This document shows positions 1 through 64,000 of a stretch of 64,000 nt of DNA, in pieces. Made by a program: the position numbers and the translations under genes. Under the pieces are notes generated by a model. That model was not told the DNA's origin. It searched no databases and saw only the letters and a list, made by a program, of their open reading frames with translations. The DNA lies in the NCBI GenBank assembly GCA_903916255.1, contig CAIWVW010000010.1:1-64000 (forward strand), in the 5' to 3' direction. This DNA comes from an uncultured Bacteroidota bacterium. GTDB taxonomy: Bacteria; Bacteroidota; Bacteroidia; JABEUT01. Each line of letters starts with the position of its first letter. The first letter of the stretch is position 1.

Positions 1-923
1 ACATGCTCCAATATTTCAGACATCCGCGCATGGATTATTGCAGAAAGATTGCGAATGGAAATTTCCTTGTTCTGCCTGCCTTTCAAACCTGGTATTACAA
101 CGATTTCATTTTCCTGCGACTCGGTTGGAATAGCGCAGCCGAATTTTACTTTCAGTTGTTCAGCTTGAGCTTGAATTATCTGGCAACCTTGTTTAATATC
201 TTCGGTAATTACATTGCCACCAAAAGGAATCACTGCAGTATGGCGGATAATATCATCCTGGAAAATTGCTACGTCTGTTGTTCCACCACCAATATCAATC
301 AACACTACACCGGCCTCCCTTTCTTCCGGGGTAAGCACTGCGTCTGAAGAAGCAAGGGCTTCCAACGTCAATTCACTCATGTGAAGACCCGACTTGGTAA
401 CACATTTTTCGATATTCGCAGCAGCCGCAACCTGCCCGGTAATAATGTGGAAATTGGCTTCTAATCTCGCACCGCCCATTCCAATCGGGTTTTTAATTCC
501 CAATTCATTATCCACAATATATTCTTGCGGAAGGACTTCAATAATCTCTTCGCCGGGAGGCATAGCAAGCCTTTCCATGCTGTCGATTAATTTATCCACG
601 TCATCCTGGGTAATTTCTTTGGATGCATCCAGGCGTGTGTAAACGCCACGGTGCTGAAGGCTTTTAATATGCTGCCCTGCAATACCTACATTCACATATT
701 CTATTTTCACACCCGATTTATCGGAGGCTTCTTTCACCGCCTTTTCAATTGATGCAACCGTTTGGTCAATGTTACGCACCATTCCGCGCGCAATGCCGAG
801 GGATTCTGATTTCCCCACGCCCATTATTTCTATTTTGTTTTGTTCATTTTTCCGTCCGACAATGGCTACAATTTTAGTTGTTCCAATGTCCAAACCGACG
901 ATGATGTTTGATTTGTTTTCCAT
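1..923 (-). CDS. ftsA: Cell division protein FtsA (3' end beyond window)
   Basis: Actin-like ATPase that anchors FtsZ polymers to the membrane and recruits later divisome proteins. About 307 codons are visible, starting at the ATG whose complement is 921-923. The N-terminus has the actin-family phosphate loop (VGLDIGTTKIVAIVG, residues about 9-23), and a second nucleotide-binding motif, LIDIGGGTTDVAIF, lies near residue 205. The C-terminal amphipathic helix is outside the window. The start lies 5 bp after the ftsQ stop, so it is the last visible gene of the dcw operon; ftsZ would be expected next, but that is inference. The family call is secure. Confidence 0.95.
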   Translation of the reverse strand, partial: MENKSNIIVGLDIGTTKIVAIVGRKNEQNKIEIMGVGKSESLGIARGMVRNIDQTVASIEKAVKEASDKSGVKIEYVNVGIAGQHIKSLQHRGVYTRLDASKEITQDDVDKLIDSMERLAMPPGEEIIEVLPQEYIVDNELGIKNPIGMGGARLEANFHIITGQVAAAANIEKCVTKSGLHMSELTLEALASSDAVLTPEEREAGVVLIDIGGGTTDVAIFQDDIIRHTAVIPFGGNVITEDIKQGCQIIQAQAEQLKVKFGCAIPTESQENEIVVIPGLKGRQNKEISIRNLSAIIHARMSEILEH

Positions 924-928
924 AGAAT

Positions 929-1723
929 TTACTTTTTGGTGCAGATTATTTGGTGTTTATATTTAAGGTTGATTGTTGCATATTCATTCCATTTCCCATT
1001 GCTGTTAAATCCTTCTTTATAGAGCGTAAATAGTTTATCGAATTTTGGTTTCAGGTTGCTTGTATCGCCGAGAATTATTCGCTGCCCCCCAACACGTGGA
1101 ATGAGCGTGAATTCTTTTGCGCTGTCCACATAAACCTGCGTTATCTGTGCTTTCCAGAATGGGTCGTGATTAATGTATGAAGCAATTTTGTATATGGACG
1201 GAAGCAGACAATGAACGGAAGTATCGCTTTCCATTTTCTTGGCATTGCTTTTGTAATTGACCGCATAAGAGTCACTAATAAGGCCATTCACGATTAATAC
1301 ACGAGGTGTTGCATTATCTGTGAGTGGCATAAAATAACCTGCTGAATCCACGTAGTAGCTGTCATCATTTTCATTTATTATTCTCGCAATCGGGTTCTTT
1401 TTCGCTACTTTAATTTTAATGTCCCCGTCAAGTGTTGCATATACTTGCGCATTGGTTATATATGGGTTATCCTTAAGCATCTGCTCAATTTCCAGCAGGT
1501 TGATTTTGTTCATGGTCTTGCCTTCCACAACACCTTGGTCTTTGATAATTAATGCGCGGATTTCATCAGGAGTAATAAATAAGTCGGTGCCTCTTTGAGA
1601 AATAAGGATATCCACCGATTTGCATGGGGTATTATTCCGTTTTGATTTAGCAAAACCAAGCAACACTGTTGCCCCTGCAACCAGCACAACCCAACCCGAT
1701 ATAATTAATATGCGCTTTATCAT
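929..1723 (-). CDS. ftsQ: Cell division protein FtsQ/DivIB
   Basis: Bitopic divisome protein of 264 residues. It has a short cytoplasmic N-terminus, one membrane segment (residues about 4-24, IISGWVVLVAGATVLLGFA) and a periplasmic part that starts with a POTRA-like region (about 35-110, containing TPDEIRALI and MLKDNPYITNAQVYATLDG). The second half is poorly conserved, as is usual for Bacteroidota FtsQ. The start codon overlaps the murC stop by 4 bp, implying translational coupling. In the divisome it would link FtsL and FtsI to the early ring. The identification rests on topology and its slot between murC and ftsA as much as on sequence. Confidence 0.88.
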   Translation of the reverse strand: MIKRILIISGWVVLVAGATVLLGFAKSKRNNTPCKSVDILISQRGTDLFITPDEIRALIIKDQGVVEGKTMNKINLLEIEQMLKDNPYITNAQVYATLDGDIKIKVAKKNPIARIINENDDSYYVDSAGYFMPLTDNATPRVLIVNGLISDSYAVNYKSNAKKMESDTSVHCLLPSIYKIASYINHDPFWKAQITQVYVDSAKEFTLIPRVGGQRIILGDTSNLKPKFDKLFTLYKEGFNSNGKWNEYATINLKYKHQIICTKK

Positions 1724-3114
1724 GCTGTTTTCTTTAGTAACGCAATTTTTAATGGTTCTACTAACCTGTCAATATCCCCTGCTCCCATTGTTACAAGTAC
1801 TTCAGGCATATTTGCAATAACTTCATTTACTAATTCCGATTTACTGCACAATTTTTTATTTTTAATATTTACTTTATCCAATAGCATTGTAGATGTAATT
1901 CCTTCTATTGGCAATTCCCTGGCAGGATATATATCCAATAAAATAAGGTTATCCACCAACTCAAGGCTTTTTGCAAAACCATCTGCAAAATCGCGGGTGC
2001 GTGTGTACAGATGTGGTTGGAATATGCCGGTTATTTTTTTGTCAGGATACATTGCCCTAACTGAATTCAAGCAAGCTTTTATTTCTTCAGGGTGGTGCGC
2101 GTAATCATCTATAAATACAAGGTTAGATGTCCTGATTTGATAATCAAAGCGGCGTTCTACCCCTTCAAATGTTGCAAGCGCTTTTCGGATTGCCTCATCA
2201 TCCACATTCATCACCTTAGCTACCGCCGTCGCTGCAATAGAATTTTCAATGTTATGCAGCCCTACCACCCCCAGTTTTACTGATTTAATTTCCCCAAATG
2301 GGGTTATTACATCGTACACATAATATCCATCCTGAATATTTATATTTTTAGCATAATAATCCGCTTTCTTATCTAGCGAATAGCTGAAACATTTACCGCC
2401 ATATTGTATCGTATCCTGCACTTTTTCCTTTGTAATCAGGCATCCGTCGGCATGAATACGGTTTGCAAACATGGAATAGGATTCCTCCATACTTGCTTTA
2501 TTATTATAAATGTCCAAATGGTCGGGGTCAATGGAAGTGATTATTGAAATATCAGGATTGAGGGTTAAGAAAGAGCGGTCGTATTCGTCCGCTTCCACCA
2601 CCATAACTTTGTTTTCATTTCCCAATTTACCTAATAAAATATTGGTGTGGTAATTCTTTGAAACCCCACCCAGGAAAGCCATGCACTCATTACCCGATGA
2701 ACGCAGGATATGCGTCACTAATGTTGATGTTGTAGTTTTCCCATGCGTCCCCGCAACAGCCACACTAAAGTGCCCTTCTGTAATCCAACCCAACACTTCA
2801 GACCTTTTGTGCAAATTATATTTCTTATTTGAAAAGTATTTTAATTCGCTATGGTCAGAAGGAACAGCAGGGGTATAAATTATTAAGGTATCTGTTGCGG
2901 CATTATGGTTAGTTATTTCTTTATTAATTAATTCAACATTGTCTTCGTAATGAATTTCGATACCTTCACTTTCCATTTCATGTGTCAATGTAGAAGGCGT
3001 CTTGTCGTATCCACTCACTGATTTACCAAAAGACTTGAAATACCTCGCAAGGCCGCTCATGCCAATGCCTCCAATGCCAATCAAATACACATATTTTAAT
3101 GAATCAAACCTCAT
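1720..3114 (-). CDS. murC: UDP-N-acetylmuramate--L-alanine ligase MurC
   Basis: Cytoplasmic ATP-dependent ligase adding L-Ala to UDP-MurNAc, the first step of the peptide stem. 464 residues, the usual family length. The N-terminal Rossmann-like domain has the motif GIGGIGMSGLA (about 13-23). The Mur ligase P-loop is AGTHGKTTTSTL (about 120-131), and the central domain has EADEYDRSFL. The C-terminal domain has the HHPEEI and GAGDI stretches. It overlaps murG upstream and ftsQ downstream by 4 bp each, so the three are probably translationally coupled. Confidence 0.97.
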   Translation of the reverse strand: MRFDSLKYVYLIGIGGIGMSGLARYFKSFGKSVSGYDKTPSTLTHEMESEGIEIHYEDNVELINKEITNHNAATDTLIIYTPAVPSDHSELKYFSNKKYNLHKRSEVLGWITEGHFSVAVAGTHGKTTTSTLVTHILRSSGNECMAFLGGVSKNYHTNILLGKLGNENKVMVVEADEYDRSFLTLNPDISIITSIDPDHLDIYNNKASMEESYSMFANRIHADGCLITKEKVQDTIQYGGKCFSYSLDKKADYYAKNINIQDGYYVYDVITPFGEIKSVKLGVVGLHNIENSIAATAVAKVMNVDDEAIRKALATFEGVERRFDYQIRTSNLVFIDDYAHHPEEIKACLNSVRAMYPDKKITGIFQPHLYTRTRDFADGFAKSLELVDNLILLDIYPARELPIEGITSTMLLDKVNIKNKKLCSKSELVNEVIANMPEVLVTMGAGDIDRLVEPLKIALLKKTA

Positions 3115-4211
3115 TTTCCTGATAATTCAATTATTTGTTTGGCAATCCGTTGGGCTGAATCTGTTATGGCAAGGGCACTAATATTTTTGCTTAACGAATT
3201 ACGTAGTATCTTATCCTTTGCAAGTTTTATTACCTCTGCACCTAATTGCTTAACCGCGACTTCATCTATGATAACAATTGCTGCATTCTTTTCCGCAAGG
3301 CTGTTTGCATTCTTTGTCTGATGGTCCTCTGCAACATTCGGAGATGGAACCAATATGCTCGGCTTACCTGCAATGCAAAGCTCTGCAAGCGATATAGCAC
3401 CGGCCCTTGATATAACAACATCACTCGCTGCATAAGCAAAATCCATTTTAGAAATAAAGTCAAACACCCTGATGTTGGAATATTGCTTTGCCAATTCAGA
3501 GGCTTCTGTATAAAATGCTTTTCCAGTCTGCCAGATAATTTGAACATTATTTTCAGCAAAAAGAGCGAGTGAATTTTTTATGCTTTCATTAATGGTTCTT
3601 GCTCCAAGGCTGCCGCCAATAATTAATATTGTTTGGGCATCACTATTTAATTTAAAAAACTCCACTGCCCCACTTCGTTTGGCTTCTAAGCCTGTTATAT
3701 CCTGGCGAACAGGATTACCTGTAATGCTAATTTTATTTGCCGGGAAATATTTCTCCATTCCTGAATAGGCTACACAAATTTTATTTACACGCTTTGCTAA
3801 AATCTTATTTGTGACTCCCGCGTAGGCATTCTGTTCCTGAATAAGAGTTGGTATATGTCTCCTGATACCCGCCCAAAGCGTTGGCGCGCTTGCATACCCA
3901 CCCACCCCTACAATTACATCGGGATTAAATTCAGAGATTATTTTCTTCGCCTTCTTCACGCTTTTCAAAACTTTAGCAGGGAGAGAAATGTTTTTTATCA
4001 TATTGGAACGTGAAATACCGCTTATCTCAAGGCCTTCTATCTTATATCCGGCAGCAGGCACCTTTTCCATCTCCATCCTTCCGATAGCTCCCACAAATAA
4101 TATTTCTGTTCCCGGTCTCATCTGTTCCACTGCGCGGGCTATGGCAATGGCAGGGAATATATGCCCGCCTGTACCGCCTCCGCTGATTATTATTTTAAGT
4201 TGTTGCGACAA
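3111..4211 (-). CDS. murG: MurG lipid II synthase (GT28 glycosyltransferase)
   Basis: Peripheral membrane GT-B glycosyltransferase that transfers GlcNAc from UDP-GlcNAc to lipid I, giving lipid II. 366 residues. The N-terminal glycine-rich loop GGGTGGHIFPAIAIA (about 11-25) binds the lipid pyrophosphate. The C-terminal domain has GGSLGARTIN and the UDP-GlcNAc site RAGAISLAELCIAGKP with HQTKNA downstream. The start codon is TTG (complement of 4209-4211), inside the last 17 bp of ftsW; no ATG fits the conserved N-terminus. It sits directly between ftsW and murC. Confidence 0.97.
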   Translation of the reverse strand: MSQQLKIIISGGGTGGHIFPAIAIARAVEQMRPGTEILFVGAIGRMEMEKVPAAGYKIEGLEISGISRSNMIKNISLPAKVLKSVKKAKKIISEFNPDVIVGVGGYASAPTLWAGIRRHIPTLIQEQNAYAGVTNKILAKRVNKICVAYSGMEKYFPANKISITGNPVRQDITGLEAKRSGAVEFFKLNSDAQTILIIGGSLGARTINESIKNSLALFAENNVQIIWQTGKAFYTEASELAKQYSNIRVFDFISKMDFAYAASDVVISRAGAISLAELCIAGKPSILVPSPNVAEDHQTKNANSLAEKNAAIVIIDEVAVKQLGAEVIKLAKDKILRNSLSKNISALAITDSAQRIAKQIIELSGK

Positions 4212-5364
4212 TATTTCCTGTTTGTTGTTCTATTTCTGTTTCCGGTTCAGTTGCTCTGCTAACGCTCAAAATCACCCCAATTGCAATACTTGAAAACCAT
4301 ATCGAAGTTCCACCCATACTAACCAATGGCAGCGGCTGCCCCGTTACAGGCAACAGGTGTATGGCTACGCACATATTTACCATGGCTTGCATAACAAGGC
4401 TCAACGTAAGCCCAATTGCCAAAAGGCTTCCAAAAGTTTTCGGGTTTCGTGCAGCTATCCGCACACCTCGGAAGAGCAATGCGAGGTATAAAAAGACCAT
4501 TCCTATCGCCATTACAAAGCCATATTCCTCTACTAAGATTGCATATATAAAATCAGAAGAGGCTTGAGGCAAAATATTTTTCTGCGTGCTATTACCCGGT
4601 CCTTTGCCAAATGTGCCTCCGGTCGCAATGGCAATCATCGCCTGGTCTGCCTGGTAATTGCTGCTTTTATCGCCCTTCACATAACTTTCAATACGAGCCC
4701 GGGCTGTGGCAATACGGTTATTAATATGCGGAAAGGCAAACACAATTAAAATGAACAACGCACCGCCTGCAATTGCCATGCCTATGGTAGAGAATATCAG
4801 TTTTGCGCTTGCTCTTCCAATAAAAAGAATAAACATGCAATTGATGAATAACAATCCGGCCGTTGAAATGTTGGATGGGAATATCAACCCGCAGATAATA
4901 AATATCGGAAGTGTGATGTGAAGTAACCCTTTTTTTAAATCCTGCATCTCATCTTGCAATAGAGTTACTGTCCTGGCGATATAAACTATCAGCGCCAATT
5001 TTGCAAAATCAGAAGTCTGGAAAGTAAGGCCCAAACCCGGTATTTGCAACCAGCGGGATGCACTTCCTTCATTAACACCCTTTAATAATGTGAACAATAA
5101 CAAAGGCACGGAGAGGATTAAACCTATCTGAAATATGCGTGAATAATAGGTGTACTTTATATTATGTGTAATGTATATTAACAAGAACCCAAACAGCAAA
5201 ATGATGACGTGCTTAATCAGGAAATAGCTGGCATCACCGGACCTGCTGCGATAGGCAAGTGTAATTACTGAACTGTAAACAGCCAGGATGGACACCACAG
5301 ATAATAACAGGACTATTATCCAGATAACCTTATCGCCTTTTATATGGTTGAATACAGCTTTCAT
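4195..5364 (-). CDS. ftsW: Septal peptidoglycan polymerase FtsW (SEDS family)
   Basis: Polytopic SEDS glycosyltransferase that polymerises lipid II at the septum together with FtsI. 389 residues with about ten hydrophobic segments. Family landmarks are the SRWLQIPGLGLTFQTSDFAK loop, IATGGTFGKGPGNS in the large external loop, DFIYAILVEEYG, and GQPLPLVSMGGTS near the C-terminus. It starts with ATG 2 bp after murD and overlaps murG by 17 bp. Its position in the dcw cluster favours FtsW over the elongation paralogue RodA. Confidence 0.95.
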   Translation of the reverse strand: MKAVFNHIKGDKVIWIIVLLLSVVSILAVYSSVITLAYRSRSGDASYFLIKHVIILLFGFLLIYITHNIKYTYYSRIFQIGLILSVPLLLFTLLKGVNEGSASRWLQIPGLGLTFQTSDFAKLALIVYIARTVTLLQDEMQDLKKGLLHITLPIFIICGLIFPSNISTAGLLFINCMFILFIGRASAKLIFSTIGMAIAGGALFILIVFAFPHINNRIATARARIESYVKGDKSSNYQADQAMIAIATGGTFGKGPGNSTQKNILPQASSDFIYAILVEEYGFVMAIGMVFLYLALLFRGVRIAARNPKTFGSLLAIGLTLSLVMQAMVNMCVAIHLLPVTGQPLPLVSMGGTSIWFSSIAIGVILSVSRATEPETEIEQQTGNIVATT

Positions 5365-5366
5365 TT

Positions 5367-6710
5367 CTACAATTCCCTTATAGCCGCTTTAAATTGGTTA
5401 CCTCTGTCTTCGTAATTTTCAAACAAATCAAAACTTGCACAAGCAGGTGAAAGCAATACAGTGTCTCCTTGCTTACTGGCCTTGGATGCCTTCATCACAG
5501 CCTCTTTTGCAGTAGACGCTTCCGTAATGAAAGGCACAACGGTTGAAAATGCGCTGATGATTTTCCGATTGTCCTTGCCCAGGCAAACAATGGTATGAAC
5601 TTTCTCCTTCACCAAATCTTTCAGGATGCTGTAATCATTCCCTTTGTCGGTTCCGCCAACAATCCAAACTACAGGCCTGTTCATGCTTTCCAGCGCATAC
5701 CAGGCAGAGTTTACATTTGTAGCCTTGGAATCATTGATAAACTCCACGCCGTGAATGGTGGCAACAAACTCCAACCTGTGTTCGATATTCTGGAAGTCAG
5801 CAAGGCTTTCGCGTATGCTGTCTTTGCGGATATCCATCACCTTGGCAGCAATTCCTGCGGCCATTGAGTTGTAGATGTTGTGTTTTCCGGGTAATGATAA
5901 TCTGTTTGCTGGCATTGTAAATTGTGATTTGTTTACGTTAAGAACTATTTCCTGATTTATAAGACTGGCGCCTTCTTCCACACTTTGTGTAATGGAGAAA
6001 GGGTATTTTTTCGCGGGTATATTTCGTTTTTCTACTTCGGTTTTTGTTATTTCATCGTCTATACAATAGATGAATGAATCTTGCGGAGTTTGATTTTGAA
6101 CAATGCGGAATTTGGCATTTACATAATCCTGCAGATTATAGTTGTAGCGGTCCAAATGGTCCGGAGTAATATTTAAAAGCACCGACACATCTGCTTTGAA
6201 TTTATACATGTCGTCCAACTGGAAACTGCTCAATTCAATTACATAGTAATCGAAATTTTCGGTAGCTACCTGATAAGCGAAACTCTTGCCCACATTGCCC
6301 GCAAGGCCAACATTCAATCCTGCATTTTTAAAAATATGATAGGTCAAAAGTGTTGTAGTAGTCTTACCATTGCTGCCGGTGATGCAAATTAATTTTGCAT
6401 TTGTATAACGTGCGGCAAATTCAATTTCTGAAATAACAGGGATATTTTTTTCTCTCAACTTTTGAATTAACGGAGCCTTTTCAGGAATACCTGGGCTTTT
6501 TATTACTTCGTCAGCACTCAAAATAATATCTTCCGAATGATTGCCTTCTTCAAATGGAATTGCTTCCTTATGGAGCATATCTAAATACTTCGGCTTAATC
6601 TTTCCTTTATCAGACAGCCACGTTTCCATACCCTGCTTGCGTGCAAGAATAGCTGCGCCCACACCGCTTTCGCCGGCACCCAACACTACTATTTTCTTTG
6701 CACTGTTCAT
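5367..6710 (-). CDS. murD: UDP-N-acetylmuramoyl-L-alanine--D-glutamate ligase MurD
   Basis: Cytoplasmic ATP-dependent ligase adding D-Glu to UDP-MurNAc-L-Ala. 447 residues. The N-terminal domain begins KIVVLGAGESGVGAA. The P-loop is CITGSNGKTTTTLL (about 109-122), followed by ELSSFQLD and NITPDHLDRY. The C-terminal domain carries HRLEFV and INDSKATN, which separate MurD from MurC, MurE and MurF. It lies 2 bp from mraY upstream and 2 bp from ftsW downstream, within the compact operon. Confidence 0.97.
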   Translation of the reverse strand: MNSAKKIVVLGAGESGVGAAILARKQGMETWLSDKGKIKPKYLDMLHKEAIPFEEGNHSEDIILSADEVIKSPGIPEKAPLIQKLREKNIPVISEIEFAARYTNAKLICITGSNGKTTTTLLTYHIFKNAGLNVGLAGNVGKSFAYQVATENFDYYVIELSSFQLDDMYKFKADVSVLLNITPDHLDRYNYNLQDYVNAKFRIVQNQTPQDSFIYCIDDEITKTEVEKRNIPAKKYPFSITQSVEEGASLINQEIVLNVNKSQFTMPANRLSLPGKHNIYNSMAAGIAAKVMDIRKDSIRESLADFQNIEHRLEFVATIHGVEFINDSKATNVNSAWYALESMNRPVVWIVGGTDKGNDYSILKDLVKEKVHTIVCLGKDNRKIISAFSTVVPFITEASTAKEAVMKASKASKQGDTVLLSPACASFDLFENYEDRGNQFKAAIREL

Positions 6711-6712
6711 TA

Positions 6713-7957
6713 CTATCTTAACTTCAGTGTTACAATACTTAATACTGCGAGCATAATTCCAACAATCCAGAAACGGGAAACAATTTTTGACTCATGGATA
6801 CTTTTCTTTTGGTAATGGTGATGTAAAGGCGACATAAGGAAGATGCGTCTTCCTTCGCCAAATTTTTTCTTGGTATATTTGAAATAAGTAACCTGAGTCA
6901 TCACTGATAATTCTTCGATAAAAAATACTCCGCATAAAACAGGAAGCAGAAGTTCTTTCCTGATGGCAATTGCAAAAACCGCAATGATTCCGCCCAATGC
7001 AAGGCTGCCGGTATCTCCCATAAAAACCTGTGCAGGATAAGAATTATACCACAAAAACCCGACACAAGCACCTACAAATGCTGCCATAAAAATCACCAGC
7101 TCGCTACAGTTGGGTATGTACATTATATTTAAATAATCTGCCAGAATAAAGTTGCCGGATACATACGCAAAAAGCATAAGCGTAACGCCTATGATAGCTG
7201 AAGTACCCGTTGCAAGTCCATCTATGCCATCTGTAATATTTGCTCCGTTTGACACGGCGGTTACTATAAATATTACGATTGGAATAAAGATTAACCATGC
7301 CCATTTTTTATATCCATCACCCAGAAAGGAAATCAAAGAGGAATAATCAAACTCATTATTCTTAATAAATGGAATAGTTGTTTCCAACGTTTTGGTTGCC
7401 TGCGGAGCATACTTGGGCAATTCTGTAATGCCAGAAGCCTGTCCTGCAGTCATAGTTTGAGGGGCACTTTGAATTTTTTCCTTAACCACAACATTACTGT
7501 TAAAGAATAATGTGAAACCAACAATAAGGCCAATACCAACTTGTCCCACTATTTTGAATTTCCCGCTTAGTCCTTTCTTATCTTTTTTGAAAACTTTGAT
7601 ATAATCATCGAGGAAGCCAACAAAACCCAACCAAATGGTTACGGCTAACATTAAAATTACATATACATTCTCTAGTCTTGCAAGCAAGAGTGTTGGAATT
7701 AATATGGATGCGAGTATGATTAACCCGCCCATTGTTGGGGTTCCTTCTTTTTCCTTTTGGCCTGTCAATCCGAGGTCACGGATTGTTTCACCAACTTGCC
7801 TCCGGTGTAATATTTTGATAAGTCTTTTACCAAAAACCATAGAAATTAATAACGAAATAATTATCGCCAATGCGGCCCTGAATGAAATGTAATTAAACAC
7901 ATTCGCTCCCGGCATGTTATAGTGCTCCCTTAAGTAATGAAAGAGGTAGTACAACAT
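6713..7957 (-). CDS. mraY: Phospho-N-acetylmuramoyl-pentapeptide transferase MraY
   Basis: Integral membrane enzyme that makes lipid I from UDP-MurNAc-pentapeptide and undecaprenyl phosphate. 414 residues, longer than the roughly 360 of E. coli MraY; the extra length is a hydrophilic stretch at about residues 155-215 (between FFNSNVVV and [12 protein letters not shown]), common in Bacteroidota. Catalytic signatures are [47 protein letters not shown] and the HHHYQKK histidine box. The start ATG overlaps the murE stop by one base (TAATG). Confidence 0.96.
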
Positions 7958-9423
7958 TAGCTTTGTAAAAGATTTAAAGTTTCCGTTAATATTTCCATAT
8001 CGTCAAAAGGGTATTTCACCCCTTTAATTTCCTGATATTTTTCATGCCCCTTTCCTGCAAGCAGAATAATGTCACCTCTTTGAGCCAGTTGGCATGCAGT
8101 CTTAATTGCTTCCTTTCTGTCAGCAATGGAAAGGGATTTTTTCTTATTCATCAGGCTTAATCCTTTTTCCATCTGGTGAATAATTTCAGCAGGCTCCTCC
8201 GAGCGTGGATTGTCTGATGTAAGAATTACCTTATCACTTTTCTCACATGCTATGGAAGCCATAATCGGGCGTTTTGTTTTATCCCTGTCGCCACCGCAAC
8301 CAACTACCGTAATTATCTTTTCTTTACTTGCACGGACTTCATGGAGCGTGGAAAGCACATTCGCTAAAGCATCCGGAGTGTGAGCATAATCAACAACTCC
8401 AATGGTCCCGTTTGGTGCTTTTGTATACTGGAAGCGACCTTCCACGGCATCAAGACTGCTTAATGCTTTTAATGTTTCTTCTTTATTTTCACCTAACAAT
8501 ATTGCTACAGCATATATTCCAAGTGCATTATAAGCATTGAATGCCCCTATTAATTTAATCCAGATTTCCCTTCCGTCTATGGTAAGGTCAAGTCCTGAAA
8601 ATGTATTTTCAATAATTTTACATTTATAGTCTGCAGCATTTTTTAACGCAAATGTTTTCTTAACTGCTTTCGTATTTTGTAGCATCACCATTCCATGGGA
8701 ATCATCCTTATTTACCAATGCAAATGCGGAAGACGGAATATCATCGAAGAATTTCTTCTTTGCTTTTATATACTCGTCGAATGTTTTATGAAAATCCAAA
8801 TGGTCGTGTGTGATATTAGTGAAAACAGCTCCGGCAAATGTCAATCCGACAATTCTTTTTTGCACCACGGCATGAGAACTAACTTCCATGAAACAATGCG
8901 TGCAGCCTTCAGCAACCATTTCAGCAAGAAGCCTATTTACTTCAAGCGCATCAGGAGTAGTATGCGTAGCTGGAATAACCTTATCATTAATTTGGTTCTT
9001 AACCGTTGAGAGAAGTCCAACTTTATATCCTAATTTTATGAATAACTTATATAATAATGTAGCTGTAGTCGTTTTGCCATTAGTGCCTGTGATACCAACT
9101 AACTTTAATTTAGAGGAAGGTTGGTCATAAAAATTGGAAGCAATAATTGCCAAAGCTTCGCTGGAATCCTTAACCTTAAGATAGGTTATTCCCCTATGTT
9201 TCTTTTCGGGCAATTCTTCACAAATAATAGCAGTAGCGCCATTCTTAATGGTTTGGTCAATGAAGTTGTGTCCGTCAACAGTGAGGCCTTTTATGGCGAC
9301 AAATAGACAATCCTCCTTTACTTTCCTTGAATCGAACTGAACAGAAGAAATTAAAATATTGGTTGAACCAATTACTTCAGTTAATGCAACTCTATATAAT
9401 ATGTCTTTTAAAATCCTTTCCAA
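7957..9423 (-). CDS. murE: UDP-MurNAc-L-Ala-D-Glu:meso-diaminopimelate ligase MurE
   Basis: Cytoplasmic ligase adding the third stem residue. 488 residues, with a P-loop at [14 protein letters not shown] (about 110-123). The substrate motif is DNPR at residues 404-407, which in this family marks meso-diaminopimelate rather than lysine, so the wall should be mDAP-type like other Bacteroidota. GHEKYQ is near the C-terminus. The start codon is TTG (complement of 9421-9423), 2 bp after the ftsI stop; no ATG lies close upstream. The stop overlaps the mraY start by one base. Confidence 0.96.
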
Positions 9424-9425
9424 TT

Positions 9426-11558
9426 TTACGACAGTTTCAATGTTATTCGTTGGCCTTTTGTATATATAGTTCCGGGTTCTAATGATTGTTCTTTCACTGC
9501 TCCCGAACCTTTCACACTTACTTTCAAATGCGCATTCTCCAAAATGTAAACCGCATCCTCTGCATTCATATTTTTCAAGTCAGGGATAATTCCCTTTTCC
9601 AATTGCTTTTGCGGGGTATATCCAGTAACGGTCAATGTTGAATCCTGAATATTAAATTCCAGCCAGGAAGATAACGTGGAGGCTGTTTTATATTTTACAT
9701 CCAGTGTTTTGAATACTTTATACGTATCACCTGCATCTCCATTCTTTACAAATAAATTATTATTTATTGCTTTATGGTTTGTATCATTTACGGAAGGGTC
9801 AATGCCTATGCTGCTTGCATATACTTTATCAGCAATCTCGCGGAATATTGGCCCGGCGGTAATGTTCCCGTAATACCCGTCGGTACTGGGGGAATTAACA
9901 ATTACAATACAAGAGTATTCCGGATTCTCCGCAGGGAAATACCCAACAAATGATGCACGATAGTTCGCTTTCGCCTCTACTTTATATTGTCCTTTCGATG
10001 CAATTTGTGCTGTTCCGGTTTTTCCGGCAATAGAATAAACGGTATTTTTTAAATTACTTGCAGTGCCGCGTAATACAACACCTTCAAGCATTCTGCGCAA
10101 TTTCTGTAATGTAGAGGAGGAGCAAATTGAGGGATTCATTATTATTGGTTGGAACCTCTTCACCACTTTTCCATCCTTCGTAATTGCATCTACTAATTGC
10201 GGTTTCACCATCACACCATTATTAGCGACAGCATTATAAATAGTAAGCGTTTGTAATGGGGTTATTGTCAAACCATAGCCTACGGATAGCCATGGAAGAG
10301 TTGTCCCATACCAGTTGCTGCTACCGGGGTTAGGAATCATTGGCATACCTTCGCCCGGAATACTCAAATGTAAAGGTTGGTTAATTCCTAGTCTGCACAA
10401 GCCATCCACAAACTTTTCAGGTTGAGAAGAATAGTGCTTTGTAATTACTTTTGAGATGCCAACATTGGAAGAAAGTTCGAAAGCCCGCTGAATATTTACG
10501 GTTGTAGCTTCTTCATCGTTATGCTCTGCATCTTTCATTACCCTATCATAATAAGTATGCTTGCCACCTTCCAAGTTAACTGTATCCGTAGGGTTTACAA
10601 GGCCATCTTCCATTGCAACCAAGAGGGAAAATAATTTGAAAGTGGAACCCGGTTCCATTGATTCGCCTGTTGCATAGTTGTACATTTCCTGATATGATTC
10701 CGAACCAGAATCTTTACGCGTAAGATTTGCGATAGCAAGTATCCTTCCGGTTTTAACTTCCATTAATACTACACAACCATGCTCGGCGTGGTGCTTCATT
10801 AACTGTGTGCGTAAAGCGCTTTCAGCCACATCCTGATAATTCACATTAATGGTGGAGATAATATCGCATCCGTTTTGCGGTTGCATATTTTCCCCATTAT
10901 CAACTGGAACCCAAACTCCGCCTGCAGTCTTTGTCATCAAGCCCTGACCGTTTACTCCAGCTAGGTATGAACCATAAGAACCTTCTAATCCAACAGGCTG
11001 AACATTTTCCCTTTCATAACCAATGGTGCGTTCAGCAAGGTCTTTAAAGGGAAGTTCGCGGCGGTTATTTTGCTCTACAATTAATCCGCCTTTATATTTA
11101 CCCAACCGAATTAAAGGGAAGTGTTTAAGTTTTTGCAAATCATCATACGAAACAGTTTTATGAATCATCACATACCGTTCTCCATTATCCCTTGCGGTTT
11201 TCAAAAGCCTGTAATATTCGTTTTCTGTTTTATCTTTAAATAGTGAAGACAAACACATGCTTAATGAATCGACGCTTGAACTGAAAATTTCATCCGTCAT
11301 ATATTCAGTGTTCACATCCATAGCCACATCAAAATATGGGAGCGATGTTGCAAGCAAACTACCATCTTCTGCATATATATTACCGCGCACGGCTTCAATG
11401 GTGCGGAAAGAAGTGGTAAAATTTGCTTCCTCTTTTTTCCATTTATCGCCTTGAACACGTTGTATGTAAAACACACGGCCGCAAATAGCAAGACCTATAA
11501 AACCTATAAGTGTATATAAGAGATAGGTGCGAACCACTATGTCCTTCTTAGCATCCAT
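9426..11558 (-). CDS. ftsI: Septal class B penicillin-binding protein (FtsI/PBP3) with PASTA domain
   Basis: Monofunctional D,D-transpeptidase working with FtsW in septal wall synthesis. 710 residues. One N-terminal membrane anchor (about 12-30) is followed by the PBP dimerisation domain (about 50-220) and the transpeptidase domain. The catalytic serine is S305 in GSTFK, then SSN in FELSSNVGISK, then KTG in IAGKTGTAQIAS. A single C-terminal PASTA domain (about 645-710, containing IIPDLKNMNAEDAVYILENA) follows, as is typical for Bacteroidota FtsI. Its start overlaps the ftsL stop by one base. Confidence 0.95.
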   Translation of the reverse strand: MDAKKDIVVRTYLLYTLIGFIGLAICGRVFYIQRVQGDKWKKEEANFTTSFRTIEAVRGNIYAEDGSLLATSLPYFDVAMDVNTEYMTDEIFSSSVDSLSMCLSSLFKDKTENEYYRLLKTARDNGERYVMIHKTVSYDDLQKLKHFPLIRLGKYKGGLIVEQNNRRELPFKDLAERTIGYERENVQPVGLEGSYGSYLAGVNGQGLMTKTAGGVWVPVDNGENMQPQNGCDIISTINVNYQDVAESALRTQLMKHHAEHGCVVLMEVKTGRILAIANLTRKDSGSESYQEMYNYATGESMEPGSTFKLFSLLVAMEDGLVNPTDTVNLEGGKHTYYDRVMKDAEHNDEEATTVNIQRAFELSSNVGISKVITKHYSSQPEKFVDGLCRLGINQPLHLSIPGEGMPMIPNPGSSNWYGTTLPWLSVGYGLTITPLQTLTIYNAVANNGVMVKPQLVDAITKDGKVVKRFQPIIMNPSICSSSTLQKLRRMLEGVVLRGTASNLKNTVYSIAGKTGTAQIASKGQYKVEAKANYRASFVGYFPAENPEYSCIVIVNSPSTDGYYGNITAGPIFREIADKVYASSIGIDPSVNDTNHKAINNNLFVKNGDAGDTYKVFKTLDVKYKTASTLSSWLEFNIQDSTLTVTGYTPQKQLEKGIIPDLKNMNAEDAVYILENAHLKVSVKGSGAVKEQSLEPGTIYTKGQRITLKLS

Positions 11559-11974
11559 CAGTGTTTCTTATCAGTATTATAGACTACAATTTTATTGGGT
11601 GGAATAACGGATTCCTTCAACCCCATATCACTAGCAGCATTATTCACTTCCGATTCTTTGCTTAAATACATCAGCTTATCTTTTGCTATAATGTATTGTG
11701 TGCGCAACTCGGTAATGCTATTATCCAATGAATCCAAATCCTTTAATCGGTTGTGCGCATAGTAGCCATTAGCAATATAAAGCATCCCAAGGAAAGCTAC
11801 ATACAACAGGAATGGCAATGAGCTAAGCGCATTATCCTCTGCCAGAAAGCCACCACTGATAATAGACAGAAACCCACGCCTCATTTTATTCACTGGTTTG
11901 CGTGTTTCAGGCTCGCCCATATCGGCTGCTTGCATTTGTTCTTCTTTATCTATGTCCGATATCAACTGGTTCAT
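11558..11974 (-). CDS. ftsL: FtsL-like divisome protein
   Basis: Small bitopic protein of 138 residues, probably the FtsL equivalent that forms the FtsQLB complex and activates FtsWI. It has a cytoplasmic N-terminus of about 50 residues, one membrane helix (about 52-70, LPFLLYVAFLGMLYIANGY) and a short coiled-coil-like external segment (LKDLDSLDNSITELRTQYIIAKDKL). Sequence alone is weakly conserved, so the name rests on size, topology and its slot between rsmH and ftsI. It overlaps rsmH by 4 bp and ftsI by 1 bp. Confidence 0.85.
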   Translation of the reverse strand: MNQLISDIDKEEQMQAADMGEPETRKPVNKMRRGFLSIISGGFLAEDNALSSLPFLLYVAFLGMLYIANGYYAHNRLKDLDSLDNSITELRTQYIIAKDKLMYLSKESEVNNAASDMGLKESVIPPNKIVVYNTDKKH

Positions 11975-12867
11975 GCTAATCTTTCGGCTATTCTGAGCTT
12001 GGCGCTTCTCGCCCTGTTATTAGTTTCTATTTCTGCTTCTGTAGGAATAATGGGTTTGCGTGTAATTGGGTCGAAAGGTTTTATATCATGCCCGTACATA
12101 TTTTTTTCAGGAATTCCTTCAAAATTCCCTGCACGCATATAATTTTTCACCAACCTGTCTTCTAAAGAGTGATAGGAAATAACAACTAACCTTCCACCCA
12201 CATTTAACAAGTCCGCACTTTGTTTCAGCAAATCTTTCAGCGCGTCTATCTCCTGATTCAGTTCCAAACGCAAAGCCTGAAACACTTTTGCGAGATACTT
12301 ATGCTGATATTGTGCAGGCGTGCATTCTTTTATTGCTTCAATCAGTTCTCCTGTTGTATGAATGGTTTGCTCTGCTCTTGCATTTCCAATTGCTTGTGCA
12401 AGTCTGTGGGAATTGGCTATTTCACCATATTCCGAAAAAATAAGAGTAAGTTTTGAAACGGAGTATGAATTTACAATATCAGCTGCTGTTTGTGTTTCAG
12501 TTGTATTCATTCGCATATCGAGAGGCGCATCAAAACGAGTGGAAAAGCCGCGCTCAGGAGTATCGATTTGATGAGAAGACACTCCCAGGTCAGCAATTAT
12601 GCCGTCTACTTTGGAAATATCCTGTTCACTCAATTTTTCCCTCATGTACCTAAAGTTGGAATGTATGGTATATAAATTTTTATCGTTTTTACTATTTTTA
12701 AGTGCATCGATATCCTGGTCAAAAACAAATAATTTTCCATTCTTAAGCCGCTCCAAAATTGCATTTGCATGCCCTCCTCCCCCGAATGTTGCGTCCACAT
12801 ATATGCCATTCTCTTTTATATTCAATCCTTCTATACTTTCTTCAAGCAGTGCCGGTTTATGATACAT
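11971..12867 (-). CDS. rsmH: 16S rRNA (cytosine1402-N4)-methyltransferase RsmH (MraW)
   Basis: SAM-dependent methyltransferase that N4-methylates C1402 of 16S rRNA in the P site. 298 residues. The N-terminus YHKPALLEESIEGL is typical. The SAM-binding region is YVDATFGGGGHANAIL (about 23-38), followed by ADLGVSSHQID and the C-terminal SYHSLEDRLVKNYM and RARSAKLRIAERL. It starts with ATG inside the last 11 bp of mraZ and overlaps ftsL by 4 bp. The mraZ-rsmH pair is the standard head of dcw operons. Confidence 0.96.
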   Translation of the reverse strand: MYHKPALLEESIEGLNIKENGIYVDATFGGGGHANAILERLKNGKLFVFDQDIDALKNSKNDKNLYTIHSNFRYMREKLSEQDISKVDGIIADLGVSSHQIDTPERGFSTRFDAPLDMRMNTTETQTAADIVNSYSVSKLTLIFSEYGEIANSHRLAQAIGNARAEQTIHTTGELIEAIKECTPAQYQHKYLAKVFQALRLELNQEIDALKDLLKQSADLLNVGGRLVVISYHSLEDRLVKNYMRAGNFEGIPEKNMYGHDIKPFDPITRKPIIPTEAEIETNNRARSAKLRIAERLA

Positions 12868-13327
12868 CCCCTTTATTATTTGGCATGTTACCCATCACCT
12901 GTTCTGCAAGCCCTGCAAAGTCATCCGCACCTTCCTTCATAAACTCATCGTATTCAGCTTTCGACCATATTTCTATCCTGTTGGAGTGCGCAAAAAGAAT
13001 CGCTTCCTTATCTATCCCCGCATACTGCATTAATGTTTTAGGAAGCAGAATGCGGCCTGAACCATCCACTTCCACTTCGGTAGCGCCATTATTAAACTTG
13101 CGCACAAACTCACGGTTTTGCTTCACAAACAGGTTCAATTCATTTATCTGCGAGGTGATTTTTTCCCACTCCTTGCGCGGGTAGAGGTTCAATTGCTTTT
13201 CAAAACCACGATTAACAACGAACTTCTTTTGCTCTTTGGCGGGCAACTGCTTTTTCAGACCAGCAGGGACCATAAGCCGTCCCTTCTCATCCAATTTGCA
13301 TTCATATTCTCCTATCAGTGCGCCCAT
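12857..13327 (-). CDS. mraZ: Transcriptional regulator MraZ
   Basis: DNA-binding protein that represses its own dcw operon. It has two SpoVT/AbrB-like halves: GEYECKLDEKGRLMVPAGLK (residues 5-24) and ATEVEVDGSGRILLPKTL (around 80-97). I choose the ATG at 13327 (156 residues, protein starting MGALIGEYECK), not the open frame extending to 13390. The longer frame would put translation through the operator and -7 box, and its extra residues do not resemble the family. It is first in the operon and overlaps rsmH by 11 bp. Confidence 0.94.
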   Translation of the reverse strand: MGALIGEYECKLDEKGRLMVPAGLKKQLPAKEQKKFVVNRGFEKQLNLYPRKEWEKITSQINELNLFVKQNREFVRKFNNGATEVEVDGSGRILLPKTLMQYAGIDKEAILFAHSNRIEIWSKAEYDEFMKEGADDFAGLAEQVMGNMPNNKGDVS

Positions 13328-13346
13328 GTTATTTTTTAAGACATCG

Positions 13347-13354
13347 TAAAAGTA
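13347..13354 (-). promoter_or_regulatory. -7 box of the mraZ/dcw promoter
   Basis: On the minus strand the octamer TACTTTTA matches the Bacteroidota consensus TAnnTTTG at 7 of 8 positions. It lies about 20 nt before the mraZ ATG and just downstream of the MraZ repeats, so bound MraZ would cover the upstream promoter half. No clear -33 TTTG is seen. Confidence 0.55.
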
Positions 13355-13364
13355 TAACAATTTT

Positions 13365-13390
13365 TCCCACATTTTACCACTTTCTCCCAC
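13365..13390 (-). promoter_or_regulatory. MraZ operator: three GTGG-type repeats with 10-bp period
   Basis: On the minus strand, GTGGGA, GTGGTA and GTGGGA follow each other with exactly 4-nt spacers (10-bp period, one helical turn). Characterised MraZ boxes are three TGGG-type repeats one turn apart upstream of mraZ, so the match in sequence, spacing and place is strong. The boxes sit upstream of the -7 element and predict autorepression of the twelve-gene operon. The middle repeat deviates (GTGGTA). Confidence 0.82.
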
Positions 13391-13689
13391 TTGTTAATAA
13401 CTTTTAACTTTCTATGTATCGGAAGTAAAAACAGCCGGATGCACCATTTCCCTTTATAGTAAAGGGAGAAACGGTAATTCTGTAAACAAAAACCATGTAA
13501 AGGGAACAATAAGTCCCTTGAATCCCATTGTTAAAAACTTGTCTTTCGAAAGGTTCCAAAACCCGCTTTAAAAAGGGGTTTAAGAAAAAGAAAACACCGA
13601 GTGGGAAAAAAAGGGGAAAGAGAAAATTTCGCTTAAAAGTATATTCCCATACAGGATTTCTTTTATGCCAACCACCTCAAAAATAATTT
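13391..13689. other. Gene-free divergent intergenic region with three inverted repeats
   Basis: No coding frame is supported between mraZ and the M16 peptidase gene. Three short inverted repeats occur in succession: CCCTTTA-TAG-TAAAGGG (13450-13466), AAGGGA-8 nt-TCCCTT (13500-13519) and AAACCC-12 nt-GGGTTT (13558-13581). The first two share an AAGGGA core. None has a clear T-run. They could be weak hairpins of a small RNA or leader, or regulatory sites; no function can be assigned. Confidence 0.5.
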
Positions 13690-13697
13690 TACATTTG
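13690..13697 (+). promoter_or_regulatory. -7 box of the M16 peptidase promoter
   Basis: TACATTTG is a perfect match to the Bacteroidota TAnnTTTG element, 24 nt before the ATG at 13722. No good -33 TTTG at the usual spacing is evident. Confidence 0.65.
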
Positions 13698-13721
13698 TAG
13701 AACGATAACTCTATCACAATC

Positions 13722-16544
13722 ATGAAACAATTACAAAAATTATCAGCTATAATTATTGCAATATTATTTGCAGTGGCAATTCATCCATTTATAACAAGCG
13801 CCCAAAGCCTTGATAAACCTATTCCGTTTGATGATTCCGTAAGGATGGGGAAATTGCCAAATGGCATGATGTATTATATCCGCCGGAATGTAAAACCTGA
13901 GCATCGCGCAGAATTAAGGCTGGCGGTGAATGCCGGAGCAATGGAGGAAAATGACGACCAGCAAGGGTTGGCGCACTTTAACGAACATCTATCATTCGAT
14001 GGAACGGGAGAGTTCAAGAAAAATGATATCATCAATTTTCTGGAATCATCGGGTGTGAAGTTTGGCGCGGATTTGAATGCCTATACCAGTTTTGATGAGA
14101 CTGTATATATGATTCAAGTACCCACCGACTCGGATGTTGTATTTAATAAAGCCTTTCAAATAATTTATGACTGGACCCATTTAAACTTGTTCGACTCGAT
14201 AGAAATCGAAAAAGAGCGCGGCATTGTTATTTCTGAAAGAAGGCTTGGATTAGGTGCTTTCCAGCGTATGCAGGAACAATACTGGCCCATTTTATTTAAG
14301 GATTCAAGATATGCAACGCGCATTCCCATCGGGAAATTAGATGTGCTTGAAAACTGCAAACATTCCACCCTCCAACAATTTTATAAAGATTGGTACCGTC
14401 CCGAACTGATGGCTGTTATTGCGGTTGGAGACTTTGATGTAGATAAGGTGGAAAAAATGATAAAAGAAAAATTCTCCACAGTTCCTGCCAAACCAAACCC
14501 CAGACCGTTGGTATCCTATCCTGTGCCCGATAATAAGGAGTTGCTGATTGCAAAAGCTACCGATAAAGAATGTCCTTATAATATAATAGAACTGGAGGTT
14601 AAACACGACAAGCAATATACTCGCACTGTTGCCGATTACAGAAGAGACCTTACCTATGAATTATTCTCAAGTATGCTGAACAGCCGTATCGGGGAGCTTC
14701 AGAAACAGGAAAACCCGCCATTCCTTTTTGCCCAAATGGGTATTGGCGGGCAAGTAAGAACTAAGGATGCCTTTTCTGCATTTGGCGTTGTGAAAGAAGG
14801 TAATATCCAAACAGGGTTGGAAACCCTATTGACAGAAGTGGAAATGGTAAAACGCTATGGGTTTACCTCCGGCGAGTTTGACCGGGCAAAAAAAGAATTG
14901 TTGCGAAAAAAAGAGACTGCCGTAAAAGAACGGGATAAAACAGAATCGAGAAGGATTGTAAATAAATATGTGCAGGCATATCTTGAGAAAGAGCCTGTTC
15001 CATCAGCTGATTGGGAATATGTATACTGCCAGAAGAACCTGGATGGAATTAAAGTAGATGAAGTAAATAATGTTGCTAAAGAATGGATAACGGATAACGG
15101 ACAAAATACGGTTATCATAATACAGGCGCCGCAAAAAGACAGTGCAACTTTACCTGCTAACGACACCCTACGCAATATTTTCAACAAGGTTAAGAAAGAA
15201 AAAATTGCACCTTATATAGATAAAACCAGTAACCAACCGTTAATGGCTACTAAGCCTGCTCCCGGTAAAGTGGTAGATGAAAAGCAACTGAAAGAACTGG
15301 GTATAACCGAATGGAAGCTTTCAAACGGGGTGAAAGTGGTTTTAAAACCAACTGATTTCAAAAATGATGAAATTTTATTTAATGCATATCGTTGGGGTGG
15401 TTCGTCGCTTGCACCGGAAAAAGACGATATGTCGGCTTCCGCATCAGCAGAAATCGAGGACCAGTCGGGCTTAGGCACTTTCAATTCCACCACACTCGAA
15501 AAAATGATGGCCGGCAAAGTTATTGATGTATCTCCGCAGATGGAGGAACTATCGGAAGGATTCAACGGTAACTTTTCCCCGCAGGATATGGAAACAGCTT
15601 TCCAATTACTAAACCTTTATTTTACGCAGCCCCGCAAAGATGATACCGCTTACGCTGCCTACATGGACCAGCAGAAGGGCTTTGTACAGAATCTGAATGT
15701 CGACCCTTCCAATGCATTTTATGATACTATAGAGGTAACCATGAGCCAATATAATCACCGCAGGAGGCCTTATACCGTAGACTTGCTGAATGAAATAAAC
15801 CAATCGACTGCCTTTAATTTTTATAAACAGGAGTTTTCAGATGCGGGAGATTTCACGTTCTTCTTCGTTGGCAGTTTTAAGCCAGAGGATATTAAGCCCT
15901 TCGTGGAAACTTATCTTGGAAGCCTGCCGGCAGGAAATTCCTCCCATAACTTTAAAGACTTAGGCATAAGGCCTCCAACAGGTGTTGTTTCAAAAACAGT
16001 TTATAAAGGAAAAGAACCGAAGAGTTCCGTTCAGTTGGCATTTTCGGGCCCGGCACAGTTTACCAGGAAAAACACACGAGATATGGAAGCGCTCTCATCG
16101 CTGCTGAGTATAAAGCTACGGGAACAATTACGCCAGGAGATGAGTGGCGTGTATGGTGTAGGTGCAAGAGGGGCTATAATTCACTACCCTAAGGAAGAAT
16201 ACCGATTTACCGTATCCTTCGGCTGTGCCCCTGAAAGAGCAAATGAACTTATAGCTGCAACATATAAAATGATTGATTCGGTTAAACAATTTGGTGCAGG
16301 GGATATTAACCTGCGTAAAATAAAGGAAACCTTCCACAGGCAGCGGGAGGTAGATTTGAAGGATAATAAATTCTGGCTGAACGCAATTTCGCAAACCTAT
16401 AAAGATAAACAGGATTTGATGGATATTCTGAACTATGACAAATGGGTAGATGGCTTAACCAATGACGATTTTAAACGATTGGCAACCCAATACCTCAACA
16501 TGAACAACTATGCCAAGTTTGTGCTTATGCCGGAACAGCAATAA
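13722..16544 (+). CDS. Exported M16 family zinc metallopeptidase (two-domain insulinase type)
   Basis: 940-residue peptidase with an N-terminal signal peptide (about 1-28, cleavage near TSAQS). The inverted zinc motif HxxEH is HFNEH at 85-89. A second acidic ligand is expected in the downstream helix (EIEKERGIVISERRL, near 165). The second half (about 550-930) is an inactive M16-like domain, giving the usual clamshell pair. Periplasmic degradation of peptides is likely from the family, but the substrate is unknown. The gene stands alone with its own promoter and a strong terminator after it. Confidence 0.9.
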   Translation: MKQLQKLSAIIIAILFAVAIHPFITSAQSLDKPIPFDDSVRMGKLPNGMMYYIRRNVKPEHRAELRLAVNAGAMEENDDQQGLAHFNEHLSFDGTGEFKKNDIINFLESSGVKFGADLNAYTSFDETVYMIQVPTDSDVVFNKAFQIIYDWTHLNLFDSIEIEKERGIVISERRLGLGAFQRMQEQYWPILFKDSRYATRIPIGKLDVLENCKHSTLQQFYKDWYRPELMAVIAVGDFDVDKVEKMIKEKFSTVPAKPNPRPLVSYPVPDNKELLIAKATDKECPYNIIELEVKHDKQYTRTVADYRRDLTYELFSSMLNSRIGELQKQENPPFLFAQMGIGGQVRTKDAFSAFGVVKEGNIQTGLETLLTEVEMVKRYGFTSGEFDRAKKELLRKKETAVKERDKTESRRIVNKYVQAYLEKEPVPSADWEYVYCQKNLDGIKVDEVNNVAKEWITDNGQNTVIIIQAPQKDSATLPANDTLRNIFNKVKKEKIAPYIDKTSNQPLMATKPAPGKVVDEKQLKELGITEWKLSNGVKVVLKPTDFKNDEILFNAYRWGGSSLAPEKDDMSASASAEIEDQSGLGTFNSTTLEKMMAGKVIDVSPQMEELSEGFNGNFSPQDMETAFQLLNLYFTQPRKDDTAYAAYMDQQKGFVQNLNVDPSNAFYDTIEVTMSQYNHRRRPYTVDLLNEINQSTAFNFYKQEFSDAGDFTFFFVGSFKPEDIKPFVETYLGSLPAGNSSHNFKDLGIRPPTGVVSKTVYKGKEPKSSVQLAFSGPAQFTRKNTRDMEALSSLLSIKLREQLRQEMSGVYGVGARGAIIHYPKEEYRFTVSFGCAPERANELIAATYKMIDSVKQFGAGDINLRKIKETFHRQREVDLKDNKFWLNAISQTYKDKQDLMDILNYDKWVDGLTNDDFKRLATQYLNMNNYAKFVLMPEQQ

Positions 16545-16565
16545 CGGAGTTAAAAATAAAAAGCG

Positions 16566-16608
16566 CATAAAGTGAAAAGGTGAACCTTAAAACTTTATGA
16601 ACTTTTTT
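16566..16608. terminator. Bidirectional intrinsic terminator between M16 peptidase and pirin
   Basis: The outer stem CATAAAGT/ACTTTATG (8 bp) and inner stem AAGG-TGAA-CCTT form a long hairpin. It is followed by a TTTTTT run at 16603-16608 and preceded by an A-rich stretch, so it can stop both convergent transcripts. Confidence 0.85.
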
Positions 16609-16621
16609 ATTTACTGCCCAA

Positions 16622-17500
16622 TTAGTCTTCCAACACACCGAACTTACCGGAATTAAAGTCCTCGTATGCTTGCATGAGTTCTTCTTTTGTATTCATTAAG
16701 AATGGGCCGTAAGGAGCGATAGGCTCATTGATAGGTTCGCCGCTTAAAACTAAAAGTATGCAATCTTCCAATGCTTCCAACTCAATCGTTTCTCCGTCAT
16801 TTTTAAAGAGTATGAAATGGTCAACGGGAGCATCCTCGGTAGTATTTACTTTCACTTTTCCTTCTACAACCAGGATTCCTGTGTTGAAGTTTTCAGGTAG
16901 ATTCAATATAAGTTTAGCACCTTTTTTTAGTCGTGCGTTATACATTTCAATTGGTGTAAATGTAAAGGCAGGTCCTTTGATTCCATTTAATTCCCCTGCA
17001 ATAACTTCCACTACTCCACTCTTATCGGGCAAATTATATTTACCCATTTGTTCGTTAGTTATGCCCTGGTACTTAGGTGTTGACATTTTATGCTTGGCAG
17101 GAAGATTCACCCACAATTGCACCATTTGAAAAAGTCCGCCCTTTTTGGCATATTCTTTTTCATGATATTCTTTATGCAAAATACCCGATGCAGCAGTCAT
17201 CCACTGCACATCACCTTCGCCAATTACGCCGCTGTTTCCGGCACTGTCGTGATGCGCCACTTTGCCCTGATAGGCAATAGTTACCGTTTCAAACCCTCTA
17301 TGTGGATGGACTCCAACTCCACGTGGAGTATCAGTTCCCGGAAAATCGACCTTGGAATTATAGTCTAAAAGAAAGAATGGGCTCATCCGTGCAATATGCA
17401 TATCATATCCGCTAGGGAAAAAATTATGCACCCGGAATCCATCGCCTACCATGTGTGGTGCCGGCGGTGGTAATATTTGTTGAATTGATTTTGTTTTCAT
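16622..17500 (-). CDS. Pirin family cupin protein
   Basis: 292-residue two-domain cupin. The N-terminal domain keeps the metal ligands: HPHRGFETVT gives H65 and H67, and GILHKEYHE gives H109 and E111. The C-terminal pirin domain ends in PYGPFLMNTKEELMQAYEDF. Characterised pirins are iron-binding proteins, some with quercetin dioxygenase activity or transcriptional cofactor roles; the role here is unknown. The ATG start at 17500 is followed at once by the typical KTKSIQQIL and VGDGFRVHNFFP region. Its promoter box lies at 17527-17534. Confidence 0.93.
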   Translation of the reverse strand: MKTKSIQQILPPPAPHMVGDGFRVHNFFPSGYDMHIARMSPFFLLDYNSKVDFPGTDTPRGVGVHPHRGFETVTIAYQGKVAHHDSAGNSGVIGEGDVQWMTAASGILHKEYHEKEYAKKGGLFQMVQLWVNLPAKHKMSTPKYQGITNEQMGKYNLPDKSGVVEVIAGELNGIKGPAFTFTPIEMYNARLKKGAKLILNLPENFNTGILVVEGKVKVNTTEDAPVDHFILFKNDGETIELEALEDCILLVLSGEPINEPIAPYGPFLMNTKEELMQAYEDFNSGKFGVLED

Positions 17501-17526
17501 AATGGTATACTGTAAATTTTACAATG

Positions 17527-17534
17527 CAAAGGTA
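17527..17534 (-). promoter_or_regulatory. -7 box of the pirin promoter
   Basis: The minus-strand octamer TACCTTTG is a perfect TAnnTTTG match, about 26 nt before the pirin ATG. Confidence 0.65.
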
Positions 17535-17594
17535 CTATCGTTTTGAATGGAACTTATTAATGTAGGACAAGAAATGGATGTTGCGCAAATCTCC

Positions 17595-17602
17595 TAACTT
17601 TG
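17595..17602 (+). promoter_or_regulatory. -7 box of the thioesterase-nnr operon
   Basis: TAACTTTG matches TAnnTTTG perfectly and ends 16 nt before the thioesterase ATG. It would drive both 17619-18050 and nnr. Confidence 0.65.
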
Positions 17603-17618
17603 CATCAATACATATATT

Positions 17619-18050
17619 ATGAAAGCAAAACTAAGGATTGAATCTCTTGAATTACTTAATAGTTGGTCGGAAAACACCATTTTGGAGGTTTTAGGCATTA
17701 AAATTTCAGGTATCGGTGAAGATCACCTTGAAGCCACTATGCCCGTAGATGCCCGTACCCATCAACCCTATGGCATATTACACGGCGGAGCCTCTGTAGT
17801 GCTTGCAGAAACACTGGGCAGCATAGGCGCCCTTCTTTTGATAGACCCGACCAAATTCCGGTGTGTGGGACTGGAAATAAATGCTAACCATATTAAAGCC
17901 GTAAGAAGCGGAATTGTTATCGGTAGGGCAAATCCAATTCATGCAGGAAGAAGTACGCAGGTATGGCAAATCGAAATAAAAACGGAAACGGGAGATTTGG
18001 TTTGCATAAGCAGAATAACTATGGCAGTAGTGCCTATTGAAATAAAGTAA
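17619..18050 (+). CDS. Hotdog-fold acyl-CoA thioesterase (MenI/YdiI-like)
   Basis: 143-residue single hotdog domain. The stretch MPVDARTHQPYGILHGGASVVLAETLGS (broken here only for description) closely resembles E. coli YdiI, including the HGG catalytic turn and the LAE glutamate on the central helix. Relatives hydrolyse 1,4-dihydroxy-2-naphthoyl-CoA in menaquinone synthesis. Menaquinone is the usual Bacteroidota quinone, so that role fits, but no other men gene is in the window and a general acyl-CoA thioesterase remains possible. nnr starts 7 bp downstream, probably in the same transcript. Confidence 0.85.
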   Translation: MKAKLRIESLELLNSWSENTILEVLGIKISGIGEDHLEATMPVDARTHQPYGILHGGASVVLAETLGSIGALLLIDPTKFRCVGLEINANHIKAVRSGIVIGRANPIHAGRSTQVWQIEIKTETGDLVCISRITMAVVPIEIK

Positions 18051-18057
18051 ACTATTA

Positions 18058-19566
18058 ATGAAAATATTAACGGCAGAGCAGATTAGGACAGCGGATACAT
18101 ACACCATCGCCCATGAACCCATTAAATCGATCGATTTAATGGAAAGAGCTGCTAATACTTGCTCTCAATGGGTCACAGAACGTTTCCCAAAACAAACACA
18201 TTTTTTGGTTATCTGCGGAACAGGCAATAATGGTGGTGATGGGCTGGCTATTGCGAGGAAACTGATTTCTGATGGCTATATGGTAGAAACTGTAATTGTA
18301 CCTTTCTTTTCTAAAGAATCGGAAGACTTTTCAGTCAATAAAAAGAGGCTTGAAGAAATTAAGAATATAAAAATTACGAAAATAAAAGAAGCAGAAGATA
18401 TTTCCATAAGCCATGCTGTTGTTATAATTGATGCCTTGCTTGGTTCAGGCTTATCCAAGCCTGCCGAAGGAAAACTATCGGAAGTAATTCAAAAAATAAA
18501 TTCATTTCATCTGCCCGTTATTTCTATTGATATGCCTTCGGGTTTGCCAATGGAAGATGCCGGAAAATTTGACAAGAAAAATATAATCCGTGCAAGTTTT
18601 ACATTGACATTCGAGATACCCAAACTTAGTTTCATGTTTGCAGATAATGCTGAAAATGTGGGGGAGTTTTATTTGCTTGATATTGGCATCGATAAGAAAT
18701 TTCTATCGGAACAGGAATCATCCAATAATTGGGTAACGCATGCTATGATTGCACAAATACTGAAGCCGAGGGCGCGTTTTTCACACAAAGGAACGTATGG
18801 ACATGCCTTATTAATTGCAGGAGGTTATGGCAAAATAGGCGCTGCCGTATTAGGCGCCAAATCATGCTTGCGTTCAGGAGTTGGTTTATTGACAACGCAT
18901 ATTCCAAAATGCGGTTACCAGATTATGCAAACATCTGTCCCCGAAGCAATGGCATTGACGGACGAGCAAGAAAATGAATTCTCAGGGATTAAAGACATTT
19001 CACCCTATAATTCCATTGGAATCGGACCCGGAATAGGCACATCCGACATAACTGCAAAAGGTGTGAAAATGCTCATACAACAAGCCCTTGTAAATATGGT
19101 AATTGATGCGGATGCTTTAAATATCCTTTCAGAAAATAAAACATGGCTCTCCTTTTTGAAACCTGGAACTATTATTACACCGCATCCGGGAGAGTTTGCA
19201 AGGCTTGCAGGAAAATCGGATACCGCTTATGAAGCGTACATCAAACAACGTGACTTTGCTGTAAAGTATGGAGTATATGTAATACTGAAAGGAGCATACA
19301 CATCTGTTGCCACGCCAAACGGTGAGGTATATTTTAACTCTACAGGTAACCCCGGAATGGCAACCGCAGGCAGTGGCGATACGCTGACAGGAATTATTTT
19401 AGGCTTGCTTGCACAAGGTTATACTCCCCTTCATGCATCTATACTTGGTGTATATATCCACGGCCTTGCCGGAGATATTGCAGCACAGGAATTTGGCGAA
19501 AACGCTTTGATAGCCGAAGATATTACCAATTACCTTGGATTAGCATTCCAGCAAATTGCCCAGTAA
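18058..19566 (+). CDS. nnr: Bifunctional NAD(P)HX epimerase / ADP-dependent dehydratase
   Basis: Metabolite-repair enzyme that restores hydrated NADH and NADPH. 502 residues. The N-terminal epimerase domain (about 1-215) has CGTGNNGGDGLAIARKL and the acidic IIDALLGSGL. The C-terminal ribokinase-like dehydratase (about 225-500) has HKGTYGHALLIAGGYGKIGA, VIDADALNIL, TPHPGEFARL and GSGDTLTGIILGLLAQG. The domain order is standard. It follows the thioesterase after 7 bp, with no separate promoter seen. Confidence 0.96.
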   Translation: MKILTAEQIRTADTYTIAHEPIKSIDLMERAANTCSQWVTERFPKQTHFLVICGTGNNGGDGLAIARKLISDGYMVETVIVPFFSKESEDFSVNKKRLEEIKNIKITKIKEAEDISISHAVVIIDALLGSGLSKPAEGKLSEVIQKINSFHLPVISIDMPSGLPMEDAGKFDKKNIIRASFTLTFEIPKLSFMFADNAENVGEFYLLDIGIDKKFLSEQESSNNWVTHAMIAQILKPRARFSHKGTYGHALLIAGGYGKIGAAVLGAKSCLRSGVGLLTTHIPKCGYQIMQTSVPEAMALTDEQENEFSGIKDISPYNSIGIGPGIGTSDITAKGVKMLIQQALVNMVIDADALNILSENKTWLSFLKPGTIITPHPGEFARLAGKSDTAYEAYIKQRDFAVKYGVYVILKGAYTSVATPNGEVYFNSTGNPGMATAGSGDTLTGIILGLLAQGYTPLHASILGVYIHGLAGDIAAQEFGENALIAEDITNYLGLAFQQIAQ

Positions 19567-19651
19567 CAAGACGGTTTTTCAGGTCGATTTTCGAAATTAA
19601 CATGGGAATTACTTTAAAATTTTACTTTTACACCTTTAAAAGAAAGAGTAC

Positions 19652-20509
19652 ATGCTGCGCAGGTTCATCTATAAAAATCTTCCTGTAACCAAGATATACA
19701 TATACATTGCTAAGGTTTTGTATTTCTTCACAACTATTATTTTCGGCAAAAAGCCAAGGGTAATAGTTCGGGATGGCATTACCTATGAAGTGGACCTTTC
19801 AGAAGGAATAAATTTATCGCTGTTTCTGTTCGGCAGTTTTCAAAAGCATGTTACAAAAAGCGAACTGCTCTCGATTCCAAAAAATGCGACCATTATTGAT
19901 GTTGGAGCAAATTTTGGGTTGATGAGTCTGCCATTTGCACAACTGGTTCCGCAAGGTAAAGTATATTCCTTTGAACCTACATTTTATGCACTTGAAAAAT
20001 TGAAGCGGAACCTTTCACTAAATCCTGAATTAGCTAAACATATCGAAGTCATCAACTCTTTTGTATCGGCAAAAACTACAGAGAATGCGGGTATTAAAGC
20101 ATTCTCAAGCTGGAAAGTAAATAATGAAAAAGCGGAAGTGATGCATCCTACCCACCTTGGTGCTGCCAAATCTGCCGATGGAGTCCCATCTATTACATTA
20201 AACGATTTTTGCAAAAAAGAAAACCTGGGCCGGCTCGATTTTATTAAAATAGATACCGACGGCCATGAATATGAAGTGCTGCAAGGCGCTGCGGAAGCCA
20301 TTGCCAGATATCGCCCCCAAATAATTTTTGAAATAGGGTTATATGTAATGACGGAAAAAGGAATCGATTTTTCATTCTACAGCAGCTACTTCGGAAAGTT
20401 AAATTATCGCTTGTACGATTCCAATTCAAAAGCATTGATAACATTGGAAAACCATAAAAAATATATTCCGGCAAAAGCTACCATAGATATAATTGCCAAA
20501 CCGGAATAA
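19652..20509 (+). CDS. FkbM family SAM-dependent methyltransferase
   Basis: 285 residues. The SAM-binding motif is ATIIDVGANFGLMSLPFA (about 85-102), followed by VYSFEPT. The family hallmark FIKIDTDGHEYEVLQGA lies near 190-206, and RPQIIFEI follows. FkbM enzymes O-methylate sugars and secondary metabolites; the acceptor here cannot be told. A hydrophobic N-terminal stretch (about 12-32) may be a membrane association segment. A TACTTTTA box at 19623-19630 is a plausible promoter. It may be cotranscribed with the acyltransferase downstream. Confidence 0.87.
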   Translation: MLRRFIYKNLPVTKIYIYIAKVLYFFTTIIFGKKPRVIVRDGITYEVDLSEGINLSLFLFGSFQKHVTKSELLSIPKNATIIDVGANFGLMSLPFAQLVPQGKVYSFEPTFYALEKLKRNLSLNPELAKHIEVINSFVSAKTTENAGIKAFSSWKVNNEKAEVMHPTHLGAAKSADGVPSITLNDFCKKENLGRLDFIKIDTDGHEYEVLQGAAEAIARYRPQIIFEIGLYVMTEKGIDFSFYSSYFGKLNYRLYDSNSKALITLENHKKYIPAKATIDIIAKPE

Positions 20510-20520
20510 AATCCTCTCCT

Positions 20521-21732
20521 ATCAAAACCATTCTACATAGCCTGTTCAGACTTTGGATAAAAGCGACATCCTATTTTTTCTTTGATAAAATCGAAATTCG
20601 CGGCAAAGAAAACTTGCCTGTAAATTGCCCTGTAATCTTTGCATGCAACCACCCCAACGCCTTTCTCGATTCCATTATAATGACCACATGTGTTCAAAGG
20701 CCCTTGCACTATACTGCCAGAGGAGATTTCTTTAAGTCAAAAATTGCAAATTCCTTGCTGCGGTTTATAAATATTTTACCTGTATATCGCAGAGAGGAAG
20801 GAAAGGACCTGATGTATAAAAACGCGGAAACCTTTGCGGATTGCATTGAACTATTCAAAAAAAATGGTGCTGTAATAATTTTTTCGGAAGGGCTGTCGGA
20901 AAATAAATGGGAGCTTAGGCCGCTCCGAAAAGGCACAGCACGCCTTGCTTTTGAAGCTTGGAACAATTCGGATATAGGGGAGAAACTGAAAGTAGTGCCT
21001 GTTGCAATTCATTATTGTTCTTGGTTGAAAATACACCCGGTAGTGTATGTCGATTTTTTACCCGGCATTGAAAAAACCCACTTTTCTGATTCAGATGAAA
21101 GCGGCCTTTTCAATAAAAAATTTAATGATTTGTTGCGCGCCATTCTTACCGGCAGGTGCATAAATCTCGATAAAAGCACTGACATCGTTTCGCAAAATAA
21201 ACTAACGGGCTTTATGCTTAAAAACTATATCGATGGCGCATGGAGTGCAAAAAAACTTCAGAATAAATACTCCTCGTCCAAAGAACCTGAGTTCAAATTG
21301 AACTATAAAGTCCTGGCCGATTTCCTGATTAAAGAAAATATTAATTATGATTTGAAGTTCACCTCTTCCATTATGAATGTTATTAATTTAATAGGATGGA
21401 TGATTGTATTTCCTGTGGCATGGCTATCCAATTTTATACCCTATTATTTCTGCAAGGCTATTGTTTGGAAATCGACCGGGGGCAATGACTTCCACGATTC
21501 TCTCTTTTATTGCATGTTGCTGATTACTTACCCGATTTATCTTTGGGGGCTATTTTTAACAATTGCTCACTTTAAAGATTTCATTGCGGGACTAATCGTA
21601 CTATTTTTGGTTGTCTTCAGCGCCTATTACTATGAAGCCTCTAAAAGATATATCCTCTGCTACTTTAAGCGAAAGCAACTGATTGAAGTGAAGGCTATGT
21701 TCAGGAAGCTTTTTGAAAAAGGTAATGACTAA
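20521..21732 (+). CDS. PlsC-type 1-acyl-sn-glycerol-3-phosphate acyltransferase family protein
   Basis: Membrane-associated acyltransferase. The HX4D motif is NHPNAFLD, followed by the substrate-binding FSEGLS (FPEG-like) and LRPLRKGTARLA. Two to three C-terminal hydrophobic segments (NVINLIGWMIVFPVAWLSNF and beyond) follow. The only ATG/GTG/TTG start is TTG 20614, which removes the conserved N-terminal stretch (FFFDKIEIRGKENLP) readable in frame from the FkbM stop. I place the start at ATC 20521 (404 codons), giving IKTILHSLFRLW. The start codon is uncertain; the family is clear. The 3' end overlaps the convergent methyltransferase gene by 32 bp. Confidence 0.85.
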   Translation: MKTILHSLFRLWIKATSYFFFDKIEIRGKENLPVNCPVIFACNHPNAFLDSIIMTTCVQRPLHYTARGDFFKSKIANSLLRFINILPVYRREEGKDLMYKNAETFADCIELFKKNGAVIIFSEGLSENKWELRPLRKGTARLAFEAWNNSDIGEKLKVVPVAIHYCSWLKIHPVVYVDFLPGIEKTHFSDSDESGLFNKKFNDLLRAILTGRCINLDKSTDIVSQNKLTGFMLKNYIDGAWSAKKLQNKYSSSKEPEFKLNYKVLADFLIKENINYDLKFTSSIMNVINLIGWMIVFPVAWLSNFIPYYFCKAIVWKSTGGNDFHDSLFYCMLLITYPIYLWGLFLTIAHFKDFIAGLIVLFLVVFSAYYYEASKRYILCYFKRKQLIEVKAMFRKLFEKGND

Positions 21733-22732
21733 CCATCCATTCTTTTCCAACCTTATAGCCCCATAATTCGGCGCACGACATAAAAAATATACGCCAATAG
21801 GACCACCACTTTAAGGCATCCGCCCTCCCATAAACACGCTCCATAATTTTCATTATTTCCTGTTTATGTGCATCCATATTTTGCAACCAGGCATTGGATG
21901 TTTTCTCATAGTGAGTGCCACTAACCCGCCAATGTTGCTGAACCTTTAGCTCCTTTTGAAAATAGAGCAATAAATGATCGCTGGGCATTATCCCTCCCGT
22001 AAAAAAATATTTACTCATCCAGTCCGAATCATCTATAACTTCAAACTTGTAGGCGTAGTCCTTATGCGTAAAAATATGGACGAACAATTTCCCTTCCGGT
22101 TTAAGAAAACTGGCAACTTTCTTCATCAGCAAATCATAATTCCGCATATGTTCAAACATTTCAACAGACACTACTCGGTCAAATTTTTCTGCTATTTGAA
22201 ACACGTTCATATCGGCAGTTATTATTGTAAGGTTATTTATGCCCCTGTTCTTTGCTTGCGCATCTATAAAAGCCTTTTGGCTATGTGAATTAGAAACCGA
22301 AGTAATTTTACTATTCGGAAATTTCGCAGCCATAAACAATGAAAGAGAGCCCCATCCACAACCTAATTCTAATATATTTTGACCATCTTTCAGTTCAGCT
22401 CTTTCGCAGGTAATTTCGAGCATATCCTTTTCGGAAACATCAATCGAAGTAACGCCGTCTTTCCAATATCCCGAACTATATTTAAGGTGTTTCCCCATGA
22501 CAAGCTGAAAAAAATCAGCAGGAATTTCATAATGCTGTGCATTGGCATCTTCAGTATTTACAGCAATTGGCGATGCTTTCAACTCCTCCAGCAATTCCAT
22601 AAAATGCCGCTGCTGTGCTTCGGCGTTACCTTTATCCTCATCCTTTAATCTTTCAGCCAATAGCTTTCGTATGCCATAACGCACAACAAAATCAGGCAAT
22701 AAATCCTTTTCAATTAAACTACTATACCACAT
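21701..22732 (-). CDS. CFA synthase-like SAM-dependent methyltransferase
   Basis: 343 residues in the cyclopropane-fatty-acyl-phospholipid synthase / coclaurine N-methyltransferase-like family. The SAM motif is ILELGCGWGSLSLFMAAKFP (about 119-138), preceded by HYEIPADFFQLVMGKHLKYSSGYW and followed by SVEMFEHMRNYDLL and the FVHIFTHK stretch. A helical N-terminal domain is present. It is co-oriented with the DUF1295 gene upstream (21-bp gap), a pair found together in other bacteria. A lipid-modification role is plausible, not proven; small amines are another possible substrate. Confidence 0.87.
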   Translation of the reverse strand: MWYSSLIEKDLLPDFVVRYGIRKLLAERLKDEDKGNAEAQQRHFMELLEELKASPIAVNTEDANAQHYEIPADFFQLVMGKHLKYSSGYWKDGVTSIDVSEKDMLEITCERAELKDGQNILELGCGWGSLSLFMAAKFPNSKITSVSNSHSQKAFIDAQAKNRGINNLTIITADMNVFQIAEKFDRVVSVEMFEHMRNYDLLMKKVASFLKPEGKLFVHIFTHKDYAYKFEVIDDSDWMSKYFFTGGIMPSDHLLLYFQKELKVQQHWRVSGTHYEKTSNAWLQNMDAHKQEIMKIMERVYGRADALKWWSYWRIFFMSCAELWGYKVGKEWMVSHYLFQKAS

Positions 22733-22753
22733 AGATTTAAAACAAACATTTTA

Positions 22754-23539
22754 TTATTTCTTGAACCAAGGCACAAACATAGAAGTTGTTCGCTGATATT
22801 CCCTGTATGCATCTCCTTTCGAGCGGATAGATTGTTCCTCGGTAAGCGGAATACCCGTAACACGAAATAATAATAATGTTATTGTCAACGGGCTTAGAAT
22901 TGCAATCCAACCATAGCTTGCATTAAGCGCAACAAGGAAATAACCCACCCAAATCATGGATTCAAAAAAATAATTTGGGTGGCGGGAATAATTCCACAAA
23001 CCTGCATCACAAACCTTTCCTTTATTGGCAGGGGTTTTCTTGAACCGCTTTAATTGTGCATCGGCAAGGGCTTCGCCCATTATGCTTATGGCCCATACTG
23101 CAACGCCAATTAATTCAATTATTGACAACCCTTCCTTATTATTAAATGCAATTATAAAAAAGGGAATTGCCAGGTAAATGTTTGACAAAGCCTGAGCCTG
23201 AAAGAAAAAGAATAGCTTAGTGTTTGCACTGGTACCCCAATCGGCCCGCATTTTTTTGTAACGGCCATCTTCTATATCCAAATGTGAGCCAACTCGTATT
23301 AAAAGATAAAACCCCAAACGAAGGCTCCATAACAACACCATGCTGCATATTAAAACTTTCCGTGTGTAAAAGCCGTCCGCTAAAAAATAAAGCAGGAAAG
23401 CGATAACCGAAAAATTAAAAGACCAGAAAATATCGACCACTCCGGCGTTTTTAATACGGTAGGCCCACAGATATACAGCAAGCATAACAAGGCAACAAAC
23501 AGCCAAACAAACCGGAATTGAAGAAATAAATGCGCTCAT
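22754..23539 (-). CDS. DUF1295 (steroid 5-alpha-reductase-like) membrane protein
   Basis: 261 residues with about six to seven hydrophobic helices. The conserved C-terminal part has GLWNYSRHPNYFFESMIWVG and LLLFRVTGIPLTEEQSIRSKGDAYREYQRTTSMFVPWF (described in pieces), the NADPH-binding signature shared with isoprenylcysteine methyltransferases and sterol reductases. It probably reduces or modifies a membrane lipid. It precedes the CFA-like methyltransferase by 21 bp and has its own TACCTTTG box, so the two form an operon. Confidence 0.87.
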   Translation of the reverse strand: MSAFISSIPVCLAVCCLVMLAVYLWAYRIKNAGVVDIFWSFNFSVIAFLLYFLADGFYTRKVLICSMVLLWSLRLGFYLLIRVGSHLDIEDGRYKKMRADWGTSANTKLFFFFQAQALSNIYLAIPFFIIAFNNKEGLSIIELIGVAVWAISIMGEALADAQLKRFKKTPANKGKVCDAGLWNYSRHPNYFFESMIWVGYFLVALNASYGWIAILSPLTITLLLFRVTGIPLTEEQSIRSKGDAYREYQRTTSMFVPWFKK

Positions 23540-23553
23540 ATTTTATATTGCAT

Positions 23554-23561
23554 CAAAGGTA
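23554..23561 (-). promoter_or_regulatory. -7 box of the DUF1295 / CFA-like operon
   Basis: Minus-strand TACCTTTG, a perfect TAnnTTTG match, lies 14 nt before the DUF1295 ATG at 23539. Confidence 0.65.
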
Positions 23562-23628
23562 CGAAAATCACAGGGTTAATGGATTTTAAAAATAACGAAT
23601 ATATTTACAACATAAATACATTATAAAT

Positions 23629-25164
23629 ATGCTCGTTAAGGTATATGGCAGTACAGTAAGTGGTATTGATGCAACCCTTATCACTATTGAGGTAAATATC
23701 TCTCAAGGTGTGAATTTCTTTTTGGTCGGGTTGCCTGACAGTGCCGTAAAAGAAAGCCAGCAGCGCATTGACGCCGCGCTTAAAAACAATGGTTACCGCA
23801 TTCCCGGAATGATGATAACCATTAATATGGCGCCGGCGGATATCCGCAAAGAAGGCTCATCGTATGACCTTCCACTCGCCATTGGAATATTGGCTGCATC
23901 AAACCAAATCAGCAGCGAAAAGGTGAAGGACTATATTATTATGGGTGAGCTTTCGCTGGATGGAAGTTTGCAACCCATTAAAGGAGTTTTGCCCATTGCA
24001 TTGAATGCTAAAGAAAATGGGTTTAAAGGAATCTTGCTCCCTTCTCAAAATGCGAAAGAAGCTGCTATAGTTGATGGGTTGGATGTATACGGCATAAATA
24101 CAATTAAAGAAGCCATCGATTTCCTGAACGGTGATTTAGGCCTTGAACCTGTTAAAATAGATATTGCGGCAACCTTTTATGCGCAACTGGCGCATTCGGA
24201 AATAGATTTTGCCGATGTAAAAGGGCAGGAAAATATTAAACGCGCACTTGAAATTGCAGCCGCCGGCGGGCACAATGTTTTACTAATTGGCCCACCCGGA
24301 GCTGGAAAAACAATGCTTGCAAAAAGGCTGCCAACAGTATTGCCGCCATTAACGTTGGATGAGGCTCTGGAAACCACTAAAATTCATTCCGTTGCCGGAA
24401 AAACAATAGATGGCGCAGGGCTTGTAGCTACCCGGCCATTCCGCTCACCGCACCATACAATTTCCGATGTAGCGCTTGTTGGCGGAGGAAGTTTTCCCCA
24501 ACCGGGAGAAATTTCATTGGCACATAATGGAGTTTTATTTTTAGATGAATTACCGGAATTTAAAAGAACGGTACTTGAAGTTATGCGCCAACCGCTGGAA
24601 GACCGTGTGATACGAATTTCACGCGCAAAATTCACGGTGGAATACCCTGCAAGCTTTATGCTTGTAACAGCTATGAACCCATGCCCATGTGGATATTATA
24701 ACCACCCGACCAAGGATTGCGTGTGCCCTCCGGGAATGGTGCAAAAATACCTTAACAAAATTTCAGGGCCGCTTTTAGACCGGATAGACATTCACGTCGA
24801 AGTAGTACCTGTAGCTTATGGAGAATTATCTTCTGAACGGATGAGTGAGAAAAGTGAAAAAGTGCGCGAAAGGGTTGTTGCGGCAAGAGAGATACAAGCC
24901 AGACGCTTTGCAGGAACTCCCATTTATTCCAATGCAGCCATGAGTTCGAAGCAGTTGAAAGTATATTGCCAGATAAATGAAGCAGGCAACCAGTTATTGA
25001 AAACCGCGATGGAGAAATTAAACCTCTCTGCCCGTGCTTATGACCGCATTTTGAAAGTAGCCAGAACTATTGCCGACCTTGATAATTCAGCGAATATTGA
25101 AACCAACCACCTTGCCGAAGCTATCAACTATAGAAGTTTAGACAGGGAGAACTGGGCGGGGTAG
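23629..25164 (+). CDS. comM: YifB/ComM family Mg-chelatase-like AAA+ ATPase
   Basis: 511-residue protein with an N-terminal Lon-protease-like ChlI domain (about 1-170, VKYGSTV-like start, GLPDSAVKESQQRI), a Mg-chelatase AAA+ module and a C-terminal domain. Walker A is GPPGAGKTMLAK (about 222-233) and Walker B is GVLFLDELPEF. The arginine-rich PLLDRIDIHVEV and the MNPCPCGYYNH cysteine stretch are family hallmarks. ComM is a hexameric branch-migration helicase for integration of transforming DNA; the same role is likely. A weak TATATTTA box lies at 23600-23607. Confidence 0.92.
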   Translation: MLVKVYGSTVSGIDATLITIEVNISQGVNFFLVGLPDSAVKESQQRIDAALKNNGYRIPGMMITINMAPADIRKEGSSYDLPLAIGILAASNQISSEKVKDYIIMGELSLDGSLQPIKGVLPIALNAKENGFKGILLPSQNAKEAAIVDGLDVYGINTIKEAIDFLNGDLGLEPVKIDIAATFYAQLAHSEIDFADVKGQENIKRALEIAAAGGHNVLLIGPPGAGKTMLAKRLPTVLPPLTLDEALETTKIHSVAGKTIDGAGLVATRPFRSPHHTISDVALVGGGSFPQPGEISLAHNGVLFLDELPEFKRTVLEVMRQPLEDRVIRISRAKFTVEYPASFMLVTAMNPCPCGYYNHPTKDCVCPPGMVQKYLNKISGPLLDRIDIHVEVVPVAYGELSSERMSEKSEKVRERVVAAREIQARRFAGTPIYSNAAMSSKQLKVYCQINEAGNQLLKTAMEKLNLSARAYDRILKVARTIADLDNSANIETNHLAEAINYRSLDRENWAG

Positions 25165-25175
25165 TAATAAAAAGA

Positions 25176-27146
25176 ATGGAGCTGACCGGAGAAAAAAAAT
25201 CATTGGAAAGGTTCAAACCCTTTATATTGGCGGGTATTTGCCTGCTCACATTTTTCTGTTACCACCGTTCGCTCAATAACAACTTTTCCGATTGGGATGA
25301 TAACATTTACATCAAAGATGATTATTTAGTCAAGGAAATGTCATGGGAAAATGTGAAGACCCTTTTCACCGAAACAAAATATTACTACCACCCGCTTACC
25401 ATGTTGAGTTTCCAGTTGAATTATTATTTTTCAAAAGACTCACCTGAATCCTATTACATTGTTGACATCTTATTTCATTTAGCAAACGTTATCCTTGTAT
25501 TTCTTTTAATCAGTTCCCTTTTTTCCCGATTAAATTTTATGGACAAAGCGGGAAGCCTTCTTGCAGCTTATCTTGCAGCCTTATGGTTCGGCATACACCC
25601 TATGCACGTTGAATCTGTTTCGTGGCTTGCCGAACGTAAAGATGTGTTGTACACTTTTTTTTACCTGCTTGGCTTATTGAGTTATTTAAAATATGTGGAC
25701 TCGAAAAAATTAAAGTGGTATGGAATTACTTCATTGCTGTTTATCGCTTCCTGCCTTTCGAAGCCAATGGCAGTTGTGTTTCCGTTATCGCTGATATGTA
25801 TTGATTTGCTGCTTGCGGAAAAGTACAGTTTCAAAATTCTATTAGATAAAATCCCGATTTTAGTAATTGCATTTTTGATTGGGGTGGTTAACTTCCACTT
25901 CCAGCAGCAGGCTAATACTATTACCCCGTTCAGCAATATACCTATAACCATGCGGTTCATGTTTGCCAGCTATGGATTTGTAATGTATATCGTGAAGTTT
26001 TTTGCGCCCGTTCAACTCTCCACCTTCTACCCCTACCCTTGCATAAATATGCAGTTGCACACTGACCAACCTTTACCATTTTTTTACTATCTCTCCTTTT
26101 GGCTTACATTTTTAATAGTGGCTTTACCGCTTTACTTCAGCTATAAATTCAACCGCAATTATTTCCGGATTTTAATTTTTGGACTCGGTTTCTTTTTTGT
26201 TAACGTGCTGTTCGAATTACAATTCATCTCCTCCGGTATGGCTATTATGGCAGACAGGTATTCCTACCTTTCCTATATCGGATTGCTTTTTATTGCAGTA
26301 TTCTTCCTGCGGGAACTAATCAAACGCTATCCCATCTTTAAAATAACCGTCTATTTTTTCATAGCTTTATTTACCATTGGCCTTACTTATCTCTGCGAAG
26401 CAAGAACGGCCGTTTGGCAAAACACGGAAACTATTTTCAAAGACGGAGCCGACCAATATGGCGACCAAGCCTCCCTCTTTTACTTAGGCCTCGGAAATTA
26501 TTACCTCGAAAATAATCAACCTGAAAAAGAACTTGAATATTATTTAAAATACGCCCGGTTGAATAATGATGCTGATATTTTGAATACGGTAGGAAACCTT
26601 TTTAAATCAATGAAAGATTATCCCAATGCAGCAAAATATTACGAAAGGTTACTACAAACAAATGCAAACCCTCTAACTACTTATATAAAAGTCTCGGATG
26701 CATGGGCCACTATGGGCCAAACTGACAGCGCTGTTGTTTATTTCAAAAAGGCGAAGGCTTTAAATTCTGGCGGAGCAGATGGATATTATAGTGAAATTCT
26801 AACTGCTTTAAATAAAGTAAAACAATACAAGAATCTTATTAATCATTATAATGTACTTATTGCTGCCGAACCTTGGGTTATTAACTATCCTTTTAATCGG
26901 GGAGTTGTGAAGGTTAGTGACGGTGAACTGAAGGAGTCCATTGGTGATTTCCTTTATGTGATAAAGATACTTCCGAAAGTTTATGCTCCTATCGCTGGGT
27001 ATAATTTAGCTGTTGTATATGATAAACTGGGCAATGGCGAGGCTGCTTTTAAATATGCTGTAATGGCAAGGGATGGTGGACAAAAAATAGATTCTGCATT
27101 TTTTAATTCACTGGAAAAGAAAAAGAATATTCATCCCGATAGATAA
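25176..27146 (+). CDS. TMTC-like polytopic membrane protein with C-terminal TPRs
   Basis: 656 residues. The first about 410 form some ten to eleven hydrophobic helices with GT-C features: a first-loop acidic motif in NFSDWDDNIYI, HPLTMLSFQLNYY, and HPMHVESVSWLAERKDVLY. The remainder (about 430-640) reads as tetratricopeptide repeats (FYLGLGNYYLENNQPEKELEYY, VGNLFKSMKDYPNAAKYYERLL). Eukaryotic TMTC proteins are O-mannosyltransferases; bacterial homologues are usually annotated only as TPR proteins. A glycosyltransferase role for secreted proteins is therefore inference. It starts 11 bp after comM. Confidence 0.8.
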   Translation: MELTGEKKSLERFKPFILAGICLLTFFCYHRSLNNNFSDWDDNIYIKDDYLVKEMSWENVKTLFTETKYYYHPLTMLSFQLNYYFSKDSPESYYIVDILFHLANVILVFLLISSLFSRLNFMDKAGSLLAAYLAALWFGIHPMHVESVSWLAERKDVLYTFFYLLGLLSYLKYVDSKKLKWYGITSLLFIASCLSKPMAVVFPLSLICIDLLLAEKYSFKILLDKIPILVIAFLIGVVNFHFQQQANTITPFSNIPITMRFMFASYGFVMYIVKFFAPVQLSTFYPYPCINMQLHTDQPLPFFYYLSFWLTFLIVALPLYFSYKFNRNYFRILIFGLGFFFVNVLFELQFISSGMAIMADRYSYLSYIGLLFIAVFFLRELIKRYPIFKITVYFFIALFTIGLTYLCEARTAVWQNTETIFKDGADQYGDQASLFYLGLGNYYLENNQPEKELEYYLKYARLNNDADILNTVGNLFKSMKDYPNAAKYYERLLQTNANPLTTYIKVSDAWATMGQTDSAVVYFKKAKALNSGGADGYYSEILTALNKVKQYKNLINHYNVLIAAEPWVINYPFNRGVVKVSDGELKESIGDFLYVIKILPKVYAPIAGYNLAVVYDKLGNGEAAFKYAVMARDGGQKIDSAFFNSLEKKKNIHPDR

Positions 27147-27175
27147 GCAAATACCCTTCATTTATAAGGTAAAAG

Positions 27176-27183
27176 TATATTTG
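27176..27183 (+). promoter_or_regulatory. -7 box before the exported 292-residue protein
   Basis: TATATTTG, a perfect TAnnTTTG match, ends 17 nt before the ATG at 27201. Confidence 0.6.
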
Positions 27184-27200
27184 CAGCAAATTTTACCAAA

Positions 27201-28079
27201 ATGAACACAACCCCTATAGTGAATATTGCGCGGAAAATCCTCCTTCCTGTAATTCTATTTTCCCTGATATTAAATGCATCCACAAGTGTTGCCCAAAACT
27301 TACTGCCCTATCGGAATGAGGTTATATCGCATAAAATTTCGAGTGTAATTATTACCAATTCTGTAATGCAGGAGGAAAAAGGCAAGAAAGGAATGACGGA
27401 AAAGAGTAAAGTAAAATATGTGGATACCGTTAAGTATGATATGTACGGAACCCTTACCGAAAAAAGGATTACAGCCTATGATACCGATTCGAAAAGAGAG
27501 TATGCCGGAGATTGGACCTATACATACGACAGCCTTGGTAACCGCCTGCTGGAAACGCGTGTTGAGCCTGAGCATAACAGCATGGACTATTACAAATATG
27601 TATATGATTCAAATCGTATTTATAAGCAGATTTGGGTTAACTGGGTTAACATGAAACATATTTTCGACCGGATATATGCAGTGAAATATGATGGCTATGG
27701 TCGTTTGAAAACAGAAATTATAGAAGAAGGAAATGAAAAGATAGATTCTGTTTTGTCTTTTCAATTCGATACACTCAATCATTTGCACGATATCCTTTGC
27801 ACAAGCGATAAAGACCTGAAGGATACTATAAATATAGTCACCTATTTTTACAATGCAGATGGCAGCACCGCTAAAACCATTACTACCACTAAATCGGGTA
27901 AGAACACAGCAGAATTTACGTATGACCCGACGACCAAAAAGATTTTGAAAAAGTCTTCCGAGGAAGAAACCGATACCTATACATACGACAAAAACGGGCT
28001 GTTAACCGAATTCGATATTGTTCCGAAAGATAGAAAAGGAATGAAGCATAAATATACACTCAGCTATATTTACAGGTAA
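27201..28079 (+). CDS. Exported protein with RHS/YD-like repeats, function unknown
   Basis: 292 residues. A signal peptide (about 1-31, ending STSVAQ) precedes a beta-rich body with degenerate YD-like units (YDMYGTLTEKRI, YDSLGNRLLETR, YDGYGRLKTEII, YNADGSTAKTIT, YDKNGLLTEFDI). These resemble the repeats of RHS proteins but are too few for an RHS cage. There is no catalytic motif and no T9SS tail, so it probably stays in the periplasm or outer membrane. It has its own promoter; the gene downstream is convergent. Confidence 0.75.
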   Translation: MNTTPIVNIARKILLPVILFSLILNASTSVAQNLLPYRNEVISHKISSVIITNSVMQEEKGKKGMTEKSKVKYVDTVKYDMYGTLTEKRITAYDTDSKREYAGDWTYTYDSLGNRLLETRVEPEHNSMDYYKYVYDSNRIYKQIWVNWVNMKHIFDRIYAVKYDGYGRLKTEIIEEGNEKIDSVLSFQFDTLNHLHDILCTSDKDLKDTINIVTYFYNADGSTAKTITTTKSGKNTAEFTYDPTTKKILKKSSEEETDTYTYDKNGLLTEFDIVPKDRKGMKHKYTLSYIYR

Positions 28080-28114
28080 CAATTAGCTCTATAAACGTAA
28101 AGAAACGCCCAATC

Positions 28115-28128
28115 GTCATTGCAATGAC
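28115..28128. repeat. 14-bp perfect palindrome between convergent genes
   Basis: GTCATTGCAATGAC is a perfect palindrome in the 72-bp gap between the exported protein and the C10 protease. It has no T-run, so it is a poor terminator. It resembles fragments of short dispersed repeats in other genomes; only a genome-wide copy count could tell. Confidence 0.4.
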
Positions 28129-28151
28129 AAAACTATCATTCACGGAATAGA

Positions 28152-30419
28152 TTATTCAATCACTACCCTGCCGGTCGCAATAGATGCTCCCGTTTCAGAG
28201 AATACTCTGTAAATGTATATTCCCTTAGCCTGTGCGGATAAATTAATTTGTGTATTCTGATTTTTCAATTGGCCGGTATAAATTTCCTGTCCCAATACAT
28301 TATAGATTTTCACATACGGAGTTCCGGAAATATTTGTCATTCCAATCGTGAATTGTCCGCTATTTGGATTAGGATAAACCTTGATAGCCGGATTGGCCGA
28401 AATACTTGGAACTACAGTAGGAATACCCGGTATGTTAATATTATCTAAATATAAAGGAGACCCATTTCCTGAACGGTTTTCAAAAGAGAACATCACATTA
28501 TTTATGTTCGCTATTGCAGGAATGTGAATAGTATCTGTCCTCCAGTTGGAACTTAACGGAAGGAAGCAACCGATAGAATTGGTATCGGCTCCTGTGGTTA
28601 CATAATTGCCCGTAGTTCCTAGTGTTAATCCACCTTTAGAATAAACTTGATGGAACGTGGTACCGCAATCTGTCGAGTAATAAATTACGAGCGTGTCGCT
28701 GTATGTGCTGCTGTATGGAGCGTATGCCACATCAAAATATACTTTCGGATTTGATATCCCGGTAAAGTCATATTCAGGCGTATAAATTTGCTGGCGTTGG
28801 CCAATAATATCCAACCCCGTTTTACCCGGAGGAGCATAATCCTGATAGCCCTGGCAGTTGTTAAAATACATCGATTGCGTAGTGTTTCCGAAACCACCTA
28901 CATTGGTATTTAATTGCCAAACGTAGCTATAGTTATTCGGGTTATTAATCACCCATCCGTTTGGCGGAAAAGTTGGAGATTGAAACCCTTGCGTCAATGG
29001 AAGCATAGAGGCAGAAGCCACGGAAACATATGCTTTTCTGGTAAGCGTATCATTACCTCTTATAGTACTTATTATTTCAGAAACATCATACGTTCCGGGA
29101 GTATTATATACAATGGTTGGATTAACTGCGCCGGATGTATTTGGGCTTCCACCGGGAAATAACCATGTGCGTGAAGTAATGGCCAAATTAGAATCGGTAA
29201 AGCTTCTATCGGTAAACTGTACGCTCATTCCTGTGCAACCGAAAGTAGGTGAGGCTACAAAATAAGGAGAAGCGGAAGGTGGTTGAATTCCTATTAGTGC
29301 TTCGTTCCACCAGTTAAATTTATACCCGCCCGCATTCAGAGCAGTAAGGGCAAAATTACCGTTACTGGAACCTCCCCATCCCCAGTTCATATGGAATTGG
29401 TTACCGCTGGAATATCCATCACAAACCCAGGTGTGCCCAGCGGCATTGTTAACCGAAATTGAATCCCAGCCAACATATTCGACAACGCGTTTATTGTTCA
29501 ATTCATTTTCTATAAGGTTGGTCCAATTTGTTAACGTATAGCTCGATTGATATAAGCCTTGAATTGTTTTAGGGTTATATCCAAAATACTTCACAAAAGC
29601 TGTCTGCGCACAAACAGGATAATCACCTGTTATTACCCAAGCACCGCTCTCCGACGGGCTGTAATCCATATCTACACTTACTCCGCAATCATACATCAGT
29701 TTCGCAATCTCATTATTATTCGAACTGAGACTGTTCGGCATAGCCGACCACACATAATCAGATGTATCATAATTGGCAGTGAGGTAACCATAATTTTCCT
29801 GATAACTGTATGCCTGTTCATCCCAATAAGAACTCGAACCATGCCCGCTAGGCGGGTATGCCCAATATTTCATTATTTGCGCCATGGCAGTTGCTACACA
29901 ACCTGTTACAGAACCACCGGGACAGGTTGCATTATAATAAGGCGATTGGTCCCAATTGCAGGGTAAAAGGGGGCCAACAGTGGTCATTACACTATGGGTA
30001 TTCCTACTTGTATTATTGATGTAACCGTTCCATTCTTCCACAATTTCAGATGTTGCAGCAAGGCTAAGCGCCCTTGCAGCTACTATTTCCTGTTTGCGGC
30101 AGTTCATCCACCAGGCAAGGTTATTGTTCTCATTCGGAATTACGTACTGTCCTTCGTTGGAATAGCCTAATATTGGATGAGCAGCATCTTCTGCTGAAAC
30201 AATTACAAAACCCTTTTCCACATTATATACATAGTAAACAGGAATGCCATCGCTTGCAAATTCGGTATATGCAAGAGTCAATCCGGCCGGTGCTGTTTTG
30301 TACGTCTGTGCATAAAAATTAACAGCAACAGTTTCTGCCGTTTTGGGGGTTACCGGGTTTGCAAAGGCTACTCCAGCAAAACATACAAAAGCAAAGGATA
30401 GGTAATTTATTTTTTTCAT
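28152..30419 (-). CDS. Secreted C10 (streptopain-like) cysteine protease with PKD domain and T9SS type A signal
   Basis: 755 residues. Signal peptide (about 1-20), Spi-type propeptide (about 25-120), then the C10 catalytic domain with the nucleophile C174 in TGCVATAMAQIMKYW and H329 in AAGHTWVCDGY. A PKD domain follows (about 388-470, VQFTDRSF to GTYDVSEI), then a jelly-roll-like region (about 480-665). The tail (about 680-755, KVYPNPNSGQFTIGM through GIYIYRV) is a type A T9SS sorting signal. The enzyme should be secreted and anchored on the cell surface; proteolysis of external protein is the likely job. Confidence 0.92.
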   Translation of the reverse strand: MKKINYLSFAFVCFAGVAFANPVTPKTAETVAVNFYAQTYKTAPAGLTLAYTEFASDGIPVYYVYNVEKGFVIVSAEDAAHPILGYSNEGQYVIPNENNNLAWWMNCRKQEIVAARALSLAATSEIVEEWNGYINNTSRNTHSVMTTVGPLLPCNWDQSPYYNATCPGGSVTGCVATAMAQIMKYWAYPPSGHGSSSYWDEQAYSYQENYGYLTANYDTSDYVWSAMPNSLSSNNNEIAKLMYDCGVSVDMDYSPSESGAWVITGDYPVCAQTAFVKYFGYNPKTIQGLYQSSYTLTNWTNLIENELNNKRVVEYVGWDSISVNNAAGHTWVCDGYSSGNQFHMNWGWGGSSNGNFALTALNAGGYKFNWWNEALIGIQPPSASPYFVASPTFGCTGMSVQFTDRSFTDSNLAITSRTWLFPGGSPNTSGAVNPTIVYNTPGTYDVSEIISTIRGNDTLTRKAYVSVASASMLPLTQGFQSPTFPPNGWVINNPNNYSYVWQLNTNVGGFGNTTQSMYFNNCQGYQDYAPPGKTGLDIIGQRQQIYTPEYDFTGISNPKVYFDVAYAPYSSTYSDTLVIYYSTDCGTTFHQVYSKGGLTLGTTGNYVTTGADTNSIGCFLPLSSNWRTDTIHIPAIANINNVMFSFENRSGNGSPLYLDNINIPGIPTVVPSISANPAIKVYPNPNSGQFTIGMTNISGTPYVKIYNVLGQEIYTGQLKNQNTQINLSAQAKGIYIYRVFSETGASIATGRVVIE

Positions 30420-30596
30420 TCGCGTATTATGTCTTTACTAATTTAACTTAAAACAGAATACAAATTAACGAAAAAAAGCCGACTATACCAAATTCCCTTA
30501 TGCCAATCTTTACCCGCATGAAAAGCCGAGCAAAAAACATGAGAAAAATCATCAAAAAACAATCTTAAAAATAGGCCTGCACCCTGAACGATTGTA

Positions 30597-30604
30597 TAGT
30601 TTTG
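30597..30604 (+). promoter_or_regulatory. -7 box of the SulP transporter gene
   Basis: TAGTTTTG matches TAnnTTTG and ends 8 nt before the ATG at 30613. It overlaps the alternative TTG start at 30592, which argues against that longer reading frame. Confidence 0.6.
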
Positions 30605-30612
30605 CCCTTGAA

Positions 30613-32295
30613 ATGTTCACCCCTAAATTATTCACTACCCTAAAGACTTATTCGTGGAAACAATTTTCAGCTGATTTAACAGCCGGAATTGTAGTGGGCA
30701 TTGTGGCATTGCCTTTGGCCATTGCCTTTGCCATAGCATCGGGCGTATCTCCTGAAAAAGGCTTATTCACGGCTATTATAGCAGGATTTATTATTTCCGC
30801 TCTTGGAGGCAGCAGGGTGCAGATTGGAGGCCCTACGGGGGCTTTTATTGTTATAGTTTACGGTATTGTTCAAAAATATGGGGTAGATGGATTAACGGTA
30901 GCAACCCTCATTGCCGGCGTAATGCTCATTTTAATGGGCCTTATGCGCATGGGCTCGGTTATTAAATTCATCCCCTACCCGCTTATTGTAGGCTTTACAA
31001 GCGGCATTGCGCTCATTATTTTCTCCTCACAAGTAAAAGATTTTATGGGCCTGAAAATGGATACTGTCCCAGCCGATTTTATTGAAAAGTGGACCGCGTA
31101 CTTCGAGCATTTTAATTTCATCAGCATTCCGGCTATTTTAATCGGGCTTTTCACCATATTGGTTACACTTTACTTTTCGAAAGTAACCCATCGCATACCC
31201 GGCTCATTGGTAGCAATATTATTATCTACCGCTGCAGTAAGTATTTTTAAATTTCCGGTGGAAACAATAGGCAGCCATTTCGGCGCTATTCCATCCACAC
31301 TTCCGGCGCCGCATCTTCCCCATATTGATTGGAAAACGATTCAATACCTTATACGGCCTGCCTTTACTATTGCTATGCTTGGCGCCATCGAATCCTTATT
31401 GTCGGCAGTAGTTGCTGATGGCATGATTGGCGGCAACCACAAATCGAACATGGAACTGGTTGCTCAGGGAATTGCCAATACAGTAGCTCCCTTTTTTGGC
31501 GGTATACCTGCAACCGGCGCCATTGCCCGGACAGCCACCAACGTGAAAAATGGCGGGCGCACTCCCGTTGCCGGAATGATACATGCGCTTACTTTATTTG
31601 TCATTATGCTTTTTGTAGGCAAATGGGTAACCCTGATTCCCATCTCCTGCCTGGCCGGAATACTGGTAGTGGTATCTTACAACATGAGTGAATGGCGTTC
31701 TTTTGTTTCTATTATAAAATCGTCGCGGAATGATACAATTGTTTTGTTATCCACTTTTTTCCTTACTGTTTTAGTCGACTTAACTACCGCCATAGAAATA
31801 GGAATGGTATTGGCAGCCTTTCTGTTTATGCGCCGAATGATACAAATAAGCAATGTGGATGTAGTAACCGCTGAACTGGCCAACGAAACAGACGACAATG
31901 ATGCTAAAGCCATCCATAAATATGATGTGCCCAAAGAGGTGGAAGTTTTTGAGGTGAAAGGGCCTTTCTTTTTCGGAGCAGCCTATAAATTTAAAGAATC
32001 GCTGCATATTATTGAAAAATCGCCACGCGTTTTAATTATCCGAATGCGCCATGTTCCGGTAATCGATTCCACCGGGCTGCATATTTTGGAAGAAGTTTTT
32101 CAGCAGGCTAAAAATACGGAAACCACCCTGATAATATCTGGCATACAAAATGATGTTTTTAAAGAATTTGAGAAGTCGGGGTTACTCGATAAAATAGGCC
32201 GTGAAAATATATTTACTGTTATAGACGATGCCCTCGCACATGCCAGGGATATAGCAGCCAACCCAAAATCACCTTCGGGAATTAAACGGATTTGA
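30613..32295 (+). CDS. SulP family anion transporter with STAS domain
   Basis: 560 residues from ATG 30613. The membrane domain has [43 protein letters not shown] and [15 protein letters not shown], the usual SLC26/SulP landmarks. The cytoplasmic STAS domain (about 440-555) includes [16 protein letters not shown] and [12 protein letters not shown]. The family moves sulfate, bicarbonate or dicarboxylates; no neighbour such as a carbonic anhydrase or sulfate-assimilation gene settles the substrate. A strong terminator follows. Confidence 0.9.
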
Positions 32296-32340
32296 TAAAC
32301 ACCCTCCGGGAATATTTCAGACAGGTTCCTTTTCTGTAGT

Positions 32341-32366
32341 AAAAAACTGACAAATGTCAGTTTTTT
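32341..32366. terminator. Intrinsic terminator after the SulP gene
   Basis: Perfect 11-bp stem AAAAAACTGAC/GTCAGTTTTTT with an AAAT loop, its 3' arm ending in TTTTTT. It can act on both strands, 45 bp after the SulP stop. Confidence 0.88.
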
Positions 32367-32519
32367 AAGCTTCTTAATTGAATTTGTAATCACCAATTAA
32401 CCAGTATATTAATTTCTTTTGATGTTATTATAACTATCGCAGGCAATATTTTTTGCCCATTAAAGTTTATGCTACATATATGGTTTGATGGCTATCATTT
32501 GATTATTGCCTTTTATTTT

Positions 32520-32527
32520 TAATTTTG
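32520..32527 (+). promoter_or_regulatory. -7 box of the SprB-repeat protein gene
   Basis: TAATTTTG matches TAnnTTTG and ends 20 nt before the TTG start at 32548. This supports that start for a protein that has no ATG near its signal peptide. Confidence 0.55.
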
Positions 32528-32547
32528 CCCAATAATACCCTTTTGAC

Positions 32548-35500
32548 TTGAAAAAAATTACGCTGTTCTTATTTATCGCTATCGGAGTTCTATCAACTCC
32601 GTTTTCGGGATTTTCCCAAAACAAAGATGAATTAACCAGGCCTGTGGGCGCACATGTTTCTCACGACAAAATCGAGGTGTTCCAGAAAATACTAAAGTCG
32701 CAGCGTTTGTTTGCTACCGTGAAGCAAGTTGCGGGAGCCACCAAGGAGGAAATGCAGATGTTCCACCAGTTTTATCTCGATACGCTGATGCGTGATAAAG
32801 CGGCTTTCAACAAAGCAGTGTTAAGCGGAAGAATTGCCAATCAATTAGACGTAAAAAAATATGTAGATAAAAAAACACCCGAGTATGTAGCGATGCTCCG
32901 CAGGTTTCAAAAACTGAGACACGATGCCCCTTCCACAGTCGATGAATATATGCACCCAAGTGCTCCGCCTCTCACATGCGTTACAGGATGTAATAACCTC
33001 GATTTTGAAAATGGAAGCCTTTCCGCATGGACAGCTTGCTATGCCGCCAACACTTCTACATCTTCCAGTTTTGCAACTTCGGCATTTACCTGTTTTGGCC
33101 CCTTGGCAGCCGTTACAGTTGCTGCGTATGACCCATCAACTTCATCTAACCAGGTATCCCTTACTTCCGGTGCGGGTTTCGACCCTATTGCAGGCGCGCT
33201 TATTCCCGTTGTAGCGCCCGGCGGTGGCAGCTATTCCTGTGAAGTGGGCGACGGAACAGGAATTAACTATGGCGTTGCCATGATTGAACAATCCTGGCAA
33301 GTGACAGCGGCGCAACCCAATTTTACATTCATGGATGCCGTAGTGCTTGAAAACCCGGCCCACCCGTTTTATGAACAACCCTACTTTGAAATACAGTTAT
33401 TGGACCAATTGGGCAATCCCATTCCCGGATGCGGACAATATGACGTAGTTTCCGCCCCCGGCCTGCCCGAATATACCCCTATATATTATGCCCCCGATGC
33501 CGATACTGTTTATTGCAAACCCTGGACAAACCAATATGTATCATTGGCAAACTATGTCGGAACGTGTGTTACCCTGAAGGTACTTTCTTCCGATTGCGCA
33601 GCGGGAGCCCACTTTGGCTATGGCTACTTTGATGCGCTTTGCAGTCCGCAGGCCGTTATATCTTCCTCCCCTGCTATTTGCGGAAGTCAAAATGTAACAC
33701 TTACAGCCCCTCCGGGCTCTGCCAGTTACAAATGGCTGGGACCATGCATTACCGGACCGAATAACCAACAATCTACCACCGTTAATTGTGCCGGAACCTA
33801 TAGCGTGGTGCTTATAAGTAACCTTACACACCCTTGCCCAGATACACTTAAAATTACGATTACAGTTTCACCGTTGCTTAACTTTAACCCTGTATCCCAA
33901 ACCAATGTTAAATGTTTTGGCGGAAGTACCGGAAGTGCAACCAATGTAGCCAGCGGAGGAACCCCACCTTATACTTACAGCTGGACTCCTTCCGGAGGAA
34001 CCAACGCAACCGCAACAGGGCTTTCAGCGGGAACATACACTGCCTATGCCACCGATAACGCCGGCTGTAAAGATTCCATTATAATTACCATTACACAACC
34101 GCCTTTATTAACCGCAACTGCCAGTTCAACACCGGTTGCCTGCAATTCCAATAATGGTTCAACAACAGTTGTAGTCGCAGGAGGTACACCCAATTATACT
34201 TACTTATGGGCACCTACCAATAATACAAACGCAACCGAATCTAACCTAAGTGCCGGAACATACACCATTACGGTAACCGATGCGAATGGATGTACTGCTA
34301 CTTCCACCACTACCATCACTAACTCAGGCGGATTAACGGTAACTACCACAGTTACCAATGTGCCATGTTTTGGAGGCACAGGAAGTGCAACAGCAACTCC
34401 TGCCGGAGGAACAGCTCCATACACTTATGCCTGGACACCCACCGGTGGAACCAACGCCACCGCAACAGGACTAAGTATAGGAACATACACTATTACAGTA
34501 CAGGATAATAACGGATGCACGGGAACAGCCACCGCCAGCATTACGCAGCCCACAGCCATAACATTAACAACGGGTGCAACACAAACCCCGTGCGGAGGAA
34601 ATACCGGAACAGCTACTGTTACAGCCGCAGGAGGAACACCTGCATATACTTATGCATGGACCCCATCGGGAAGTACAAATGCAACAGCAACAGGCCTTAC
34701 CGCAGGTGTATACACCATAACGGTTACCGATGCCAACGGTTGTACACAAACCAGCGCAGCCGTAGTAACCACTACAGGTGGGCTAACTGTAACTGCGGTC
34801 AGCACCGGTATATCATGCTTTGGAGGTTCTAACGGAACCGCTACAGGAACACCGGCAGGCGGAACAGCCCCTTATACCTATACATGGACCCCAAGCGGAG
34901 GTACAAACGCTACCGCTACCGGACTTAGCTTAGGCACTTATACTATCTCTGTTCAGGATGCAAATGGTTGTTTAGGTACGGCGTCGGCTACAATTACCCA
35001 ACCGACAGCCATTACCGCAACATCTGCTGCAACACAAACCAACTGCGCCTCCAGTACCGGGTCAGCTACCGTTACCGCTGCCGGTGGAACACCGGGTTAT
35101 ATTTATGTATGGACCCCATCGGGCAATACCAATGCAACCGCAACAGGTTTAAGCGCCGGAATATATACAGTAACCGTTACAGATGCCAATGGATGTACCC
35201 AAACAAGCACAGCTACTGTTACTTCATTGAATGGCGAAACAGTAACCATTTCGGCAAGTACCAATATTACTTGTAACGGTGCCAATAATGGAACAGCCAC
35301 CGCATCAGTGGTGGGCGGAACGCTACCCTATACCTATGCATGGACCCCGACAGGCGGAACTAATGCTGCAGCCACTGGCCTAAGTGCCGGAACATATACC
35401 ATTACGGTTAAAGATGCCAACGGTTGTATTGCATTTACTACCCAAACCATTACAGAACCACCTGCACTTACGGCAACCATAACTTCTACCACCAATATTT

Positions 35501-36729
35501 CATGCCCCGGGCCAGCTACCGGCACATTGGTAATGGCCGCAGGAGGCGGAACACCGGGCTATACTTATAATTGGACACCTTCGGGCGGAACTAATACCAC
35601 CGCCAGCGGATTATCTGCCGGAACATATACTGTTACCGTAACAGATGCCAATAATTGCGCAGCAACCACCAGCGGAACCATCACAGTATCGTCAGTTAAC
35701 CCACTTACCCTTTCTGTTTCGGGCGCTAAATCATACTGCCCGGGAGGTTCTGCAACCCTTGTGGCAACAGCTTCCGGCGGAAGCGGCAGCTACAATTTTA
35801 TCTGGATACCCGGAAATAATACCACTCAAACTATTTCGGTTAACCCAACCGCTACTACTACCTATACCGTTCAGGTTACAGATGCCTGCGGCCAGTCAGT
35901 TAGCAATGCGGTAACGGTAACCGTAAATCCGGCACCAAGTGTAAGCTTCTCTGCCGACCCAATGGCAGGATGCGCACCGCTTTGTGTGCAGTTCAGGGAT
36001 TTATCTACCATTCCGAGCGAGAAAATCAACCAATGGAGATGGAACTTTGGCGACGGAGACAGCTCGATAGGCAGAGACCCTATTCATTGCTATCAAACCA
36101 CTGGCTCTTATAGTGTCGACCTTACAGCCATATCCGACAGCGGTTGCAGCAGCACACTCCAGATTGTAAACCTGATTACAGTTTATCCTTCTCCAATTGC
36201 CGCTTTCTCCTACTCGCCGCAGCCTATTAACATTACAGAGCCGGTGGTTCAGTTTACCGATAACAGTTCTTCCAAATACCCGCTTATATATTGGAACTGG
36301 TCATTCGGAGACGGAGCAGATTCTACCAGTTCGTTGGAAAACCCCACCCACCAATATGGCGATACAGGTACCTATTGCGCAACGCTTGTTATTATGGATG
36401 AACATGGATGCGTAGACAGTTCCACCTATTGTCTCGTAGTAAACCCGCTGTTCACGCTATACATTCCTGATGCATTCTCCCCGAATGGCGATGGACTGAA
36501 TGATGTATTTATGCCGAAAGGGTCTTACATTAAAGATTACGAAATGTATATTTTCGACCGTTGGGGCATGAAACTTTTCTATACCAATAACATTATGAAT
36601 GGTTGGGATGGAACGGTACATGGAGGCTCCACTATTTCACAGGAGGATACATATATTTACCAGATTAATGTAACCGACACACAAGGAAATAAACATTCCT
36701 ATAATGGCAAGGTTACCCTGATTAAGTAA
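32548..36729 (+). CDS. Large SprB-repeat/PKD surface protein with T9SS type B C-terminal domain
   Basis: 1393 residues from a TTG start. Signal peptide (about 1-24, KKITLFLFIAI to FSQ). The N-terminal unknown domain (25-125) is followed by a Cys-containing jelly-roll-like domain (about 145-370) and an Ig-like stretch. Eight SprB-type modules of about 75 residues (about 447-1053) come next, then a ninth degenerate one. Two PKD domains follow (FGDGDS and FGDGAD at about 1170 and 1250). The end (about 1305-1393) is the gliding motility-associated type B domain with IPDAFSPNGDGLNDVF and FDRWGMKLF. It is probably a secreted adhesin of the SprB kind; its exact job is unknown. Thr, Gly and Ala dominate the repeats. 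Confidence 0.92.
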   Translation: MKKITLFLFIAIGVLSTPFSGFSQNKDELTRPVGAHVSHDKIEVFQKILKSQRLFATVKQVAGATKEEMQMFHQFYLDTLMRDKAAFNKAVLSGRIANQLDVKKYVDKKTPEYVAMLRRFQKLRHDAPSTVDEYMHPSAPPLTCVTGCNNLDFENGSLSAWTACYAANTSTSSSFATSAFTCFGPLAAVTVAAYDPSTSSNQVSLTSGAGFDPIAGALIPVVAPGGGSYSCEVGDGTGINYGVAMIEQSWQVTAAQPNFTFMDAVVLENPAHPFYEQPYFEIQLLDQLGNPIPGCGQYDVVSAPGLPEYTPIYYAPDADTVYCKPWTNQYVSLANYVGTCVTLKVLSSDCAAGAHFGYGYFDALCSPQAVISSSPAICGSQNVTLTAPPGSASYKWLGPCITGPNNQQSTTVNCAGTYSVVLISNLTHPCPDTLKITITVSPLLNFNPVSQTNVKCFGGSTGSATNVASGGTPPYTYSWTPSGGTNATATGLSAGTYTAYATDNAGCKDSIIITITQPPLLTATASSTPVACNSNNGSTTVVVAGGTPNYTYLWAPTNNTNATESNLSAGTYTITVTDANGCTATSTTTITNSGGLTVTTTVTNVPCFGGTGSATATPAGGTAPYTYAWTPTGGTNATATGLSIGTYTITVQDNNGCTGTATASITQPTAITLTTGATQTPCGGNTGTATVTAAGGTPAYTYAWTPSGSTNATATGLTAGVYTITVTDANGCTQTSAAVVTTTGGLTVTAVSTGISCFGGSNGTATGTPAGGTAPYTYTWTPSGGTNATATGLSLGTYTISVQDANGCLGTASATITQPTAITATSAATQTNCASSTGSATVTAAGGTPGYIYVWTPSGNTNATATGLSAGIYTVTVTDANGCTQTSTATVTSLNGETVTISASTNITCNGANNGTATASVVGGTLPYTYAWTPTGGTNAAATGLSAGTYTITVKDANGCIAFTTQTITEPPALTATITSTTNISCPGPATGTLVMAAGGGTPGYTYNWTPSGGTNTTASGLSAGTYTVTVTDANNCAATTSGTITVSSVNPLTLSVSGAKSYCPGGSATLVATASGGSGSYNFIWIPGNNTTQTISVNPTATTTYTVQVTDACGQSVSNAVTVTVNPAPSVSFSADPMAGCAPLCVQFRDLSTIPSEKINQWRWNFGDGDSSIGRDPIHCYQTTGSYSVDLTAISDSGCSSTLQIVNLITVYPSPIAAFSYSPQPINITEPVVQFTDNSSSKYPLIYWNWSFGDGADSTSSLENPTHQYGDTGTYCATLVIMDEHGCVDSSTYCLVVNPLFTLYIPDAFSPNGDGLNDVFMPKGSYIKDYEMYIFDRWGMKLFYTNNIMNGWDGTVHGGSTISQEDTYIYQINVTDTQGNKHSYNGKVTLIK
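33886..35706 (+). repeat. Eight tandem SprB-type modules arranged as four two-module units
   Basis: Module starts fall at about 33886, 34111, 34336, 34561, 34786, 35014, 35239 and 35470, a period of 225-237 bp. Odd modules carry CFGG- or C-G-type starts and end in an ITQP/ITEPP linker. Even modules lack this linker, carry the TAAGGTP-like core and mostly have VTDANGC. Modules 3+4 and 5+6 are especially alike, suggesting a 450-bp duplication unit. Confidence 0.85.
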
Positions 36730-36752
36730 CTTTACTGAATCAGGCATTTTCC

Positions 36753-36788
36753 AAATGCCGGTATAAATAATACCGGCATTTGTTTTTT
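36753..36788 (+). terminator. Intrinsic terminator after the SprB-repeat gene
   Basis: Perfect 12-bp stem AAATGCCGGTAT/ATACCGGCATTT with a 5-nt loop, followed by GTTTTTT. It lies 24 bp after the stop codon. The 220 bp that follow, up to the hybrid kinase gene, hold no gene or clear site that I can see. Confidence 0.92.
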
Positions 36789-37012
36789 ACCTCCACCCGC
36801 TAAAACAGAATTCCCGCCTGATAACTAATAGCTTAAATCTCCCATTCCGAAGATTTCAGGAACTTTTTTCCGTAATTCCCGTAAAACGGTAATTAGTCAC
36901 CTCCTAATGAAGATTGCAAGGCTATACTTGCTGCCTGTAAATCATTCGTTTTAGGGAAATTATTTATTTAAACAGAAGGAACCGAGGGAATAAAATTTCC
37001 CTGAATATATTA

Positions 37013-39979
37013 ATGAAACTCAGAGTCCCGCGAAACCTCATATTCATTTTCATCCTTACAGGAATAGCAATTGGCAGCGCGGCTTATTATTCCTATAAAA
37101 ATGTGGTGCTCACTTCCCAGTCGGGAGAAATGGTGTCGCAGGCTAAAGAAACCTTATTCCGCATAGAGCGGGTAATTACCCAAATCAACTCGGTGGAAAC
37201 AAGCGCAAGAGAAGCTTTTATAAACGCCGACAAAAAATCGCTTTCGGAATACGATAGCAATAGTGTAGAGCTTACCCAAAAGATAACGGCGCTTAAAAAC
37301 CTGATAAAAGAAAACCCCATACAGGAACAAAGCATTATAATGCTGGAAGCGCATCTGAATGCCGAAATGGGAATTGTCGACACTGCCCTTCAATCAAATG
37401 CCGCTTTTCCGGGGAAAGCCGGAAAATATTTGGAAATTGGGCCGGGGAAGGCCAATTTCGATGAAATTAAAGCCACGCTGAACAGCATGAAGGAAAATGA
37501 AAACAACCTTTTGCTCTTGCGGGAAGAAGAAAACAGCAAAGCCACATATAAGTCGGTGCAGGCTATTTTATTGAGCGCAGGGCTGGCCATATTACTTATT
37601 CTCTGGTTGCTGTATATGCTGAATTCCGATATCTCCAAACGAAGAAAAGCGGAAAAACTGGCATTTGAAAATGAAAAGAAATACCGTAATATTTTCGACA
37701 ATGTAGGCGATGTGCTTTTCACAAGCAACTACAAAGGTATTTGCACCATGGTAAATCCGCGTATTACCGATTTATCAGGATATAAACCCGAAGAACTGAT
37801 TGGAAAACACTTTAGTTATCTGGTTGCACCCGAATGGCAGCAGGAAGTCGAGGAACATTATCTGAATCAATTTAAAAACAGGATTGAAGAAACGCTGAAA
37901 GAATTCCGGATAATTACCAAAAGCGGGCAGAAAAAATGGGTAGAACAAAAAGCCGTGCTTACAATGGAAGGAACCCGCGTGGTAGAGTACCAATGCACAG
38001 TGCGCGATATTACCGAGCGAAAAAGCATGGAATCGGCGCTGGTTCAAAGCAATAAAAAATTTCAGAATATTTTTAACTCCAGCCCTTTTGCCATAGCAAT
38101 TATAGAACTGGAAAGCGGAAAAGTACTGGAAATTAATGAAGAGTTCACCTCCGTATTCGGTTTTACAAAGGAAGATGTGGAAGGCAAAAGCACCATTCAA
38201 CTTGGCATGTTAAACCAGGAAGAAAGAAGTAAAATTGTCGACCTGATAAAAATGAATGGGTTTACAAAAAATAAAGACCAGGATTACCATACAAAGTCCG
38301 GAGAAGTTGTTTCCTGTATCTACTCCAGCATTTTAATAGATATGGACGGAACCCCAACCATTCTTGCCATGTTCAGTAACATTTCCGAATTGAAAAAACT
38401 GGAAAAAGCGCTGGCGGAAAGCAACCGGAAGTTCCTTACCATTTTCAGTTCGAGCCTTCAGGCTGTAAGCATATCGGAAATTCCGGAAGATGGAAATCTG
38501 GGTAAAATAACTGAAGTAAACCAGGCTTTTTGTGAACTTTTCAAACTAAAAAAATCCGATTTGCTGGGCCATACGCTGCTTGAATCGGGCCTGCTTTCAG
38601 CTCCAACCGTAGAGAAAATAATTGCCGATGCCGATGGTAAAAGGTTTCTGGTGAATTATGAACTGGATATGCGAAAAAAGACCGGAGAAAAAATAACGTG
38701 CCTCATTTCATTTAATGAAGTGGAATTGGGCGGAAAATTTTACCGCATTTCCCTTTTCAACGATATTACCGAACGGAAAAAACTGGAGAACGAACTTATT
38801 GCAGCTAAAGAAAAAGCGGAAGAGTCGACCCGGGCGAAAGAAATTTTTGTGGCCAATATGAGCCATGAAATTCGCACACCCATGACGGGGATTATAGGCC
38901 TCAGTGAATTGCTGAGCCATACCTCATTAACAACCGAACAAAATGAATTCCTCGACGGAATAAAACACTCTTCGGAAAGTCTGTTAAGCATTATTAATGA
39001 AATTCTGGACATTTCAAAAATAAATTCCGGCAAAATAGAATTCGAGAAAATACCTTTTAACCTGCATTCCATTATAAAGAATGTTGCTTTCACGTTAGAA
39101 CCAAGGGCTATTCAAAAGGGCATACAGTTTAAATTTAATATCAGCGATTCGGTACCTGAAAAAGTAATGGGCGATTCTGTCCGGTTATCGCAAATTCTGT
39201 GGAACCTGGGAGGCAATGCCCTTAAATTTACCGAAAAAGGATTTGTCGAAATTGGTGTAATCAAACTCAGCGAAGTGGACGAAAAAGTCCGTTTGATGTT
39301 TACCATTAAAGATACCGGAATAGGTATTCCCGAACACAGGCTGGCCGATATATTCGAAGAGTTTATACAAGCGGAAACAGCCACATCGCGCAAATATGGC
39401 GGCACAGGCCTTGGGCTTACCATTGCCAATAAACTGGTGGAACTGCAAGGCGGCACCATTTCGGTAGAAAGTGAAGAACATGTAGGTTCCACATTTCGCT
39501 TTACGCTGGAATACGGAATTTACCACCAACAGATTAAGGCTCCGGGCATCACTTCAGAAAACACATTGTTAAAGGAGCTTGATTTCGATTTATCGGGTTT
39601 AAGTGTTCTGCTGGCTGAGGATAATAAAATTAACCAGGGCGTTTGCAGTAAAATTTTAACCGGAAGGGGCGCAAAAGTGGAGGTGGTAGACGATGGAAAA
39701 AAAGTAATTGAAAAACTGAACTCGAAATTTTTCGATGTAGTGCTGATGGATATTCAGATGCCTGAAATGGACGGATATGAAGCCACGAAATATATACGCA
39801 CCCATATGTCCAAGCCTGCATCGGGCATACCGATTATAGCATTAACGGCATTCGCCATGGAAGGCGAAGATGAAAAATGCAAGGCGGCAGGAATGAATGG
39901 GTTTGTATCCAAACCCTTTAAGCCCAACGAGCTTTGCGCAAAAATAATGCAGTTTACAACCCAAAAGAGCCCTGTTTAA
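37013..39979 (+). CDS. CHASE3-PAS hybrid sensor histidine kinase with receiver domain
   Basis: 988 residues. Two membrane helices (about 8-26 and 184-203) flank an extracytoplasmic four-helix CHASE3-like domain. Three PAS domains follow (about 222-335, 345-460 and 470-590). The HisKA domain has the phospho-acceptor H618 in MSHEIRTPMTG. The HATPase has NALKF, DTGIGIP and GGTGLGLTIANKLV. The C-terminal receiver has its phosphorylatable D913 in VLMDIQMPEMDGYEA and the conserved lysine in SKPFKPNEL. No output domain is attached, so a phosphotransfer protein or separate regulator is expected elsewhere. The signal is unknown. Confidence 0.93.
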   Translation: MKLRVPRNLIFIFILTGIAIGSAAYYSYKNVVLTSQSGEMVSQAKETLFRIERVITQINSVETSAREAFINADKKSLSEYDSNSVELTQKITALKNLIKENPIQEQSIIMLEAHLNAEMGIVDTALQSNAAFPGKAGKYLEIGPGKANFDEIKATLNSMKENENNLLLLREEENSKATYKSVQAILLSAGLAILLILWLLYMLNSDISKRRKAEKLAFENEKKYRNIFDNVGDVLFTSNYKGICTMVNPRITDLSGYKPEELIGKHFSYLVAPEWQQEVEEHYLNQFKNRIEETLKEFRIITKSGQKKWVEQKAVLTMEGTRVVEYQCTVRDITERKSMESALVQSNKKFQNIFNSSPFAIAIIELESGKVLEINEEFTSVFGFTKEDVEGKSTIQLGMLNQEERSKIVDLIKMNGFTKNKDQDYHTKSGEVVSCIYSSILIDMDGTPTILAMFSNISELKKLEKALAESNRKFLTIFSSSLQAVSISEIPEDGNLGKITEVNQAFCELFKLKKSDLLGHTLLESGLLSAPTVEKIIADADGKRFLVNYELDMRKKTGEKITCLISFNEVELGGKFYRISLFNDITERKKLENELIAAKEKAEESTRAKEIFVANMSHEIRTPMTGIIGLSELLSHTSLTTEQNEFLDGIKHSSESLLSIINEILDISKINSGKIEFEKIPFNLHSIIKNVAFTLEPRAIQKGIQFKFNISDSVPEKVMGDSVRLSQILWNLGGNALKFTEKGFVEIGVIKLSEVDEKVRLMFTIKDTGIGIPEHRLADIFEEFIQAETATSRKYGGTGLGLTIANKLVELQGGTISVESEEHVGSTFRFTLEYGIYHQQIKAPGITSENTLLKELDFDLSGLSVLLAEDNKINQGVCSKILTGRGAKVEVVDDGKKVIEKLNSKFFDVVLMDIQMPEMDGYEATKYIRTHMSKPASGIPIIALTAFAMEGEDEKCKAAGMNGFVSKPFKPNELCAKIMQFTTQKSPV

Positions 39980-40050
39980 CAGAATAACAAGGGAAAATAG
40001 TTCCTGTTCCATTACTGATTTAGTTTCTGCTTTTTGATTAAGGTATTTTT

Positions 40051-40058
40051 TACCTTTG
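40051..40058 (+). promoter_or_regulatory. -7 box of the cytochrome c gene
   Basis: TACCTTTG, a perfect TAnnTTTG match, ends 24 nt before the ATG at 40083. A TTTG lies at 40033-40036, but only 14 bp upstream, short of the usual -33 spacing. Confidence 0.65.
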
Positions 40059-40082
40059 CAGCCTAAACTTATTTTCTGAATT

Positions 40083-40553
40083 ATGAAAAAATGGCATGTA
40101 GGCGCAATTATAGCGCTCGGTTTTTTAGTTACCCTCGGGGCTTCTTCCAATTCGGTATCCGGCTCGAATCCTGAGCCTGACGAAGGTTTTAAGAACCTGA
40201 AAGTGCTGCCGAAAAATATTTCGGACAAACAACTGGACTCCGTTATGGGCGAATTCAGTATTTCTTTGGGAGCGCGCTGCGGTTTTTGCCATGCCCGCAA
40301 AGCCGATACCACCAAAAGAGGATTGGACTTTGCCAGCGATGCCAAAGACGAAAAGGAAATTGCCCGCAATATGTATAAAATGACATCCTATCTGAACGCA
40401 ACTTATTTCAACTGGAAAAATTCGACCAGGCCCGATACTATTCATTATGTGGTTTGTTACACCTGCCATCGCGGCACCCATTCGCCCGACGCACAAGTGT
40501 TCCTCCACATGATTGACTCCACAGAACAGGCTTTCCGTAAGAACAGGCACTAG
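40083..40553 (+). CDS. Exported two-heme cytochrome c of the reaction-centre cytochrome family
   Basis: 156 residues with a signal peptide (about 1-27). Two covalent heme motifs are present: C66-G-F-C69-H70 and C125-Y-T-C128-H129. The surroundings, LGARCGFCH and VVCYTCHRG, with ARNMYKMTSYLN between, resemble the photosynthetic reaction-centre cytochrome c subunit domain, two of whose four heme units are kept. In non-phototrophic Bacteroidota such proteins are common and probably carry electrons in the periplasm. Axial methionines may come from the NMYKM helix. Confidence 0.87.
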   Translation: MKKWHVGAIIALGFLVTLGASSNSVSGSNPEPDEGFKNLKVLPKNISDKQLDSVMGEFSISLGARCGFCHARKADTTKRGLDFASDAKDEKEIARNMYKMTSYLNATYFNWKNSTRPDTIHYVVCYTCHRGTHSPDAQVFLHMIDSTEQAFRKNRH

Positions 40554-40641
40554 GCGGTTGCTTTAAATTTCTTTCACTTTGGTAGGAATAATCTGTGAAT
40601 TCCCTAAAACCCTTATGTATTAAATCTGCGTATATGCGGTT

Positions 40642-41583
40642 ATGAAATACCCCATATTTGCCTTTTTCATCACCCTGCTTGTAAGTACAAGCGTTTATGG
40701 ACAAAAGGATAGCTCGAAAACCAGCAATTATAATTATCTCCGCATAAATTACGAAAACGATTATTTTACCCAAACGGATATATACTACACCCAGGGCATA
40801 CGCATCGAAAGCGTTAACCCGGTCTACCGATACTCCCCTATTATGTGGCTTTTGCCAAGGCTAAGCAACTCAACCGTTCAATATGGACTTGCAGCCGTTC
40901 AGGATTGTTTTACACCTACCAATATTTCGTTGGATACCATTCAGCATGGCGACCGACCCTATGCCGGATATATTTACCTTGGACACTATAAAACCTCTGT
41001 AAGTTATTACAAAAAGAAGTTGCTTGATGCCGAATTGGATGTGGGTGAAATAGGTGCCTGCGCCGAATGTGAAGCGGAACAAAAAGAAATTCATAAATAC
41101 GGAAATAATATTCAGCCTGAAGGCTGGAAATACCAGATAGGAACGGGCCTGATGTTGAATTATAAACTGCGTTATGAAAAGGCTTTGTTTGCTGACACAG
41201 CCATAGATTTAGATGCAGTGGGCCAAACAACTATTGGAACTGTATATGATAATGCCCTGGTGGGACTTACGCTACACACGGGTAAAATGCAATCTTATTT
41301 TTTAGGCAACCATACCACCGCGTTTCAACTGTATGGAACCGTGCAAGCCTGGGTAGAAGGTGTGGCTTATAACGGCACCCTGCAAGGCGATTTATTTACC
41401 CATAACAGTATTTACACCCTAAGCCAAAAACAAGTTACTCCGGTTGTCTTTGGCGATTCTTACGGGCTATGCCTTTCGTGGCATAAGGTAGCCGTAAATT
41501 ATTCGGTAACCCACATTACCAATGAAATACAAACAGGTGTGTATCATGGCTGGGGACACCTCGATATAACGATAAATTTCTAA
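40642..41583 (+). CDS. LpxR-type (DUF2219) outer membrane lipid A deacylase family protein
   Basis: 313 residues with a signal peptide (about 1-20, ending SVYGQ). It reads as a beta-barrel. The conserved LpxR elements are NYENDYFTQTDIYYTQGIRI near the N-terminus, whose N-D pair corresponds to the catalytic Asn-Asp of LpxR, and GDRPYAGYIYLG. A HKVAVNYSVTHITNEIQ strand comes near the end. LpxR removes the 3'-acyloxyacyl group from lipid A in the outer leaflet; that activity is inferred from the family only. The C-terminal phenylalanine is typical of outer membrane proteins. Confidence 0.85.
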   Translation: MKYPIFAFFITLLVSTSVYGQKDSSKTSNYNYLRINYENDYFTQTDIYYTQGIRIESVNPVYRYSPIMWLLPRLSNSTVQYGLAAVQDCFTPTNISLDTIQHGDRPYAGYIYLGHYKTSVSYYKKKLLDAELDVGEIGACAECEAEQKEIHKYGNNIQPEGWKYQIGTGLMLNYKLRYEKALFADTAIDLDAVGQTTIGTVYDNALVGLTLHTGKMQSYFLGNHTTAFQLYGTVQAWVEGVAYNGTLQGDLFTHNSIYTLSQKQVTPVVFGDSYGLCLSWHKVAVNYSVTHITNEIQTGVYHGWGHLDITINF

Positions 41584-41604
41584 GAAAAATTGCTTCATTG
41601 TTAG

Positions 41605-41612
41605 TATATTTG
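41605..41612 (+). promoter_or_regulatory. -7 box 4 nt before an ATG
   Basis: TATATTTG matches TAnnTTTG perfectly and ends 4 nt before the ATG at 41617. A start site at the usual distance would fall on or next to the A of the ATG. Confidence 0.6.
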
Positions 41613-41616
41613 CCCA

Positions 41617-42927
41617 ATGAAGTTTTTGAAAATAATTCCTTTTTTTGCTTTATTTTACTTTACAGCAAATAGCTTACCTGCTCAGTGGCATAAATTACCA
41701 GCCCCAGCTATTCCAAATACGTGGATATATTTTCCACCCGAATGTCCGCGTGGCAGTACTTTGCCTGATGGTATAATATATCCGGCAGCTAATGGGGTAA
41801 TTGTTTATAATTTTCAATGCAATGTTGGTTCATCTGGAATCTACGCCATTTTAGTTTCACGCAATGACCTTAAAAACGATAGTGTAATTTATACCTATGA
41901 TGCTATACAATGCTGCATTTCTCCTTATATTAATTCTTTAAACGACTCAACATTTGCTTTTATTATAAACTTTGGCACAATTTATTTTTATTATACTTCA
42001 TCAAGTTTCTCCACTCTTGAAAATATAAACGCAATTATGGGGGTATTGGGAGGACCACCTGCAATTACTCCCAAATTTATATATTTAGCATCTCAAGAAC
42101 CCGGATTATTAAATGATAGCCTCATTTTTGATAAAACTACAATTTCCAATAATTCTTGCAGCTATAGCTCCTCTTATGGTGATTCCGGTATAGGTAAATT
42201 CTCGTTTATTAATGATAGCACAGGGTTCCTAGAAACTTATTACAGAGGAAAACCTGCGACCAATTTACTTATTAAAACAACAGATTTCGGAAAAACATGG
42301 AACCCTATATATTATGACATTATGAATAACGTCACTGATTTTTGTTTTCCTACAAAAGATACAGGCTATATTGTTATTAGCAACGACAGTGTATTTAAAA
42401 CCACTAATGGTGGAGCGGTATGGAATAAGGTGTCAGTACCCAAGGGCAACTTCACTTGTATCCAATTTGCTAATAGTCAAGTTGGATATATTGGAGGAAC
42501 AGCAGGTTTTTTAATTAAGACGACCAATGGAGGCCTAAACTGGGCAATAGATTCGACAGGAGATACTAATTCTTTAAAGGCATTATATACTTTTGGAGCT
42601 TCGGTAGCCTATTTTACTGATTTTTCCTTAAATATTTACAAAAATCAACCGCTATCAGATTCACCCCCTGAGAAAGAAGTTGAAACTTTAAATTTGATTT
42701 TTTTTCCAAACCCAAATAATGGTAATTTTATTATTTCTCTACCAAATTCCCAGCAACCTGTCACACTTGAAATATATAATGCTCTTGGACAAAAAATCTA
42801 TACTTCAAATATCACTACAGGGGATAATTATATATCCCTGCCTTATAAGCAAGACGGACTATATTTATATAGAATGATTAACAATAACGGTTCTTTAATC
42901 TCAAAAGGAAAATTCATCGTTATGTAA
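41617..42927 (+). CDS. Secreted YCF48-like protein with T9SS type A signal
   Basis: 436 residues. Signal peptide (about 1-21, ending SLPAQ). The middle has WD/BNR-like units of the YCF48 type (KTTDFGKTWNPIYYD, KTTNGGAVWNKVSV, KTTNGGLNWAIDS). The tail (about 362-436, FFPNPNNGNFIISLP to GLYLYRM) is a type A sorting signal, so the protein should be exported and surface-attached. It looks AT-richer than its neighbours and may be a more recent arrival; that is an impression, not a measurement. Function unknown. Confidence 0.85.
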   Translation: MKFLKIIPFFALFYFTANSLPAQWHKLPAPAIPNTWIYFPPECPRGSTLPDGIIYPAANGVIVYNFQCNVGSSGIYAILVSRNDLKNDSVIYTYDAIQCCISPYINSLNDSTFAFIINFGTIYFYYTSSSFSTLENINAIMGVLGGPPAITPKFIYLASQEPGLLNDSLIFDKTTISNNSCSYSSSYGDSGIGKFSFINDSTGFLETYYRGKPATNLLIKTTDFGKTWNPIYYDIMNNVTDFCFPTKDTGYIVISNDSVFKTTNGGAVWNKVSVPKGNFTCIQFANSQVGYIGGTAGFLIKTTNGGLNWAIDSTGDTNSLKALYTFGASVAYFTDFSLNIYKNQPLSDSPPEKEVETLNLIFFPNPNNGNFIISLPNSQQPVTLEIYNALGQKIYTSNITTGDNYISLPYKQDGLYLYRMINNNGSLISKGKFIVM

Positions 42928-42959
42928 AACCATGAAGCTCTCTACTAAAAAAAACCTTG

Positions 42960-43427
42960 TTATTTCTTCGCCGCTTCGTTGGAATAATCAGGAGAGAAAC
43001 GAGCCAACCATTTGTCGCCAACATAATCCATATAAAAGCCAAATCCTTTGCGGGAATTATCGGCCAGTTTGAACCATGCACGGATATAATACTTTGAAAA
43101 ATCATAGTGGGGGTCGTCTTTTGAAAGGGTATCGCATTCCGTTGCATCGAATTTCAATCCCTTACTTAGTGGTTCTGCAAAGTATTTTTTAAAATCACCG
43201 AAATTGATTTTCACATCGTCATTGGTGAACTTCTTGCCGGCATGATATGGCCATTGCTTGTCATCTATTGCCCATGTTTTAATGAATCCGGCGGTGTCGT
43301 TTGCTTTTACGCAACTCCAGGTTTGGGTCAATATTTTAGTGGCTTCCTTCTTGGTTAGTTTTTGTTGGCCATAAGTGAAGAATGAAAGGCCGGCGCTGAT
43401 TAAAGAAATAAGAAATATTTTTTTCAT
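42960..43427 (-). CDS. Small exported protein of unknown function
   Basis: 155 residues. Signal peptide (about 1-20, IFLISLISAGLSFFTYGQ). The mature part is mixed alpha/beta (KEATKILTQTWSCVKANDTAGFIKTW, then GFGFYMDYVGDKWLARFSPDY), resembling small NTF2-like or DUF4878-type secreted domains in layout, though I do not recognise the family. A TATATTTG box lies about 50 nt upstream. It is convergent with the YCF48-like gene; the 32-bp gap holds no clear terminator. Confidence 0.75.
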   Translation of the reverse strand: MKKIFLISLISAGLSFFTYGQQKLTKKEATKILTQTWSCVKANDTAGFIKTWAIDDKQWPYHAGKKFTNDDVKINFGDFKKYFAEPLSKGLKFDATECDTLSKDDPHYDFSKYYIRAWFKLADNSRKGFGFYMDYVGDKWLARFSPDYSNEAAKK

Positions 43428-43477
43428 TGGTGTGTTTTTACAATTAGTTTTTACTGCGATTCATTTCGTTTTCCGTG

Positions 43478-43485
43478 CAAATATA
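43478..43485 (-). promoter_or_regulatory. -7 box of the small exported protein gene
   Basis: Minus-strand TATATTTG, a perfect match, lies about 50 nt before the ATG at 43427. Confidence 0.55.
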
Positions 43486-43585
43486 AAAAATAGAAAGAAA
43501 CCAAGCCGAAACATTCCAATTTTCCCTTCCAATCTGCAAAAACAGTATGACTATCCCCTATTATTCTACCATTCGATTTTATTTT

Positions 43586-43593
43586 TACATTTG
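43586..43593 (+). promoter_or_regulatory. -7 box of the DUF6252-like lipoprotein gene
   Basis: TACATTTG, a perfect TAnnTTTG match. It overlaps the upstream alternative starts at 43593-43598 and so favours the ATG at 43626 (32 nt downstream). Confidence 0.62.
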
Positions 43594-43625
43594 TGATGTT
43601 ATTTATACTAAAAATAAGATTCCTC

Positions 43626-44171
43626 ATGAATACTTTTATTAAAAGGCCCTCTATTTTACTTCTGTCGGTTGCCTTTTCCGGATGGGCTGTTCTTTCCTTT
43701 TTTTCGTGCCAGAAAGCCGACCCAAATCCTTACAGTACTCCCGAAGCAGGTGTAACACATACAGTGGTGGTAACTTATACAAGTACTACCACGCATACCC
43801 CGCCCGATACCACAACTAGTTTTTTAGCATCTGTTAATAGCAGCGCTGTAATTACTTTTACCCCCAATAAACATATTTCTGGGTCAACAGTATCCTTAAA
43901 CGGGGTGTCGAGTTTTTACACTATTTCAATAATAATGCCGACTTCCACAGGCCCGGGAAATTATTCCGTTGGGTTTGGAGGAGGAATCAGCTTCCGCCTT
44001 GTGAATGGCTCTACGGTATACTTAGTTAATAATTCAATGGGTACGGGCAATTTGGATATCGACTCCATAACCAACAACAAGTATTATGGAACATTCGATT
44101 TTATTGCCGACGATTCTACCAATTCATTCAATAGTATGACTGTAAACCAAGGCTCCTTTAATCACTTGTAA
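43626..44171 (+). CDS. Putative lipoprotein, DUF6252-like
   Basis: 181 residues from ATG 43626, chosen because an upstream promoter box overlaps the earlier starts. The N-terminus is a lipoprotein signal (LSVAFSGWAVLSFFSC, cysteine near 28). The mature domain is beta-rich and ends with YYGTFDFIADDSTNSFNSMTVNQGSFNHL (in pieces), the closing pattern of DUF6252-type lipoproteins. Function unknown. It starts a series of four envelope genes on the same strand. Confidence 0.7.
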   Translation: MNTFIKRPSILLLSVAFSGWAVLSFFSCQKADPNPYSTPEAGVTHTVVVTYTSTTTHTPPDTTTSFLASVNSSAVITFTPNKHISGSTVSLNGVSSFYTISIIMPTSTGPGNYSVGFGGGISFRLVNGSTVYLVNNSMGTGNLDIDSITNNKYYGTFDFIADDSTNSFNSMTVNQGSFNHL

Positions 44172-44183
44172 TTTATTACCTGC

Positions 44184-45458
44184 ATGAAGTCTTTGAATAA
44201 AATTATTTTCTTCTTCGGAATATTCCTTTTGGTAATGCTATCGCTGCGAGTTTCGGCGCAAAGCGATTCTTCGGGTGACAATCGTATTTATATGATAGTT
44301 CCGCAAATGCCCACTTTTCCCGGCGACCTTGATAACTTTATGGCCGACCACCTGCGCTATCCTCAATCTGCTATCAACAGGGGCATATCGGGAACCGTAA
44401 ACATCACTTTTGTGATTAAAAAAACGGGGGCCGTTTCTGATGTGGCCGTGCTTTCGGGTGTTTCAGCCGATATCGACAGCGAAGCGGTACGTGTGGTAAA
44501 ATCAATGCCTCCCTGGAACCCCGGTAAAAAAGACGGGAAAGCCGTAAATGTTCAATACAACCTGCCTGTTTATTTCGCGTTAAATAACCCCAAAAGCAGC
44601 AATAATGCTGCCCCGCCTCCTTTTCAGCGGCAGGAAGTACGCCCTGCATGGGATTCGCTTTATTACCTGCGTGACGGATTATATGTGGACCCTGATTTGG
44701 GTTACGGGCTTGGCGGGCCTTCCTCTTCCAATTTGAACAATACCCAGATAACATCCGGCTCAAGTTTCAAATTCGGAGCCAATGTCAGTTACATGTTCCC
44801 CTCCAACCTTGGCATTTCCATCGGTTTGCAGGTGCAGCAATATAGCTTCAACTACACCTATTCGAACATTGCAGAGCCCAATAATTACTACCAGGATGAA
44901 ACAGCATTGCGCACCACATCTACCGATACAACAGTAACCGCCGGATATGATGCCACCTTAAAATATACGTTTACCTATGCGCAGATACCTATACTTTGCC
45001 GCTATATAAGCAGTCAGGAAAACAGGGTAGGCCTTTATGCCGAAGCGGGGCTTGTGGCAAATTATTTGGTGAACAGCCAAATTTCGGGCAGCGCCACCCA
45101 AACACAATACCTGCTGAACCAGCCTGCCAATACCAATATTTTTATTTATGAATCTACCTCCACCACTTCACAAAATATAAGTACGCCTTCGCAAAACCCG
45201 GCCAAATTAACCATGTCGGCACATGCCGCTGTGGGTGTATTGCTTCCACTTACCGCTAAAATGTCACTTATAATTTCTGTTTCATCCGATATGGGTATTA
45301 TGAATGCGGGCGATGGCTCCAAGGATTTAGCCAGCTTTGGCAGTTCCCAATTCTATTTTTACGGACAAGGAACTTATGGTACGTTTAATGCCATTTCGGG
45401 AGAAGTTAAACTGCTCATAAAAATGTCGAAGGAAGAGCATGTGGCACACTACCGTTAA
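44184..45458 (+). CDS. TonB C-terminal domain fused to an outer membrane beta-barrel
   Basis: 424 residues. Signal peptide (about 1-26, ending RVSAQ). A complete TonB-C-like domain (about 34-133, with YPQSAINRGISGTVNITFVI and GAVSDVAVLSGV, WNPGKKDGKAVNVQYNLPVYFAL) is followed by a linker and a PorT/OMP_b-brl-type barrel (about 165-424, FGANVSYMFPSNLGISIGLQVQQYSF onward). TonB itself is anchored in the inner membrane, so this free TonB-C domain next to a barrel is unusual. It starts 12 bp after the lipoprotein gene and ends 17 bp before the next, so the three probably form an operon. Confidence 0.85.
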   Translation: MKSLNKIIFFFGIFLLVMLSLRVSAQSDSSGDNRIYMIVPQMPTFPGDLDNFMADHLRYPQSAINRGISGTVNITFVIKKTGAVSDVAVLSGVSADIDSEAVRVVKSMPPWNPGKKDGKAVNVQYNLPVYFALNNPKSSNNAAPPPFQRQEVRPAWDSLYYLRDGLYVDPDLGYGLGGPSSSNLNNTQITSGSSFKFGANVSYMFPSNLGISIGLQVQQYSFNYTYSNIAEPNNYYQDETALRTTSTDTTVTAGYDATLKYTFTYAQIPILCRYISSQENRVGLYAEAGLVANYLVNSQISGSATQTQYLLNQPANTNIFIYESTSTTSQNISTPSQNPAKLTMSAHAAVGVLLPLTAKMSLIISVSSDMGIMNAGDGSKDLASFGSSQFYFYGQGTYGTFNAISGEVKLLIKMSKEEHVAHYR

Positions 45459-45475
45459 ACATTAACATTAATTTC

Positions 45476-46309
45476 ATGAAAACTATTTTATCGATTTCTC
45501 TTTTGCTTTTGTCTTCACTCAACGGCTATTGTCAGGCAACTTACGATACCATCTATTCGAATAATGAAAAGATAGCCTGCATCGTTAAAGAAATAACCCC
45601 TGATGCCGTCAAATTCTCCTATCCGGGAGAAGACCTTGTGAATGCGGTTTATAAAAACACGATTGAAAAAATAATATTCAAATCGGGCCGTGTCCAAATA
45701 TTTGCCGAAGCCACCTCTTTGCGCTCCATAACCAGCGTAGATGATTATGATAACGTAACACTGTCGCATGTGCAAAGCGAAGTACAGGGCCTTTATAAAA
45801 TAGGCGATGTTGGAGCCAAAGCCCGCGGCACTACCATATATGCCAATATGGAAAAAGTGAAAGAACGCGGAATACGCAAAATGAAAATACAAGCCGCCAT
45901 GATGGGAGCCAACGAAATTTATATAACCCTGGAAGGCACCACTACCAATGCTCCTTATCACCCTACTTCTACCAATATGGCAGGTATTGCCTACTCGAGC
46001 AGGTTGCCGAGCTATGACGGTTTTATGAATTTGCTCAACAGTAAAATGAAATATAAAATGACCAAATATGAAGTGGATAAATTAGCAACCGATGATTATG
46101 ATTTTGTTGCCTACCATGATACAGATGTGGTTTTAATGAACAGGGTTTATAATGAAAACGGCTTCATTATGATGGATGCCCGCATTCAGGGTTTCGATAA
46201 CCATATTTTCAAAGTGATTTATTATTCAGACAGTGGATTCACCCTTGAGTGCACCGACGATTCAAGTATTCTTGAAAATGCCATCTACAACGTCCGGGTA
46301 AAATTCTAA
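45476..46309 (+). CDS. Exported protein of unknown function
   Basis: 277 residues. Signal peptide (about 1-20, ILSISLLLLSSLNGYCQ). The N-terminal part (DTIYSNNEKIACIVKEITPDAVKFSYP, VYKNTIEKIIFKSGRVQIF) is a common Bacteroidota pattern linking a small-molecule or surface-signal response to gene output, seen without known function. A middle stretch, ERGIRKMKIQAAMMGANEIYI, resembles the conserved helix-strand of YbjQ/DUF4156-like proteins. I do not assign a role. The gene sits between the TonB-C/barrel fusion and the BamA-like protein. Confidence 0.75.
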   Translation: MKTILSISLLLLSSLNGYCQATYDTIYSNNEKIACIVKEITPDAVKFSYPGEDLVNAVYKNTIEKIIFKSGRVQIFAEATSLRSITSVDDYDNVTLSHVQSEVQGLYKIGDVGAKARGTTIYANMEKVKERGIRKMKIQAAMMGANEIYITLEGTTTNAPYHPTSTNMAGIAYSSRLPSYDGFMNLLNSKMKYKMTKYEVDKLATDDYDFVAYHDTDVVLMNRVYNENGFIMMDARIQGFDNHIFKVIYYSDSGFTLECTDDSSILENAIYNVRVKF

Positions 46310-46402
46310 CAGCATCAGAATTTATTGCATTTAGAATCAACATCTCCTTGTTTTCTTAACATTAACTTAACATGGGGTGCTTTTCGTATCATTGTAGAGT
46401 CC

Positions 46403-46410
46403 TACTTTTG
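46403..46410 (+). promoter_or_regulatory. -7 box 4 nt before the BamA-like ATG
   Basis: TACTTTTG matches TAnnTTTG perfectly and ends 4 nt before the ATG at 46415. A GCTTTTC stretch at about 46380-46385, 18 bp upstream, is a weak -33 candidate. Confidence 0.65.
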
Positions 46411-46414
46411 CACC

Positions 46415-47755
46415 ATGATAAAAAAAATCAGGATACTTACCATATCCTTTGTGGTTCCGTTCTTATATTGCCGGGCTCAGGATACAGCCAAGCACGATTC
46501 ACTTAAACTCCCTTTTGCGATTGCAAAAGAGAAGCGTTTATCGGATGATGACCTGAAAGAAAAGAAAGAAGGAGTTTACCTTACCGGAGAACCCGATTTA
46601 AGTTTTGATGCGGAACACGGCTTTGGCGCAGGAGCTGAAGCTCAACTCTTTTTTAACGGAAAACACAATGACCCGTTTTTTGCATATACCCCTTATCGGG
46701 CACAGATAGATTTAGATGCATTTTATACTACCGGAGGCGAAAAAGAATTTGAATTAATCTGGGATATCCCTTATATATTTAACAGCAAATGGAGAGTGAG
46801 AGGCATTTGCGATTTTGAAATAGACCCCGACCATCTTTTTTTCGGGGTAACGGAAAACTCGCTGAAGCCCCTCAGTTATTATCCCGGCGGCGATACTGCA
46901 AAAGGGCTTACTACAACTAATAATTTCAATAATTATACCAATAATCAGGTAGCCAATTACAACACCTTTCAGCAGGAAGAAAAATCGATAGAGATGAGCG
47001 TGGAACATTCCTGGTTCAAAGGAAAACTGCGAACCCTGCTGGGATTTGAATATGCCGCCTATAACACCACCACCCCGTTAGATAATGCTTCGTTGTTATA
47101 TGAACAAGCTTTGGAAGGGCTTATTACCGGATACGGAATGAGCAAAACAACCCATTTACAATTCGGAATTACCTATGATACCCGCGATTTGGAAGATGAC
47201 CCATCCAGTGGCACCTATGCTGAAATTACAGATGAATTTTCTTCCACCGCGCTGGGCTCGGGCTTTAATTATAACCGCACATTTATTCATTACAATTATT
47301 ATCATCGCCTTTTTAAAGGAGTATTTAAAAAACTGGTTTTTGCTGGCCGCATCGGCATGGGCTACACTACCGGCAATGCACCCTTTTACGAATACCTCGA
47401 CCAGTGGACCTCGCAAGGCGATATTGACGGATTAGGAGGCCCAATGGTTTTGCGCGGATACACCGAAAGCAGGTTTGCCGCACCCGCTATGGCATTAGCT
47501 AATATTGAACTGCGTTACCGTTTCTGGCAGGTAAGTTTCTGGGAACAGAACCTGAATTTTTACGCCATTCCGTTTTTTGATGCAGGCGGCGTTTGGAATA
47601 CATTGGTAAGGGTTCCCTCTAATTTGCAGAATATGCGCTATTCCGGCGGCCCCGGCGCGCAAATAGCCTGGAATGAAGATACTATATTGCGCTTCGATTT
47701 TGGCGTGTCTCCCGAAGGCAGCCAGTTTTACTTCGGAATCGGGCAGATATTTTAG
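46415..47755 (+). CDS. BamA/TamA family outer membrane protein
   Basis: 446 residues from ATG 46415. A signal peptide (about 1-21, KKIRILTISFVVPFLYCRAQ) begins here, and the promoter box just upstream rules out the frame from 46325. The body is an Omp85-type barrel: GFGAGAEAQLFF, YDTRDLEDDPSSGTYAEI (resembling the D15 surface antigen start), GPMVLRGYTESRF and a final FGIGQIF. No POTRA domains are visible in this length, unlike BamA proper. It may export or insert envelope components. It closes a run of envelope genes. Confidence 0.82.
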   Translation: MIKKIRILTISFVVPFLYCRAQDTAKHDSLKLPFAIAKEKRLSDDDLKEKKEGVYLTGEPDLSFDAEHGFGAGAEAQLFFNGKHNDPFFAYTPYRAQIDLDAFYTTGGEKEFELIWDIPYIFNSKWRVRGICDFEIDPDHLFFGVTENSLKPLSYYPGGDTAKGLTTTNNFNNYTNNQVANYNTFQQEEKSIEMSVEHSWFKGKLRTLLGFEYAAYNTTTPLDNASLLYEQALEGLITGYGMSKTTHLQFGITYDTRDLEDDPSSGTYAEITDEFSSTALGSGFNYNRTFIHYNYYHRLFKGVFKKLVFAGRIGMGYTTGNAPFYEYLDQWTSQGDIDGLGGPMVLRGYTESRFAAPAMALANIELRYRFWQVSFWEQNLNFYAIPFFDAGGVWNTLVRVPSNLQNMRYSGGPGAQIAWNEDTILRFDFGVSPEGSQFYFGIGQIF

Positions 47756-47783
47756 GCCATCGTATAATACAAGCCTTTTTTTG

Positions 47784-47857
47784 TAGCGAGAGAGGGGATC
47801 GAACCCTCGACCTCCGGGTTATGAATCCGACGCTCTTACCATCTGAGCTACCTCGCC
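47784..47857 (-). tRNA. tRNA-Met (CAU anticodon)
   Basis: The minus strand folds as a 74-nt cloverleaf: acceptor GGCGAGG/UCUCGCU, D-arm GCUC/GAGC, anticodon loop UUCAUAA with CAU, T-arm GAGGG-UUCGAUC-CCCUC and discriminator A. The CCA end is not encoded. The pair 31-39 is A-C, a mismatch at the top of the anticodon stem. Elongator Met is likely, but a CAU tRNA modified to read AUA (tRNA-Ile2) cannot be excluded. A TACCTTTG box lies 28 nt before its 5' end. Confidence 0.93.
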
Positions 47858-47884
47858 AGAATACGATTTTTCTATAAAAGTTTG

Positions 47885-47892
47885 CAAAGGTA
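47885..47892 (-). promoter_or_regulatory. -7 box of the tRNA-Met gene
   Basis: Minus-strand TACCTTTG, a perfect TAnnTTTG match, 27 bp before the tRNA. A palindrome AACCAT-TTA-ATGGTT lies directly upstream (47900-47914 region). Confidence 0.6.
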
Positions 47893-48124
47893 ATGATTTA
47901 ACCATTTAATGGTTTTACGTTTTCTACCTTTATTTTAGGGCCTTATTTAAGTGGCTGGAATTATTAGCTGATTATCAATTAGTAGCAACAATTTATTTGA
48001 TTTAATTCCGATTATGTAAATTGGTTTAGTGTATGGGTTTTGTAAGTTTTCACAATAAATTGGCTAAAAATTGCATTTTGTTTTGTTTTTTATTTATTAT
48101 TGTCGCCCGATAGCCCCTTAGAAA

Positions 48125-48805
48125 ATGAAGAAAAAGAAGAAACCATCGCATAAACCGGCTCCGAAAAAGCAAGTAAAGGCTAAACCCCAACCGGCTGCCA
48201 AAACCCCTAAAAAGGTGGCTAAAAAAATTGTAAAAAAAACGCCCGTTAAAAAACAGAAACAGGCACCTAAACCGGCTGTAAAACAAGTTAAAAAACCGGC
48301 CGTAAAAGTGGTTGCAAAACCGGCACCGAAACCGATTGCAAAAACTGCGAATCCCATTAAAATGCCTGCAAAAAAGATACCTATACCTGCAAAACCGGCT
48401 CCAAAAGTTGATGAACCTAAACCCAAAGGGCTTTATTCTATCGAATACGAATTAAACTCTTCGCCCGATGTGCTTTTCGAGTTTATATCCACCCCCGGAG
48501 GGTTGGAAAAGTGGTTTGCCGACAGGGTTTATATTATCGAAGGGAACTTTATTTTCAACTGGGAAGATGGCGAAAAAAGAATGGCCAAACAGGTAGGAAT
48601 AAAAGAAAAAGACTGGGTAAGGTTCCATTGGCTTGATGAGCCTGAAAAAAGATATTTCGAATTTAAAATAGTAATTGATGACCTTACCAGTGAAGTGGCA
48701 CTTATAGTAAGCGATTTTGCAGATACCCCGAAAGAGCTGGAAGAATCTACGAGACTTTGGAACCAGCAAATAAGCGACTTGCATCATTCAATAGGTTCTT
48801 CTTAA
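48125..48805 (+). CDS. START-like domain protein with Lys/Pro/Ala-rich N-terminal tail
   Basis: 226 residues. The first about 100 are almost wholly K, P, A, V and Q, with repeated KPAPKP, PVKK, KPAVK and KPA blocks like histone H1 or AlgP tails. From about 101 a START-like SRPBCC domain begins (YSIEYELNSSPDVLFEFISTPGGLEKWFADRV, FNWEDGEKRMAK, RFHWLDEPEKRYFEF), as found in short stand-alone Bacteroidota proteins of about 125 residues. The tail is an unusual extra. It has no signal peptide, so it is cytoplasmic. The stop overlaps the PAP2 start by one base. Confidence 0.85.
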   Translation: MKKKKKPSHKPAPKKQVKAKPQPAAKTPKKVAKKIVKKTPVKKQKQAPKPAVKQVKKPAVKVVAKPAPKPIAKTANPIKMPAKKIPIPAKPAPKVDEPKPKGLYSIEYELNSSPDVLFEFISTPGGLEKWFADRVYIIEGNFIFNWEDGEKRMAKQVGIKEKDWVRFHWLDEPEKRYFEFKIVIDDLTSEVALIVSDFADTPKELEESTRLWNQQISDLHHSIGSS

Positions 48806-49470
48806 TGTTTTCTTTACTAAAAAAGAATACTGCATTTTTCCTCCCCTATTTTCTCTGCCTGCTTGCAGGCGGAGTTATTTTGGTTTTATACCCTAAGACA
48901 GATATACATCTATTCATAAACAGCCATCACAGCCCTTTGGGAGACTTCTTCTTCAGTAACTGGACCACTATCGGGTTGGGAATAACAATTATTCCTGTTG
49001 CATTGATTCTTGCTTTTATCAGGTTCCGCTATATGCTGATTTCAGTTCTTGGATTTTTGGTTACCGTTATAATTAACGATTCCCTTAAACCGTTATTTCA
49101 TGCACCAAGGCCAATTACTGTTTTCGGGCAATTACATCAATCGCTTTACCTTGTTCCCAATGTCGAAATGTATTCCTGGAACAGTTTTCCATCGGGCCAC
49201 ACAGCCACGGGCTTCTGTATGTTTTGCCTGCTGGCGCTTTATATACCTAATAAACTTGCCAAATTTACCTGCTTTGTTGCCGCCTTATTAATTGCTTATT
49301 CACGTATATACCTCTCCGAACATTTTTTGCAGGATGTTTATGCAGCATCGATTATAGGAATAAGTTGCGCGCTTATAACGTATTATTGGGGTATGAATGG
49401 CCGTTTATTTAATAAATTTGCGGATAGGCTTGATAAACCTTTGATTAATTTCAGCAAGAAAACCCAATAA
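48805..49470 (+). CDS. PAP2 superfamily membrane phosphatase
   Basis: 221 residues from ATG 48805. Five to six hydrophobic helices. The catalytic motifs are all present: KPLFHAPRP, PSGHT in SFPSGHTATGF, and SRIYLSEHFLQDV with the essential histidine and aspartate. The family dephosphorylates lipid phosphates, including undecaprenyl pyrophosphate or PgpB-type phosphatidylglycerol phosphate. Which one cannot be decided here. The ATG overlaps the START-like gene's stop, implying coupling. Confidence 0.9.
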   Translation: MFSLLKKNTAFFLPYFLCLLAGGVILVLYPKTDIHLFINSHHSPLGDFFFSNWTTIGLGITIIPVALILAFIRFRYMLISVLGFLVTVIINDSLKPLFHAPRPITVFGQLHQSLYLVPNVEMYSWNSFPSGHTATGFCMFCLLALYIPNKLAKFTCFVAALLIAYSRIYLSEHFLQDVYAASIIGISCALITYYWGMNGRLFNKFADRLDKPLINFSKKTQ

Positions 49471-49475
49471 TTTCC

Positions 49476-49973
49476 ATGCGCTTCTTTTTATTATTCATAC
49501 CGATTCTATTCATTTCCGGTTGCACCGACAACCGCACCACCCTTAAAACCCTTCAATCTGAAATCAATTATCTGAATGCAAAAAACGACAGCCTTGAAAA
49601 AGAAATACAAAGCGTTAAACCGGGGCTTGGCGACCTGATGCTGATGATTCAGGTTCATCACAACAAATTATATTTTGCCGGCCGCGAGGGTAATTGGCCC
49701 CTGGCCCAATTTGAGCACGATGAAATTATGGAGATACTGAAACAAGCAGAGGATATCGAGAAAGAACGGAGCGAGGTAAAACTATTTCATGTGATGATTT
49801 ACCCGCAGCTCGACAGTATTCAGCAAGCCGTTAAATCAAAAGACGGCGACAGGTTCAATTCCGCTTTTACTAACCTAACCAATGCCTGCAACAATTGCCA
49901 CACGAATACAAAATTTAACTTCAACAAGATAATTATTCCTGAACGCCCGCCCTACTCCAACCAGGAATTTTAG
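49476..49973 (+). CDS. Lipoprotein with a single CxxCH heme-binding motif
   Basis: 165 residues. Lipobox FISGC with the lipidated cysteine at C16. A heptad-like helix follows (LKTLQSEINYLNAKNDSLEKEIQ). The rest is helical and ends with one c-type heme motif, C138-N-N-C141-H142, near the C-terminus. The helix bundle with a C-terminal CxxCH recalls cytochrome c'-type proteins, but it is only a resemblance. It is 6 bp after PAP2 and overlaps the convergent kinase gene by 4 bp. Confidence 0.78.
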   Translation: MRFFLLFIPILFISGCTDNRTTLKTLQSEINYLNAKNDSLEKEIQSVKPGLGDLMLMIQVHHNKLYFAGREGNWPLAQFEHDEIMEILKQAEDIEKERSEVKLFHVMIYPQLDSIQQAVKSKDGDRFNSAFTNLTNACNNCHTNTKFNFNKIIIPERPPYSNQEF

Positions 49974-52201
49974 CGAACTGCCATCTGTACTTTAATCAGG
50001 ACTTCAAATAGCTTGTCGATTTCAATGGGCTTGCGGAGAACGCAGTTAAAATACTTTGCATACTCTTCGTCATTTTCCGAAGTAATATCGGCGGTAAGCG
50101 CATAAATAGGGGTGTTTCTATTTGGGTTATCCGTTTCCCTTATGGCTTTGGCCGCTTCATACCCATTTAACCCAGGCATATGAATATCCATTAAAATAAA
50201 ATCATACACCTGCTCTTTTGCTTTTTCAATTGCATCAACTCCGTTAAGGGCATGGTCGCTTTTAATACCCCACTTGGTCAATATTTTTTTACTTACTAAG
50301 GCATTCACCAAATTATCTTCGGCAATAAGGGTAGTTTTATTATTCAGTTCATCGGAAAGGCTTGAAGGCGTGTGCTGGCAAGCCTGCGACTTTTTTAATT
50401 CGAGGGTAAAAAAGAAAGTAGAACCAACACCTACTTCGCTAATCATGTTAATAATGCTTCCGTGTAATTCAACCAGTTTTTTCACTATGGCAAGGCCCAG
50501 TCCTGAACCGGAATGCTTGCGGGTATGCACAGGCCCTATCTGGTAAAAACTTTCAAACACTTCCTGCCCGATATGGCTGGCTATGCCTACTCCGGAGTCT
50601 TTTATTTTGAATTCGACCAAATCATTCTCCCCAAAATTATTTACCTTATTCACTTCAATTTTTACAAATCCGCGTTCCGAATATTTAATGGCATTGCTGA
50701 TAAGGTTGCCTAAAATCTGTCCCAGTTTGGTTTCATCCAATTCATAAAAATCGGCTATTTCCGCATCCACCTTAAGATTCATTTCAAGGCCTTTTTCAAG
50801 CGCCAACCCGTTATATGTGTTCTTCAAATTCTCTAAAAAGAGGCGAAAATCTGTCGACCGGTTTTCCAGTTTCACCTTCACCTGTTCCAACTTGGTAAAA
50901 TCAAGTATGTCGTTCACAAGCATCAGCAGGTTATTTGAAGCAAACTTTAAGGAACGGAACAGTTCCAGTTCTTCTTTGTCGAAATGCTTTTCATTCAGCA
51001 GGGCCGCTATAGATATAATGGCATTCAGCGGGGTTCTTATTTCATGGCTCATGGTGGAAAGGAAATCCTGTTTCACTTTCGCCAGTTGCTCGGCACGTCG
51101 CTGTTTTTCCAAAATTTCAGCCCGTTCCTTTTGCAGTTGGGCCTCCTTCTCCATACTTTCTATCCGGGTAATCATTTCATAATTCCGGATTACCATTAAA
51201 GTTTGGGTATTAATAAGCTGTTCCTTCATTTTAATATACCGCTCCAGAACTTCCAACGCTTTAACGGAATCGTTCTGCCGTTTATAAATTTCGTATAACC
51301 CCTGATTTGCTCTTATAAGTACCGCTGCAATATTGTATTCTTCACAATATTGCAGCGCCTTGTGAAAATAGTCTTTTGCTTTTTCGTCTTTGCCCAGCGT
51401 ACTATATAGAATGGCGAGTTTGTTTAAGGTCATCCCTTTGCCCAGGGGCTCGCCCATTCGTTCATGAATATCGAGCGCCTGTAAATAGTCCAGCTCGGCT
51501 TTATCGTATTCTTTCAGGTAGGCATATACTTTTCCCCTTCCATAAATAGCAAAAGCCATTCCGCGGGTATCGCCTGTTTTTTGCTTCATGGCAATAGAGT
51601 CCTCTATTAACTCCATAGCCTTTGCAGGATTATTTTGCTTTAAATATAAACCTGATAACGGATTAAACGCATTCGACTCGAGGTTCAAGTCGCCCGCTTT
51701 TTGCGCCGATTCAATAGAGCCTTCGTATGATTTGAATGAGTTATTTACGTCGCCCAAAAAGTCATAAATAGTGCCCATTGATTTTTGCGTGCGGGCCAGG
51801 TTATGGAAATCGTTATGCTTTTTATAAATCGTCAGGCAGTCGATAAGGTTTACCAGCCCTAAATGAAAGTTATTCGTTTTGTAATAAATGCCAGCAATGC
51901 TGTATTTTGCATTGGCCACTCCCATTTCATCATTCAGCTCCTCAAAATAATCGATAGCTTCCTTCGCCATAGACAGCGATTCCTCATACCTTCCATGAAT
52001 CATATAAAACAGAGAAAGCCTGTTCAGGCTTTGGGCAATAAGGTCTTTTCGGTTTACCTCGCGGCTTAGCGCCAGCGCCTGCTGCCCAAGCTCAATACTC
52101 AGTCCCAAATTGTTAATCCGGGAGGAATATGCTTTCTCAAGCAGCTTTTCAATCTTCTCTTTATAGGAAACGTCCGTAACTGTTAATTCTTCATTTAACA
52201 T
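49970..52201 (-). CDS. TPR-containing hybrid histidine kinase
   Basis: 743 residues, no membrane segment apparent. The first about 330 residues are TPR units (LNRLSLFYMIHGRYEESLSMAKEAID, YSIAGIYYKTNNFHLGLVNLI, KLAILYSTLGKDEKAKDYFHKAL). A coiled coil (about 345-378) leads to HisKA with H386 in MSHEIRTPLNA, then an HATPase (NLISNAIKYS, DSGVGI, GSGLGLAIVKKLV). The receiver domain has D672 in FILMDIHMPGLNGYEA. Probably a cytoplasmic sensor responding through protein contacts of its TPRs; the partner regulator is not nearby. Confidence 0.92.
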   Translation of the reverse strand: MLNEELTVTDVSYKEKIEKLLEKAYSSRINNLGLSIELGQQALALSREVNRKDLIAQSLNRLSLFYMIHGRYEESLSMAKEAIDYFEELNDEMGVANAKYSIAGIYYKTNNFHLGLVNLIDCLTIYKKHNDFHNLARTQKSMGTIYDFLGDVNNSFKSYEGSIESAQKAGDLNLESNAFNPLSGLYLKQNNPAKAMELIEDSIAMKQKTGDTRGMAFAIYGRGKVYAYLKEYDKAELDYLQALDIHERMGEPLGKGMTLNKLAILYSTLGKDEKAKDYFHKALQYCEEYNIAAVLIRANQGLYEIYKRQNDSVKALEVLERYIKMKEQLINTQTLMVIRNYEMITRIESMEKEAQLQKERAEILEKQRRAEQLAKVKQDFLSTMSHEIRTPLNAIISIAALLNEKHFDKEELELFRSLKFASNNLLMLVNDILDFTKLEQVKVKLENRSTDFRLFLENLKNTYNGLALEKGLEMNLKVDAEIADFYELDETKLGQILGNLISNAIKYSERGFVKIEVNKVNNFGENDLVEFKIKDSGVGIASHIGQEVFESFYQIGPVHTRKHSGSGLGLAIVKKLVELHGSIINMISEVGVGSTFFFTLELKKSQACQHTPSSLSDELNNKTTLIAEDNLVNALVSKKILTKWGIKSDHALNGVDAIEKAKEQVYDFILMDIHMPGLNGYEAAKAIRETDNPNRNTPIYALTADITSENDEEYAKYFNCVLRKPIEIDKLFEVLIKVQMAVR

Positions 52202-52396
52202 ACCCAGTAATCTTATTAAAGCTTAATCAAGCATTAAATACCCGGGGAAGACGGTATTAATCTCGTTCTTTTTACGGAATCGAAACAGATTGGTTACAAC
52301 TGAGTAACATTCACAAATGATTGTTAAATAACCTTAAAATCAGCCTGAAAGCAATAAAGACCCAAAGTTTATAAAGTTGAACGGCAAATAACTTTA

Positions 52397-52404
52397 TACC
52401 TTTG
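52397..52404 (+). promoter_or_regulatory. -7 box of the fRMsr gene
   Basis: TACCTTTG, a perfect TAnnTTTG match, ends 31 nt before the GTG start at 52436. Confidence 0.62.
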
Positions 52405-52435
52405 AACCTTATAATTTCATAAATTTTCGACTGAA

Positions 52436-52978
52436 GTGGCTGAATCCATTACCATAACCGGAACATCAAAAGAAGAAAAGTATGCCTCGCTGCTGCCGCA
52501 AATAAAAGCATTGGCAGAGGAGCCCGACCTATATGCCGCATTAGGCAATATTATTTCTGCATTAAAATATGGTATGGGTTTTTTTTGGGCCGGAATTTAC
52601 TTTGTAAAGGAAAAAGTGAAAAGTGAAAAGTTAAAAGTTGGAGAACAGCCGGAATTAAAAATTGAAAATTCAGAATTAGTATTAGGCCCCTTTCAGGGAA
52701 CTGTTGCTTGTACCCGCATCGGCTTTGGTAAAGGTGTTTGCGGCTATGCATGGAAAAATAAAAAAACAGTGATTGTGGATGATGTAAATACGTTCGAAGG
52801 GCATATTGCCTGTAGTTCGGAAAGCAAATCGGAAATAGTGCTGCCCATAGTTGGGAAAGACGGCCAAGTACGAATGATTCTCGATGTCGACAGCGACCGC
52901 TTTGCCGACTTTGACGCTACCGATGAAAAGGCGCTTACCGAAGTTGTTCATATAATAGAAAGCATAGTAAACTCCTGA
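52436..52978 (+). CDS. msrC: Free methionine-(R)-sulfoxide reductase (GAF domain) with an inserted segment
   Basis: 180 residues from a GTG start, cytoplasmic. Repairs free Met-R-sulfoxide with thioredoxin. The GAF-fold hallmarks are ELVLGPFQGTVACTRI, GKGVCGYAW and EGHIACSSESKSEIVLPI, giving the three reaction cysteines C92, C102 and C126. Between YFVK and ELVLGPF there are about 20 more residues than in E. coli fRMsr, encoded by repetitive AT-rich DNA (see that entry). The loop lies away from the cysteines, so activity may survive. The next gene starts 3 bp later. Confidence 0.92.
   Translation: MAESITITGTSKEEKYASLLPQIKALAEEPDLYAALGNIISALKYGMGFFWAGIYFVKEKVKSEKLKVGEQPELKIENSELVLGPFQGTVACTRIGFGKGVCGYAWKNKKTVIVDDVNTFEGHIACSSESKSEIVLPIVGKDGQVRMILDVDSDRFADFDATDEKALTEVVHIIESIVNS
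52610..52672 (+). repeat. Repeat-like insertion inside the fRMsr gene
   Basis: The segment consists of near-repeats of the type aaaGTGAAAAGTGAAAAGTTAAAAGTTGG, then gAATTAAAAATTGAAAATTCAGAATT. Such simple arrays are familiar from Bacteroidota intergenic DNA. In this gene they stay in frame and encode residues about 59-79 (KEKVKSEKLKVGEQPELKIENS). Confidence 0.7.
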
Positions 52979-52981
52979 GTA

Positions 52982-54610
52982 TTGAAAAGGCTTTCCATAA
53001 TATCGTCCTTATTACTGCTGGCAAGCGGTTGCGCCCAAATAGTAAACCCTACCGGAGGCCCGAAGGATGTTACTCCGCCCAAAGCGCTGGAATACCATCC
53101 CGGAAATAAAAGTACACGCTCACACCCTCAAAAAATAGATATCACATTCGATGAATATATCCAGTTGAAAGAACTTTCCAAGCAATTTATTATTTCGCCG
53201 CCTTTAAAGTTCCTGCCCATTCCGCTTGTAAAAGGAAGGGTTCTGGAGATTTCCCTGAAAAAAGACACCCTGCTCGAGAATACAACCTACACGTTCAATT
53301 TCGGAAATGCCGTTTGCGACCTGAATGAAGCGAACCCTATTAAAAATTTCCAATATGTTTTTTCCACCGGAAGTTATGTAGATTCTTTATCCATTCATGG
53401 TGTTGCGCTCGACGCATTTTCCCATGCTCCAATACAGGAAGGATTGGTGCTGCTTTATAGTAATATGGGCGACTCTGTTCCCTACAAAAAAAATCCCGCT
53501 TATTGCGGACAGACGGATGATAATGGCTACTACCACATCGATAATATTAAAAATGGAAATTACCGCCTTATTGCCCTCACCAAAGGCGCAGGCGATTATC
53601 TCTATCACCCATACACGCAAAGCATAGCTTTTTACAGCGACACGTTTTCCCTTATAAAAAATGATACGGTTAATTTCTTCCTGTTTACCGAAGAGCAGCC
53701 GAAACTACAGTTCTCGAAGGCGAAAGCGGTGGGCAAAGGACAAATACTTTTAACATTCAATAAAGCGGCAGACAGTATTTCCATCACTCCCGTAAACCTG
53801 AAAGACACTGTAAAATATAACACCTTACTACAATATTCTGCCACGCACGACAGTATTACCTATTGGATTGATTATCCCAATATCGATTCGTTGCGTTTTA
53901 TTATTTCGCACAATAAAAAACCAATGGATACTGCCATTGTTTACAATATTCCGGGGCATACAATTGTATCTTCAAAGAAAAACAAAAAGCCCGAAAAACC
54001 GCCTGTGTTGCAGGTTTCATTAAACACAGCCGACAAAGCTGCATTCGATTACCATTTGCCTTTTACCATTCAATTCCCGCATCCGGTTACCAAAATCAAC
54101 CTGTCTAAAATATTTCTTACACACCGTAAAGATACCCTGCCGTTAAAACAAACCGACCAATCTTCATTTTTCCTTTCCCTGCGCCCCACGAAAGATTTGA
54201 TAAGCGATTCCACCTATAGAATCACCATTCTGCCCGGCGCATTCACCGACTTTTTCAATTATACCAACGATACCGTTATCCATAAATTCACCATACAGGA
54301 ACAAAACTACTTTGGTACGCTTACGCTGGCCCTCGCATTTACTAAAAAGACACATTACCTCGTTCAACTGATGGATGACAAAAGCAATATTGTGAGGCAG
54401 GATACTGTTAGCGGAACAACCAGTATTTTTTACGACGGCCTCCCTCCCGCTGTTTATGGAATAAGGGTGATAGAAGATAATAATAACAACGGTAAATGGG
54501 ATATCGGTAACTTCCTGAAACAGGTGCAACCCGAAAAAGTTTACTATTATTCCGACAAAATAAATATCCGCTCCAACTGGGATTTAACGCAGAGTTGGAA
54601 GGTGAATTAA
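52982..54610 (+). CDS. Ig-like (Big_5) domain lipoprotein
   Basis: 542 residues from a TTG start. Lipobox LLASGC (cysteine near 17) follows a hydrophobic stretch. The first domain has the N-terminal PTGGPKDVTPPKALEYHPGNKS and FDEYIQLKELSKQFIISPPL pattern of bacterial Ig-like Big_5 proteins. A later part has HGVALDAFSHAPIQEGLVLLYS (carboxypeptidase-regulatory-like), and a C-terminal segment has IRVIEDNNNNGKWDIGNFL. It is probably an outer membrane or periplasmic lipoprotein; role unknown. It starts 3 bp after msrC and likely shares its transcript. Confidence 0.87.
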   Translation: MKRLSIISSLLLLASGCAQIVNPTGGPKDVTPPKALEYHPGNKSTRSHPQKIDITFDEYIQLKELSKQFIISPPLKFLPIPLVKGRVLEISLKKDTLLENTTYTFNFGNAVCDLNEANPIKNFQYVFSTGSYVDSLSIHGVALDAFSHAPIQEGLVLLYSNMGDSVPYKKNPAYCGQTDDNGYYHIDNIKNGNYRLIALTKGAGDYLYHPYTQSIAFYSDTFSLIKNDTVNFFLFTEEQPKLQFSKAKAVGKGQILLTFNKAADSISITPVNLKDTVKYNTLLQYSATHDSITYWIDYPNIDSLRFIISHNKKPMDTAIVYNIPGHTIVSSKKNKKPEKPPVLQVSLNTADKAAFDYHLPFTIQFPHPVTKINLSKIFLTHRKDTLPLKQTDQSSFFLSLRPTKDLISDSTYRITILPGAFTDFFNYTNDTVIHKFTIQEQNYFGTLTLALAFTKKTHYLVQLMDDKSNIVRQDTVSGTTSIFYDGLPPAVYGIRVIEDNNNNGKWDIGNFLKQVQPEKVYYYSDKINIRSNWDLTQSWKVN

Positions 54611-55172
54611 AAAGTTCCCGCAGATTGCGCTGAAAATATTCTTCGCAACCTTAGTAGAAAAGAACAACCGATGCAATTAACCTTATTAATATATTCTACT
54701 TTGTCAAAATATGGTAATAAGGTTTTATATTTTGGTTAAATCTATTTTTCTACTATGGTTAAAAGCAAGAAAAATTTTGGTTTATGCAGCCTAAAAAATT
54801 ATAAATATTGCACTCCTTTTATCATCTTCTTAAATAGTCATTTAAAGTATGCCTTTACCCTATAAATACGTACAGAAAGGTTGTCAGGCAGTTATTTAAA
54901 AATTATTTATAATTGACTGGTAATCTGATACTAACAAGCAGTACTTTTGCCACACATTTGCATATCATTAAATATGTCCAGATTCACATACAAACATGGA
55001 CATCTGTTCAAAACCTTGTCCCGTATAGGATAGAGGGCATTTTTCCATGTTTCAAATACGTGAAAAACCCGGACATTTCACTCTCAGGATTTTTCCACGA
55101 AAAAAGATACTGTTTTCCACTCATAGTTCATAGTTTATCGTTCATACTTTAATCAGGTGTCTGCTTTTTATG
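54611..55172 (+). other. Gene-free 560-bp stretch with an orphan -7 box and inverted repeats
   Basis: No convincing gene lies here. It contains a perfect -7 box TACTTTTG at 54942-54949 with no gene after it, an inverted repeat ATGTCCA...TGGACAT (about 54974-55003), two T-rich/A-rich hairpin-like pairs near 55042-55107, and direct repeats CATAGTTCATAGTTTATCGTTCATAC near 55125-55150. This layout could be a small RNA transcribed rightwards, or decayed repeats; neither is shown. Confidence 0.45.
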
Positions 55173-55180
55173 TAATTTTG
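55173..55180 (+). promoter_or_regulatory. -7 box of the class A PBP gene
   Basis: TAATTTTG matches TAnnTTTG. It lies 20 nt before the CTG at 55201, so the coding start must lie downstream of about 55186. Confidence 0.55.
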
Positions 55181-55200
55181 AGTCTTTAAATTCAAGTAAT

Positions 55201-57480
55201 CTGGCAAAGACTGAGAACGCTCCCGATAAGAAGCGATTTACAATATATATAAGAGTCTTCTGGACACTGGTAATTCTTCCGTTGCTGCTATTGCTTTTAT
55301 TAACGGTAGGCACGGCGGCAGGCTTATTCGGCAAACTACCCACGTTTGAAGAGCTTGAAAACCCGCAAAGTTTTTTAGCCTCCGAAGTCTATTCTTCCGA
55401 TGGGGTGGTAATGGGCAAATACTATGTGCAAAATCGCTCCAATATTCAGTATAAGGATATAAGCCCATATGTAATTAATGGCTTGGTAGCAACCGAAGAT
55501 GCCCGTTTTTTCGACCATTCCGGCGTTGATTTGCGGAGTTTGTTCAGGGTATTCTTTAAAACAGTATTGGGCCGTAAAAGCTCATCGGGCGGAGGAAGTA
55601 CTATTACCCAGCAGCTTGCTAAAATGCTTTTCAGAAAGCAGGGGAAGATTTCTAAATTCCAGTTGGGAATTCAAAAAATAAAAGAGTGGATAATTGCCGC
55701 AAGACTGGAAAGGCAATATACCAAAGAAGAAATAATTACCCAATACCTCAACAAGTTCGACTTTATCAATAATGCGGTGGGCATCCAGTCGGCAGCACGG
55801 ATTTATTTCAGCACGTCCCCCGATTCTTTGAAAATAGAACAGGCCGCCATGCTGGTGGGAATGGAAAAAAACCCATCGTTGTTTAATCCGGCATCTGCGA
55901 AAAGAAAACAAAACGCATTTGAACGGAGAAATGTGGTGCTTTTCCAAATGAAGACCTACAATTACATTACTCAACATAAATACGATTCACTGAAAAATAT
56001 TCCGCTTGCGCTGAAATTTAAACCGGAAAACCCTGATGACGGACTGGCTTCTTATTTCCGGGAATACCTGCGCGACAACTACCTGCGGAAATGGTGCGAT
56101 GAGCACCTGAAGCCCGATGGCACCAAGTATGACATATATAAAGACGGGTTAAAAATATATACAACTATCGATTCGCGCCTGCAGAAATATGCGGAAGAAG
56201 CCGTGGAACAAAATTGTAGATTTTTACAACCAAAGTTTTTCAATGAATTAAAAAACCGGAGGAATCCTCCCTTTGATTTTCGTATTTCAAAAGCTGAAAG
56301 CAATGACCTGATTAATGAATCTGTCCACCGCTCAGACCGCTATATAAGTATGAAAGAGGCGGGCGCTTCGGACGATGATATTGATAAGGCATTTAATACG
56401 CCTGTTCCAATGACGGTATTTACCTGGAAGAACAGCAAGCACGCACTTGATACTACCATGTCTCCAATTGATTCTATACGTTGGGCAAAAAGCTTTTTAC
56501 AATGCGGTTTCAGTTCCATTGACCCGCACACAGGCTTCATAAAAGCTTGGGTTGGCGGCATTGACCATCGCTTTTTCAAATATGACCACGTAAAGGTAGG
56601 CAAACGGCAAGTAGGCTCTACTTTCAAACCATTCATCTACACACTTGCCGTGCAGAATGGATATTCCCCATGCTATAAAATGCCCAATGTTCCTATCACT
56701 ATTCCGATTGAAGGACAACCTTCATGGACGCCAAAGAATGCCGATACAGATGATGACGGACGTATGATGTCGTTGAGTGAAGCATTAGCCAAATCAGTCG
56801 ACAGGATTGCAGCAGCACTCACCCACCAGTTCTCGCCGCAGGCCGTAATTAATGTAGTGCGCCACATGGGTATTGAAGATAAGATAGATGCGGTGCCTTC
56901 ACTTTGTTTGGGCACCTGTGAAATTGCTAATTTAGACATGGTAGGCGCTTATTGCACTTATGCTAATAAGGGAATTTGGGTACAGCCAACGTTTGTCATG
57001 CGGATTGAAGATAAAAATGGCCGTGTGCTCGACCAGGTAAAGCCGGAAACCAGCGAGGCGTTGAGCCAGCAGGATGCTTATGTTATGCTCAACATGATGG
57101 AGGATGTAGTAATTCATGGCACGGGTGTGCGATTGCGCGGCCCGACTTATGCTCTTAAAAATCCTATTGCAGGAAAAACCGGTACCACCCAAAACTGTTC
57201 TGATGGATGGTTTATTGGAATAACTCCTGATTTAGTTTCCGGTTGCTGGGCAGGCTTTGAAGACCGGGCCGTACACTTTGAAAATATGCAATGGGGACAA
57301 GGTGCCAGCGAAGCCTTACCTGTTTGGGCAGTATATATGAAAAAAGCTTATGCCGATAAATCTCTCAATATCTCACAGGGTGATTTTGAAAAGCCTGATA
57401 AGCCTCTCACCATAGAATGCGATTGTGATAAGTATAACAAAGAGAATAGCGGCACCAACGAGGGGATATTCAATCATTAA
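55201..57480 (+). CDS. Class A penicillin-binding protein (PBP1A-type)
   Basis: Bifunctional peptidoglycan glycosyltransferase and transpeptidase. The frame carries the conserved start KRFTIYIRVFWTLVILPLL, but no ATG/GTG/TTG occurs before TTG 55282, which would cut off the cytoplasmic tail. CTG 55201 fits (759 residues), just after the -7 box. Membrane helix about 20-42; GT51 domain with E99 in ATEDARFFDHSG and GGSTITQQLAK; transpeptidase S473 in VGSTFKPF, K659-T-G. The SxN motif reads S532-V-D534 instead of SxN (see findings). Length and family are secure; the start is inferred. Confidence 0.9.
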   Translation: MAKTENAPDKKRFTIYIRVFWTLVILPLLLLLLLTVGTAAGLFGKLPTFEELENPQSFLASEVYSSDGVVMGKYYVQNRSNIQYKDISPYVINGLVATEDARFFDHSGVDLRSLFRVFFKTVLGRKSSSGGGSTITQQLAKMLFRKQGKISKFQLGIQKIKEWIIAARLERQYTKEEIITQYLNKFDFINNAVGIQSAARIYFSTSPDSLKIEQAAMLVGMEKNPSLFNPASAKRKQNAFERRNVVLFQMKTYNYITQHKYDSLKNIPLALKFKPENPDDGLASYFREYLRDNYLRKWCDEHLKPDGTKYDIYKDGLKIYTTIDSRLQKYAEEAVEQNCRFLQPKFFNELKNRRNPPFDFRISKAESNDLINESVHRSDRYISMKEAGASDDDIDKAFNTPVPMTVFTWKNSKHALDTTMSPIDSIRWAKSFLQCGFSSIDPHTGFIKAWVGGIDHRFFKYDHVKVGKRQVGSTFKPFIYTLAVQNGYSPCYKMPNVPITIPIEGQPSWTPKNADTDDDGRMMSLSEALAKSVDRIAAALTHQFSPQAVINVVRHMGIEDKIDAVPSLCLGTCEIANLDMVGAYCTYANKGIWVQPTFVMRIEDKNGRVLDQVKPETSEALSQQDAYVMLNMMEDVVIHGTGVRLRGPTYALKNPIAGKTGTTQNCSDGWFIGITPDLVSGCWAGFEDRAVHFENMQWGQGASEALPVWAVYMKKAYADKSLNISQGDFEKPDKPLTIECDCDKYNKENSGTNEGIFNH

Positions 57481-57497
57481 AATCTTGCCGGGAAAAC

Positions 57498-57512
57498 TGT
57501 TTTCCAGTCTTT
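57498..57512. repeat. GGAAAAC/GTTTTCC inverted repeat between convergent genes
   Basis: A 7-bp inverted repeat with a single-base centre (loop would open to about ACTGT) lies between the PBP and CoA-transferase genes, followed by CTTTTCTT. It is a weak terminator candidate. The adjacent gcggctTAGCGtctTTGCGaga stretch (57520-57540) resembles a short dispersed repeat. Confidence 0.45.
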
Positions 57513-57543
57513 TCTTGGCGGCTTAGCGTCTTTGCGAGAAACC

Positions 57544-58200
57544 TCAGTCAATTTTCATTTCCGGAATATCACCTTCTATAATCAGCGTTCCTGCTGTTTT
57601 AGCTTTTATTTCTTCAACACTGACACCCGGCGCTCTTTCAATTAATTTAAAACCATTGGGAGTAACATCCAACACAGCTATTTCGGTAACAATGCGCTTT
57701 ACGCAGCCAACGCCTGTAAGCGGTAAAGTACATGCCGGAAGCAGTTTTGATTCTCCTTTGGGATTGGTATGTTGCATGGCAACAATAATATTTTTAGCTG
57801 CCGCGACCAAATCCATAGCGCCACCCATGCCTTTCACCATTTTACCCGGAATTTTCCAGTTGGCTATGTCGCCGGTCTGGCTCACTTCCATTGCGCCAAG
57901 TACAGTAAGGTCAACCTTCCCTGCGCGAATCATGCCAAAACTTTCAAAGGAATCGAAATAAGATGCCCCGGGAAGTACGGTAACCGTTTCTTTTCCGGCA
58001 TTTATAAGGTCGGCATCCACATCACTATCCTTTGGATAGGGTCCTGTCCCTAATATTCCATTCTCCGATTGCAGGATAATAGTCATTCCCGATGGTATGT
58101 AATTAGCCACCAGCGTAGGAATACCTATACCCAGGTTAACATACATTCCATCTTTCAATTCCTGTGCTATGCGTTTAGCAATTCCGTTTTTGTCTAACAT
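57544..58200 (-). CDS. scoB: 3-oxoacid CoA-transferase subunit B
   Basis: 218 residues. Subunit of the succinyl-CoA:3-ketoacid CoA-transferase family. The catalytic glutamate is in [26 protein letters not shown] and [17 protein letters not shown] are family landmarks. With subunit A it activates acetoacetate or related acids using succinyl-CoA or acetyl-CoA. The two subunits are adjacent (6-bp gap), A first in transcription. The precise acid substrate is not determined by the sequence. Confidence 0.93.
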
Positions 58201-58206
58201 AATTTC

Positions 58207-58899
58207 TTATTTTGAAACTGTTCTTCGTTCAATTCTCTTTTCGTAATTCTTTCCTTCAAAAATGCGGTGAACATATATTCCGGGTACGTGAATATTGTCG
58301 GGGTCCAGTTCGCCGGGCTGCACCAAATGCTCCACTTCAGCAATAGTAATATCTCCTGCTTTAGCCATAGGCGCACTAAAATTGCGTGTGGTTTTTCTGA
58401 AAACAAGGTTCCCAAGCGTATCACCCTTCCACGCCTTTACAATAGAAAAATTGGCGTGAAGCGCCATTTCCATCAAATATTTTTTACCGTTAAACTCCCG
58501 CACTTCTTTGCCTTCGGCTATTTCGGTGCCATATCCGGCAGGGGTAAAGAAGGCGGGTATGCCTAACCCGGTCATAGCCACACGAGTCGCTAATGTGCCT
58601 TGCGGAACCAAATCAACCTGCAATTCGCCCTGCAAAAACTGGCGTTCAAATTCAGCGTTCTCGCCTACATACGATGAAATCATCTTTTTTATCTGCCTTG
58701 TTTTTAGCAATAAGCCCAGACCGAAATCATCTACACCCGCATTATTTGAAATACAGGTTAATTCTTTAACCCCGCTTTTCAGCAACGCTGAAATACAGTT
58801 TTCAGGAATACCACACAGGCCAAATCCACCCAGCATAAGTGTCATACCATCTTTTATGCCTATAATAGCTTCATCGGCATTTTTATAAACTTTATTCAT
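58207..58899 (-). CDS. scoA: 3-oxoacid CoA-transferase subunit A
   Basis: 230 residues. The N-terminal [19 protein letters not shown] with [16 protein letters not shown], and [32 protein letters not shown] (in pieces) identify the alpha subunit that binds CoA. It pairs with scoB, 6 bp downstream. A TAAATTCG box (58916-58923, minus strand, 6 of 8 to TAnnTTTG) is a weak promoter candidate. Ketone-body or branched-chain acid catabolism is the likely pathway from family knowledge. Confidence 0.93.
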
Positions 58900-59023
58900 A
58901 CCCTTAATTTGTGGGCGAATTTAGTGAAATTCTTGTTCCTGCTAAGTGAGTTCTAACATTTGCCTGTTAGCAACAAACAGGTTTATAGGCGGAATAAGTC
59001 ATCTATAAATTTTCACAGAATAG

Positions 59024-59031
59024 TATCTTTG
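59024..59031 (+). promoter_or_regulatory. -7 box of the epimerase-glycosyltransferase genes
   Basis: TATCTTTG, a perfect TAnnTTTG match, ends 17 nt before the ATG at 59049. Confidence 0.65.
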
Positions 59032-59048
59032 TCGCTTTAAAACTAATA

Positions 59049-60044
59049 ATGAACACTTCATTAGTCACAGGCGGAGCAGGTTTTATAGGAACTCATGTAG
59101 TAAATGAGTTGATAAAGGCTGGCCACAATGTGGTGGTTCTGGATGACTTAAGCGGTGGTTTTTTAGATAATGTCAACCCAAAAGCATTATTTATTCAGGG
59201 TTCAGTAGAGGACCATGTGTTATTGGGGAAATTATTCGACGAACACAAGTTTGATTATGTATATCACCTTGCGGCATATGCGGCAGAAGGGTTGAGCCAT
59301 TTTATAAAACGGTTTAATTATTCCAATAACCTCATCGGAAGCGTTAACCTGATTAATGAATCGGTGAAACATAAAGTGAAATGCTTTGTGTTTACTTCCT
59401 CTATTGCAGTGTATGGTAACCAAAAGCCACCTATGACCGAGGACATGGTTCCTATTCCGGAAGACCCTTATGGAATTGCCAAATATGCCGTGGAAATGGA
59501 TTTGAAAGTAACCCATGAAATGTTCGGCTTAAACTATATTATTTTCCGCCCGCACAATGTGTATGGCGAATACCAGAATTTTGGCGACCGCTACAGAAAT
59601 GTAGTAGGCATTTTTATGAATCAATTAATGCAAGGCAAACAGCTTACTGTGTTTGGCGATGGTTCTCAAACCAGGGCATTCAGTTATATCGGCGATGTGG
59701 CTCCCTGCATTGCAAACTCTGTGAATAACAAGGCTGCCTATAATCAGGTATTTAATATTGGAGCGGATAAGGAATACTCCGTAAATGAACTGGCGTTAGC
59801 TACAATGAAAGCTATGCAAATGAAAGGAGAGATAAGGCACCTGGAAGCAAGAAATGAGGTGATGCACGCTTTTTCCGACCACAGTAAAGTAAAAAAACAT
59901 TTTCCATCGTCTAATCCGGTTATCTTACAAGATGGATTGAACACAATGGCAAAATGGGCAAAAAGCGCCGGAGTAAGAAAAAGTAAAAAATTCAAGGATA
60001 TTGAAATAATGGAAAAACTTCCGCCCGTATGGCTGGAAGATTAA
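59049..60044 (+). CDS. NAD-dependent epimerase/dehydratase (extended SDR), nucleotide-sugar type
   Basis: 331 residues. The Rossmann motif is TGGAGFIGTHVVNELI (about 7-22). The catalytic triad region is TSSIAVYG and the YxxxK motif in DPYGIAKYAVEM. RPHNVYGEYQNFGDRYRNVVGIF follows the pattern of UDP-glucose 4-epimerase-like enzymes. It likely makes a sugar nucleotide for the glycosyltransferase 24 bp downstream, perhaps for surface polysaccharide. The exact sugar is unknown. Confidence 0.87.
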   Translation: MNTSLVTGGAGFIGTHVVNELIKAGHNVVVLDDLSGGFLDNVNPKALFIQGSVEDHVLLGKLFDEHKFDYVYHLAAYAAEGLSHFIKRFNYSNNLIGSVNLINESVKHKVKCFVFTSSIAVYGNQKPPMTEDMVPIPEDPYGIAKYAVEMDLKVTHEMFGLNYIIFRPHNVYGEYQNFGDRYRNVVGIFMNQLMQGKQLTVFGDGSQTRAFSYIGDVAPCIANSVNNKAAYNQVFNIGADKEYSVNELALATMKAMQMKGEIRHLEARNEVMHAFSDHSKVKKHFPSSNPVILQDGLNTMAKWAKSAGVRKSKKFKDIEIMEKLPPVWLED

Positions 60045-60068
60045 TAGAAGTATAAGTTTTTAGATACA

Positions 60069-61157
60069 TTGAAAAAAATACTGTTTATTACTTCGCACAG
60101 GCCTAACAGGGCGCCGGGACAACGGTTCAGGTTTGAACAATTTTATGAATACCTTGAAAGCAATGGGTTTCATTGCGAGCACTCAAGCCTCATTTCAGAC
60201 AAAGATGATATTAACCTTTACAGCAAAGGAAGGTATGTTCAAAAAATGGGAATACTGCTGAAAGCCATTTTCAAAAGATTAAAGGACGTTGCGAGGGCTA
60301 ATGAATTCGATATTATTTTTATACACCGCGAGGCATTATTATTGGGTTCTACTTATTTTGAAAAGCGTTTCCGGAAGTCGAAAGCAAAACTAGTGTATGA
60401 TTTCGATGACTCTATTTGGCTGGGTGATACATCGGACGCCAATAAAAAACTAAGCTGGCTTAAATATCCCGGAAAAATTGCAAAAATAATTTCCCTATCC
60501 GATATGATTTTTGCCGGCAACAAATACCTGGCAAATTATGCTTCTTATTACAACAGTAATGTTAAAATAGTGCCGACAACTATCGATACTGCAGAATATA
60601 AAAGAAACCCTGACAGCAGGCGCAAAGATGGAAAGGTTTGCATTGGGTGGACAGGTAGTATTACCACCATAAAACATTTTGAATTTGCTATTCCCATACT
60701 GACAAAACTAAAAGAAAAGTATGGCGATAAACTGGTAATAAAAGTAATTGGCGATAAAAACTATATTCATAAAGAACTTGATATTAAAGGCCAGGGATGG
60801 AGTAAAGAAAATGAAATAGATGAACTTTCTTCTTTTGATATTGGTATTATGCCCCTGCCGGATGATGAATGGACCAAAGGCAAATGCGGATTAAAAGGGC
60901 TTCAATATATGGCGCTCGAAATACCTGCCATTATGTCTCCTGTTGGTGTAAACAGTGATATAATTCAAGACGGGGTAAATGGATTTTTGGCAAATAACGA
61001 AACGGAATGGGTAGATAAAATATCCACTTTGATTGAAGACGAAATCCGTAGAAATAAAATGGGGCTTGAAGCCCGGAGAACGATTTTGGAAAATTTTTCA
61101 AAAGATTCGGAAAAAGGCAATTATCTCCGCTATTTCAATGAGCTGCTCAAGGTGTAG
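60069..61157 (+). CDS. Glycosyltransferase (GT4-like, GT-B fold)
   Basis: 362 residues from a TTG start (protein starting KKILFITSHRPNRAPGQRF). The N-terminal half is variable; the C-terminal half has CIGWTGSITTIKHFEFAIPIL, VIGDKNYIHKELDIKGQGW and the acidic FDIGIMPLPDDEWTKGKCGLKGLQYMALEIPAIMSPVG region (in pieces), typical of GT4-like enzymes. It follows the epimerase after 24 bp on the same strand, so both probably act on one glycan. Acceptor unknown. Confidence 0.84.
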   Translation: MKKILFITSHRPNRAPGQRFRFEQFYEYLESNGFHCEHSSLISDKDDINLYSKGRYVQKMGILLKAIFKRLKDVARANEFDIIFIHREALLLGSTYFEKRFRKSKAKLVYDFDDSIWLGDTSDANKKLSWLKYPGKIAKIISLSDMIFAGNKYLANYASYYNSNVKIVPTTIDTAEYKRNPDSRRKDGKVCIGWTGSITTIKHFEFAIPILTKLKEKYGDKLVIKVIGDKNYIHKELDIKGQGWSKENEIDELSSFDIGIMPLPDDEWTKGKCGLKGLQYMALEIPAIMSPVGVNSDIIQDGVNGFLANNETEWVDKISTLIEDEIRRNKMGLEARRTILENFSKDSEKGNYLRYFNELLKV

Positions 61158-61166
61158 AATATTCCG

Positions 61167-61174
61167 TAATTTTG
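61167..61174 (+). promoter_or_regulatory. -7 box of gldH
   Basis: TAATTTTG, a perfect TAnnTTTG match, ends 17 nt before the GTG at 61192 and supports that start over earlier ones in the same frame. Confidence 0.62.
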
Positions 61175-61191
61175 CTCACTACAACAAACCC

Positions 61192-61683
61192 GTGAAAAAT
61201 AGGAGTCTCTTATTTGTTTTATTTTGTTGCATGGTTATTTCAGCCTGCAATAAAGATGTTATATACCGCAATTGTATTACTGTTCCCAATAATATCTGGG
61301 ATATGAATAAGCCTCTTACATTCGATGTTCCTGTGAGCGATACAATAAACAAATACAACATTTTTGTTACCATCCGCAATGCCGACAAGTACGATTTCAG
61401 CAACCTTTACCTGTTTATCGACATCAATTCACCCATGAAAATAGTTGAAAGGGATACGATGGAATGCATTCTTGCAGACCCTAATGGAAATTGGCTGGGC
61501 AGAGGACTTGGAGATATATGGGACAACAAAATTCTATTCAAAAGAAACGTAAAATTCCGTAAATCCGGTATTTATGAGTTTACCATTACCCAAGCCATGC
61601 GTGTCGATAGCCTTGCTATGATTATGGATGCAGGATTAAGCATAGAAAAATCAACGGTTAACGCCGCTCAAAAACAAAACTGA
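61192..61683 (+). CDS. gldH: Gliding motility lipoprotein GldH
   Basis: 163 residues from GTG 61192. The lipobox is VISAC (cysteine near 17). The body has SDTINKYNIFVTIRNADKYDFSNLYLFIDINSPMKI, RDTMECILADPNGNWLGRGLGD and YEFTITQAMRVDSLAMIMDAGLSIE (in pieces), the recognisable GldH layout. GldH is an outer membrane lipoprotein needed for gliding in Flavobacterium johnsoniae. It sits with a nucleotide-sugar enzyme and glycosyltransferase, not with other gld genes. The start overlaps no coding region: the glycosyltransferase stops at 61157. Confidence 0.9.
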   Translation: MKNRSLLFVLFCCMVISACNKDVIYRNCITVPNNIWDMNKPLTFDVPVSDTINKYNIFVTIRNADKYDFSNLYLFIDINSPMKIVERDTMECILADPNGNWLGRGLGDIWDNKILFKRNVKFRKSGIYEFTITQAMRVDSLAMIMDAGLSIEKSTVNAAQKQN

Positions 61684-61684
61684 T

Positions 61685-62644
61685 ATGAAAGTTATAGACC
61701 ATCTTAATAAATCAAAATCACCCTTATTTTCATTTGAAATTCTCCCCCCCCTGAAAGGAAAGAGCATTCATTCCATTTATGAAAGCATTGACCCGTTGAT
61801 TGAGTTTAACCCGTCATTTATTAATGTTACTTACCACCGGGAAGAATACATCTACAAAAAGCGTGAAGGCGGTTATCTGGAGAAAATATCCGTTCGCAAA
61901 CGCCCCGGAACCGTAGGTATTTGCGCAGCCATTATCAATAAATATAAAATTGATACAGTGCCCCACCTTATTTGTGGAGGATTCAGCAAAGAAGAAACTG
62001 AAAATGCACTTATCGATTTACAGTTTTTGGGAATAGATAATATCCTTGCCCTTCGCGGCGATGCGGTTAAAACAGAAAGCGCTTTTGTACCCGAACCAAA
62101 TGGAAATGTACATGCAATAGATTTGGTAAAACAAATAGTGGCGCTGAACGATGGTAAGTATCTTTACGAAGAGGAAATCATTGACCATACTGCCAATGGA
62201 GGTTTTTGCATTGGCGTAGCCGGTTACCCGGAAAAGCATTTCGAGTGTCCTAATTTCGGAACAGATTTGAAACACCTGAAAGCAAAAGTGGAAGCCGGTG
62301 CAGAATATATCGTTACCCAGTTGTTTTACGACAATGAAAAATATTTCAACTATGTGAAACTATGCAGGGATAATGGCATCACAGTTCCTATTATTCCCGG
62401 TATTAAACCCATTTCAACAAAGAAGCAATTGCAAAGCCTTCCAAAGTTTTTTCATATTGAAGTTCCTGAGGAATTAGCTGATGCGATGGAAAAGACCGAG
62501 GACGAAAAAAAGATAAAAGAAATCGGTATTGAATGGGGCATTAAGCAATGTAAGGAGTTAATAAAGTTTGGAGTGCCTTGCATACACTTCTATACGATGG
62601 GCAAATCGGAATCGGTAAAGAGAATCGCGGGAACTATTTTTTAG
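61685..62644 (+). CDS. metF: Methylenetetrahydrofolate reductase
   Basis: 319 residues. Flavoprotein that reduces 5,10-methylene-THF to 5-methyl-THF for methionine synthesis. The N-terminus SPLFSFEILPPLKGKSIHSIY carries the catalytic glutamate (FEILPP); VTYHREEY and PHLICGGFSKEE follow; FLGIDNILALRGDAVK and CIGVAGYPEKHFE are the folate and flavin region; GAEYIVTQLFYDNEKYFNYV and IIPGIKP complete the barrel. It begins 1 bp after the gldH stop, and its 3' end overlaps the convergent riboflavin synthase gene by 11 bp. The flavin user and the flavin maker are neighbours by chance or design. Confidence 0.95.
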   Translation: MKVIDHLNKSKSPLFSFEILPPLKGKSIHSIYESIDPLIEFNPSFINVTYHREEYIYKKREGGYLEKISVRKRPGTVGICAAIINKYKIDTVPHLICGGFSKEETENALIDLQFLGIDNILALRGDAVKTESAFVPEPNGNVHAIDLVKQIVALNDGKYLYEEEIIDHTANGGFCIGVAGYPEKHFECPNFGTDLKHLKAKVEAGAEYIVTQLFYDNEKYFNYVKLCRDNGITVPIIPGIKPISTKKQLQSLPKFFHIEVPEELADAMEKTEDEKKIKEIGIEWGIKQCKELIKFGVPCIHFYTMGKSESVKRIAGTIF

Positions 62645-63227
62645 TCTTTTCAAGATACCTTACCAAGTATTTTCCAAGTATATCATACTCTACATTCACC
62701 TCATCACCCGCATTAATACTACTAAAGTTAGTATGTTTAAAGGTGTAGGGTATTATAGCAACCGAGAAACTGGTAGATTTAACAGCGGCAACCGTAAGGC
62801 TAACGCCATTTAAGGCTATCGAGCCTTTCTCGACTATATACTTACTATCTTCTTTTTTACAGACAAATATAAACTCATGGCTTCCTTTTAGTTTTTTAAC
62901 AGCGGTGCACTTTACGGTTCCATCAATGTGGCCTTGCACAAAATGTCCATCAATTCTGCCATTCGCTGGAAGTGAACGTTCCAGGTTTACCTTCTCCCCC
63001 ACTTTTAAGTGTTTCAAATTGGTTCTGACCAATGTTTCCTTAACTGCCATAACCTCATAGCGGGCTTTAGAAATGGGGATAACCGAAAGACAAGCGCCAT
63101 TATGCGAAACACTCTCGTTCAGTCTGAGTTTTCCTGCAAAAGAAGCTTCCACTTGCAAGTGGAGGTTTCCACCTTTCATACTTAGGCTTTTAATGATGCC
63201 CGTTTCTTCTATTATACCTGTAAACAT
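62634..63227 (-). CDS. ribE: Riboflavin synthase alpha subunit
   Basis: 197 residues with two lumazine-binding halves. The N-terminus MFTGIIEETGIIKSL is typical; SVSHNGACLSV in the first half mirrors GSIALNGVSLTV in the second, and IDGHFVQGHIDGT lies between. It dismutates two 6,7-dimethyl-8-ribityllumazine molecules to riboflavin. A -7 box ends 4 nt before its ATG (see findings). It is convergent with metF with an 11-bp overlap. Confidence 0.95.
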   Translation of the reverse strand: MFTGIIEETGIIKSLSMKGGNLHLQVEASFAGKLRLNESVSHNGACLSVIPISKARYEVMAVKETLVRTNLKHLKVGEKVNLERSLPANGRIDGHFVQGHIDGTVKCTAVKKLKGSHEFIFVCKKEDSKYIVEKGSIALNGVSLTVAAVKSTSFSVAIIPYTFKHTNFSSINAGDEVNVEYDILGKYLVRYLEKTKK

Positions 63228-63231
63228 TCCG

Positions 63232-63239
63232 CAAAATTA
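63232..63239 (-). promoter_or_regulatory. -7 box 4 nt before the ribE ATG
   Basis: Minus-strand TAATTTTG matches TAnnTTTG perfectly; its last base lies 4 nt before the ATG at 63227, predicting a leaderless message. Confidence 0.65.
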
Positions 63240-63264
63240 TGAATTATGAATTATGAATTCTAAA
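63240..63264. repeat. Short A/T direct repeats (GAATTATGAATT)
   Basis: The stretch tATGAATTATGAATTATGAATTCTAAATTC between ribE and the GT9 gene is a simple repeat, similar in style to the insertion in the fRMsr gene and to the CATAGTTCATAG stretch at 55125. Confidence 0.6.
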
Positions 63265-63307
63265 TTCGCCCATTATTAGTAACCGAAGAATCCTTAATTC
63301 ATAGCTT

Positions 63308-64000
63308 ATCAGTAAATTTTTAGTCATACGGTTTAGTTCCATAGGCGATATAGTGCTTACCGGCCCGGTTGTGCGTTGTATTAAACAACAGCTACCCGAT
63401 ACTGAAGTTCATTACCTTACCAAAAAGGTGTTTCTACCGGTGGTACAGGCAATTGGGCATACCGATAAAATCTACGCTATCGAAAAAGATGTGAGCGAAG
63501 TGGCCGATGATTTAAAGAAGGAAGGCTATGATTTCATCATCGACCTTCATCATAACCTCCGCTCCATGAAGGTGAAATCAGCCTTGAAAACGAAATCGGC
63601 TGCTTTTCCAAAACTCAATATAGAGAAGTGGTTGCTGGTAAACCTCAAAATAAATAAACTGCCGGGAATACATATTGTCGATAGATATTTTGAAACTGTA
63701 AAATCAGTAGGAATAAAGAATGACGGGCTGGGGCTGGAATACCATATTCCTGCAAGTGAAGAAATAGACATGGTGAGCCTTCTTGCATCCCACAGAAATG
63801 GGTATATAGGATTTGTAATTGGAGCAAACCATTATACCAAGCAGCTTCCTGCGCATAAAATAATTTCCATTTGCAGGCAATTAGATGGACCTATAGTATT
63901 ACTGGGAGGAAAAAGCGACGAAACAAAGGCGATTCAAATTGAGCAAGCAGTTGGCCCTAAAATATATAATGCATGCGGAAAATACACCATTAACCAATCG
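63308..64000 (+). CDS. Glycosyltransferase family 9 (heptosyltransferase-like), 3' end beyond window
   Basis: About 231 residues are visible. The N-terminus KFLVIRFSSIGDIVLTGPVV is the GT9 signature, followed by DLHHNLRS and GFVIGANHYTKQLPAHKI and IVLLGGKSDE, the usual C-terminal nucleotide-sugar region. It would add heptose or a related sugar to lipopolysaccharide core. No ATG, GTG or TTG precedes the conserved N-terminus: the in-frame stop is at 63302-63304 and only CTT, then ATC (63308), then AGT follow. I place the start at ATC 63308. Confidence 0.83.
   Translation, partial: MSKFLVIRFSSIGDIVLTGPVVRCIKQQLPDTEVHYLTKKVFLPVVQAIGHTDKIYAIEKDVSEVADDLKKEGYDFIIDLHHNLRSMKVKSALKTKSAAFPKLNIEKWLLVNLKINKLPGIHIVDRYFETVKSVGIKNDGLGLEYHIPASEEIDMVSLLASHRNGYIGFVIGANHYTKQLPAHKIISICRQLDGPIVLLGGKSDETKAIQIEQAVGPKIYNACGKYTINQS

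Follow-up and report, generated by a model that had tools for sequence, protein, structure and literature searches.

How does a tandem repeat of the kind found between genes come to lie, in frame, within the gene of a conserved enzyme? The question is raised by one locus in the window, i.e. the whole stretch of 64,000 nucleotides analyzed here, from an uncultured Bacteroidota bacterium. The initial annotation had noticed repeats inside a gene for free methionine-(R)-sulfoxide reductase (fRMsr), and had suggested that they were captured without breaking the frame. The in-frame repeat is real, consisting of two arrays with a period of seven bases in an insert of 19 residues (57 bp). The gene and the parts of the insert are as follows.

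52436..52978, plus strand: fRMsr, free methionine-(R)-sulfoxide reductase, GAF fold; intact ORF of 180 aa with a GTG start, assigned through PDB sequence relatives
52610..52666, plus strand: 57-bp in-frame insert, residues 59-77, EKVKSEKLKVGEQPELKIE, delimited by comparison with congeners reading VKNNELVL or VKGKELVL; exact ends uncertain by a few bases
52612..52638, plus strand: heptamer array 1, type AAAAGTG AAAAGTG AAAAGTT AAAAGTT (AAAAGTK x4), coding KVKSEKLKV; from the sequence and Tandem Repeats Finder
52631..52633, plus strand: TTA codon at the TGA position of array 1; from the sequence set against the frames of perfect heptamer arrays
52640..52652, plus strand: non-repetitive spacer between the two arrays, GGAGAACAGCCGG; from the sequence
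52653..52678, plus strand: heptamer array 2, AATTAAA AATTGAA AATTCAG AATTA (AATTNNN x4); from Tandem Repeats Finder and pattern search

Judging by its predicted GAF fold and its three reaction cysteines, the protein is an fRMsr. The PDB sequence relatives are 3mmh, 1f5m, 3ksf and 1vhm, with a phmmer E-value of 1.6e-35 against 3mmh, and Foldseek also placed 3mmh_A first (rmsd 1.3, TM 0.82/0.89). The cysteines C92, C102 and C126, described earlier as kept, do not vary among 44 aligned homologues. Fold, conserved motifs and these cysteines are thus common to the window protein and the solved enzymes (3MMH, 3KSF, 1F5M, 1VHM), while the difference lies in the 19 residues gained over its congeners, within the first beta hairpin. 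Tandem Repeats Finder gave a period of 7 for both arrays, with 3.9 copies and 95% matches at 52612-52638 and 3.7 copies and 78% matches at 52653-52678. In the product they sit between YFVK and NSELVLGPFQG.

The same site is empty in the relatives of the window species. The span from FFW to FQG measures 40 residues in the window protein vs 21 in all seven congeners that were read directly (G002, G005, G006, G007, G008, G009 and G010), which have a two-residue turn at the insert point. In an eighth, G003, for which match coordinates alone were used, the two tblastn pieces of fRMsr abut and leave no room for an insert. The 32 relatives detected in GTDB contigs gave matches of about normal length. 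A loop of non-repetitive sequence shared by all relatives was not found among those compared. The comparison is between one draft assembly and relatives that are other species, with about 63-79% identity in fRMsr. Within it the insert is absent from every congener, and its addition in the lineage of the window species only is, as part of the explanation given below, highly probable. Four distant Bacteroidota (L033, L036, L037 and L038) do have 12-18 extra residues at this point; these loops are little alike mutually, and no heptamers were evident in them. Since unrelated loops are found there in four distant lineages, the point appears to tolerate additions.

An AlphaFold model built with 44 sequences (mean pLDDT 92) gives two strands in the region of the insert, at residues 51-62 and 75-87, which are joined by a turn of about 12 residues. 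The corresponding strands in the model of the G002 protein cover residues 53-60 and 63-70, with a two-residue joint. Confidence is lower at the insert, where the mean pLDDT is about 75. The predicted structure suggests that the insert lengthens the first beta hairpin of the GAF fold and enlarges its turn, the fold being otherwise normal. The earlier description of a surface loop is refined here to a predicted extension of the hairpin tip.

The claim that similar arrays lie between genes was confirmed for two in the window, both with a period of 7:

55121..55146, no strand assigned: intergenic heptamer array, TCATAGT type; from Tandem Repeats Finder
63234..63266, no strand assigned: intergenic heptamer array, AATTATG type; from Tandem Repeats Finder and pattern search

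Repeats of this class are plentiful in the intergenic regions of the genome. The pattern AATTNNN x4 has 45 matches per strand, vs 0 for the reversed control. This control is invalid for GAAAAGT, which is its own mirror image, and other lags and Markov sequences were used instead. In 299 kb sampled without bias (the window and 20 contigs picked by number), we found 17 arrays at lag 7 and 18 at lag 14, with 0-4 at other lags, while third-order Markov sequences gave a chance expectation of about 0.1-0.3 arrays per 299 kb. Because arrays with periods of 7 and 14 are so strongly and specifically over-represented, those in fRMsr are not due to chance. A slightly looser scan yielded 36 arrays, which extrapolates to roughly 450 per genome. 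The arrays are short and degenerate, and belong to a limited number of heptamer types, e.g. AAAAGTG, AATTAGT, CAGTGGT and CTTATAA; 35 of the 36 have a heptamer within one base of that of another array, whereas after letter shuffling the number averages 25.5 and reaches 31 at most. Ninety-one of 131 collected arrays fall in no ORF of at least 80 aa, which is not an unbiased fraction, as the collection was partly picked by similarity.

As 7 and 3 have no common factor, a perfect array is translated as one and the same seven-codon cycle, whichever of the three frames of the strand is read, and such arrays may for this reason be unusually easy for a protein to take in. The GAAAAGT cycle contains one TGA, while the ACTTTTC cycle of the opposite strand is open (TFHFSLF). 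At the TGA position, array 1 of fRMsr has the TTA codon listed above and array 2 reads TCA (52670-52672). A T occupies the junction in 11 of 22 coding arrays with the purine strand as sense, in 1 of 36 with that strand as antisense and in 24 of 110 non-coding arrays. Survival of stop-free variants alone would leave such a skew, although the skew is partly true by construction. Thirty-six of the 91 non-coding arrays are closed in all six frames.

The fRMsr ORF is not the only one to have taken up heptamers in frame and remained intact. Inserts built of heptamer arrays were also found in RibF, a GalE-like epimerase and RsmE, all of them without counterpart in some or all relatives, and the suggestion that intergenic repeats enter proteins thus reaches further than first proposed. 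The epimerase (L011:999-1988, minus strand) contains an AAAAGTG-type array, WALEQVKSEKLKVKSNAPYFW, giving nine additional residues where nine congeners read WALKEKxxPYFW. At the same point, the epimerase of G025, a member of another family, has an AACTCCG-type array (AACTTCG AACTCCG AACTCAA; L229), the two being independent insertions at one permissive site. RsmE (L205) gained 11 residues from a CAGTTGT-type array. RibF (L091:3962-5047, contig C22 of the same genome) has two in-frame inserts with inverted heptamer arms, each of which forms a strong hairpin as DNA (z -4.4 and -3.7). The first is restricted to this genome. The second, placed by its sequence in a turn of the riboflavin kinase part, also occurs in G002, G007 and G009, whereas G003, G004, G006, G008 and the outgroups lack it.

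Two further protein classes are suggestive as recipients. The opposite strand of the purine-rich type (CACTTTTCACTTTTC) codes for the hydrophobic core of the signal peptide in about eleven proteins (FSLFAFHFSLISAQ and similar). For one TlpA-like protein, the ortholog signal peptides in G002 and G003 lack a clear array. Of 30 C-terminal domains of the type IX secretion system (T9SS) that were scanned, about 27 of them readable, six have arrays at lag 7, while lags 5, 6 and 8-13 gave no array; the domain (TIGR04183) has at least 150 matches in the genome. Heptamer arrays as a source of signal-peptide cores and of parts of T9SS domains are suggestive only, because composition may contribute, and signal peptides rich in F, L and S could drift towards array-like sequence. 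Side observations of the same kind are CACTTTT-type arrays forming signal-peptide cores, e.g. MKKLIVLFSLFAFHFSLISAQ, at L009, L018, L020, L021, L028, L078, L166, L173, L183 and L186, and T9SS sorting domains with heptamer arrays at L007, L030, L168, L250, L253, L255, L265, L267 and L268.

Where did the bases come from? The explanation that we hold with high confidence is that arrays of the genomic heptamer class gave rise to a tolerated, in-frame addition to the fRMsr hairpin, through a process that recurs in the genome. Several hundred short and degenerate arrays of few types are present, and one or two such arrays would have extended the first beta hairpin at its tip. As the number of bases gained is divisible by three, with no stop among them, the frame would have survived; the arms KVKSEKLKV and ELKIENSEL would then make the hairpin and its turn longer, with no change to the fold or to the three redox cysteines. 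The same process would have altered RibF, the epimerase and RsmE, and probably also signal peptides and T9SS C-terminal domains. The enzyme most likely tolerates the insert, as an addition that is close to neutral.

The most serious competitor is replication slippage of a purely local kind, in which a chance pair of heptamers in the coding sequence (e.g. AATTCAGAATTAG, at the right end) expanded in place and nothing came from elsewhere in the genome. The right part of array 2 (AATTCAGAATTA) overlaps the ancestral N-x-E-L codons and may be such a seed, the units within fRMsr differ in sequence, no longer homology with other loci is seen, and Mrazek (2007, cited in PMC4679880) has proposed slippage of heptanucleotides in bacteria. 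Slippage alone, however, leaves unexplained why the same heptamer types occur at many loci, to an extent beyond that in any shuffled set, and why types are lineage-specific and RibF elements have inverted arms. Matches to the CAGTGGT type number 95 in the window's genome (G000), 55 in G002 and 24 in G007, all three of which have the second RibF insert, vs 0 in G003, 0 in G006, 1 in G008 and 5 in G004, all four without it. G009 is an exception, having the insert with only 2 matches in a genome that is 57% complete. The AACTCCG type likewise has 18 matches in G025 and 22 in G104 but 0-1 in the window's genus. Inserts thus tend to take the type abundant in their own genome, although the match is imperfect. 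Copies of arrays already resident, or machinery that prefers certain units, would account for this better than slippage from random local seeds, although this is no proof; the lineage-specific pools likewise favor dispersal. We infer that the fRMsr arrays probably spread from the genomic pool, and consider local slippage as its sole origin rather doubtful.

Less probable still is the insertion into the gene of a mobile element with a fixed structure, either a MITE or a palindromic element. Some arrays do form inverted pairs, the RibF inserts are strong hairpins and in-frame palindromes are known from Rickettsia (PMC10969869). The fRMsr insert itself carries no folding signal (z -0.03), and at its junctions we saw neither target-site duplications nor the terminal inverted repeats by which a MITE would differ from it. 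BLAST of the element against its own genome showed that it has array sequence alone in common with other loci, and the spacer GGAGAACAGCCGG was not found beside other arrays. With inverted repeats, target duplication and longer homology all absent, a fixed mobile element was rejected for this insert, as was hairpin formation as its cause. The last alternative, an old functional loop that is A-rich and looks repetitive by chance or codon bias, could draw on the 12-18 residue loops of other Bacteroidota. These share no evident sequence or periodicity with the insert, which is itself missing from all congeners read; seven is not a period of codon bias, and the chance rate of arrays given above is far too low. 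We regard it as very improbable.

A more tentative extension of the dispersal reading is that this genus, and other Bacteroidota, may continuously write lineage-specific seven-base arrays into new places, possibly through a dedicated polymerase, or by switching templates, over short homology, to arrays that are already resident. This could be a steady source of protein segments such as hairpin tips, signal-peptide cores and strands of secretion domains.

The palindromic elements of Rickettsia are the closest precedent for the fRMsr insert. These are palindromes of about 150 bp that form families, each with a fixed sequence (Ogata et al. 2000, 2002, in the review PMC10969869). Both cases involve dispersed repeats in frame within unrelated housekeeping genes whose proteins apparently still work, the conserved genes being fRMsr and the RibF, epimerase and RsmE genes here. 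They differ in that the elements described here are degenerate seven-base arrays of variable length, that the fRMsr insert contains no palindrome and matches other loci in its array parts alone rather than along its whole length, and that at one point of a single gene the heptamers vary with the lineage.

Heptamer repeats as such are known from several bacterial groups, and the STRR of cyanobacteria are heptanucleotide repeats. TAACTGA repeats occur in Beggiatoaceae, Cyanobacteria and a few Bacteroidetes, mostly between genes (PMC4679880), and units of 7 nt are frequent among long simple sequence repeats, as that paper cites from Mrazek (2007). The known reports deal mainly with intergenic arrays and possible regulation, coding cases being rare, with one set in a purC gene (PMC4679880). 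Period 7, dispersal, a mostly intergenic position and lineage specificity are common to those repeats and the present ones, the difference being the recurrence of in-frame protein segments here. In the open-licence literature we found no description of protein segments that arise recurrently from heptamer arrays in Bacteroidota, and nothing on the fRMsr loop or its encoded peptides (SEKLKVKSE and similar).

The locus provides a polarized example, with the site empty in sister species and filled in the window's genome, of dispersed simple repeats becoming protein sequence, recurrently within one genome. It thereby makes the origin of small insertions and new segments in bacterial proteins testable. 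It also carries a warning: where heptamers code for part of a signal peptide or T9SS domain, that part may be recent rather than conserved for function.

Two minor observations concern arrays elsewhere. A GGATAAC-type array at 15080-15104 of the window lies in frame within a 940-aa ORF (KEWITDNGQ), where chance is possible. Lastly, an inverted pair of heptamer arrays at L024:1501-1575 forms a hairpin spacer between two putative tRNA genes, the latter recognized by eye.
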